From Oscillatoriales cyanobacterium (GTDB taxonomy: Bacteria; Cyanobacteriota; Cyanobacteriia; CACIAM-69d), in contig RDXB01000054.1 in the NCBI GenBank assembly GCA_004292515.1, positions 1-37,886 of the forward strand: a stretch of DNA of 37,886 nt. The letters run 5' to 3'. Within the stretch, counting starts at the first letter, position 1. Every line of letters starts with the position of its first letter. A program made the translations under genes and the position numbers. Under the pieces are notes generated by a model that did not search any database, was not told where the DNA came from, and saw only the letters and a list, made by a program, of their open reading frames with translations. This document shows, one piece after another, positions 1-37,886 of the stretch.

Positions 1-129
1 TCCCAAACCCCAATTCCAAGCGTGACGCGCAACACCGGCATGGCGAGCTAATGCGGTGCGTTGTTGGTTGTTGAGCTTGAGTTGAGTTTTGAATCCGAGT
101 AGCATCTGTTCAGTGTATGACAGCCCCTA
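1..129 (-). repeat. Left-truncated M2 MITE-like element (divergent copy)
   Basis: Read on the minus strand from 129, the sequence begins TAGGGGCTGTCAT. This matches the terminal motif of the M2 elements at 7766-7907, 19674-19820 and 27048-27194. About 110 bases further in, it reads GGGGTTTGGG, which lines up with the conserved ATCAGGGTTTTGGG block near the far end of the other copies. The other end would lie outside the window. The interior is poorly conserved, so the call rests mainly on the end motif and the spacing. Confidence 0.4.
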
Positions 130-255
130 GGATGGATTCGCATTTTTCAGAGAATGTGAGGAAATAACAGGAAATCAATCACTGTTGATTAACCCCCCAC
201 CCCTGCTCCCCCCACCGCTGCTCAACTGCATATACCGGATATACCGGATCGGATT

Positions 256-1302
256 ATGCCCAATCGAAATGCCGCCACTGACCGCCCCGAATTGCTGACC
301 GAGGCGATCGCCCCCATTCAGGATGCTGAGACCCCCACACAGCGGCCCCAGCGATCGTGGGTTGATCGGGTTGGCTTTCAGCGCGATTGGGTCTGGCGAG
401 GCTGGCAAACGCGCTACACCTTTTTGCCAGGGCCGGCGATCGACCCGGGGCCGCCGATCCTGCTGTTACACGGTTTTGGTGCGTCGATCGGCTATTGGCG
501 CAACAATATGGAAGCCCTAGCCGATCGCCACCCGGTTTATGCCTTGGACTTGGTGGGCTTTGGGGCCTCGCGCAAGCCGACGGTGGCCTACGATGCCTAC
601 TTTTGGGCGGAGCAGGTGCGGGACTTTTGGCAAGAATGGATTGGTGTGCCGGTGGTGTTGGTGGGCAACTCAATCGGCTCGGCCGTCGCCCTCACCGCTG
701 CCGATCGCTATCCTGGGCTGGCCTGTGGGGCGGTGGCCATTAGCTTGCCCGACCCATCAATGCGCGATGAGTTGATTCCACCCCTGTTGCGCCCGATCGT
801 CTCGGGTCTAGAAAGCCTGGTGGCTTCGCCTTGGTTGTTGCAGGGGCTGTTCTATTGGGTGCGACGACCCGCGATTGTCCAGCGTTGGGCGGGAATTGCC
901 TGGGGTGATCCGGGGGCGATCGACGCGGAATTGGTAGACATTTTGGCGAATCCGGCGCGTGATCGCGGGGCGGCTCGTACCTTTGCTCGCATCATTCGAT
1001 CGATGGCTAGTAGCCGATTTTCACCCCCCATCCGCCGCCTGCTGAGTACACTGCCGCTGCCGGTGTTGCTGCTGTGGGGCACGCGCGATCGGCTGATTCC
1101 CTTTGCCATGTCGGAAAAGTTTGTGGGCTGTTCACCTCAGTTGGAGTTTGTGCCGATCGAGGGGGCGGGCCATTGTCCCCACGATGAAGCGCCCAATCAG
1201 GTGAATCGGCTGCTGCTAGATTGGCTCGATCGCGCAGTGCCAGCCTCCCTTGAAAGGAGTGATTTTAAGTCCAGTAATCTGACGGGGTTCAAGCCAGGGT
1301 GA
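256..1302 (+). CDS. Alpha/beta-fold hydrolase
   Basis: This 348-residue protein is a serine hydrolase of the alpha/beta-hydrolase fold. The oxyanion-hole region LLLHGFG is at residues 69-75. The nucleophile elbow is GNSIGS at 137-142 with Ser139. The acid is probably Asp278 in GTRDRLIP, and the catalytic His is His306 in GAGHCPHD. About 40 residues precede the fold, with no signal peptide or membrane segment, so a cytosolic or stromal-side location is likely. Similar cyanobacterial proteins are annotated as alpha/beta hydrolases of unknown substrate, and some relatives act on chlorophyll-type esters. The ATG at 256 is the first in frame. The gene stands alone: the convergent DUF2993 gene follows 113 bases downstream. 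The substrate cannot be read from the sequence. Confidence 0.9.
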   Translation: MPNRNAATDRPELLTEAIAPIQDAETPTQRPQRSWVDRVGFQRDWVWRGWQTRYTFLPGPAIDPGPPILLLHGFGASIGYWRNNMEALADRHPVYALDLVGFGASRKPTVAYDAYFWAEQVRDFWQEWIGVPVVLVGNSIGSAVALTAADRYPGLACGAVAISLPDPSMRDELIPPLLRPIVSGLESLVASPWLLQGLFYWVRRPAIVQRWAGIAWGDPGAIDAELVDILANPARDRGAARTFARIIRSMASSRFSPPIRRLLSTLPLPVLLLWGTRDRLIPFAMSEKFVGCSPQLEFVPIEGAGHCPHDEAPNQVNRLLLDWLDRAVPASLERSDFKSSNLTGFKPG

Positions 1303-1415
1303 TGGACTTCAGTGGCGCTGCCCAAGATGGGCATGAACCTGAACCTGAACCCTTCAAACTGTTGATTAGCCCTCTGATGGACGATCGCCCGATCGCGAAT
1401 TTTCGACAGGACTGC

Positions 1416-2294
1416 TTAAGCAGCCGCTACTGCCGCTGTTGCGGTCGATCGCGGCACATGATCCACTTGCGCCCAACCGTTGAAGAGCAATCGATCGCCA
1501 TTGGTTTCCAGCTTGTTAATCCGCAGGGTTACGCCGTCGAGATTAAAGCGATCGAGATCAACCAACCCATCCAGCAGTTGGCCCAACCGTTCGCTCGCCA
1601 TCTGTGACAGGTTTTGCAGGGCATCGGTTGAGAGGCCAGCCACCGATAGCGCGTCTGTCGCAGGGCGATCGCCCTCCGGTAGCACCGCCGAGTCATACTG
1701 ACAATTCAAAAATCGCAGGCGACGACGACGCTCCACGCTCAAGGTGGCTTGCAGGGCGATCGGCACCGTCGGCCCACCGGCAAACGCCGCAATGGCCTGA
1801 AGCGCCACCCGATTTTGGGGCAACAAATTCACTCGAATCTGTTGAAACGATACCGACTCGCAGGGTGTGGTCAGGGGTAAATCTGGCCAAGGATCTAGGG
1901 ATAAATTCTCTAGCTTTTGGGTCACCAAAGGCGCTTGAAACGCTTGATTGATGTCCGCTTCTAGCAAGGTGACACGGGCGATCGCCTGGGTTGGCTGCCG
2001 CAACACCAATTGGCCCTGCAACAGCATGGCAAAGTCGATCGAGACCGCATCGGTCTCAAACTCCATGGCCTCGGTGCGAAAGGCTTGGCGAATTACGAGG
2101 CCACCACCAGACATTTGGAAGCGATCGAGCTGTCCTTGTAACAGCTTGATCGGCGGCGCGCAGTCCACTTTCACATCCACGCGATCGCTGGCAGTGAACA
2201 AATGGCGAATAACTTGGGTTGCCACCACACTGAGCAACTGCTCGCCCCAATCTACGTTGGGCGCGCCTGGGAACTTGGTTGGAGATCCAAACAT
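1416..2294 (-). CDS. DUF2993 (LmeA-like) lipid-binding domain protein
   Basis: The 292-residue protein matches the DUF2993/LmeA family. It has alternating hydrophobic strands with repeated LLQGQL-type segments, a VDVKVDC motif near residue 40, and a closing amphipathic strand (LDGVTLRINKLETNGDRLLFNGWAQVD region). LmeA-type proteins bind phospholipid at the cell envelope. In cyanobacteria the function is unknown and often only the domain name is given. No classical signal peptide is visible at the chosen ATG (2294), so it may act on the cytoplasmic face. It converges with the hydrolase at 256-1302. The C-terminus is rich in Ala and Val. Family assignment is fairly sure; function is not. Confidence 0.75.
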   Translation of the reverse strand: MFGSPTKFPGAPNVDWGEQLLSVVATQVIRHLFTASDRVDVKVDCAPPIKLLQGQLDRFQMSGGGLVIRQAFRTEAMEFETDAVSIDFAMLLQGQLVLRQPTQAIARVTLLEADINQAFQAPLVTQKLENLSLDPWPDLPLTTPCESVSFQQIRVNLLPQNRVALQAIAAFAGGPTVPIALQATLSVERRRRLRFLNCQYDSAVLPEGDRPATDALSVAGLSTDALQNLSQMASERLGQLLDGLVDLDRFNLDGVTLRINKLETNGDRLLFNGWAQVDHVPRSTATAAVAAA

Positions 2295-2783
2295 GATTCT
2301 GGAGACGATCGAGGGTTGCGATCTGAGGTAATGAGGATCATCGCGCCAGAGATTTCAGCCGCACAGCAAGTAAGCAATAGTCTAAGGCGTTTCGGCGATT
2401 TAAAGAGCATCGGCAATGGGTGGGTTAGCCGCACATCGGGTTGCAGCACCCTGTCATTGGCGGGCCGCCATCCAGGTGATCGCCCCCAGCGCGATCGCTT
2501 GCACTCCCCAAAACGCCTTGAAGCCAAAGCCCTCTCCAATGCCCCAACCCTAAGCGCCGTCAGCCATCCAGAAATTTTTGAAGAGTCAGCTTCAAGGCCA
2601 GACTTGAGGCCAGTGGTTGCCCCCACGGTGCTTGTCTCCGGCCGATCTGCCGTCATTTTTATAAGTTTGGCTTATTCAGCAAGTCAAAGACGTGAACAGT
2701 CTGCCGTTGATTAACCCTCAGTGAGTGGTGATTCCTGCCGCCCCTCCGCCCACTAGATCGCCAACCCACTAGCCAACTACACC
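2295..2783. other. Gene-poor stretch with a possible broken small gene
   Basis: No complete gene is convincing between the DUF2993 start and the M1 element. On the minus strand a 134-residue frame starting at 2656 has no recognisable family and runs into the DUF2993 gene. In another minus frame, roughly 2463-2550, a short hydrophobic stretch (FKAFWGVQAIALGAITWMAA) looks like a membrane helix followed by a stop. A single frameshift would join the two. This could be a decayed small membrane-protein gene or chance. No RNA gene was seen. Confidence 0.3.
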
Positions 2784-2940
2784 TCAGGGGATGTCTGAAA
2801 AGCCAAATTTCTGAAAAGCCAAATTATTGATACTCTGTACGGCCCCATCGACCGACGCAGACAAGGGGCTTGAGCATCCTGCCCCCACGACGATTGGTGC
2901 TTGCCCGGGCCAAAAGATATTTTCCAGACATCCTCTCAGG
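2784..2940 (-). repeat. M1 MITE-like element, full copy (A)
   Basis: This non-coding element of about 148 bp has inverted ends: GGGATGTCTGAAAAG on the left and, read from the right, GAGGATGTCTGGAAAA. A direct repeat TCAG(G) flanks it at 2784-2788 and 2936-2940 and is a plausible target duplication. A 16-bp segment (TCTGAAAAGCCAAATT) is tandemly duplicated inside its left part. Its left half recurs at 3799-3866. Its right half recurs inverted at 16379-16480, sharing TATCTTTTGGCCCGG and AAGCCCCTTGTCTGC. It carries no reading frame for a transposase. The right flank overlaps the stop codon of the neighbouring hydrolase. Confidence 0.6.
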
Positions 2941-3736
2941 CTGATAGAAACGCTCCAATCGCCTGGATCGCTTGGTCGCGATCGTAGTCCAACGTCAGAA
3001 TGTGGTCAGAGCGCTCCAGCCACACCCATTGCTTATGGGCCGAACCCAGGGAATCTAACAGCACCTTGGCCGCCGCTGGATCTACCACCCGATCGCGACG
3101 GGGCTGAATAATCAACGTCGGCACTTGGATCTCTCCTAACCGGGGCCGAATCTGCGCAATCAGCTCTAGGGCGCTTTGCACTGCCCCCAAGTGAAAGGTG
3201 CGATAGGGAGCCACCCGATCGGCCGCATCCCTGGCCACGCGATCGGCGATCGCCAGGGCCGTTCGATGCACCGTTTTCAGCCAAGGCGCAACCCAGGGCA
3301 CCAGTAGCTCCGCCCGTGGCAACCAGGGCACCGGCCGGGCGATCGCCATAAACGGACTCAACAGCACCAACGCCGCCACCGATCGCTGAAGCGCCAAAGC
3401 CAGAGCTAAGGGGCAACCCGTCGAAAAGCCCACCACTACCACCCGATCAAACCGAGCCGCTAACCGATCAAAAGCCTGCTCCGCCGCTGCATACCAAGCC
3501 GTCCACTCCGAAGCCGGCATTTCCGGCCCCGGCTGGTCGTGACCCGGATAGATAATTGCCTCCACCGCCCAGCCCTGGGTTTGCAGCAGGGGCAGCAAGG
3601 GCCGCATTTCATAGGGACCACCCCCCAGTCCATGCAGGCAGAGCACCGCCTGGCGACAGCCTGTGGGGCCTGGCCAAGTGAAGGGTTGGTTATCGAGATG
3701 ATCGAGACTGATCGGCTCCAGCATTGCCCAATCCAT
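2936..3736 (-). CDS. Alpha/beta hydrolase, carboxylesterase/monoacylglycerol-lipase-like
   Basis: The protein of about 266 residues has the esterase pattern: LCLHGLGG near residue 35, nucleophile elbow GFSTG with Ser105, a probable acid Asp219 (VVDP) and His245 in RSDHILTLD. The loop before the acid (TLIIQPRRDRVVDP) is typical of the Est30/COG1647 carboxylesterases and monoacylglycerol lipases. The frame is open up to 3868, but the extra N-terminus comes from an M1 repeat copy (3799-3866) and looks unrelated to the fold, so the internal ATG at 3736 is preferred; 3781 and 3724 are alternatives. Its TGA stop lies in the direct repeat that flanks the M1 element. No signal peptide. It is thus bracketed by two copies of the same repeat. 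Substrate unknown. Confidence 0.8.
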   Translation of the reverse strand: MDWAMLEPISLDHLDNQPFTWPGPTGCRQAVLCLHGLGGGPYEMRPLLPLLQTQGWAVEAIIYPGHDQPGPEMPASEWTAWYAAAEQAFDRLAARFDRVVVVGFSTGCPLALALALQRSVAALVLLSPFMAIARPVPWLPRAELLVPWVAPWLKTVHRTALAIADRVARDAADRVAPYRTFHLGAVQSALELIAQIRPRLGEIQVPTLIIQPRRDRVVDPAAAKVLLDSLGSAHKQWVWLERSDHILTLDYDRDQAIQAIGAFLSA

Positions 3737-3798
3737 AACGTTTGCGGATGTCTCTGTCGCGCTGCGTTGCCTCTGGCCCATCCATGGTTCGCCATCTA

Positions 3799-3866
3799 AG
3801 AGGATGTCTGAACAGCCAAAGTTGATACCCTGCGTGTCCCAGCGATCGACGCAGACAAGGGGCTGC
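3799..3866 (-). repeat. M1 MITE-like element, partial copy (B)
   Basis: AGAGGATGTCTGAACAGCCAAA followed by TTGATACCCTG and CGACGCAGACAAGGGGCT matches the left half of the M1 copy at 2784-2940, in the same orientation and without that copy's 16-bp internal duplication. No matching right-hand inverted end is seen after it. It lies at the 5' side of the hydrolase gene. Confidence 0.55.
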
Positions 3867-3934
3867 AAAGCTTTTGCTTTTGTTGAATGGAGCTGCCACC
3901 GATCAACCTATATCCCACCAGTGGGCGATCGACT

Positions 3935-4627
3935 CTAGCTCTTGGTCAGACCATGTTCTAGGGCAAAACGCACCAGTTCCGTACGGCTGTTGGTGCCTGT
4001 GCGGCTAAACAGGCGGCTGACATACTTTTCCACGTTGCGAACACTGGTTTCTAGGCGACGGGCAATTTCTTTATTCATCAACCCTTCCGCCACTAGGTTC
4101 AACACGCTCTGTTCGCGTGGGGTGAGATCCACCGCGATTGGGGGTGGGGTGGGCGTAATGCCGCCGCGTTGGGTCAAGATTGCTTTAATTTCGGCGATTT
4201 GGCGGGCCAAGTCGGCAATGTCGTGCTCACCGTCGCCCACGGGGGCGATCGCCGCTTCCCGTCGCTTCAACAAGTTCTCGACGATCGCCACCAACTCATC
4301 GGGGTCAAAGGGTTTCGACAAATAGGCATCACAGCCCGCCGTGTAGCCCTGGATTCGATCGCCCGTCATCCCCTTCGCCGTCAGAAACACCACCGGAATT
4401 GCCCGAAAGCGATCGTCCCCGCGCAACTGTTGCAAAAACTGGTAGCCATCCACTTTGGGCATCATCACATCGGAAATCACCAAGTCCGGTGCAAACTGCT
4501 GCACCATTTCCCAGCCTTCCGTGGCATCCCGGGCCACACGCACGTTGAAACCGCTGTCTTCGAGATAGGCTTGCACCGCCTCGCGGAGACTAGGTTCATC
4601 ATCAACTAACAGCAACTGAGCAGACAT
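3935..4627 (-). CDS. LuxR/NarL-type response regulator (Ycf29/Rre1-like)
   Basis: This 230-residue two-component response regulator has an N-terminal receiver domain at 1-120: acidic pair Asp9-Asp10, phospho-acceptor Asp53 in SDVMMPKVDG, Thr83 and Lys105 in SKPF. A linker follows, then a C-terminal LuxR-type helix-turn-helix at about 163-225 (LTPREQSVLNLVAEGL, NKEIARRL, VEKYVSRLF). It should bind DNA after phosphorylation by a histidine kinase; no kinase is in the window. The C-terminal half resembles cyanobacterial and plastid Ycf29/Rre1 regulators, which are linked to stress signalling. That sub-assignment is from memory of the family and is moderate. The open frame extends to 4720, but family proteins begin at this ATG, just before the first beta strand. 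Confidence 0.88.
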   Translation of the reverse strand: MSAQLLLVDDEPSLREAVQAYLEDSGFNVRVARDATEGWEMVQQFAPDLVISDVMMPKVDGYQFLQQLRGDDRFRAIPVVFLTAKGMTGDRIQGYTAGCDAYLSKPFDPDELVAIVENLLKRREAAIAPVGDGEHDIADLARQIAEIKAILTQRGGITPTPPPIAVDLTPREQSVLNLVAEGLMNKEIARRLETSVRNVEKYVSRLFSRTGTNSRTELVRFALEHGLTKS

Positions 4628-4771
4628 GGGATGACACCGAAAAAGGGCACAGGAGATCAGCGGGGCAACGGGGCGGGATCGGTTGCCTCCAGCCGGGGGA
4701 TGGGGCCACAGCCCGCGCACCTCTAGGAATTGTGACGCAGGTTGGGGGAGCCTGGGCAGCGCAATTCCCGC

Positions 4772-5644
4772 CTAGCCAATGCTGGATAGCCGCAACTGGA
4801 CATCGGCGGGCCCTGACCCTGGGGTCGATCGCCCGGAGCGATCGACCAGGGCCGCCAGGGTGGCTTGGTCGGCGATGCCCGTGACTGGCAGGGAGCGATC
4901 GGCTTGGAATCGACCGACTGCGGCGGCGGTGGCCGGGTCAAAATGACCGGTAATTCGTTGATCAAACCAACCCCGACAACGGAGCCGGGCCTGGAGTTCC
5001 GCAACGAGGGGGCCACGATCGCCCAATTGCAGCAGAGATCGGGCGATTGGACTGCAAGGCACGGGGCGGGGGACAGGAGTGGGGCGATCTCCTTGGGTTT
5101 CCACCCAGCGCCAGACCCGCGCATCGGCAATGCCCGTGGCCGGTTGTCCCCACTGGTGTTGGAGTTTGCGTACAGCGCGATCGGTCAGGGGGCCGTAATA
5201 GCCCGCTTGGTATGGCCCACCGAGCCAGCCCCCCCTCACCAGGGCGGTTTGCAACTGAATGACTCGATCGCCCCGCTGGCTGGGATAAAGCGTGGAACGA
5301 TCGGGCAAGGGGCCCAAGGGCGGCCGAACCGGTGAGGGGGTGATTTGGCGATCGCGCGCGACGGTTTGGGCCAGCCGATTAACGGCTCGGTTGGCGCTGT
5401 CGGTTGGCTCGGCTAGGCGATCGGGGCGATCGCTCACAGCGCCGTAGGGCAAGCCCCGATAGCGCAAGGGCACGGGCCAAACCGCTCGCAACCAAGCGGG
5501 AAGGGGGGGCAAGGCCCGAAAGGCAATCGGACAGCCACGGTAAACACCAGTCGCCACCACGGGAGACCGATCACCGTGAGCCAAAGCAGGGGGCAAGGGA
5601 GAATCGCGGCGATCGTGGGCCACGCCCCGATAAATCAACTTCAT
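4772..5644 (-). CDS. DUF4278 / double peptidoglycan-binding domain protein
   Basis: The 290-residue protein begins MKLIYRGVAH, the signature of the short cyanobacterial DUF4278 module, which supports the ATG at 5644 over the longer open frame. The middle and C-terminal parts carry two PG_binding_1 repeats. The first includes GDRVIQLQTALVRGGW, YYGPLTDRAVRKLQ and ATGIAD. The second includes GDRGPLVAELQARLRCRGW, GHFDPATAAAVGRFQ and VTGIADQATL. These modules bind peptidoglycan in wall hydrolases and other envelope proteins. No catalytic domain or export signal is visible, so how it would reach the wall is unclear. The linker is rich in Arg, Pro and Asp-Arg pairs, many encoded by CGATCG. The NTF2-like gene lies 44 bases upstream in the same orientation. 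Confidence 0.8.
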   Translation of the reverse strand: MKLIYRGVAHDRRDSPLPPALAHGDRSPVVATGVYRGCPIAFRALPPLPAWLRAVWPVPLRYRGLPYGAVSDRPDRLAEPTDSANRAVNRLAQTVARDRQITPSPVRPPLGPLPDRSTLYPSQRGDRVIQLQTALVRGGWLGGPYQAGYYGPLTDRAVRKLQHQWGQPATGIADARVWRWVETQGDRPTPVPRPVPCSPIARSLLQLGDRGPLVAELQARLRCRGWFDQRITGHFDPATAAAVGRFQADRSLPVTGIADQATLAALVDRSGRSTPGSGPADVQLRLSSIG

Positions 5645-5688
5645 GACTTGATTAAATCCAATGCTGGGCGCTGCTGCCAATGGCGGCC

Positions 5689-6384
5689 CTAGAATCCTGG
5701 CCCCGGTTGGCTGGGGCCGTCCGGCGGGTCGGGCGGCAGTTCCCGGGAAATATCCTCGATGATCACGATCGCCCCATCCACAATCCCAAAGGTCATTTTT
5801 TGCAGCGATCGCGTTCTTAATTGCTGGCCGTTGGCTCGGGCCGTTTGCACAAGTTCACAGGTGAGTGTTGCCGTGGTTTGGCTGGGTGCAACCAGAACTT
5901 GCTGACCATAGGCAATTATCCCGGTGATCGTCATTTGGGGATAAGCCATCTCCAACAGGTCGCGAAGCTGCTGGCGGCCGTTGAGTCGAATGGTTTGGGG
6001 GCCCAAGCCGTCTATGTCCACAGTGGCTTCAATTTTGGCGTTGGGCGCATAGAGCTGAACGATCTGATCAACGTTTTGATCGAGAATGGCGCTCGTTAAT
6101 TGGTTAAACCGTTGCTCAATCAGGATTTCCGTCAGGCGCTCTACCGGGGCGGGCGGCCCTGGGTGAGGGGCGTTCGGCGCTTGTCCCCAGGGAGCATTTT
6201 GGGGCTGGGATGAGGTCTGGGCAACGGCGAGATTGATTGCTGGGCCCGCTGCCACGCTGCCCCACAACCCCAGGGCGATCGCGCCGCCCGACCACAGCCA
6301 GCGCCCCCAATGTCTAGCCTGCTTGACCCTGGGGCAACTGGGGGCCGAAGCAACTAACCGAGTCGATGAATTCATAGGGGCCAT
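5689..6384 (-). CDS. Exported NTF2/SnoaL-like protein
   Basis: This protein of about 231 residues has a basic N-terminus and a hydrophobic segment (GGAIALGLWGSVAAG) ending in a likely cleavage region, AVAQT, so it is probably exported or anchored. A Pro/Gln-rich linker follows. The C-terminal 130 residues resemble the NTF2/SnoaL-like fold: VERLTEILIEQRFNQLTSAILDQNVDQIVQLYAPNA, a central LNGRQQLRDLLEM helix, then strands. This fold binds small ligands or mediates protein contacts, and its function here cannot be deduced. The ATG at 6384 is chosen; a GTG at 6414 and an ATG at 6375 are alternatives. It may be co-transcribed with the peptidoglycan-binding protein downstream. Confidence 0.7.
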   Translation of the reverse strand: MAPMNSSTRLVASAPSCPRVKQARHWGRWLWSGGAIALGLWGSVAAGPAINLAVAQTSSQPQNAPWGQAPNAPHPGPPAPVERLTEILIEQRFNQLTSAILDQNVDQIVQLYAPNAKIEATVDIDGLGPQTIRLNGRQQLRDLLEMAYPQMTITGIIAYGQQVLVAPSQTTATLTCELVQTARANGQQLRTRSLQKMTFGIVDGAIVIIEDISRELPPDPPDGPSQPGPGF

Positions 6385-6581
6385 AACCGATCGAAAATGT
6401 CCCAAACCATGCACACTCTTTAGGTAAGGATTGCCGGCAAGCCAGATTGGGTGGTAAACAGCGGACGATCAGCCGTTGGGCATTGTGGCCATGGAATCGG
6501 CCATGAGTCTCCCGCTCTACGATTTGTGAATAGATAATTGGCGAACAGACAAGCGTATTTGATAAGGACAGGCTCTAGACG

Positions 6582-7646
6582 ATGGTAACGCTGCAAGCGG
6601 CCCAGGCCCAGATGGGTGCAACGCACAGTTCTGCCGTAGCCGCAGGGCTAGTTCCGGCCAGTTTTGGGAATGATGGGGCGGCGATCGCGGCGGCCCGAAC
6701 GGGGGTGGCGATCGTGGATCGATCGCACTGGCATCTGCTGCGGCTAACGGGCGACGATCGCGCGAGTTTTTTGCACAATCAAAGCACCGCTGACATCAAG
6801 GCCCTGCAACCGGGTAGCGGTACTGACACCGTACTGGTGACGGCCACAGCCCGGATGATCGACCTAGCCACCGTGGCGGCCACCGAAGCCACCTTGGAAC
6901 TGGTGGTGTCGCCGGGGATGGGGCCAGACCTCTACCGCCGGCTCGATCGCTACATCTTCCCGGCCGATCGGGTCAAGCTCGCCCAGATCAGCAACGACTA
7001 CGCCATCCTCAGCCTGCTCGGCCCCGCAAGTGCGGCTTGCTTGGCCCAAATTGGTCTAGATCCGGGGAATTTAGCTAACTTTTCCCATCGATCGGCGGTG
7101 TTGCCTGGAGCGATCGACCTGGTGGTACGGGTGCAAGCAGGTAGCGGCCTGGCCCTGCCGGGTTACACCCTGTGGGTGGCGCGCGATCGAGCCGGGGAAC
7201 TCTGGGAGGCGATCGCCCAGGCTGGAGCCTTGCCCCTGGGTGAATCGGCTTGGGAACAGTTACGTATTGAGCAGGGCCGGCCCAAACCGGGTTGTGAACT
7301 CACGGAAGACTACAACCCCCTGGAAGCCTGTCTGTGGTCAGCTGTGTCCTTGAACAAGGGCTGCTACATCGGCCAGGAAGCGATCGCCCGCCTCGACACC
7401 TACAAGGGGGTCAAACTGAATCTTTGGGGCTTTGCACTCGCGCAGGTGGTGGACTGTCCAGCACCCATTCGCCTAGGCGAAGACAAGGTGGGCACGCTGA
7501 CCAGTTGTGTGGCAACGGAGTTGGGGGCGATCGGGCTGGGCTATCTGCGCACCAAGGTTGGCGGTGCGGGCCTGAGTGTCACCATTGAGGGACAGGCCAC
7601 CGAGGCGATCGATCTGCCCTTTGCCACGCGCGATCGCATCCACTAA
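6582..7646 (+). CDS. ygfZ: YgfZ/GcvT-family folate-binding protein
   Basis: The 354-residue protein carries the family signature K-G-C-Y-I-G-Q-E at residues 259-266, with the conserved Cys261. The aminomethyltransferase-like fold is also recognisable: LTGDDRASFLHNQSTADIK near residue 55, LGPAS at 147, and EDYNPLEACLW before the signature. YgfZ proteins (IBA57 in mitochondria) bind tetrahydrofolate and help assemble or repair iron-sulfur clusters. The length agrees with cyanobacterial members. The ATG at 6582 is the first start in frame and precedes the conserved N-terminal region. The gene stands alone, divergent from the NTF2-like gene. The symbol follows the family name. Confidence 0.88.
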   Translation: MVTLQAAQAQMGATHSSAVAAGLVPASFGNDGAAIAAARTGVAIVDRSHWHLLRLTGDDRASFLHNQSTADIKALQPGSGTDTVLVTATARMIDLATVAATEATLELVVSPGMGPDLYRRLDRYIFPADRVKLAQISNDYAILSLLGPASAACLAQIGLDPGNLANFSHRSAVLPGAIDLVVRVQAGSGLALPGYTLWVARDRAGELWEAIAQAGALPLGESAWEQLRIEQGRPKPGCELTEDYNPLEACLWSAVSLNKGCYIGQEAIARLDTYKGVKLNLWGFALAQVVDCPAPIRLGEDKVGTLTSCVATELGAIGLGYLRTKVGGAGLSVTIEGQATEAIDLPFATRDRIH

Positions 7647-7765
7647 CTGATAACTGAGTCCATTGACTTGATTACTTGGTTAATGGATTAATTGGTCGAA
7701 TCTAATCGAATCCAATCCAATTGAATCCAGTTGCTCTCGCTACTACGGCTCAGAAGTGCGATCTC

Positions 7766-7907
7766 GGGCCTGTCGCCCATTAGCCCAAAACCCTGATTTC
7801 ACCAGGATGAGATCTCGGGGAACAAGCAGCTTGAGTATCTCGCTACGACCATTGAGGCATGGAAACGATGATTTCAGACTCATTTTGGGAAATGATGACA
7901 GTCCCTA
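7766..7907 (-). repeat. M2 MITE-like element at a stop codon
   Basis: Read on the minus strand, the element starts TAGGGACTGTCATCATTTCC, directly at the stop codon of the 7905 ORF. It ends GGGCGACAGGCCC (plus strand GGGCCTGTCGCCC at 7766). Its interior aligns end to end with the copy at 27048-27194: TTTCCATGCC, a TCAAGC block, GATCTC and ATCAGGGTTTTGGGC. The far flank is not TA (TC at 7764-7765), so the target duplication is complete on one side only. It is non-coding, about 140 bp. Confidence 0.6.
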
Positions 7908-8105
7908 GTCGATCGTTTTAATTGATTCGATCGCCTGCCAAACAATCACACCCGTAAACGCCAACACAAACACCAACTGAAAAATGTACAAACCGGGGTA
8001 AGTCTCAAAAGAAATCATGATTGCCGTGATTGAAAGAACTGCCGGGAAAAATCGTCGTGGATCGTGGCTGGCAACGGGGCTGGGTCGATACTCACAATTA
8101 CCCAT
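7905..8105 (-). CDS. Small hydrophobic membrane protein (unrecognised)
   Basis: This is a 66-residue frame from the ATG at 8105. Its C-terminal part, starting near residue 30, contains a clear membrane helix (LYIFQLVFVLAFTGVIVW). A weaker hydrophobic stretch (FFPAVLSITAIM) precedes it. An alternative ATG at 8018 would give a 37-residue single-pass protein, the size of many small photosystem or cytochrome subunits, but I do not recognise it as a known Psb, Psa, Pet or Ndh subunit. The tail is QAIESIKTID. Its TAG stop is formed by the end of an M2 element, so the original C-terminus may have been slightly different. Confidence 0.5.
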   Translation of the reverse strand: MGNCEYRPSPVASHDPRRFFPAVLSITAIMISFETYPGLYIFQLVFVLAFTGVIVWQAIESIKTID

Positions 8106-8396
8106 GCTGGCTCCGTGATCTCAACGATACTCGATCGGTTGGGGTGCTGGGGAGCGGTCACGGCCGCAGTTAACGCCGGGTCGCGCGCAATAGTACACTA
8201 ACCAAAGAATCTGGGATGTTCGGATGATAAGCGCTACCGTCATCGGCCACCCCACCCGTCGCCAGATCACTGCGGCAGGTCGATCGCCCACATCCTGACT
8301 AGATGCTTTTTCGCCGATCGCGCCGCCTCGGTTTTGCCGATCTGGGGCGATCGCGACTCGCGTTTTCAACAAACCAATCTGCACTGCTACAAACCG

Positions 8397-9797
8397 ATGG
8401 TTGCTACGCCTGCTGCTCGCCCTCAAACGACTCAACGGCCTTCTAGTCTGCAATATTTGCCGACCACTACCGAGGCAGATCCGTCACCCAATCAGTTGCT
8501 GATGCCGCTGACAGCCCGCGTGAACGATCGCGATCATTTAGAAATCGGCGGTTGCGATGTGGTGGAGTTACTAGAGCAATTTGGCTCACCGCTCTATATC
8601 CTCGATGAGGCAGGTTTGCGCGCCACCTGTCGGCACTATCGCGAGTCCTTTATCACTCACTATCCTGGCCCAACCCAGGTGCTCTATGCCTCCAAGGCCT
8701 GGAGTTGCTTGGCCGTTTGTGCGATCGCCCAGACCGAAGGCTTAGGGATCGATGTGGTGTCTTCGGGCGAAATCCTGACGGCACTGCGGGCGGGTGTGCC
8801 GGCCGACAGGATCTATTTACATGGCAACAATAAGTCGCGATCGGAGCTGGAGTTGGCGGCGCGATCGGGCTGCAACATCATCACCGACAACTGGCTAGAT
8901 TTGCGGACGGTGGCTGAGTTGTCGGCGGCGCAACCAATTCGCGTGATGGTGCGGATCACCCCCGGCATTGAGTGCCACACCCACGAATACATCCGCACGG
9001 GTCACATTGACAGCAAGTTTGGCTTCGACCCCACCCAAGTGGACGAAGTCTTTGAGTTTTTGGCCGGCCAAGCCAACCTGCACTGCATTGGTTTACATGC
9101 TCACATCGGGTCGCAGATTTTTGAACTGCAACCCCACAACGACCTAACCGACACGTTGGTGCAGTGGTTTGCCAAGGCCCAGCAGTTGGGGCTGCCGGTG
9201 ACGGAGCTGAACGTGGGCGGCGGCCTAGGCATTCGCTACACCGAGTCGGACGATCCGCCGAGCATCCAAGACTGGGTGAAAACGATCGCCCAAGGGATCG
9301 TGGCCGCCTGTGAGCGCCAAGGGGTCGCCCTGCCAAAGCTGCTGTGCGAGCCGGGGCGATCGCTGGTGGGTTCGTCCTGCATCACGGCCTATCGCGTGGG
9401 CAGCCAAAAGACCGTACCGGGCATTCGCACCTATGTGTCTGTGGACGGCGGTATGTCAGACAATCCCCGCCCGATCACCTACCAGTCGCTCTATCGATCG
9501 GTCGTGGCCAACCGGATGAGCGCGCCGTTTACGGAAACCGTGACCGTAGCGGGCAAGCATTGCGAATCGGGAGACGTGTTGATTCACAATGCCCAACTGC
9601 CGGCCTTGGAAACCTCGGATGTGCTGGCGGTACTGGCGACGGGAGCCTATAACGCTAGTATGTCATCGAACTATAACCGGGTACCTCGGCCGGCGGCGGT
9701 GCTGGTGCGGGATGGCCAGGCAGCCCTAATCCTGGAGCGGGAAACCGACGAGGACTTGTTGCGCCTAGACCGTCTGCCGCCCCATTTGCAAGCCTAG
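8397..9797 (+). CDS. lysA: Diaminopimelate decarboxylase
   Basis: LysA catalyses the last step of lysine synthesis, decarboxylating meso-diaminopimelate with pyridoxal phosphate in the cytosol. The 466-residue protein shows the PLP lysine in YASKAW (Lys100), the HIGS motif in GLHAHIGSQI, the glycine-rich NVGGGLGI phosphate loop, CEPGRSLV, and the C-terminal CESGDVL and GAYNASMSSNYN segments that complete the active site at the dimer interface. An extension of about 45 residues precedes the fold, as in other cyanobacterial LysA. The ATG at 8397 is preferred over the longer open frame from 8334. It is followed by cdaA in the same orientation after a 334-base gap, so they may be separate units. 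Confidence 0.95.
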   Translation: MVATPAARPQTTQRPSSLQYLPTTTEADPSPNQLLMPLTARVNDRDHLEIGGCDVVELLEQFGSPLYILDEAGLRATCRHYRESFITHYPGPTQVLYASKAWSCLAVCAIAQTEGLGIDVVSSGEILTALRAGVPADRIYLHGNNKSRSELELAARSGCNIITDNWLDLRTVAELSAAQPIRVMVRITPGIECHTHEYIRTGHIDSKFGFDPTQVDEVFEFLAGQANLHCIGLHAHIGSQIFELQPHNDLTDTLVQWFAKAQQLGLPVTELNVGGGLGIRYTESDDPPSIQDWVKTIAQGIVAACERQGVALPKLLCEPGRSLVGSSCITAYRVGSQKTVPGIRTYVSVDGGMSDNPRPITYQSLYRSVVANRMSAPFTETVTVAGKHCESGDVLIHNAQLPALETSDVLAVLATGAYNASMSSNYNRVPRPAAVLVRDGQAALILERETDEDLLRLDRLPPHLQA

Positions 9798-10131
9798 AAC
9801 GGGCGCGATCGCCCGGTGGCGATCTGCTAGCTCATCCCCTGGCTGGTTGATCCCGTCAGCGGCGATCGCTGGGTGTGCCCAAGGCTGGCGGTGGGTGTGC
9901 CAAGCGTAACCGCCGTCAATGCCCATGCGGTCTGGACAGGGGCCATGCCATATTGGAGACAGGTCAAGCTCTCGACGCGATCGCGGCCCCTAGGGCGAGA
10001 CCACTTTGGGGCCCCTGACTCCGACGGGTGACACCGGGGCGTTTTTGAGAGTGCGTTTCTGAGAGTGCGTTTTTGAGAGAACGCTGACATTTTTGGTTTG
10101 CCTGCGACTTTGATTTGCCTGAGACCCGCTG
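9798..10131. other. lysA-cdaA intergenic region
   Basis: No gene is supported here. Just after lysA, GGGCGCGATCGCCC (9800-9813) is an almost perfect palindrome that could act in transcription end or be a HIP1-derived site. The rest contains short sequence without a reading frame of known family. A 14-bp tandem repeat (10039-10080) lies near the cdaA start. Confidence 0.4.
10039..10080. repeat. 14-bp tandem repeat, three units, upstream of cdaA
   Basis: The unit GCGTTTTTGAGAGT occurs three times head to tail at 10039, 10053 and 10067, with one substitution in the second unit and one in the last base of the third. It ends about 50 bases before the cdaA start, within the likely leader or promoter region. 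Confidence 0.8.
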
Positions 10132-10971
10132 TTGCTGCTGCAAGCGATCGATATCGGCCTGGTTTTGCTCCTGACGTATGCCTTGTTGGCGTTCGTTGGC
10201 GAACGACGAACCCTATGGATGGTTCGGGGGTTTGTCGTGCTAATGCTGTCGGCAGCAGTTACCCAGCGATCGGGTCTGGCGTTGTTGAGTTTCTTTTTAG
10301 GCAACTTAACCATTGGCGCGGCCGTGGCTATGGCGGTGATGTTGCAATCGGAATTTCGCCGGTTGCTAGAAAAGCTGGGCCGCGGCCAGGTGGGGGAGCT
10401 GCTGTCGCGATCGCCCGATGCCAGTCCGGGCGCTGACAGCACGATTGACGAGCTGGTGGACGCAGTACGCGAGCTGTCCCAAAACCGCACGGGAGCATTG
10501 TTAGTGCTAGAAACTAACGGCACCGTGGATGAGCGGGACTTTTCGGTGCCGGGGGTGCGCCTGGATGCGGAGGTCTCGAAAGAGTTACTGCAAACCATTT
10601 TCCAAACTTCGACCCTGCTGCACGATGGAGCCGTTTTTATTCAAGGCGATCGGGTCACGTCGGCCGGCGCAATTTTGCCCCTCTCCGATCGCCAGGCATC
10701 ACGCCAGCTTGGCACCCGCCATCGAGCGGCCATGGGAGTAACGGAGCGGATGGCCAACTGCCTCTGTGTGGTGGTTTCTGAGGAGACGGGATCGATTTCG
10801 GTGGCAGAGCGGGGGCAACTGGAGCGGCCGATCGCCAGCAGTCGCCTGCGGGAAATTCTCAAGGAAAAACTGGCCGCACCGGGCGATCGAGAACAGCGGG
10901 TTACATCACTCCGCCACTGGCGGCGCAAACTATTTTCACGGTCTTGGTTCAGTCGCAGGCAACACCCCTAA
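10132..10971 (+). CDS. cdaA: Diadenylate cyclase CdaA
   Basis: This enzyme makes cyclic di-AMP from two ATP at the membrane. The 279-residue protein begins with three hydrophobic helices (roughly residues 5-22, 32-45 and 49-70), containing the family stretch [15 protein letters not shown] catalytic domain follows, with DGA at 165-167 and the GTRHR motif at 194-198. The C-terminal 35 residues are basic. An in-frame TGA at 10120-10122 leaves only a TTG at 10132 as a reasonable start, so the first membrane segment is a little shorter than in typical relatives. uppS follows in the same direction, 212 bases downstream, with a cell-wall lipid role that fits the link of c-di-AMP to envelope physiology. 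Confidence 0.92.
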
Positions 10972-11183
10972 ACAGTGCCTCTCAACCGATTCCTAGCACT
11001 GCGATCGCCCCCTTTTCTAGAATTTACGGGGGAACAGCCGAGGGGAGTGTTGAGTTGCGATCGTTCGGGTATGCTCATGGGAAGCCAGCAACTTTTACCT
11101 CTGCGCGCTACTCTGAACGAGACTTCGGTTGCTGTGCCACCCAAGCGAATTGCGGTGGAAAATTCCTTCTCGCGTCGATCGAT

Positions 11184-11936
11184 ATGACCGCAAAACAACT
11201 CCTATCTCGTGACTTGCCTGCTGATCTTGATCGCGAGCTGTTGCCCAAACACATTGCCGTGATTATGGATGGGAATGGTCGCTGGGCCAAACAGCGTGGT
11301 TTGCCCCGCGTGATGGGCCATCGCCGGGGAGTTGACACCCTCAAAGACCTGATCCGCTGTTGCAAAGATTGGGGGATTAAGGCACTGACGGTCTATGCGT
11401 TTTCGACGGAAAACTGGGGACGACCAGCCGAAGAAGTGGACTTTTTGATGATGTTATTTGAAAAAGTCCTGCGCCGAGAATTAAAAGAATTAATTGAAGA
11501 AGCGGTGCGTATTCGATTCGTAGGAAATATTCACGCGCTGCCCAATTCGCTGCAAAGTGAAATTGCCCATGCTTCGGACGTGACGCGCCACAATGATGCT
11601 TTGCACTTTACGGTGGCGACAAACTACGGTGGTCGGCAGGAAATTCTACAAGCTTGTCGGGCGATCGCAACTCAAGTTCGGAATGGTGACTTGACCATTG
11701 AGGCGATCGACGAGCGCCTCTTTGAGCAGCATCTCTACACATCCGATCTACATGATCCAGATCTGATCATTCGCACCAGTGGCGAAATGCGTATCAGCAA
11801 CTTTTTGCTGTGGCAAATTGCCTATGCAGAATTGTACGTTACCGAAACTCTTTGGCCCGAGTTTGATCGCACGGCATTTCACAAAGCCCTCTCAGACTAT
11901 CAGAAGCGCGATCGACGCTATGGCAAGGTGCGTTAG
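11184..11936 (+). CDS. uppS: Undecaprenyl diphosphate synthase (isoprenyl transferase)
   Basis: UppS adds isopentenyl units in cis to farnesyl diphosphate, making the C55 lipid carrier for peptidoglycan and polysaccharide assembly. The 250-residue protein has the catalytic DGNGRWA motif with Asp29, GHRRG, FSTENW, and the C-terminal [21 protein letters not shown] block that binds pyrophosphate and Mg2+. The open frame runs back to 10944 within the cdaA tail, but the family starts shortly before DGNGRWA, so the ATG at 11184 is used. It lies downstream of cdaA on the same strand, as in many cyanobacteria, and may share its transcript. Confidence 0.95.
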
Positions 11937-12059
11937 GGAATAATTGACTGCACTAGGAACGATCAATATTAACCAGGAAATAAATTAACTAGGAAATAGG
12001 CCGATGCAGAACGGCGCAGTCTGATCACCGCACATCATAGTGCCGTGAAGCCACGGGGG

Positions 12060-12332
12060 TCAGGGGCCTGCAAAAATGGCATCTTCTAGATCGCGGCGAC
12101 TGAGGGAATATTTGAACGATCGCTGAATGGTTCCGCCCTCCGCATCGGCCTGCAAATAATTAACCGTCAGACGATCTTCTTCCAAATAAAGGGTGGCTTT
12201 CCAGGTTGGGTTTTCAAGATGCCAACAATGTAATGATTCACGATCTTGCTGGCAACCTTGAGCGAGTAGCCAAGATTCAATTTGAGGGAGAGGATGATCG
12301 TAAAGGGGAGCGTCGTCAGAGGTTGTTGTCAT
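12060..12332 (-). CDS. DUF3143 family protein
   Basis: This small 90-residue soluble protein matches the cyanobacterial DUF3143 family: PLYDHPLPQIESWLLAQGC at the N-terminus, a central W-HLENPTWKATLYLEEDRLTVNY segment, and a SFKYSLSRRDLEDAIFAGP tail. The function is unknown. There is no signal peptide or membrane helix. The ATG at 12332 agrees with the family start. The gene converges with uppS and has the same orientation as the protease further upstream, with a 223-base gap containing an imperfect tandem repeat. Confidence 0.85.
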   Translation of the reverse strand: MTTTSDDAPLYDHPLPQIESWLLAQGCQQDRESLHCWHLENPTWKATLYLEEDRLTVNYLQADAEGGTIQRSFKYSLSRRDLEDAIFAGP

Positions 12333-12347
12333 GCGCTGGAAAATAGC

Positions 12348-12404
12348 GAAGGGATCGAGGCTAAGGGATCGAAGGATCGAAGCGAAGGGATCGAAGCGAA
12401 GGGG
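12348..12404. repeat. Imperfect short tandem repeat rich in GGGATCGAAGCGAA
   Basis: The segment repeats GAAGGGATCGA and GCGAAGGGATC-type units several times in a row with small changes. It lies just upstream of the DUF3143 start and does not fit a protein. It may be slippage-generated. Confidence 0.6.
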
Positions 12405-12555
12405 TCAATCAGTTGCAGGTTTGTTGTGACCCAAATGGCCCAAGCGATCGCCCAGAAGAGTTGCAGAAGAGAGTTGCAGAAAGCTGGGCTGATTCCACCT
12501 GCTCTACTCCGAGGGGCGATCGGGAACAAGAGCGATGTCTTGCATTGTATAGTCA

Positions 12556-14295
12556 CTAGGACTGGGGGCGATCGGGGGTGGCGGCTGATTGTCGATCCAG
12601 AAGCTGCCAAACTTGCGGGGGCAGGGTCAGCACTTGGGCGCTGATATGGGTGAGTGGTAGTGGTGTGACCGATGGGCTGGCAGTTGGGCTGGGGGCGGGT
12701 GGTTGGGCGGTCGGTTCCGTTGCGGTGGGTGACGGTGACGAAGCGGCAGGACTAGGGGCGATCGCGGGGAGACTGGCGGGCAATTGCAACCAACCGGTCA
12801 AGCGCTGGTAGTGATCGAAGAGGGGCCAGCCACCCTTCGCGGGCAGGGGAACCGGTGGCGTGCAGAACTGGGCCGCCGGGCCGAGATGGTCTGCTTGGGA
12901 GCCGGTGGTCAATGTCGCTGCATAACTGGCCGGTAGCATTGCCGTCGTCAGGGGAGCTTTGGTGAATTGCTCACTGCCAGGCCATGCTTGCAGGCCGATC
13001 GCCGTTACAGTTGCACCTGCGCGGGTGCTGAGTCGTCCGAGCTGCACGGTTTTGTAGAGACGATGGCTGCGAAATTCAACGAGGGTTAATTGATCCTCTG
13101 GCCAAGCTTGGGTCACTTGGGCTGGATAGGTCTGCCCTTCTGCTGTGACGAGATCGGCAAGGCTACCTACTTCCCAATGGTTGCCTGAGAGCAACACCCG
13201 ATATTGGTAGCGCCGATCGTCTTGGCGCTGTTGAGTCAGGATTACGCCAATCGCCATGGTTTGACCAATTTGAACTCGGGCGATCGCTGCTAGCGGGGTG
13301 GTCGGCCAGGCGATTCGTGCACTGCGGTTGGTGGCCAAGAGTGATCCACCCACACTTGAGCCAATCAACCGTAAACCAGCCTCAGTCACCCACTGGCTGC
13401 GGTTGGCAGCTTCAGCCACGGGATCGGTCGTTGGGCAAGGATCACCCCATTGCCACCCGGCGATTGATTGCAATGTGGGTAAAACCGTGGATAAGGGGAT
13501 TGCCCAGCTTGATCGAATCAGGGTTGCTTCCTCTTCAGCCGCCGGCCGCGAGCCATCTTTATAAACATAGGGGTTACCCCAAATCGGATAGGCATGGCGA
13601 CCGTTAATCCCCACCAGGCAGCCCTGCCCATTGACTAGGGGGCCACCACTCATGCCCTTGAGAACAAGGTTGGTGTAGCCCACTTGATAGCCCTGACGAA
13701 ACTGCCGATCGACCACGCGCGAAACCTGGCCGGTTGTCAGCCAAAGATTACCCGGCAAGATGCGTGTTTCCCCAGTGGCTCCGGCGGCTCCGGTGACGGG
13801 CGGCGACTCATTGGGGCGATCGAGCTTGTAGTCAAATGGAAACCCAGCGGCGGCAACGGAAGTACCTACCTCGGGGGGTGTGACATCCCCAATCGCTGCC
13901 AGGGGGTAGTCATGGTTCGGGTCGGTGAAGGTCAGCAGCCCCAGGTCTTGGCCGCCAAACTGGGCAGCCGGAAGTAAGACTGCCGGCCGCTTGAGACCAT
14001 CGCTGGTCTGAATTTGATAGCGCTTGCCGATATCCAGCACGTGCTGATTGGTCAGGACGGCGTAGCGATCGCCCGATCGCCCAATCAGGATACCTGAAGC
14101 CCAATAGTCGTCAACCCAAACCTTCACGACAATGGCTTGCACGCTTTGGTACAAGCTAGCCGATAGGGCCGGCAACACCGACGGACAAGGAGCAGGCGAA
14201 TTGGATCGAGCTGCTACAGACCAAGCTGATGGCCCAAGACCGGCCATCATCAATCCCACTACCCAGCCCCATCGCCACTGCCATCGATCGCCCAC
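12556..14295 (-). CDS. Exported trypsin-like serine protease
   Basis: The frame is open from a TTG at 14388, but a GTG at 14295 is preferred. It is preceded by a GGTAGGA-like ribosome site and makes the basic, hydrophobic stretch DRWQWRWGWVVGLMMAGLGPSAW a proper signal peptide. The protease domain shows the triad His85 (NQHVLD), Asp117 (GGQDLGLL) and Ser216 (KGMSGGPL), using the GTG start. It is therefore an S1-type (HtrA-like catalytic fold) enzyme acting outside the cytoplasm. The C-terminal half, about 300 residues, has further beta-rich sequence and a Pro/Ser/Thr-rich stretch near 515-560. No PDZ domain is recognised. A COP23-type gene lies 328 bases upstream on the same strand, a pairing that suggests related envelope roles. 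Confidence 0.85.
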   Translation of the reverse strand: MGDRWQWRWGWVVGLMMAGLGPSAWSVAARSNSPAPCPSVLPALSASLYQSVQAIVVKVWVDDYWASGILIGRSGDRYAVLTNQHVLDIGKRYQIQTSDGLKRPAVLLPAAQFGGQDLGLLTFTDPNHDYPLAAIGDVTPPEVGTSVAAAGFPFDYKLDRPNESPPVTGAAGATGETRILPGNLWLTTGQVSRVVDRQFRQGYQVGYTNLVLKGMSGGPLVNGQGCLVGINGRHAYPIWGNPYVYKDGSRPAAEEEATLIRSSWAIPLSTVLPTLQSIAGWQWGDPCPTTDPVAEAANRSQWVTEAGLRLIGSSVGGSLLATNRSARIAWPTTPLAAIARVQIGQTMAIGVILTQQRQDDRRYQYRVLLSGNHWEVGSLADLVTAEGQTYPAQVTQAWPEDQLTLVEFRSHRLYKTVQLGRLSTRAGATVTAIGLQAWPGSEQFTKAPLTTAMLPASYAATLTTGSQADHLGPAAQFCTPPVPLPAKGGWPLFDHYQRLTGWLQLPASLPAIAPSPAASSPSPTATEPTAQPPAPSPTASPSVTPLPLTHISAQVLTLPPQVWQLLDRQSAATPDRPQS

Positions 14296-14623
14296 GCCCT
14301 GCGTCCTACCTGATTCGCCTACTCGATCGACTATCGCCAGTTCTGTCCAGAATAGCCCTGTCGCGGATGGGCTGTGATCCCAGAACAACTCATGAACTCA
14401 ACACCGATGTAAGGCATGGGTGTTCCGCCCCGATCGCGCTCAGTCACACTTGATAGATTCTCGTCACTCCAGAATCATTGACCACTTCATTGACCACTTT
14501 ATCGCTCACTGGTGGGATCGCCTCAGACTGCCACCGGCTGAAAAATTTCGGCCTAGGCTTAATCCCGACTTGATTGGTTAAGCCGACTGAGGCGACGCAT
14601 TCCTCGCGTCAATCTCACCTGGT

Positions 14624-15208
14624 TTACCAGGCTGATGTGCCTGCGGGCGACGGCATGGTGTTCAAAAAACCGTAGATGTCGTAGTACTCAACAATCCCGG
14701 ATGAGGGGGTTTCGCCACCCGATTGCAGGAGGGGCCGAGCAACGGCTCCACTACCCAAGGGCTTGAGCGACTGCAAGCGTTGGCGGGCATGATCGGCTAA
14801 CGACTCGCCGGAGTTGGGATCGAATTGCAGCATGAAGACCTGTTCTTCGCAGGCTTGGCTAGTACGGCTAGACACGGTGCAAATGACCGGATGGCCCTTC
14901 ATATAGCCAGCGGCCAAGAACCTTAACCGACCGCGGCTTTGCAAATCTTGCAGGGTGGCGGAGACGCGCTCACAACGATTTTGAGGAGTCCAACCCGATT
15001 GGCTAAAATGCTCCGACTGCCAGACAATCACGGGGTAGTCAGCGGCGGCAGTGCGGGCAACGGTCATAGGCTGACCACTTTCATTCATCCCGCAGACAAA
15101 ATTCGCACCACCTCCAGTGCCGGTATATTCCGAGGCGGTAGCGGATGAAGCGACGGCACCGGCGGCGGCGATCGTCAAGGCAGCAAGGGAGAGTAGTCGC
15201 TGGTTCAT
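14624..15208 (-). CDS. COP23 domain protein, exported
   Basis: This 194-residue protein with a typical signal peptide (LLSLAALTIAAAGAVASSATA) matches the COP23 family, named after a circadian-oscillating cyanobacterial membrane protein. Supporting segments are FVCGMNESGQPMTVART, VIVWQSEHFSQSGWTPQNRC, and GYMKGHPVICTVSS with paired cysteines (in all, four or more Cys positioned for disulfides). The function of COP23 is unknown. Codons and base composition are like its neighbours. It lies upstream of the trypsin-like protease gene on the same strand. The family call is good; circadian regulation here is not shown by the sequence. Confidence 0.85.
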   Translation of the reverse strand: MNQRLLSLAALTIAAAGAVASSATASEYTGTGGGANFVCGMNESGQPMTVARTAAADYPVIVWQSEHFSQSGWTPQNRCERVSATLQDLQSRGRLRFLAAGYMKGHPVICTVSSRTSQACEEQVFMLQFDPNSGESLADHARQRLQSLKPLGSGAVARPLLQSGGETPSSGIVEYYDIYGFLNTMPSPAGTSAW

Positions 15209-15525
15209 GACGCGAGGGGTAGAGCTAGGTGGGAGTTTGATAGTCTCTCTAGCTTAAGGGGTCTGAGCCGATTACGCTAGGACTTCACTAAAACTTCACC
15301 CATGGCCTGGTGTTTATGAAGAGTGGGTCAAAACTGCACATTTCAGAATTCCGATGCCGATAGCAAATAATGGGCGTAGTGGATATAGATGTAATGGGTG
15401 CTAGCCGCTGATGCGATCGCGCCCATCTGTCCCAAAGTGGTCAATGATAAAGACTAGCGGAGCAGCACATTTAGTGGAGTCAAGGCCATGGAGCTTGGGC
15501 TAGCTTGTTCCCCCACAACCAGTAT
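15209..15525. other. Intergenic region between the MOSC and COP23 genes
   Basis: No gene or RNA is supported. This stretch should carry the COP23 promoter, but I cannot point to a clear pair of promoter hexamers. One HIP1 site is present near 15415. Confidence 0.4.
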
Positions 15526-16371
15526 CTAGACAACAGGGTAATGGGCCAACGTTAAGGGATCGCCCAGGGCCAACCAGCGATCGCCTGCTCTATCGTCGGC
15601 GATCGGGGGGATTTGGGTGTTGATGGCGAGCCGATAAAAATGATTGAAGCGTGATCGTTCAGCCCAAGTAGGCAAACTGGCTTGGCGGTGGGCGATGAAA
15701 GTTTTCTGAAACTGGGGTAGCGATTCGCCCGTTTGGCTGTGGCGGGTGGGCACAATGCACCGCTGACAGGGATTAGTACCCAGCAACTCAACTGCCCCAA
15801 TGCGAAAGGGAACGGGCTGGTTCGCTAGGGAGTAGAGTTGTTCTTCCCAAAAGGGTTCCGGCACATCTAGATCCAGATTCGTGCGCAACCGACGGCTTAA
15901 CTCTGCGGCTGACATGCCTTCAAACCAATGGGCGACGGTGTTCAGGGTGGCGGTTCCAATCAGGGTGGGGCCCCAGGATTTGGGGTCATCGGGAAATCCC
16001 AGCGCCACATTTTGGATGATTGTGATGGGTTGCCGAAAATAGTCACTGAACCAGGCCGCTAGGTCGGTGCGATCGCCGTCGAGGGCAAAGGTGGCAGGGG
16101 CGATCGCGTCGTCTTGAACCCAGAGGGTGACGCTGCGTTGATCCAGATCGAAGGTCGAGCGAATCCGATGGATTGCGGCGTTTCGCTTGCCGTTAAGCCA
16201 ATTCCCTTGGGCATCGAGTAGGGCAAATTCTCGATCGCCTGCCAATGCTCCGGCCGCCGTCAAGCGAACGCGATCGACCGAAACTCCATCCAGGGACTTG
16301 ATCGGAAAGATCGTAATCCGCGCCAGCCGAACACCTAGGGCAACACCCACGCTTTGGCTCCCCGGTTGCAT
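15526..16371 (-). CDS. MOSC domain-containing protein
   Basis: The 281-residue protein has an N-terminal MOSC_N-type beta barrel beginning LARITIFPIKSLDGVSVD and GDREFALLDAQGNWLNGKR. The C-terminal MOSC domain carries the conserved Cys in LLGTNPCQRCIVPTRHSQTG. MOSC proteins handle sulfur bound to pyridoxal or molybdenum cofactor; relatives such as YcbX or mARC reduce N-hydroxylated compounds. The open frame extends to 16425 through M1 repeat sequence that would encode a low-complexity QTSSQTSSKT leader. The ATG at 16371 is preferred because the extension comes from the repeat. Cofactor partners are not in the window. Confidence 0.85.
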   Translation of the reverse strand: MQPGSQSVGVALGVRLARITIFPIKSLDGVSVDRVRLTAAGALAGDREFALLDAQGNWLNGKRNAAIHRIRSTFDLDQRSVTLWVQDDAIAPATFALDGDRTDLAAWFSDYFRQPITIIQNVALGFPDDPKSWGPTLIGTATLNTVAHWFEGMSAAELSRRLRTNLDLDVPEPFWEEQLYSLANQPVPFRIGAVELLGTNPCQRCIVPTRHSQTGESLPQFQKTFIAHRQASLPTWAERSRFNHFYRLAINTQIPPIADDRAGDRWLALGDPLTLAHYPVV

Positions 16372-16378
16372 TGTCTTG

Positions 16379-16510
16379 GAGGATGTCTGAGAGGATGTCT
16401 GAAACGTATCTTTTGGCCCGGTCAAGTACCAACAGTCATGGAAGGGTCATGGGGGCAAGGGCCTGAAGCCCCTTGTCTGCTTGATGACAGCGCCTAATGC
16501 ACAGCGCCTA
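16379..16510 (+). repeat. Composite M1/M2 repeat between the MOSC and fur genes (copy C)
   Basis: It begins with GAGGATGTCTGA duplicated in tandem (12 bp twice). It continues as the M1 right half in inverse orientation (TATCTTTTGGCCCGG) and contains the hairpin CAAGGGCCTGAAGCCCCTTG. It then ends in the M2-type terminus GATGACAGCGCC-TA at 16483-16496. The last 14 bases (ACAGCGCCTAATGC) are repeated at once, and the second TA forms the fur stop codon. Its two ends are thus of different type. Confidence 0.5.
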
Positions 16511-16939
16511 ATTCACGGTGGCGGGCTGGCGGTCATAGCCATAGAAGTCGATGCGATAGTCTGTGATCCTCACACCAGTTTGCTGCTCAATTTGGTCAAT
16601 GAGTTCTGGCGGCAGGGTGATGTGTACATCCACGATCCGACCGCTGTCGAGGCAGTTGATGTGGCTGTGAGGATCGCTGATGTTGCCGTAGAGCCGACCA
16701 TCGGCACGATCGATACATTCCACAATGCCGTTGCGGGCCAGGGCTTCTAGGTTTTGGTAAACCGAAGTGTGGCCGATATCTTTGCCGCGCCGATTGAGCC
16801 GATCGTAAATTTCTCGCGCCGATAGATGTTCGCGATCGTCCCACAGCAGTTCCAAAATGAAACGGCGCTGGCGACTCACACGCATGCCCAGGGTTTGGCA
16901 GCGTTCTAGGGCATCATCGAGCGATCGAATCGGTTTCAC
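16508..16939 (-). CDS. Fur-family transcriptional regulator (FurC/PerR-like)
   Basis: The 143-residue regulator has an N-terminal winged helix (MRVSRQRRFILELLWDDREHLSAREIYDRLN, then GHTSVYQNLEAL for DNA recognition at 55-67). The C-terminal dimerisation and metal-binding half carries His91, His93, Cys96 and Asp104-His106 (HSHINCLDSGRIVDVHI). The CxxC pairs that hold structural zinc in classical Fur are missing. This agrees with the cyanobacterial FurC/PerR branch, which senses peroxide. That sub-family is assigned by recalled similarity, so moderate confidence. Its targets are not evident, and no paired operator was identified. The TAG stop is inside a repeat end (see 16379-16510). Confidence 0.85.
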   Translation of the reverse strand: MKPIRSLDDALERCQTLGMRVSRQRRFILELLWDDREHLSAREIYDRLNRRGKDIGHTSVYQNLEALARNGIVECIDRADGRLYGNISDPHSHINCLDSGRIVDVHITLPPELIDQIEQQTGVRITDYRIDFYGYDRQPATVN

Positions 16940-17106
16940 GGGCGGTTCTCGGCGAAACGGGTTAGGGAGCCGGGATCGAGCAGGGGCGGGAAGGACGCAG
17001 ATTGGCGCGCCTGAATTTCCATAGCATAAAGGGGCTATCTCATACCCGGACTGATTTGATTTTAGCGCACCTCTCGAAATCGGGTGCTTGTGCCCGATCG
17101 CGCCGC

Positions 17107-18363
17107 CTAGACCGGGCCGATCGCCGCTACAGCCGTTTCCAGGGCGATCGCCGTGTGAGTCCAGTGAGTTCCCCCTTGGAAATAGGCCACGTAGGGCGAT
17201 CGCAACGGCCCATCGGCCGACAATTCCGAGGTGCTGCCTTCGATGAACGTACCGCCAGCCATCACCACTTGGTCTTCATAGCCCGGCATCACCGCCGGCA
17301 CCGGGTCCACATAGGAATCGATCGGGGAAGCCTGCTGAATCGCGCGGCAAAATGCGATCACCTTGTCCGCACTGCCCAACTTAATTGCTTGGATAATGTC
17401 ACTTTGCAGCGCATCGGGCGCGGGATTGACGGGGTAGCCCAAATTGGCAAAAACCCGCGCGGCCAAATAGTTAGACTTCAGCGCTTCCCCCACCATTTGG
17501 GGTGCAAGGAACAGTCCTTGATATAGTAAGCGATGTTGGTCAAACGCGGCTCCCCCTTCAGACCCAATGCCCGGCGAAGTCAACCGACAGGCCGCCTGCT
17601 CCACCAAATCAGCCCGCCCCGCCACATAGCCACCGGCCGTGACGATCGTGCCGCCGGGATTTTTGATCAGCGAACCAGCCATCAAATCAGCCCCAACGGC
17701 CGTGGGTTCGTCGTCTTCCACAAACTCGCCGTAGCAGTTGTCCACAAAGCAAACAGTGTTGGGGTTTTGACCCTTCACGATCGCCACGATCCGCCCAATA
17801 TCGGCGATCGACAGGCTCGGCCGCCAGTCATAGCCACACGATCGCTGAATCGTCACCATCTTGGTTTCCGGGCGAATGGCCGTTTCCAGGACAGCCCAAT
17901 CCACCTCGCCAGTCGGGGTCAGGTCTAACTCGCGGTAGGTAATGCCAAAGTCCATCAAGGAGCCTTGGCCGGAGCCACGCTTACCGATCACCTCCTCAAG
18001 GGTGTCGTAGGGCTTGCCGACCACCGACAGTAGCTCGTCGCCGGGCCGCAGCACCCCAAACAGGGCACAGGCGATCGCATGGGTTCCCGACACAATTTGC
18101 ACCCGGACGATCGCCGCCTCAGCCTGCAAGGCCCGAGCCATCACGCGATCAAGCGTGTCGCGTCCCAAATCATCGTGGCCATAGCCCGACACCCCAGCAA
18201 AGTGGTGTGCCCCCACCCGCTCGGCCCGAAACGCATCCAACACCCGCCGCAGTTTGCCTTGCACGGCGCGATCAACCCGGGCAAACGTTGGCGCTAACTC
18301 ATCCACCGCCGATCGCACCAATGCCGCCGCTTCGATCGTCTCCACCCTTTGCCCCTTACCCAT
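17107..18363 (-). CDS. Methionine gamma-lyase family PLP enzyme
   Basis: This 418-residue type I PLP enzyme belongs to the family PF06838, also known as aluminium-resistance or cystathionine-lyase-like protein. Typical features are FAGVSGYGHDDLGRDTLD near residue 60, RVQIVSGTHAI at 91, FVDNCYGEF with the cofactor Asp, and SLIKNPGG carrying the PLP lysine (Lys234). The C-terminal YVAYFQGGTHWTHT is also characteristic. Members cleave sulfur amino acids or related C-S substrates, but the substrate of cyanobacterial members is not settled. The ATG at 18363 is preferred to a TTG four codons upstream. It is divergent from desC and 168 bases upstream of fur on the same strand. Confidence 0.88.
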   Translation of the reverse strand: MGKGQRVETIEAAALVRSAVDELAPTFARVDRAVQGKLRRVLDAFRAERVGAHHFAGVSGYGHDDLGRDTLDRVMARALQAEAAIVRVQIVSGTHAIACALFGVLRPGDELLSVVGKPYDTLEEVIGKRGSGQGSLMDFGITYRELDLTPTGEVDWAVLETAIRPETKMVTIQRSCGYDWRPSLSIADIGRIVAIVKGQNPNTVCFVDNCYGEFVEDDEPTAVGADLMAGSLIKNPGGTIVTAGGYVAGRADLVEQAACRLTSPGIGSEGGAAFDQHRLLYQGLFLAPQMVGEALKSNYLAARVFANLGYPVNPAPDALQSDIIQAIKLGSADKVIAFCRAIQQASPIDSYVDPVPAVMPGYEDQVVMAGGTFIEGSTSELSADGPLRSPYVAYFQGGTHWTHTAIALETAVAAIGPV

Positions 18364-18564
18364 GACCCGCCTCAATTACTAGCCCCACTGCTCCCGCCAT
18401 CACTGGCGACGCTTCCACTCCTTTACTCTCTGTTAAACCAATCCGCCAGCCCTAGAACTGGGAAATTACCTAACGATCTGGCCTTGAAAGCTTTTGGGGA
18501 CTGTGAAGAAATTCAAATAGGAAATGATACGCTGATTTAGCGCATCGATGACATAGGTAATTGA

Positions 18565-19389
18565 ATGACTGCCGCAACGTCCGCACAGAGCTTGCGCCCA
18601 GACTGGGGCGTAATTATCTTCATGACGGCGATGCACATCGCAGCCGTCGTGGCATTTCTGCCGCAAAACTTTAGCTGGGCAGCCGTTGGCCTGATGATCT
18701 TTTTGCACTGGGTCACAGGCGGACTTGGAATTACGCTTGGGTGGCATCGCCTCGTCACCCACCGCAGTTTTGAAGTTCCCAAGTGGCTTGAGTATTTCTT
18801 CGTTTTCTGTGGAACCCTGGCTTGCCAAGGCGGCCCGGTTTGGTGGGTAGGCCTGCACCGTCACCACCACCTGCACTCCGACACCGATCCCGACCATCAT
18901 GATTCGACCAAGGGCTTCCTGTGGAGCCACATCGGCTGGATGATGTATGAAGTGCCCGCAGAAACTGAAATCCCTCGCTTTACCAAAGATATTGGTGACG
19001 ACCCGTTCTACCAGTTCTTGGATCGCTACTTCTTGCTGCTGCAAATCCCGCTAGCCATCATTCTCTACCTGATGGGTGGTTGGTCGTTTGTGCTCTGGGG
19101 TATCTGTGTTCGGATGGTCTCCCTGTGGCACTGCACTTGGTTGGTGAACAGCGCCACCCACAAATTTGGCTACCGCACCTTTGAGGATTCTGGCGATCGC
19201 TCCACCAACTGCTGGTGGGTGGCGCTGATGACCTACGGTGAAGGCTGGCACAACAACCACCATGCTCACCAGTATTCCGCGCGTCACGGGTTGCAATGGT
19301 GGGAAATTGATGCCACTTGGATGACGATCCAACTGTTGCAATTCCTAGGGTTGGCGAAAAATGTCAAGCTGGTCAAAGCTGAATCCTAG
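18565..19389 (+). CDS. desC: Acyl-lipid delta-9 fatty acid desaturase (DesC-type)
   Basis: DesC introduces the first double bond at carbon 9 of acyl chains esterified to membrane lipids, using di-iron and ferredoxin. The 274-residue protein has the three histidine boxes: HRLVTH (61-66), HRHHH (98-102) and HNNHH (229-233). Four hydrophobic helices surround them. The length is right for the family and the ATG at 18565 is the usual start. No other desaturase gene (desA, desB, desD) is nearby. A strong intrinsic terminator follows at 19431. The promoter must lie between 18364 and 18564, shared with the divergent lyase gene, and cold control cannot be judged from sequence. Confidence 0.93.
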   Translation: MTAATSAQSLRPDWGVIIFMTAMHIAAVVAFLPQNFSWAAVGLMIFLHWVTGGLGITLGWHRLVTHRSFEVPKWLEYFFVFCGTLACQGGPVWWVGLHRHHHLHSDTDPDHHDSTKGFLWSHIGWMMYEVPAETEIPRFTKDIGDDPFYQFLDRYFLLLQIPLAIILYLMGGWSFVLWGICVRMVSLWHCTWLVNSATHKFGYRTFEDSGDRSTNCWWVALMTYGEGWHNNHHAHQYSARHGLQWWEIDATWMTIQLLQFLGLAKNVKLVKAES

Positions 19390-19430
19390 AGATTTCTAAC
19401 CAGACCCCCTAACCTAGTTTCAAACCAAGA

Positions 19431-19459
19431 AAGCAGTGCACTGGTTGCACTGCTTTTTT
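19431..19459 (+). terminator. Rho-independent terminator after desC
   Basis: A perfect 10-bp stem (AAGCAGTGCA / TGCACTGCTT) encloses the loop CTGGT, and six T residues follow. It lies 42 bases after the desC stop. Confidence 0.9.
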
Positions 19460-19673
19460 GTTGTGATGCTGTTGAAGATGTGGACAGTCTACAGATTGGG
19501 GCCTGTCATCATTTCCGGGTTTGCAAGCTGAAACAGTTGATTTTCCTTGCCCCAAGGGTCGCAATCAGGGACTGATACCCACCGATTTGGGTTCCCCTCG
19601 CCTGAGACTTGGGAGAGGGGCGAGGGGTGAGGGTCTCAGAAAATCCTGCGTCAGTCCTATGGATGGCAGGCCC

Positions 19674-19820
19674 TAAGGTCTGTCATCCAATGAGCTTGAT
19701 TAGGGCTGGAACAACCCATTTTCCTAGCCCAACCGCCCTAGACAATTGGCTCAAGCCCCTTGCCCCTCACGATCAAGTAACGCCAGAATCAGGGTTTCAG
19801 GGATTAGATGACACCCCCTA
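19674..19820 (+). repeat. Complete M2 MITE-like element with TA flanks
   Basis: The element is flanked by TA at 19674-19675 and 19819-19820. Its left end reads AGGTCTGTCATCC and its right end, inverted, GGGGGTGTCATC. It is 143 bp between the TAs, the same as the copy at 27048-27194. The two share CAATTGGCTCAAGCCCCTTG, CACGATC and ATCAGGGTTT in the same order. It has no reading frame for a transposase. Confidence 0.7.
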
Positions 19821-19846
19821 AGCCTCTTCTTGTGTTCTCGTCACGG

Positions 19847-19879
19847 TCGAATCAGGGTCGAATCAGGGTCGAATCAGGG
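19847..19879. repeat. 11-bp tandem repeat, three exact units
   Basis: GGTCGAATCAG is present three times in direct succession, then GGTTT. It is an expansion of the ATCAGGGTTT block of an M2-like partial copy (preceded by TTCTCGTCACGG, as in the element at 27048-27194). Confidence 0.8.
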
Positions 19880-20079
19880 TTTAGACCTCTCGCATCAATC
19901 CAGACCCTCACCCTAAATCCCTCTTCTAAGTCGGGAGAGGGACTTGGAAACCTGCCATGAGATCGCTGAAAACCCTGATTTCTGGCTCCCCTTCGCCCCC
20001 CTTGGGAGAAGGGGTTGGGGGATGAGGGCTTCTAGTGGATTTGCGCAAGAGGTCTTTTGAGACGATTGGACGACAAGCC

Positions 20080-21969
20080 CTAATCGTCCGGATCGGTCGG
20101 CGGTTGGTGATTGGCAAAGGCGCGCCGATCGACTCGCAAGAGCTGATAGGAACCGGCCGCCGCGATCGGCTGACCCACTTGATCCAGCTTGGTTTCTGCT
20201 AACTTTTTGCGATCGCCCAGCAGCAGGGCCGTTGCTGGCTTAGGACTGGGATTAATCCGCAGGGCTTCCCGTTCGCCTTCAATCAGCGGCGTGGCCCGTT
20301 GGGAAAAGTTGACCACCTGTTGTGTGTAAAACACCAGGCTCGGCTTGGCAAACCCCACCATCATCAACTCCTCATTTGGTTGGCGCACCCGGATGATCTC
20401 CGCCGACAGCATCCGCAAGGGCAATTGGCGCTGGGAGTCGAGGGCAAACATGACCGGCATGATCGTCCCTGCAAAAAACACTACACCCGCCACCCAAGTC
20501 ACCAGCCACAGCCACCGATAGCGCCGCCAGTAGACGATCGCCGCGCCCAAGGCCGCCGCGATCGCCCAGTCGATCGCCCCCCGCGTGATCGCGCCCGAGG
20601 CTTCTAGCACTTCTCGAATCCGGGGCATTGTTGGATCTTTAATCAGCGGCAGCCATAGATTCTGTAACCCCAGGGCGATCGCCAAAATGCCCATCACAAC
20701 CACGGCGGCGATCGCTGTGCGGTGGAATCCTGGCGAAACCAAGTCTTCCGTGGCGATCGGTGGTTTGCTCAAGCCCGGCCGGGGCATCGATCGCCGGGGA
20801 GCCAGATCGCCACTTAACAAGTCCCGCCACAGCAGCGCCACCAGCAACCCACCGGCCGGCATCAACGGCACAACGTAGCTGGGCAACTTGGTGACGGCAA
20901 TCATAAAAAAGCCAAACACGCCCAAAAACCAAGCGCCCGCAAACAAAGGCAACCGCTCCGATCGCGATCGCCGCAGCCACCACTTGCGCCGCCAAATTTC
21001 CAGCCGGCCCAGGGCGATCGGCAGATACACCGACCAAGGCGCAAAGCCCCAAGCCACCACAATGAAATAGAAAAACCAGGGAGCCGAGTGCTGGTTCACC
21101 ACGCGGGTGAAGCGATCGATGTTGTGGTAGCCAAAGAAGGATTCAACGTAGGCATCTCCATTGGCCAAAATCACCAGCACAAACCAGGGCATCGACAGCG
21201 CCGCCACCAATAGCAAGCCCCACAGCGGCTTCGCTTCCTGCCATAGCTGCTTAAATTCGCCCATATAGAGGGCAAAGGCCAGCACAATCCCACCTGGCAG
21301 CACCAGGCCCACCGGCCCTTTGGTCAGCACAGCCAAGGCGAGGGCCACATAAAACCCGAGATACCAAAGACGCTTGACCCGAGGGCGATCGCTGGCATAG
21401 CCCCAAAAAAACGCCAGCAGGGCCGTGCTGATGTAGCCGGTGAGCAACATATCGGACACGCCGACCCGACCCCAGATGATCATGTGGGGCGAAAAGGCGA
21501 TCGTTCCAGCCCCGATCGCCCCGACTAACCAGGGTCGCCAAGGCGCTTGTTGGCGCGCTTCGCCAGTTACAGAAAACCGCCAGAGGGTCGCAAAGCTAAA
21601 GCCGATCGTCGCCAAGGCTGCCAACCCCGAGGGCAACCGCACGGCCCACTCGTTCACGCCCAAGATTTTGTAGGCGATCGCCGTTAGCCAATAGATCAGC
21701 GGCGGCTTGTCGAAGCGGGTGGCTCCGTTGAAATAGGGCGTGATCCAATCGCCAGTGACGGCCATTTGGCGGGCCGCTTCCGAAAACATCGGCTCCGTTT
21801 CATCCACCAGCCCCACGCTGCCCGAGTGCCAAAACAGGGCGATCGCCCAAACCAACAAGACCCAAGCCAGGCCCAGCCAGCCCCGCCCCCGATCGTCCAA
21901 AGCCGCCAGCCGCCCCATCCAAGAGCGCAACGGCTCCGGCAGCGATCGAGTTAAGCGCAAGTCCAGCAT
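20080..21969 (-). CDS. ArnT/PMT-type glycosyltransferase, family 39-like
   Basis: This integral membrane protein of about 629 residues has roughly a dozen hydrophobic helices. The first loop has the GT39/ArnT pattern: VDETEPMFSEAARQMAVTGDW with the catalytic acidic pair, and YFNGATRFDKPPLIYWLTAIAYKILG. Such enzymes move a sugar from a polyprenyl phosphate to lipid or protein outside the membrane. Sugar and acceptor are not known here. The frame is open to 22059 and overlaps the upstream GT2 gene; the ATG at 21969 is chosen because it clears the overlap and sits just before the conserved region. Its TAG stop coincides with an M2 right end. Probably co-transcribed with the GT2 gene. Confidence 0.85.
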   Translation of the reverse strand: MLDLRLTRSLPEPLRSWMGRLAALDDRGRGWLGLAWVLLVWAIALFWHSGSVGLVDETEPMFSEAARQMAVTGDWITPYFNGATRFDKPPLIYWLTAIAYKILGVNEWAVRLPSGLAALATIGFSFATLWRFSVTGEARQQAPWRPWLVGAIGAGTIAFSPHMIIWGRVGVSDMLLTGYISTALLAFFWGYASDRPRVKRLWYLGFYVALALAVLTKGPVGLVLPGGIVLAFALYMGEFKQLWQEAKPLWGLLLVAALSMPWFVLVILANGDAYVESFFGYHNIDRFTRVVNQHSAPWFFYFIVVAWGFAPWSVYLPIALGRLEIWRRKWWLRRSRSERLPLFAGAWFLGVFGFFMIAVTKLPSYVVPLMPAGGLLVALLWRDLLSGDLAPRRSMPRPGLSKPPIATEDLVSPGFHRTAIAAVVVMGILAIALGLQNLWLPLIKDPTMPRIREVLEASGAITRGAIDWAIAAALGAAIVYWRRYRWLWLVTWVAGVVFFAGTIMPVMFALDSQRQLPLRMLSAEIIRVRQPNEELMMVGFAKPSLVFYTQQVVNFSQRATPLIEGEREALRINPSPKPATALLLGDRKKLAETKLDQVGQPIAAAGSYQLLRVDRRAFANHQPPTDPDD

Positions 21970-22009
21970 AGGGTTCCGAAAAAGTGGGCCAAGCAAGTCG
22001 AGCTTTACT

Positions 22010-22906
22010 TTAGCGCCGTGGGGAGTCGTTGCGTGTGGATCGCCAACTTTGCCAAGCATCGGCCACGCCCTGAAGCTTGGCGCGCGATCGGGTCGGTTGC
22101 CGGGGCCACTGGGCGATCGCGCTGATCACAATCCGCGCCAACCGATAGACCAACGCCCAACGGCCGCTGTGAATCGCCAGGGCCAACAGATAGCCCCCGA
22201 TCGACCAGCGCAGTTTTCGATCTGGCTCGCGGCCCGTCACCGTCGAGGTGGCATGGATTACCCGCAGGCTGGGGGCGATCGCCACCGAATAGCCTTGGCG
22301 GGCGTAGCGACGGCAAAACTCAAAATCTTCGTAATACAAAAAGAAGCGGCGATCGAACTGGGGCAAGACTCGAAACGTCGCCAAATTGATCAACAAACTG
22401 CAACCACTGACCCAATCAGTCGGTTGGATTTGGGCAGCGGTGGGGGCTTCTTGGGTAATTGGCTCGATTAGTCCCGATCGCCGATCGAACCGGCCACCGC
22501 GAAACTCCGGCCGGCCATCGGGTTGATTGATCGCCGTGCCCAAAATTGCCCAATCGCTTTGGCTCAGGAGCGATCGGGCCGCCGCGATCGTCCCCGCTGG
22601 CAGCCAAGCATCGGGATTAATCAGCCAAACGATCGCCCCTGGATCGCGATCGGCCACCCAGGCGATCGCCCGATTGCAAGCCCGCCCAAACCCCAAATTC
22701 TCGCCGGTTTCTAGGATCGTGCAATGGGCAAATTCAGCGCTGAAGGCCTCAAGCGATCGATCCTCTGGTGAATTATTGACAATCAGAATTCGGTAATTCT
22801 GATCGAGGCAATTTTGGGGGAGCGATCGCAATAATTGGGCGATCGTTTCCCCACACCAATAATTCACAATCACCAGAACAAATAGTTCTTGTTTTTGATT
22901 TTTCAT
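22010..22906 (-). CDS. Glycosyltransferase family 2 (rhamnosyltransferase-like)
   Basis: The 298-residue GT-A transferase starts LVIVNYWCGETIAQLL and carries VNNSPEDRSLE and GENLGFGRACNRAIAW. The metal-binding acid is in WLINPDAWLP (replacing the common DPD with NPDAW), followed by VSGCSLLINLATF and FFLYYEDFEFCRRYARQGY. The latter motifs are typical of GT2 rhamnosyltransferases and related enzymes, which add sugars to nascent polysaccharide on the cytoplasmic face. The rhamnose genes at 24-27 kb make dTDP-rhamnose a plausible donor, by inference only. The GT39-like gene starts 40 bases downstream. The ATG at 22906 is followed directly by a Lys-rich start. Confidence 0.88.
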   Translation of the reverse strand: MKNQKQELFVLVIVNYWCGETIAQLLRSLPQNCLDQNYRILIVNNSPEDRSLEAFSAEFAHCTILETGENLGFGRACNRAIAWVADRDPGAIVWLINPDAWLPAGTIAAARSLLSQSDWAILGTAINQPDGRPEFRGGRFDRRSGLIEPITQEAPTAAQIQPTDWVSGCSLLINLATFRVLPQFDRRFFLYYEDFEFCRRYARQGYSVAIAPSLRVIHATSTVTGREPDRKLRWSIGGYLLALAIHSGRWALVYRLARIVISAIAQWPRQPTRSRAKLQGVADAWQSWRSTRNDSPRR

Positions 22907-22920
22907 TTTAGTAAAAACAG

Positions 22921-22949
22921 TTGACTCACAGAAATTGTCGGATTATAAT
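22921..22949 (+). promoter_or_regulatory. Near-consensus sigma-70 promoter
   Basis: TTGACT at 22921-22926 and TATAAT at 22944-22949 are separated by exactly 17 bases. It faces the DUF5648-repeat gene, leaving a leader of roughly 110 bases. Few of the neighbouring genes show hexamers this close to consensus. Confidence 0.75.
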
Positions 22950-23065
22950 TTACGAGAAAACGATTTCTATGAGACAATGACTCTTAGTAAGAAATCACTT
23001 ACAGGATCAAGCTTGAACTAGTGCATCACTACTGAAACGCAGTACTACCATAAAAGCTACAAACC

Positions 23066-24148
23066 ATGCCTACATTAATCCATACTTTTCCGTCGGGTAC
23101 TGTCAGTCTGTTCGATGAGGTGACGGGTGGCATCACATCAGTCAGTACTGGACTACAGCTAACTGATATAGCTCGATTTCCTAACGGAGATGTTTACGGC
23201 ACTACGTTTGGGTCTCTTTACCGGATCAATGTATCCAATGGCACATCAACACCAGTTGGATCACATGGACTTAGCTTAAACGCTCTAAGTACAGGGCCTG
23301 GTGGGTTTCTATATGGGATACCGAGTGGGGGAGGAGCAGTCTATCGACTAGACCCTAACACCGCCAAAGCAACTCTGATTGGTAATCTGAATGGATTCCA
23401 ATCCAGTGGGGATCTTATATATGACGATAGAAGCTCTCAATTTTTTGCCACAGCAACTGGTAGCAGTACCAGCGATAACCTTTTTGCTTTTCAACTGACA
23501 CCTTCCGGCCAGGTTTCGTCTTCCCGACAAATCGGAAGCGTTGGATTTGAAGATGTTTGGGGGCTATCGATTATTAATGGAGTCCTTCGTGGATACACTG
23601 GAGATCGAGAAATTAGCATCGATCCAGGTACAGGTCGAGGCTCATTTATCCGGCAGATTTCTGGGTTATCAGCATCTTTGGGGGGTGCTTCAGAGCAACT
23701 AGGTGGGTCAACGCCCAGCAACTTGTCAGTGTATAGAATTTTTGACTCTGTAACCGGCACACATATCTACACAGCTAGCGAAACAGAACGAACCTCTCAA
23801 TTCAAGGGATCACGGTATCGCGAAGAAGGAGCAGTGTTTAAATCGGCAGGGCCAAACTCGGTAGAGCGATTTATTAACACCAAAACAGGAGCTTTCTTCT
23901 ACACTATTAATCCCAGTGAGCGAGATCAGCTGATCAGAGCAAACGGTGACTTTCGTCTGCAAGCTAACAGCGGCTTTCAAGCTTCTTCAACTCCTCAGGC
24001 AGGATATACACCTGTGTACCGCTTTTTCAATACTGGAGCAGGAGTGCACTTCTACACTGCAAACCCTAGGGAAGCAGATCAAGTTCTACTTTCATTGCCC
24101 AGTTTCCGATACGAAGGAATTGGTTATTATGCGCTACCAAACCAGTAG
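23066..24148 (+). CDS. DUF5648-repeat protein with beta-propeller-like N-terminus
   Basis: The 360-residue protein has two parts. Residues 1-215 form short repeated strands with GDVYGTTFGSLYRINV, GFLYGIPSGGGAVYRLDP and similar units, resembling a beta-propeller. Residues 222-360 contain three copies of the DUF5648 motif V-Y-R-F-F-x3-T-G-x-H-F-Y-T-x4-E, starting at about 222, 266 and 317. The functions of both modules are unknown; they are often found in secreted or surface proteins. No signal peptide is visible. The gene and its flanks are visibly AT-richer and I see no GCGATCGC site in them, unlike every neighbour, which suggests recent acquisition. A strong promoter lies upstream and a hairpin downstream. 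Confidence 0.75.
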   Translation: MPTLIHTFPSGTVSLFDEVTGGITSVSTGLQLTDIARFPNGDVYGTTFGSLYRINVSNGTSTPVGSHGLSLNALSTGPGGFLYGIPSGGGAVYRLDPNTAKATLIGNLNGFQSSGDLIYDDRSSQFFATATGSSTSDNLFAFQLTPSGQVSSSRQIGSVGFEDVWGLSIINGVLRGYTGDREISIDPGTGRGSFIRQISGLSASLGGASEQLGGSTPSNLSVYRIFDSVTGTHIYTASETERTSQFKGSRYREEGAVFKSAGPNSVERFINTKTGAFFYTINPSERDQLIRANGDFRLQANSGFQASSTPQAGYTPVYRFFNTGAGVHFYTANPREADQVLLSLPSFRYEGIGYYALPNQ

Positions 24149-24213
24149 TGTCTCTTGATCGCGGGGACACCTAGTACTAGAACATCAGGCAAACCTCATA
24201 AAATTTGGGATGG

Positions 24214-24250
24214 CTACGGCACAAGATCCTTGTGGATTTTTATGCCGTAG
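24214..24250. terminator. Nested hairpin between convergent genes
   Basis: The outer stem CTACGGCA / TGCCGTAG (24214-24221 and 24243-24250) is perfect. An inner stem CAAG/CTTG has the loop ATC. A run of five T lies inside the outer loop, not after it. It lies between the convergent DUF5648 and rmlA genes and may act on either transcript, although the T-run position is not classical. Confidence 0.5.
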
Positions 24251-24272
24251 TTCTCTATTTCTAGTCAGGATG

Positions 24273-25346
24273 CTAGGTCAATTCGATGTGGGAGTCGTCG
24301 CCGATCATGAAGCGCAGGGCCTTCGGGCGTTTTGGCCCCACGTGGAGCTTCACCCGTTGACCAATCACGCTATCAATAATCCGCTCCGTGACCCCGACAA
24401 TTTCCGCCCCTTCCAAGACCACGCTGTGATCCAAATCCACATCCACCAAATGGGCGCGATCGCTGATGCTGCTGTAGGGGCCAATGTAGCAATTCTCGAT
24501 CGTGCAATTTTCGCCAATCACCGCCGGGCCGCGCACCGTGGAATTGACCACTTTTGAGCCTTTACCAATTTCTACCCGCCCGATAATTTTGCTCGATTCA
24601 TCGACTTCGCCGTAGTTCCAAGGCTGCAAATCGGTGTCAAGAATAATCCGGTTGGTTTCTAGCAAATCATCCTTTTTACCGGTGTCCAACCACCAGCCTT
24701 CAAGGGTGCAAGCCTCAACGGTTTTGCCCGTGTCAATTAACTTTTGGATCGCATCCACAATTTCCAATTCGCCTCGGGCTGAGGGTTGAATTTGGGCGAT
24801 CGCCTCGTGAATCACCGGCTGAAAGAAATAGATCCCCACCATCGCCAAATTCGAGGGGGGATTTTTCGGTTTTTCCACCAACCGAATCACACGCCCCGCC
24901 GCATCCACTTCCGCCACCCCAAAGGCACGCGGATCGGGCACTTCTCGCAAAATGATCACCGAATCCACACCGGGCTTTTTGAATTGGTCGATAAACTGTC
25001 CCAAATCCGCTTGGATCACGTTATCGCCCAAATACATGATGAATGGCGAGTCACCGAGGAACTCTTGCCCCACCGAAACTGCATGGGCTAGCCCCGACGG
25101 ATGCTCCTGTAAAATATAGGTAATGTTGGCTCCAAACCGACTGCCATCGCCAGTTTTTTCGCGCACTTCGTCGCCGGTTTCCGGGCTAATAATAATCCCA
25201 ATATCGGTGATGCCTGCCGCCACAATTCGCTCAATGCCATACCAAAGAATTGGCTTGTTGGCCACCGGCACGAGCTGTTTTGCACCCGTATAGGTCAGGG
25301 GTCGCAGGCGGGTTCCTTTGCCACCCGAAAGAATCAAGGCTTTCAT
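24273..25346 (-). CDS. rmlA: Glucose-1-phosphate thymidylyltransferase, long form
   Basis: RmlA joins glucose 1-phosphate and dTTP to give dTDP-glucose, the first step to dTDP-L-rhamnose and other deoxysugars. The 357-residue protein has the nucleotide-binding loop LSGGKGTRLRPLTYTGAKQLVPVANKP at the N-terminus, the sugar-site LGDN and the EKPKNPPSNLA segment. A C-terminal left-handed beta-helix of hexapeptide repeats (IIGRVEIGKGSKVV, AVIGENCTIENCYIGPYSSI) makes it the long form. The ATG at 25346 fits the family start; the upstream open frame passes through repeat sequence. It lies downstream of rmlD on the same strand, separated by two hairpin repeats. Sugar specificity is inferred from the family and neighbours. 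Confidence 0.9.
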   Translation of the reverse strand: MKALILSGGKGTRLRPLTYTGAKQLVPVANKPILWYGIERIVAAGITDIGIIISPETGDEVREKTGDGSRFGANITYILQEHPSGLAHAVSVGQEFLGDSPFIMYLGDNVIQADLGQFIDQFKKPGVDSVIILREVPDPRAFGVAEVDAAGRVIRLVEKPKNPPSNLAMVGIYFFQPVIHEAIAQIQPSARGELEIVDAIQKLIDTGKTVEACTLEGWWLDTGKKDDLLETNRIILDTDLQPWNYGEVDESSKIIGRVEIGKGSKVVNSTVRGPAVIGENCTIENCYIGPYSSISDRAHLVDVDLDHSVVLEGAEIVGVTERIIDSVIGQRVKLHVGPKRPKALRFMIGDDSHIELT

Positions 25347-25388
25347 ATTATTAACTCGCTGCGATCGCGGTTGAGTAATCGTTGGGGG

Positions 25389-25478
25389 CAAGGGGCTTAA
25401 GCCCCTTGTTTGGGATTGTCGAGGTGAATCGGTTGAGTAATCGTTTAATCGTTGGGGAGCAAGGGGCTTAAGCCCCTT
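25389..25478. repeat. Two perfect 20-bp palindromes (hairpin repeats)
   Basis: CAAGGGGCTTAAGCCCCTTG is a perfect palindrome at 25389-25408 and again at 25459-25478. Both copies are preceded by a G-rich GTTGGGG tract, and the second is followed by TCTG. The same core appears in the M1 copies and in the composite element at 16379-16510. It lies between rmlD and rmlA, both read on the minus strand, and could weaken read-through between them. Confidence 0.75.
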
Positions 25479-25499
25479 GTCTGATGCTGTGGGAGTAAC

Positions 25500-26378
25500 C
25501 TAGCGGTTCAGCAGTTCTGGCAGCATTTTGCGGAGGCTGGCCCGCCAATGGGGAGCCGGACTGCCGAGTAAGGCCGCCAACTTGCCGCCCCACAGCACCG
25601 AATAGGACGGGCGCTGGGCCGGAGTTGGGTAATCCTCCGTGGCGATCGGGACGATTCGTTCCACCGCAAGTTCCAGCCCCAGGGCGCGGGCCTCTTCAAT
25701 GATCGCCACGGCAAAGTCATACCAGCTCACGGCCCCACTGTTGGTGTAGTGGTAGACCCCGGCGGTTTCCGCATCCAGGCGGCCGGCGAGCTGCCCGATC
25801 GCCCCGGCCAAGTCCCGCGTCCAGGTGGGCGAACCGATTTGATCCGCCACCACCCGCAGCTCCGGGCGATCGGTCGCCAGCCGGATCATCGTTTTCACAA
25901 AGTTGCCGGTTTTGCCTGCGCCATAGACCCAAGCGGTACGGACGATCGCGCTCTGGTTCGGGGCTGTGGCCAAAATCGCCGTTTCCCCCGCCAACTTCGA
26001 TCGCCCGTAGCTGCCCAGCGGATCGGTGGGGTCGGTTTCCCGGTAGGGTCGCCCCTGCTGCCCGTTGAACACATAATCCGTGGATACATGGATCAGCCGC
26101 CCACCCAAATCCTTGGCCGCCTGGGCCAAAATTCCGGGAGCCTTGCCGTTGACGGCCATCGCCAAGTCGGCTTCGGTTTCCGCCTTGTCCACGGCCGTGT
26201 AGGCGGCAGCATTCACGATCAAATCCGGCTGGAGCGCCATCACCGCGTCGTAGAGCGTGGCGGTGTCGGCCAGGTTGACCCGATCGCGCCCGGCCGCCGT
26301 CAGCTCCCCGATCGCCCCCAACACCGGTTGCAGGGCCTCGCCCAACTGCCCCTGTGCGCCCGTCAATAAAATCCGCAT
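25500..26378 (-). CDS. rfbD: dTDP-4-dehydrorhamnose reductase
   Basis: RmlD reduces dTDP-4-keto-L-rhamnose to dTDP-L-rhamnose with NAD(P)H, the last step of the pathway. The 292-residue short-chain reductase has the Rossmann loop GAQGQLGEAL (residues 7-16), VNAAAYTAVDKAE, STDYVFNG, and the YGRSKLAGE YxxxK pair. The length is normal and the ATG at 26378 sits at the family start. rfbC is 24 bases upstream and rmlA 153 bases downstream. Its TAG stop is followed by a sequence resembling the M1/M2 repeats (TAGGTTACTCCCACAGCATC, then GACAAGGGGCTT). Confidence 0.95.
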   Translation of the reverse strand: MRILLTGAQGQLGEALQPVLGAIGELTAAGRDRVNLADTATLYDAVMALQPDLIVNAAAYTAVDKAETEADLAMAVNGKAPGILAQAAKDLGGRLIHVSTDYVFNGQQGRPYRETDPTDPLGSYGRSKLAGETAILATAPNQSAIVRTAWVYGAGKTGNFVKTMIRLATDRPELRVVADQIGSPTWTRDLAGAIGQLAGRLDAETAGVYHYTNSGAVSWYDFAVAIIEEARALGLELAVERIVPIATEDYPTPAQRPSYSVLWGGKLAALLGSPAPHWRASLRKMLPELLNR

Positions 26379-26402
26379 GGTTCCGCGATCCTAGATTTGC
26401 CC

Positions 26403-26960
26403 CTAGATTTGCCCGTATTCAAACAGATCCGCTTCCGCCAACAGCTTGGCCGCCTGGTCTTTGCCGGACAGGATCGGCTCACCGTCCAGGTTCCAGGCAA
26501 TGTTGATTTGCGGATCGTTCCAGAGAATCGATCGATCACCCGCTGGACAATAGAAATCCGTCGCCTTGTAGAGCAATTCCGCCGTCTCGGTCAGGGTGAC
26601 AAATCCGTGGGCAAATCCCGCCGGAATCCAAAGTTGACGCTTGTTTTCGGCACTCAGCTCATAGCCCACCCATTGGCCGAAGGTGGGCGACCCACGCCGA
26701 ATATCCACCGCCACATCAAAAATCGCCCCGGCTCCGGCCCGCACCAATTTGCCCTGGGGTTGTTGCACCTGGTAGTGCAGGCCGCGCAGCACATTTTTCA
26801 CGGACTTAGAGTGGTTGTCCTGCACAAAGGTCACATCCAAACCAGTCTTGTCGGCAAAGGTGCGACTGTTGAAGCTCTCATAAAAAAAGCCGCGATCGTC
26901 TCCAAAGACCGTCGGCTCAATCAGCAAAACATCGGGAATTTCGGTCGGCGTAACGTTCAT
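26403..26960 (-). CDS. rfbC: dTDP-4-dehydrorhamnose 3,5-epimerase
   Basis: RmlC epimerises C3 and C5 of dTDP-4-keto-6-deoxyglucose. The 185-residue cupin has EPTVFGDDRGFFYESFN at the N-terminus, the catalytic His in RGLHYQVQ, VDIRRGSPTFGQWVG, and the IPAGFAHGFVTL strand. The ATG at 26960 matches the family start; a longer open frame to 27008 looks unrelated. It is the first gene of the rfbC-rfbD-rmlA row and would be co-transcribed with rfbD. The dehydratase gene (rmlB), whose product supplies the substrate, is not present in the window. Confidence 0.95.
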   Translation of the reverse strand: MNVTPTEIPDVLLIEPTVFGDDRGFFYESFNSRTFADKTGLDVTFVQDNHSKSVKNVLRGLHYQVQQPQGKLVRAGAGAIFDVAVDIRRGSPTFGQWVGYELSAENKRQLWIPAGFAHGFVTLTETAELLYKATDFYCPAGDRSILWNDPQINIAWNLDGEPILSGKDQAAKLLAEADLFEYGQI

Positions 26961-27047
26961 GGCGCTGGGATCGCTCAAAACCGGCCTGAGACTACCACAG
27001 ACCGGCAACAGAACCGATCGCCAATTCCTCTGATCGTCCCGATCGCC

Positions 27048-27194
27048 TAGGATCTGTCATCCTTTCTCGGGTACAGGCTGAAACCGTCGATTTTCCATGC
27101 CCAAGTCGTCGTAACAATTGGCTCAAGCCCCTTGCTGCCCCACGATCTCGTCACGGTGGCATCAGGGTTTTGGGCGTTTTGACGACAAGCCCTA
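27048..27194 (+). repeat. Complete M2 MITE-like element with TA flanks
   Basis: TA lies at 27048-27049 and 27193-27194. The left end reads GGATCTGTCATCC and the right, inverted, GGGCTTGTCGTC. The inside includes GATTTTCCATGCCCAAG, CAATTGGCTCAAGCCCCTTG and ATCAGGGTTTTGGGC, shared with the other copies. The right TA and the adjoining G form the TAG stop of the uma2 gene. Confidence 0.7.
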
Positions 27195-27770
27195 ATCCCA
27201 TTTCACCGATCGATAAATCTTGACCAGGGGCAGACTCAAGCCCCCCGTGGCGATCGCCAACGCCTGCTCCAGTCCCGTGGTGCGTTTCCAGCGCCAATCG
27301 CCATCGTCACCCAGCCAGAAGCGATCGATTGCCGCCTCATCCTGAGACACCAGCAAATATTCGCGAAACTCGGGAATCGAACTATATTTTTCAAACTTTT
27401 TGGTGCGATCGTACTCGGCCGTGGAAGGCGACAACACCTCAATAATCAGGGTCGGGTTCAACACTTCATCGGTGCGATCGGGTGAAAAGACCGGATTGCC
27501 ATTGATCACCATCAAATCGGGATAAGTCCCGTGATTGTGGGCCGGCAACCAAAGGCGCATATCCAGCGCAAACACCTGATAGGGCGGCTGCAAATCCAGC
27601 AAACGAATCAGATTCAGACTGATTTGATTGTGGCTGGAGCTGCCGCCGGTCATGGGAATTTCTAAGCCGTTGTTGTATTCGTGGCGCTGGTCGCGTTGGC
27701 TTTCGCGGGCGCGATAGTCGTCCGGGGAAACGCGGTGGCTCGGGGGTGGGGCGATCGAGGTGGCAATCAT
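27192..27770 (-). CDS. Uma2 family protein (DUF820)
   Basis: The 192-residue protein belongs to the Uma2/DUF820 family of PD-(D/E)xK-fold predicted nucleases, much expanded in cyanobacteria. Recognisable segments are SPDDYRARESQRDQRHEYNNGLEIPMTGGSSSHN, YPDLMVI (the metal-binding Asp), and LIIEVLSPSTAEYDRTKKFEKY with the ExL catalytic acids. The biological role of the family is unsettled. The ATG at 27770 is chosen over a TTG five codons upstream. It lies downstream of the pot operon on the same strand. Its stop is created at the junction with the M2 element. A second uma2 gene begins at 37504. Confidence 0.85.
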   Translation of the reverse strand: MIATSIAPPPSHRVSPDDYRARESQRDQRHEYNNGLEIPMTGGSSSHNQISLNLIRLLDLQPPYQVFALDMRLWLPAHNHGTYPDLMVINGNPVFSPDRTDEVLNPTLIIEVLSPSTAEYDRTKKFEKYSSIPEFREYLLVSQDEAAIDRFWLGDDGDWRWKRTTGLEQALAIATGGLSLPLVKIYRSVKWD

Positions 27771-27818
27771 GGCAGTGGGGGGCAAGGGTCAACAATCGAA
27801 CCAGCCAGCGATCGCACC

Positions 27819-28673
27819 CTAACCCGGCTTTTTCTGTTCGCTTTGGAACCGGAGCCATTCCGCTGCAAAGGCGATCCCCCCCGATCCCAACAGCAACAGC
27901 ACACTCAAGGCATTCACATCGGGTTTTACCCCCGTGCGAATCCGGCTGAAGATTTCCATCGGGAGGGTGGTTGCGCCGCCGCCGGCCGTGAAGCTGGCGA
28001 TCAAAAAGTCATCCAAACTGAGCACAAAGGCCAACAAGCAACCGGACATGATCCCCGGCACGAGCTGCGGCAACAGCACTTGGAAAAACGACTGCACCGG
28101 CGTGGCTCCCAGATCAAGGGCGGCTTCTTCCAAATAGGGGTTTAGATCCGCCAAACGGGTGGACACCGCCAGGGCAATGTAGGCCAAACAGAACACGATG
28201 TGGGCCGCCACAATTGTCCAAAAGCTGAGGGGCACGGTCAAGGCTGCCAAAAACACCAGGGTGGCCACGGCGATCGCAATGTCCGGCACGATCAAGGGCA
28301 AATAGGACATTCCCAAATAGAGGCCCTTGCCCCAAAACCGATAGCGGGCCAGCCCCACGGCCATCGTGGTTCCCAGCACTGCCGACACCAGCACCGCCAC
28401 GAAACCCACGACCAAACTGGTTTGCAGCGCACCCAAGATTCGCCCATCACGCAGCAGCTTGGCGTACCATTCCAGCGTGAACCCTGTCCAACCGGCGCTA
28501 TAGGGCGATTGGTTGAAGCTGTAGACCGTCAGTACCAGAATCGGCAGGTACATCAGGACAAACATGATTGAGGTAAATGTGCCCTGCCAGGTGAGGCGAG
28601 GCTGACGCGATCGAGTCATATCGTCTGCGAGGGCCTCCTGTAAATCCGGTGCAACGGGATTGGGATCGGGCAT
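27819..28673 (-). CDS. potC: Spermidine/putrescine-type ABC permease PotC
   Basis: PotC is the second inner-membrane permease of a polyamine-type importer. The protein of about 285 residues has six hydrophobic helices beginning FTSIMFVLMYLPILVLTVYSF, and carries the BPD_transp_1 loop EEAALDLGATPVQSFFQVLLPQLVPG that meets the ATPase. The longer open frame overlaps potB, so the ATG at 28673 (MPDPNPVAP) is chosen. It is the last of four genes potA-potD-potB-potC on the minus strand, with short gaps. Substrate specificity in this cyanobacterium is not proven by sequence. Confidence 0.9.
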   Translation of the reverse strand: MPDPNPVAPDLQEALADDMTRSRQPRLTWQGTFTSIMFVLMYLPILVLTVYSFNQSPYSAGWTGFTLEWYAKLLRDGRILGALQTSLVVGFVAVLVSAVLGTTMAVGLARYRFWGKGLYLGMSYLPLIVPDIAIAVATLVFLAALTVPLSFWTIVAAHIVFCLAYIALAVSTRLADLNPYLEEAALDLGATPVQSFFQVLLPQLVPGIMSGCLLAFVLSLDDFLIASFTAGGGATTLPMEIFSRIRTGVKPDVNALSVLLLLGSGGIAFAAEWLRFQSEQKKPG

Positions 28674-28734
28674 GGGGCGATCGAAAGGGGCAGTTAAGGG
28701 GCGCGTCGAGGAATTCAGAAACTCACGGCAGGGG

Positions 28735-29628
28735 TTAGGCAGCGGGTCGGCCATCACCGTAGCGAATCAGCAGGGCAATGCCAAGACTCACGGCTAAGAT
28801 CATCAGCATACTCAAGGCCGAGCCAAAGCCCCAGTTTTGGGTAGCTCCCAGGAATTGGTTGTAAATCAATCGCGAGGCCGTCATGCTGGAAGCGCCGCCC
28901 AACAGCTCGGGGTTAACAAAGTCCCCCAAACTTGTGATCGCTACTAGCAGCGATCCGGCAGCAATCCCTTGCAGGCTTTGGGGTACGGTTACTTTCCAGA
29001 AGGCTTCGATCGGGGTGGCTCCCAAGTCGGCGGCGGCTTCCAACAGGCGGCGATCGAGTTTTTCCAACGAGGAATACAAAATCAAGACCATGTAGGGTAA
29101 GAAGCTATAGGCCATGCCCAACAACACCGCTGGCGTTTGGTTCAAAATATCCAGCCCCGGCAACCCGATCGCCCCCAGCAAAGAGTTCAGCACCCCCGTT
29201 GGTCGCAAAATGGTGATCCAGGCATAGGATCGCAGCAGCGAAGAAGTCCACAGGGGCAGCGTGAACGCCACCAATAGTAGGTTTTGCCAACGCTTGGGGG
29301 ACATCAGGGCCAGCCAGTAGGCTACCGGAAACCCTAGCAGCAGGCAAATGATGGTGGTGCCGATCGCGTAGGACAGCGTCCGCCCAATCACCTGCAAATA
29401 GACAGGCTGAAACACCAGCAGGTAGTTATCAATGCCCGATGGGTTCACCAAGTCGCCGGGTCGAATGCCAGGAACCAGGCTCAACTCAAAGATCACCAGA
29501 ACCGGCAACACCAGCAGCAACAGTAACCACAGGCCCGACGGCCCCAAAAGCGCCCAAGGTCCCACCCAGCGGCGGGGCTTGGGAGGGGTGGCCTCAGCGG
29601 CGGGGGCGATCGGGTTGGCAGGAGTCAT
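28735..29628 (-). CDS. potB: Spermidine/putrescine-type ABC permease PotB
   Basis: PotB pairs with PotC to form the membrane channel of the importer. The 297-residue protein has a Pro-rich 20-residue N-terminus and then helices beginning LLGPSGLWLLLLLVLPVLVIF. The cytoplasmic EAAADLGATPIEAFWKVTVPQSLQG loop contacts PotA. Its ATG (29628) lies 114 bases after the potD stop, across a tandem 14-bp repeat, and its stop is 61 bases before potC. The order fits one transcript. Confidence 0.92.
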   Translation of the reverse strand: MTPANPIAPAAEATPPKPRRWVGPWALLGPSGLWLLLLLVLPVLVIFELSLVPGIRPGDLVNPSGIDNYLLVFQPVYLQVIGRTLSYAIGTTIICLLLGFPVAYWLALMSPKRWQNLLLVAFTLPLWTSSLLRSYAWITILRPTGVLNSLLGAIGLPGLDILNQTPAVLLGMAYSFLPYMVLILYSSLEKLDRRLLEAAADLGATPIEAFWKVTVPQSLQGIAAGSLLVAITSLGDFVNPELLGGASSMTASRLIYNQFLGATQNWGFGSALSMLMILAVSLGIALLIRYGDGRPAA

Positions 29629-29669
29629 AGGGCAGAGGCGAAGGAATCGGACGTAAGCGGTGGGCAGTT

Positions 29670-29718
29670 CGTTTGGGTTGGCTCGTTTGGGTTGGCTCGT
29701 TTGGGTTGGCTCGTTTGG
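29670..29718. repeat. 14-bp tandem repeat, 3.5 units, between potD and potB
   Basis: CGTTTGGGTTGGCT occurs three times without change, then a half unit CGTTTGG. It is in the potD-potB gap, just upstream of the potB start on the minus strand, so it is in the transcript leader of potB. Confidence 0.85.
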
Positions 29719-29742
29719 CGCGATTGGGCTAACTGCTGATCC

Positions 29743-30843
29743 CTAACCGCTGGTGAGCTGAGTCCAGTAGCGATCGTACAGCGGTGTCGCGGCTCCCACG
29801 GGGGCAATCCCTTCGCAGCGATCGAGGATCGCTTGGCTGGGAAACAAGCTGGGATTTTGGGCCAAGTCCGGTGGCAGGAGGTCGATCGCCCGTTGATTAG
29901 CCGTGGCAAACTTCAGCCGCGCCGTCATCCCGGCTGCCACCTCCGGTTGCAGGGTGAAGTTAATCCAAGCATAGGCCGCTTCCAGGTTCGGTGCGCTGAT
30001 TGGCACGGCCATTGTGTCTGTCCAAAGGGACGAACCACTAGCGGGGATGGTGTAGCCCAGTTGGTCGTTTTCTTCGATCGCCTCGATCGCATCGGCCGAA
30101 TAGCCCATTGCGATCGACAAGTCCCCCGCCACCATCCGGTCTTTCCAGCCATCGGTGGTGAACTGGGCGATCGCCGGTCGCAGTTCCTTCAGAGCTTCGT
30201 AGGCCTGGCGAATTTGCTCAGGGTCTTGGGAGTTATAGGAATAGCCCAATCGCCGCAGGGCCAAGCCCATGGTTTCCCGTTGGTCATTAAACAGCGTCAC
30301 CTGTCGCTTGAGCCGATCGCGGTTGTCCCACAAAAAGCCCCAATCCTTCGGGGGTTCCGGCACGCGCCGCCGGTTGTAGATCAGCCCCGTTGTCCCCCAA
30401 GAGGCCGGTACGCTGTGGACATTATTCGGGTCATAGCTGGGATTTTGGTAAGGCTCCAGCAGATCTTTCAGGCCCAGTAGCCGATCGCGATCGAGTTCCC
30501 GCAGCAGGCCCCGTTCGCGCATCTGCCGCACCATGTAGTCCGACGGGTAAATAATGCTGTATTGGCTACCGCCACCCGCTTGCAGCTTGGCCAGCATCAC
30601 CTCATTCGAGTCAAAAATATCCACCACCACCGACAAGCCCGTGGCCTGCTGGAAGCGGCTAATCAGTTCCTCATCGGTGTAGCCGGCCCAAGTGTAGATG
30701 TAGAGCTTGGTGCGATCGCCCACCGATCCAGGCGAGGGGCGCACCTGGGCCAAACGCCAACCACAGCCCGTCATGGCCAGGCCGGCCGCCGCGATCGAGG
30801 TGCGGCGCAAAAAGTCACGACGAGAAAAGGCAGCAGCAGCCAT
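29743..30843 (-). CDS. potD: Polyamine-type substrate-binding protein PotD
   Basis: PotD captures the substrate outside the membrane and hands it to PotB/PotC. The 366-residue protein starts with a twin-arginine signal (SRRDFLRR) followed by a lipobox-like MTGC at residues 24-27, so it is probably folded before export and lipid-anchored. The mature part has the type II periplasmic-binding fold: YIYTWAGYTDEELISRF, IIYPSDYMVRQM, VHSVPASWGTTGLIYNRRRV, and AMGYSADAI. These resemble the spermidine/putrescine family, although the residues that set specificity cannot be read with confidence. It lies between potA and potB. Confidence 0.92.
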   Translation of the reverse strand: MAAAAFSRRDFLRRTSIAAAGLAMTGCGWRLAQVRPSPGSVGDRTKLYIYTWAGYTDEELISRFQQATGLSVVVDIFDSNEVMLAKLQAGGGSQYSIIYPSDYMVRQMRERGLLRELDRDRLLGLKDLLEPYQNPSYDPNNVHSVPASWGTTGLIYNRRRVPEPPKDWGFLWDNRDRLKRQVTLFNDQRETMGLALRRLGYSYNSQDPEQIRQAYEALKELRPAIAQFTTDGWKDRMVAGDLSIAMGYSADAIEAIEENDQLGYTIPASGSSLWTDTMAVPISAPNLEAAYAWINFTLQPEVAAGMTARLKFATANQRAIDLLPPDLAQNPSLFPSQAILDRCEGIAPVGAATPLYDRYWTQLTSG

Positions 30844-30960
30844 GAAGAATCAAAGCACTATGCGGAGCAAGATCGAAGCGGGCTTCATCGGCTAGCAGAT
30901 GGGCGGTTGGTCGGTGTTGAGCAGGCTAGTGACGAGGCCGCCAGCGCTCACCCAACCCCC

Positions 30961-32091
30961 CTAGGCGGCCGACATGGCCAGCGCATCTGCCGTTGACCAA
31001 TAGGCATAGATCGGCGTGTTGAGGGCCGGCAATTCGCCACCCACATTCACCTGCATCACCGTTAGGCGATCGCCCGATCGCAGTTCTACCACGTAATGCA
31101 CATGGGTTCCCAGATACATCACGTTCTGCAACCGCCCCTCAAAGCAGTTCACCGACAAATCCGGCGGATAGAGACTGACCTGCACCTTTTCGGGCCGGAC
31201 GCTGACGGCAGCAGCTTCCCCAACACTGCCAGCCCAATCACCGCTGGGCGTGGCCACCAGTTTCAAGCCGTTGTCGGTGACGATCGCGCTGCCGGTGCGA
31301 TCAAACTCCGAAACGCGCCCTCGGAACAAATTCGTGTCGCCAATAAAATCCGCCACAAAGGGTGTGCGCGGCGACTCATAAATCTCGCTGGGGCTGCCGA
31401 TCTGCTCCACCCGCCCTTCGTTCATCACCGAGATCCGATCGGACAGGCTGAGGGCTTCCTCTTGGTCGTGGGTCACCATCACAAAGGTCAAGCCCAATTC
31501 CCGATGCAACGTGGATAGCTCCATTTGCATCTCTTTTCGCAACTTCAGATCGAGCGCCCCCAGCGGCTCATCCAACAACAGCACTGCGGGTCGATTCACC
31601 AGGGCCCGGGCCAGGGCCACCCGCTGCTGTTGGCCGCCCGAGAGTTGATTGGGATAGCGACGAGCAAACTTTTCCATCTTCACCAGGGCCAGGGCTTCGT
31701 TCACCCGTTCCTCGGTTTCCGCCTTGCCACAGCGCTTAATTCGCAACCCAAAGGCCACGTTATCCCAGATGCTCATGTGCCCAAACAGGGCATAGCTTTG
31801 GAACACCGTATTTACGGGGCGCTGGTAGGGCGGCACATTCAGCATCGATTGGCCGCGCACCAGCACCTCACCGGCCGAGGGCTGCTCGAACCCGGCGACG
31901 AGGCGAAGGGTTGTTGTTTTGCCGCAACCGGACGGGCCCAGAATGCTGAAGAATTCGCCGCGTCCGATGTGGAGATCCACTCCGCGCACGGCAGTTTCGC
32001 CGTTGTAGACTTTGAAAACTTTGCGAAGCTCGACATCGAGTTGGGTGTCGGTTTCGATCGCCTGGCTCGCTCGGACTGCGGTTTGGGACAT
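30961..32091 (-). CDS. potA: Polyamine-type ABC transporter ATPase PotA
   Basis: PotA hydrolyses ATP to drive the importer from the cytoplasmic side. The 376-residue protein has Walker A GPSGCGKTT (52-60), ABC signature LSGGQ (150-154), Walker B LLLDEP with Asp174-Glu175, and the H-loop VMVTHDQEEAL. The C-terminal TOBE domain (RPEKVQVSL, VMYLGTHVHYVVEL) is typical of the PotA group. The ATG at 32091 precedes SQTAVRASQ; the longer frame adds an unconserved leader. It is the first gene of potA-potD-potB-potC, so the operon promoter should lie in the region before 32483, which it shares with the PBP2-like gene on the other strand. Confidence 0.95.
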   Translation of the reverse strand: MSQTAVRASQAIETDTQLDVELRKVFKVYNGETAVRGVDLHIGRGEFFSILGPSGCGKTTTLRLVAGFEQPSAGEVLVRGQSMLNVPPYQRPVNTVFQSYALFGHMSIWDNVAFGLRIKRCGKAETEERVNEALALVKMEKFARRYPNQLSGGQQQRVALARALVNRPAVLLLDEPLGALDLKLRKEMQMELSTLHRELGLTFVMVTHDQEEALSLSDRISVMNEGRVEQIGSPSEIYESPRTPFVADFIGDTNLFRGRVSEFDRTGSAIVTDNGLKLVATPSGDWAGSVGEAAAVSVRPEKVQVSLYPPDLSVNCFEGRLQNVMYLGTHVHYVVELRSGDRLTVMQVNVGGELPALNTPIYAYWSTADALAMSAA

Positions 32092-32482
32092 GGCCGGTGA
32101 TGCTGCCGGTGGGGTAGTAAGGCTCAGGAGCAAGGTCGCGGTAACGATTTTGACTCCGTAGCGCGATCAAATTCTTGCCCTATTCTATGCCGACTGTTCG
32201 GGGTTTTGGGATCAGCCAGATGGTCAGCCCCCTCCAAAACCGGGATGCGGCAACCGTTACCGGGCGATCGCACCGGACTGGGAGCGATCGCAACGGGCAT
32301 CCGAGGGGGCGATCGATCCGGTGAATCGGGCCGGAACCCGCGACATTTAATAATATTGGTTAATTGATAGCCGGTTTGAGGCGCACTTTCGCCTATCACT
32401 GGGCTAGGACAGGGTTCCCATCCGCCCAGCGATCGCCCCGGGGCGGGGCCCTGTATGTCTGACTTGAATTTACCGCCCTTCC
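32092..32482. other. Divergent intergenic region between potA and the PBP2-like gene
   Basis: No gene is supported. Several CGATCG-type sites are present (for example 32276, 32285 and 32310). An AT-rich patch ACATTTAATAATATTGGTT near 32342-32360 is the most likely promoter area, but hexamers cannot be assigned with confidence. Confidence 0.4.
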
Positions 32483-34351
32483 ATGTCGCTATCGCCCGCT
32501 TCACCGCCATCCCCCAAGCTTGACCAGCAGCCGGAACGTACCATTGGCCGGCGCTATCAGCCCTTGGGGTGCTTGGTGGTGGCGGTGTTGCTGTTGGGGG
32601 GCATTGGCGCGCGGTTGGCCTATTTACAACTCGTGGAAGGCCAGCGCTATCGGCAATTGGTGGCGGCCAATCGGATTCGGTTGATGCCGACGCTGCCGAC
32701 TCGGGCCCAGCTTTTAGATCGATCGGGGCGAGTGCTGGTGGACAATCGACCCTCGCTGTCGGCGATGGCTTGGCCGATCGCTCAGTCGCCAGACCAGTGG
32801 CAGGCATTGTTGCCCAAGTTGTCGCGCGTGTTGGGGCGATCGGAAACGGAACTGAAGGCCCGGCTGGGGCAGTCGGGGTGGAGGTCGCCTGTGTTGGTGC
32901 GGTTGGCGCGGGGTCTGTCGCCGTCGCAAATGACGGCGGTGGCGGAGTTGGCCACCCAAATTCGGGGCTTGGCGATCCAACCGGAGTCGGAGCGCGACTA
33001 TCCCTATGGTTCCTTGGCGGCGGCCATTTTGGGTCAGGTGGGTGAAGTGAGCGCTACCGAAGTCGATCGCCTCGATCCGCTGCTGGACTATCGATCGGGG
33101 GATGCGATTGGGCGATCGGGTTTGGAAGCAGCCCTCGAACCCCAATTGCGGGGGCGATCGGGCGGCGAGCAGGTGGAATTGGATCGCTGGGGGCTGCCCA
33201 GTCGGGTGTTGGCCCGCAAGAGCACCGAGCCGCCATCGCCCGTGCGCTTAACGATCGATTTGCCGCTCCAGCAGCGATCGGAAGCGTTGGCTGCCTCGGT
33301 GGAGGGCGCGGCGATCGTGGCGATCGATGCGGATAACGGGGCAGTGCTGGCCATGGCGGGCCAAAATCGCAATCCCGCCGATCGAGTTTCACCGGGACTA
33401 AAAGCCGTGCCGCCTGGGCCTTTGTTTCAGTGGGTCACAACGGTGGCAGCCCTGGAATCGGGCCGCCAGCCGCCCCATCGACGCTTGGCGATCGACCCGC
33501 GCGATCGGCTCGGTGGGCTACCCTGGGCAGAATTTTTACGCGCCGACTGGCCCCATCGCACCAGCTTGGGATTTCGAGAAGCCCTGACTCGCCCCGGCCA
33601 ACGAGACAGCGAATCGTTTTTTGAACAAGTGGCGCTGAATCTCGACAGCACTAGCGTGATTGCCTGGGCACGGCGGTTTGGGTTTGGCCAGCGATCGGGC
33701 ATTGAGCTGGCCCAAGCAGAAGAAACGGGCCCGAGCCTAGAGGAGCTGTGGAAGCGGGAAGCAGTGCAGTCACGCTGGTACCTGGGCGAAGGAGTGAATT
33801 TTGCCCTTGGGCGCAGCGGTATGAGCGCCACCCCCCTGCAAATGGCCGTGATGGCGGCGGTGGCGGCCAATGGTGGCTATCGGGTGCAACCCCACTTGCT
33901 CCAAGACCGCACACCACGGGTGGGGCGCGAATTTTTAGGGTTGCAGCCCACCACCGTCACCACGCTGCGATCGGCCTTGCGGTTGCGTCGAGCGCCCGTG
34001 GAGTCAGCCAGCCAAGCGCGATCGCCCCTGACCGCAGCCGCGCCCCTGTCCTGGCTGGCGATCAGCAGCAGCGCCCTCCAGGACAATCGCCCCGTGGGTG
34101 TGTGGGCGGTGGGTTGTGCGCCCACCCAAAATCCCAAGCTGACGATCGCGGTGTTTGTGGAATTGCTGCCCGATCGGGTCTGGCCAGCGGGGCTGTCGGA
34201 GTTTACCGAGGATGCCGATGACGATCGCAATTTGGCAGCGATTGACGACTCGGGCTTGTCTGATCTGGCGCGGACTCAGCGTTTGGCCGACCAGATGCTC
34301 GGCACGCTGGTTTTGGATTATTTGCGATCGCCTGTCAATGCTTTTAACTAG
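32483..34351 (+). CDS. PBP2-like protein with degenerate transpeptidase motifs
   Basis: This 622-residue class B penicillin-binding protein layout is complete: one N-terminal membrane anchor (about 28-48), the PBP dimerisation domain, then the transpeptidase-like domain from about residue 255. The three catalytic motifs are not present as expected. The YPPGSxxK site reads VPPGPLFQ, so the nucleophile Ser is Pro313 and the Lys is Gln316. The SxN/SxD position aligns to DSE at 375-377. The KTG(T/S) motif is absent before the conserved VGVWAVGCAPTQNPKLTIAVFVE strand. Other family landmarks remain (FGFGQRSGIELAQAEETG, GEGVNFALGRSGMSATPLQMA). The frame is intact, so it is probably a pseudoenzyme with a structural role in the elongation machinery rather than decay. 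A catalytically normal PBP2 should exist elsewhere. Confidence 0.85.
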   Translation: MSLSPASPPSPKLDQQPERTIGRRYQPLGCLVVAVLLLGGIGARLAYLQLVEGQRYRQLVAANRIRLMPTLPTRAQLLDRSGRVLVDNRPSLSAMAWPIAQSPDQWQALLPKLSRVLGRSETELKARLGQSGWRSPVLVRLARGLSPSQMTAVAELATQIRGLAIQPESERDYPYGSLAAAILGQVGEVSATEVDRLDPLLDYRSGDAIGRSGLEAALEPQLRGRSGGEQVELDRWGLPSRVLARKSTEPPSPVRLTIDLPLQQRSEALAASVEGAAIVAIDADNGAVLAMAGQNRNPADRVSPGLKAVPPGPLFQWVTTVAALESGRQPPHRRLAIDPRDRLGGLPWAEFLRADWPHRTSLGFREALTRPGQRDSESFFEQVALNLDSTSVIAWARRFGFGQRSGIELAQAEETGPSLEELWKREAVQSRWYLGEGVNFALGRSGMSATPLQMAVMAAVAANGGYRVQPHLLQDRTPRVGREFLGLQPTTVTTLRSALRLRRAPVESASQARSPLTAAAPLSWLAISSSALQDNRPVGVWAVGCAPTQNPKLTIAVFVELLPDRVWPAGLSEFTEDADDDRNLAAIDDSGLSDLARTQRLADQMLGTLVLDYLRSPVNAFN

Positions 34352-34393
34352 CCCATCTAGCCCGTCTGCTCGCGCCCCCGTCTGCCCTCGCTC

Positions 34394-34927
34394 CTAATAA
34401 ACCAGCACCGATCGCACGGGCACATCTGGCAGGCGATCGCGCCCCCGCAACGCCAACAGCTCGATCAAAAAGCCATAGCCCACCAAAGTGCCCCCCGCTT
34501 GGGCCACCAGTTGCCCCGCCGCCGCCGCCGTGCCCCCCGTGGCGATCACGTCGTCAATCACTAGCACCCTAGCCCCCGGATGAATCGCATCGCGGTGTAT
34601 CTCTAGGCGATCGGTGCCATATTCCAAGTCGTAGTCGATCGCATGGGTGGCCGCCGGCAGCTTGCCCGGTTTGCGCAGGGGCACAAAGCCCGCCCCGATC
34701 GCCACAGCCAAGGCCGGCCCAAACAAAAACCCCCTCGCCTCAATGCCCGCCACCAAATCCGGCCGTAGATCATGGCACTGGTCGTGGAGGTGCTGAATGG
34801 CCTGTTGGAGTCCCGATCGATCTCGCAATAAAGTTGTAATATCGCGAAAAACAATTCCCGGCTGCGGAAAATCGGGAATTGCCCGTACCAATGCTCGCAA
34901 ATCCGCGTCCTGATTTAGCAATCCCAT
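34394..34927 (-). CDS. apt: Adenine phosphoribosyltransferase
   Basis: Apt salvages adenine with PRPP to AMP in the cytosol. The 177-residue protein carries [15 protein letters not shown] near the N-terminus, [14 protein letters not shown] and the PRPP-binding loop [14 protein letters not shown], with the pair of acids before the glycine-rich turn. The length is normal (170-180). The ATG at 34927 is the family start. It converges with the PBP2-like gene, 42 bases apart, and diverges from the DUF3038 gene. Confidence 0.95.
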
Positions 34928-35036
34928 CCTGATGATCCCTCCGGGGCTGTCTCCGAAAACCTGTGTACACTGATTGAGCCATCATGCCCGATTCAGCTCC
35001 TGTTCTCGCCTGAGTGGCCTGTTTGTTCGATCGCCT

Positions 35037-35633
35037 ATGACTACCGACTCGTCCGCTTCCCTACCCGTTTTGGATCGTCTGCCCGATCCCCCCGTCAAAG
35101 ACGGCGAATGCCCTCGACGGGCTAGGCAACAGCTTGACCTACTGTTGTTGGCGATCGAAGCCCTGGATCTCAGTGGCTCAGAAGCTATCCTCTATTGCGC
35201 TCGCGACTTGGAGCTAACCAGCATCATCGGCAACCGCGTTAACCTCTGGCGCTTACGGGCTACCAATCCCCTGCGCCGGGCCGTGCAGCGACGGGCCCTG
35301 AGCCTAGCCGAAGCCAAGGCATTGGCAACCATCACCGTCTACCTGGCTAAGCGCCTGACTGTGTTGATTCGTCAGTTGTTGCTGGCCTGTGAGCGGCTAG
35401 AAGAGCAAGGCCTCTCGACCGAACACCACTTTCGCCTATCCGACTATCTGGAGCGGTTTCGATCGCACTTCCGGGCCCGGATGAACCCCCGGCGATCGGC
35501 AGTCACGGTCTACAGCACCGACGAAGCCCTCAACGCCCTGGCCATTAACCTGCTGCAACAGTTGCTCTATTGCACGGCCACGGCCGGTCTCGAACGATTC
35601 TGGATTAGTTTGTTTGACGGAGAGGTGGCATGA
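35037..35633 (+). CDS. DUF3038 family protein
   Basis: The 198-residue protein matches DUF3038, a cyanobacterial family of unknown function. It starts after a short Pro-rich leader with RARQQLDLLLLAIEALDLSGSEAIL, then a helical stretch (LAEAKALATITVYLAKRLTVLIRQLLLACE), and ends in a C-terminal LLQQLLYCTATAGLERFWISLFDGEVA. Mostly helical, soluble, no signal. The ATG at 35037 is used; the upstream ATG at 34974 would add an unconserved segment. Its stop overlaps the start of the DUF4335 gene by ATGA (35630-35633), so the two are translationally coupled and probably function together. Confidence 0.85.
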   Translation: MTTDSSASLPVLDRLPDPPVKDGECPRRARQQLDLLLLAIEALDLSGSEAILYCARDLELTSIIGNRVNLWRLRATNPLRRAVQRRALSLAEAKALATITVYLAKRLTVLIRQLLLACERLEEQGLSTEHHFRLSDYLERFRSHFRARMNPRRSAVTVYSTDEALNALAINLLQQLLYCTATAGLERFWISLFDGEVA

Positions 35634-37189
35634 CCATTCAACGGCAATATAGTTTGCCCAATTGCGTGTTGACGCTGGAGGGCATGGATTCCTTGGCGGA
35701 ATTGGGAGACGCAAGACCCACCCTGTCGGTGCTGCTCAAGGTGACCTGTCAGTTCCCCGCCCACAATTTCAGCTTTGCTTGCGATCGCACCTTCTTTGAG
35801 CAATTCGCCCGGGTGGTGAGCCAATACGCCCAGTCGGGCCTCAGTGGTATTCGATCGCCCCAACTGCCCCTGACCCTCGATACCCACCAGCCCAATATCA
35901 CCCTGATGCCGGCCGAAGGGGGCAAGCACAAGCTGCTGTTGGTGCCACCGCCCAACCCCGAGGGGCCCGACGAGCAAACGGCCCGCCCAGGGCAAGTGAC
36001 CGAGATCCTACTCACGCCGCTACAACTGTTTGATCTCGTAGAAACGATCGACCAAGTGTACGGCGATCCCAAAACCCTGCCCGACGCACAGCAACTATTT
36101 GCGCCCGTCTCACGCCATGACTTGGCCAATGCGGAACCCCTAGTTCAGCGCGCAGCACCAGTTGCCGTTGGGGCATCGGGTTTGGCTGTGGCAGCGGGGG
36201 TATTGTTCCTGTTGCCAGTGCCCAAGGTGCAACAACCCAAAGACGTACTGCGGCCCAAGCCTACCCCCACGCCCCAATCCCAAGCCAGCCCCCAACCCCA
36301 AGCCCAAGTTCCCCCCAGCCCCAGCCGGCCGGAGCCAAGCGTGAAGTCGATCGCCCCGGCTAGCCCGGCCGCGTCGCCTGTGGCCGTGGCATCTCCCGCC
36401 CCCAACCCCAACCCCAACACAGCCAGCCCCAAAACAGCCAGCCTTAACACAGGGGAAATTATCCCAACGGCCAAAGCCCCCAGCACCACGGCAGGCAGTC
36501 AAGCGGCCGATGCCTTAATTGCACCGGCCAAGCCCATTACAAACCGCAGTCAGTTGGCAGCCCTCGAGCGCTATCTCTACGGCGAGCTAAACAATGCCTG
36601 GAAGGATCGCCAAGCGGCAACGATCGCCCTCAACTACCGGGTCAGCGTGGGTGAAGACGGGTCGATCATTGGCTACTTACCCGAAAATGTCTTGGCCCAG
36701 AGCGCGGTGAACCAAACGCCGCTGCCTGAGTTATTGTTCACGCCGCTGGATCGATCGCGTACGGGGGAGCCAACGGCTTCGTTCCAGGTGTCTTTTAGTC
36801 AGGCTGAAGGGGTGCAAGTGACCCCCATGAAGTCCGTGAGCAGCGGTGACGGTGCGCCCCAACAGGTGCAGTCTCCTCGGTTAAACGATGGGTTGCTGCG
36901 TGCTGAAGCCCGTACAAGCCTTGAGAAGTCCCTGAGATCGGCTTGGAGTCGCGATCGGGCCCCTAGTATGCCCCTGATGTATGACGTGCAGGTGAATCGC
37001 ACGGGCGAAGGGGTGAACTTTAAAGCTGCCAACCGTAGCGCCGCCAGCAAGGGTCAATTTCCATTGCCCCAACTGTTAAAGCTCTCCAATAGCGTGATTA
37101 AGGGTGCTAACGGCAAGATTCAACTGGCTCCGCTGGCGGAGTTTCGGGTGATCTTCTGGCCTGATGGCTCGATCGATGTGCGTCCGTAG
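35630..37189 (+). CDS. DUF4335 protein with membrane anchor and duplicated C-terminal module
   Basis: The 519-residue protein has four parts. Residues 1-165 are the DUF4335 domain (YSLPNCVLTLEG, LTPLQLFDLVETIDQVYGD). Residues 174-196 are a single membrane helix. Residues 197-305 form a Pro/Ala/Thr-rich linker with KPTPTPQ- and PNPNPN-type repeats. Two related modules follow at about 308-399 and 424-519. Each has L-x-LAWxxR near the start, a Y-x-V-x-V strand with a Gly turn, PLPELL or PLPQLL, and a closing F-x-V-x-F strand with Asp-Gly. The modules are not identified. The layout, cytoplasmic domain plus long linker plus paired folded units, resembles proteins that span the envelope. Coupled to the DUF3038 gene. 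Confidence 0.85.
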   Translation: MTIQRQYSLPNCVLTLEGMDSLAELGDARPTLSVLLKVTCQFPAHNFSFACDRTFFEQFARVVSQYAQSGLSGIRSPQLPLTLDTHQPNITLMPAEGGKHKLLLVPPPNPEGPDEQTARPGQVTEILLTPLQLFDLVETIDQVYGDPKTLPDAQQLFAPVSRHDLANAEPLVQRAAPVAVGASGLAVAAGVLFLLPVPKVQQPKDVLRPKPTPTPQSQASPQPQAQVPPSPSRPEPSVKSIAPASPAASPVAVASPAPNPNPNTASPKTASLNTGEIIPTAKAPSTTAGSQAADALIAPAKPITNRSQLAALERYLYGELNNAWKDRQAATIALNYRVSVGEDGSIIGYLPENVLAQSAVNQTPLPELLFTPLDRSRTGEPTASFQVSFSQAEGVQVTPMKSVSSGDGAPQQVQSPRLNDGLLRAEARTSLEKSLRSAWSRDRAPSMPLMYDVQVNRTGEGVNFKAANRSAASKGQFPLPQLLKLSNSVIKGANGKIQLAPLAEFRVIFWPDGSIDVRP

Positions 37190-37503
37190 CGTAGAGCAGT
37201 GGTTGGACTCAGGGCGATCGGGGTGAATGGCAACTCGCGAATTCTAGCGATCCGGTGCAACTGATTCAGTTTCAGTGCCAAGGGGGCGATCGCCAACATC
37301 TCCGCCGACACCGACATCCCTCTCTGATTTCAGAAAAACGCAGAGCGTCCTTGCGGCAACGATCGGTACACCACATCCCAGACACCATAAAGCAGTGAGT
37401 CGGTGAGCATTGCCCACCCTACTGGCTTGAGGTCACTGACAGGGCGATCGCATGGCACGATGTGCGACTTGTTACGATCAAGCCATGCCCAACCCAATCA
37501 ACC
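37190..37503. other. Intergenic region before the second uma2 gene
   Basis: I see no gene, RNA or repeat of the M1/M2 type here. A few CGATCG sites occur. No clear terminator follows the DUF4335 stop. Confidence 0.4.
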
Positions 37504-37886
37504 ATGCTCGCCACCGATCCGCTCTATATCAGCCCGGCTGACTACCTCGCTGCCGAAGAAGTTAGTCCCTTTCGCCATGAATACCGCGATGGTGAAGTCT
37601 TTGCCATGACCGGCGGTACACTAAATCACAACGCGATTATTGGCAACTTAGTCGCTATCTTCAAAAATCATCTACGTGGCTCTGGTTGCCAAACATTCTC
37701 CGAAAGTATTAAGACCCGTGTAGAAGCAAAGAATGCTTACTATTACCCAGATTTGGTTGTGACCTGTGATGATCGCGATCGTCGTCCCCAAAGCCATTAC
37801 ATCGAATATCCCCGCTTGATTATCGAAGTGCTTTCGCCCAGTACGGCCCGGTTCGATCGCACCGAAAAATTTGCCGATTACCGCAC
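37504..37886 (+). CDS. Uma2 family protein (DUF820), 3'-truncated by window end
   Basis: The first 127 codons are visible and the frame is still open at the window edge. The ATG at 37504 begins LATDPLYISPADYLAAEE, then FRHEYRDGEVFAMTGGTLNHN, with YYPDLVVTCDD carrying the metal-binding Asp and RLIIEVLSPSTARFDRTEKF carrying the Glu-x-Leu catalytic acids. It is therefore the same family as the gene at 27192-27770, but clearly a divergent paralogue. An ATG at 37485 is out of frame. Function of the family is unsettled. Confidence 0.85.
   Translation, partial: MLATDPLYISPADYLAAEEVSPFRHEYRDGEVFAMTGGTLNHNAIIGNLVAIFKNHLRGSGCQTFSESIKTRVEAKNAYYYPDLVVTCDDRDRRPQSHYIEYPRLIIEVLSPSTARFDRTEKFADYR

Follow-up and report, generated by a model that had tools for sequence, protein, structure and literature searches.

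The window, a stretch of 37,886 nucleotides of cyanobacterial DNA (genome G000), carries at 32483..34351 on the plus strand an unbroken reading frame for a protein of 622 amino acids, exactly the frame that had been read from the sequence alone. The protein is a class B penicillin-binding protein (PBP) of the PBP2 type and will be called pseudo-PBP2. Pfam recognises a PBP_dimer domain (residues 72-237, 122.4 bits against a cut-off of 24.4) and a Transpeptidase domain (residues 277-560, 77.1 bits against a cut-off of 22.1); no further convincing Pfam domain was found in the protein, and no extra signalling domain. The N-terminal membrane helix of class B PBPs is represented by a conserved hydrophobic helix in the AlphaFold model (residues 26-50, 32558..32632), preceded on the cytoplasmic side by the conserved motif RT(I/V)GRxYQPL. 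It is followed by the pedestal, or PBP dimerisation, domain (residues 59-262, 32657..33268) and by a transpeptidase-fold domain (residues 277-560, 33311..34162) that is catalytically degenerate, all on the plus strand.

The structure prediction and the alignments to PBP2 and PBP3 called for in the original prediction agree on a normal class B PBP fold. The AlphaFold model (pLDDT 86, pTM 0.83) has a complete class B PBP fold, its top Foldseek match is E. coli PBP2 (6g9p, E 3.9e-34), and VIA-align gives Z of about 31-32 against PBP3 and PBP2 structures. The domain order of membrane helix, pedestal and transpeptidase fold is that of PBP2/MrdA, as in E. coli 6g9p and the RodA-PBP2 complexes 8tj3 and 6pl5. 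In contrast to PBP2/MrdA, pseudo-PBP2 lacks the three catalytic motifs and the segment before SxxK, and it scores 278.9 bits against the NCBIfam equivalog TIGR03423 (pbp2_mrdA), below the curated cut-off of 455.

Divergently oriented beside it, at 30961..32133 on the minus strand, lies a gene that we take from its sequence and from family knowledge to be potA, encoding a polyamine ABC transporter ATPase. The intergenic region between the two genes (32134..32482) contains a short block that is conserved in all three species of the window's genus. Two further open reading frames in the window, at 27192-27785 and 37462-37884, resemble Uma2/DUF820 endonucleases as judged by eye.

Loss of the catalytic motifs

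Class B PBPs require an SxxK motif, an SxN or SxD motif and a KTG or KSG motif, and pseudo-PBP2 has none of the three; the nucleophile and the general base are thereby gone. In an alignment of about 95 cyanobacterial class B PBPs, its SxxK column reads PLFQ (residues 313-316, 33419..33430), as originally proposed. The second site reads DSE (residues 375-377, 33605..33613); this site had been described as a lost SxN, and the loss stands, but PBP2s normally carry S-x-D at this position, so the changes are S to D and D to E. The strand that should hold KTG reads ISSS (residues 527-530, 34061..34072) with the Lys position gapped, in keeping with the claimed absence of the motif. The protein had also been called normal in length, which holds overall but hides that the conserved FDPN...NRA segment immediately ahead of SxxK is missing.

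Could the active site have moved within the protein? An intact SxxK/KTG set elsewhere, which had been named as evidence against motif loss, was looked for and not found: phmmer against PBP2 crystal sequences and multiple alignments gave no alternative SxxK/SxN/KTG set in pseudo-PBP2. Displaced active-site motifs were rejected as an explanation, none having been aligned.

The order to which the window belongs was sampled by six genomes from three genera, of which G000 (the window's genome), G001 and G002 form the window's own genus and G003 and G005 a second genus, g2. The motif states are PLFQ/DSE/no KTG in G000, ALFK/DSD/no KTG in G001 and G002, PWMR/ASE/IGG in G004, and SLFE/LSE/SRS in G003 and G005. 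Because the five related genomes have lost the same three sites, chance or assembly error is ruled out. Outside these six genomes and one further genome, G055 (see below), the aligned cyanobacterial class B PBPs all retain SxxK, SS(D/N) and K(T/S)G. In genus g2 (L048:5537-7657 and L051:2658-4886), a low-complexity acidic insertion replaces the conserved transpeptidase loop before SxxK.

Genus g2 thus retains the Ser of the first motif, while two genomes of the window's genus retain its Lys, and therefore the residues were lost in different orders. These remnants are what might be cited for a non-canonical catalytic activity that uses other residues. Such an activity is very improbable, as the six pseudo-PBP2 sequences share no substitute nucleophile in the SxxK, SxD or KTG columns. 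The alignments strongly support the conclusion that pseudo-PBP2 cannot be a classical transpeptidase.

Retention under purifying selection

A motif-less orthologue with an unbroken frame is present in all six genomes of the order, and these frames span about 41% protein identity. A profile built from the six proteins scores its own members at 957-1098 bits; the next best match among 390 Cyanobacteriia genomes, in G055, reaches 613. Between the two closest genomes, G001 and G002, dN/dS is 0.084 over the whole gene; the pedestal alone gives 0.023 and the transpeptidase core 0.013. The value is 0.118 for G003-G005, and 0.208 for G000-G001, a pair whose dS of about 1.2 is near saturation. Over residues 59-475, which take in the pedestal and the transpeptidase core, only 2 of the 48 changes between G001 and G002 are nonsynonymous, where 74% would be expected under neutrality (binomial P ~1e-24).

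Is the gene simply a decaying pseudogene whose frame has not yet been broken? All its motifs are lost and it evolves faster than its intact relatives: the intact B- and C-group PBP2 paralogues have roughly half its dN/dS (0.04-0.10 for the same genome pairs), and constraint on it is therefore weaker than on the catalytic proteins. Decay is nevertheless barely credible given six intact frames, dN/dS of 0.01-0.2 and 17 nonsynonymous changes out of 83 in pseudo-PBP2 against the 74% expected. A reading as pseudogene or sequencing error was rejected on the conservation in six genomes together with dN/dS, which on measurable pairs lies nowhere near the value of 1 that the original prediction had proposed to look for. 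Retention under purifying selection is strongly supported, and with the motif loss it supports the earlier suggestion that the gene is kept for a non-catalytic function, classical transpeptidation being excluded.

Which parts of the protein are being kept? Reference positions were defined as those conserved in 90% of 58 catalytic A-group PBP2s, and the intact C-group proteins of the same genomes served for comparison. In the cytoplasmic and transmembrane part, pseudo-PBP2s keep 90-100% of these positions, against 80-90% in the C-group and 60-70% in the B-group. Between genera, no other region of the pseudo-PBP2 clade is conserved as well, and its conservation exceeds that of the same part of the intact paralogues. 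In the pedestal, the figures are 67-79% for pseudo-PBP2s and 75-79% for the C-group; since conservation here is not above that of the catalytic paralogues, RodA binding is not singled out. The transpeptidase core keeps 56-59% (C-group 84-88%) and the C-terminal half 37-53% (C-group 95-100%).

All pseudo-PBP2s share fourteen residues that are almost never seen outside the clade. Half of these (L419, E420, L422, Q429, R431, G437 and R444) form a clade-specific signature at residues 419-444 (33737..33814, plus strand), and therefore the transpeptidase core is under a new constraint of its own. This signature, which falls inside the transpeptidase domain, and the core dN/dS of 0.013 between G001 and G002 are what might be expected if the fold now served to bind or sense a ligand, be it muropeptides or some other periplasmic molecule, and had nothing to do with the control of RodA. 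We regard this as quite unlikely. Between genera, pseudo-PBP2s share only 19-30% identity in the C-terminal half of the fold, one genus has the low-complexity insertion in place of the transpeptidase loop, and the protein carries no additional signalling domain that was detected.

Origin at the potA-linked locus

Has pseudo-PBP2 arisen from a spare copy, or is it the ancestral gene? In many other cyanobacteria, a divergent potA lies beside a catalytic A-group PBP2. It adjoins pseudo-PBP2 in G000, G001, G002 and G004, and also the degenerate copy in G055; in genus g2, potA is not a neighbour of pseudo-PBP2. In a tree of the pedestal domain, the six pseudo-PBP2s are monophyletic (99/98) and nested in the A-group. 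From the potA-adjacent position and this nesting it follows that pseudo-PBP2 is the positional orthologue of the canonical cyanobacterial PBP2, whose potA-linked position it shares. It had been described as a PBP2 paralogue, which understates its standing; the catalytic copies are the ones found elsewhere. Gene order and phylogeny together indicate that the ancestral mrdA itself, and not some spare copy, became the pseudoenzyme.

The divergent potA-PBP2 pair (30961-34351 in the window; loci L013-L088) is widely conserved in Cyanobacteriia. The pairing is a possible link between polyamine uptake and the regulation of wall synthesis.

A second degenerate PBP2 is found in G055, which belongs to another family. 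Its potA-linked protein (L056:7713-9557, contig C36) resembles pseudo-PBP2 in its locus and in the degeneration of motifs 2 and 3, which read NSD and, in place of KTG, QGG. In contrast to pseudo-PBP2, it still has SPFK at the first motif and keeps 96% of the conserved transpeptidase-core positions, so that it is much less diverged than the pseudo-PBP2 clade. The pedestal tree places it with this clade at 94/95; placement with its own family was not rejected by the AU test (p-AU 0.208). It is plausible that the motifs were lost separately and more recently in G055, although the degenerate PBP2s of G055 and of the order may have a single origin. A second A-type copy in G055 is cut by a contig end, and G290, from the same genus as G055, yielded only a frameshifted B-type fragment.

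A proposed partner of RodA

Which proteins would surround a PBP2 that does not cross-link? Every genome of the order encodes two intact PBP2-type proteins, one each of the B- and C-groups. In the window's genome their genes stand in tandem on contig C63, and the products score 543 and 535 bits against the pbp2_mrdA cut-off of 455; the search for a second, intact mrdA in this genome thus yielded two. RodA and FtsW are the only SEDS proteins found, with two genes per genome (one found in G005; where there are three matches, the profile has split one of the genes), and no extra cognate SEDS gene for pseudo-PBP2 was seen in the order's genomes. MreC occurs in all six, with one RodA and one MreC per genome.

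An FtsI-type protein is present in five of the six genomes. In the G000 assembly no FtsI-type class B PBP was found (compare L089:3040-5058), which may reflect either gene loss or an assembly gap; the two neighbours of the FtsI gene in G001 lie inside two different G000 contigs (C49 and C84). G000 also encodes a class A PBP with an N-terminal FHA domain (L041:1666-4179, contig C2). The Leptolyngbya plasmids AP017309 and AP018204 carry a near full-length PBP2 homologue with 35-37% identity.

Our preferred reading, to which we give a probability of about 0.6, is that the ancestral potA-linked PBP2 (MrdA) has become a pseudoenzyme that serves as a partner of RodA and MreC, with cross-linking performed by an intact paralogue. 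Pseudo-PBP2 would dock through its membrane helix and pedestal on RodA, and possibly also on MreC. Once docked, it would control glycan polymerisation by RodA or the assembly of the elongasome, and cross-linking would be supplied by the intact paralogue, most likely the C-group protein encoded on contig C63. What we infer from the genomes is both the identity of the partner and the direction of the effect, be it activation or a brake. An elongasome role, which the original prediction also had in mind, would fit the occurrence of MreC and RodA, the conservation of membrane helix and pedestal, and the finding of no SEDS gene beyond RodA and FtsW. On the other side, the C-group PBP2 might be all that RodA needs, and pseudo-PBP2 might pair with FtsW or with a partner that has no part in the SEDS system.

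Published work on other bacteria speaks for such a role. RodA is activated by PBP2 (PMC6207328). In B. subtilis, catalytically inactive PBP2B (S309A) still supports division if PBP3 provides catalysis (PMC5656894), and in C. difficile, where SpoVD S311A and PBP3 S299A were constructed, PBP3 aids division without catalysis of its own (PMC12713402). These engineered dead class B PBPs thus show a structural role with a second class B PBP doing the chemistry, or without their own catalysis. They are laboratory mutants of active enzymes, whereas pseudo-PBP2 lost its motifs in nature and is fixed in this dead form throughout an order. Caulobacter DipM, an inactive LytM regulator (PMC10336132), likewise retains the fold of a cell-wall enzyme while acting as a regulator, as is proposed for pseudo-PBP2; DipM differs in belonging to an unrelated hydrolase family and in regulating autolysins. 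No precedent for a natural dead class B PBP was found in the open-access literature.

A more specific proposal, to which we give rather less than even odds, is that in this order the canonical PBP2 now acts solely as an allosteric, non-catalytic part of the RodA machinery while another PBP2 copy cross-links, so that two functions normally combined in a single protein, the activation of glycan polymerisation and cross-linking, would be divided between two. Alternatively, the dead PBP2 might be a competitive brake, occupying RodA or MreC and leaving fewer active RodA-PBP2 synthases, for example during stress or in one phase of the cell cycle. The same anatomy would serve, and each genome has a single RodA and a single MreC to compete for. 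However, in E. coli it is toxic for RodA to make glycan that is not then cross-linked (PMC6207328), so a dead subunit that also activated RodA would be costly, and the cell could bear a pure blocker only if its amount were kept in check; we consider a brake unlikely.

The question of an essential role of class B PBPs beyond cross-linking has so far been tackled mostly with inactive mutants made in the laboratory. A PBP2 that is dead by nature, kept in three genera at the ancestral locus with catalytic copies alongside, provides evolutionary evidence that a non-catalytic role can suffice to preserve such a gene, and it offers a ready-made tool for separating SEDS activation from transpeptidation. 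The case also illustrates that annotation by family alone can give the name 'penicillin-binding protein 2' to a protein that should not bind penicillin.
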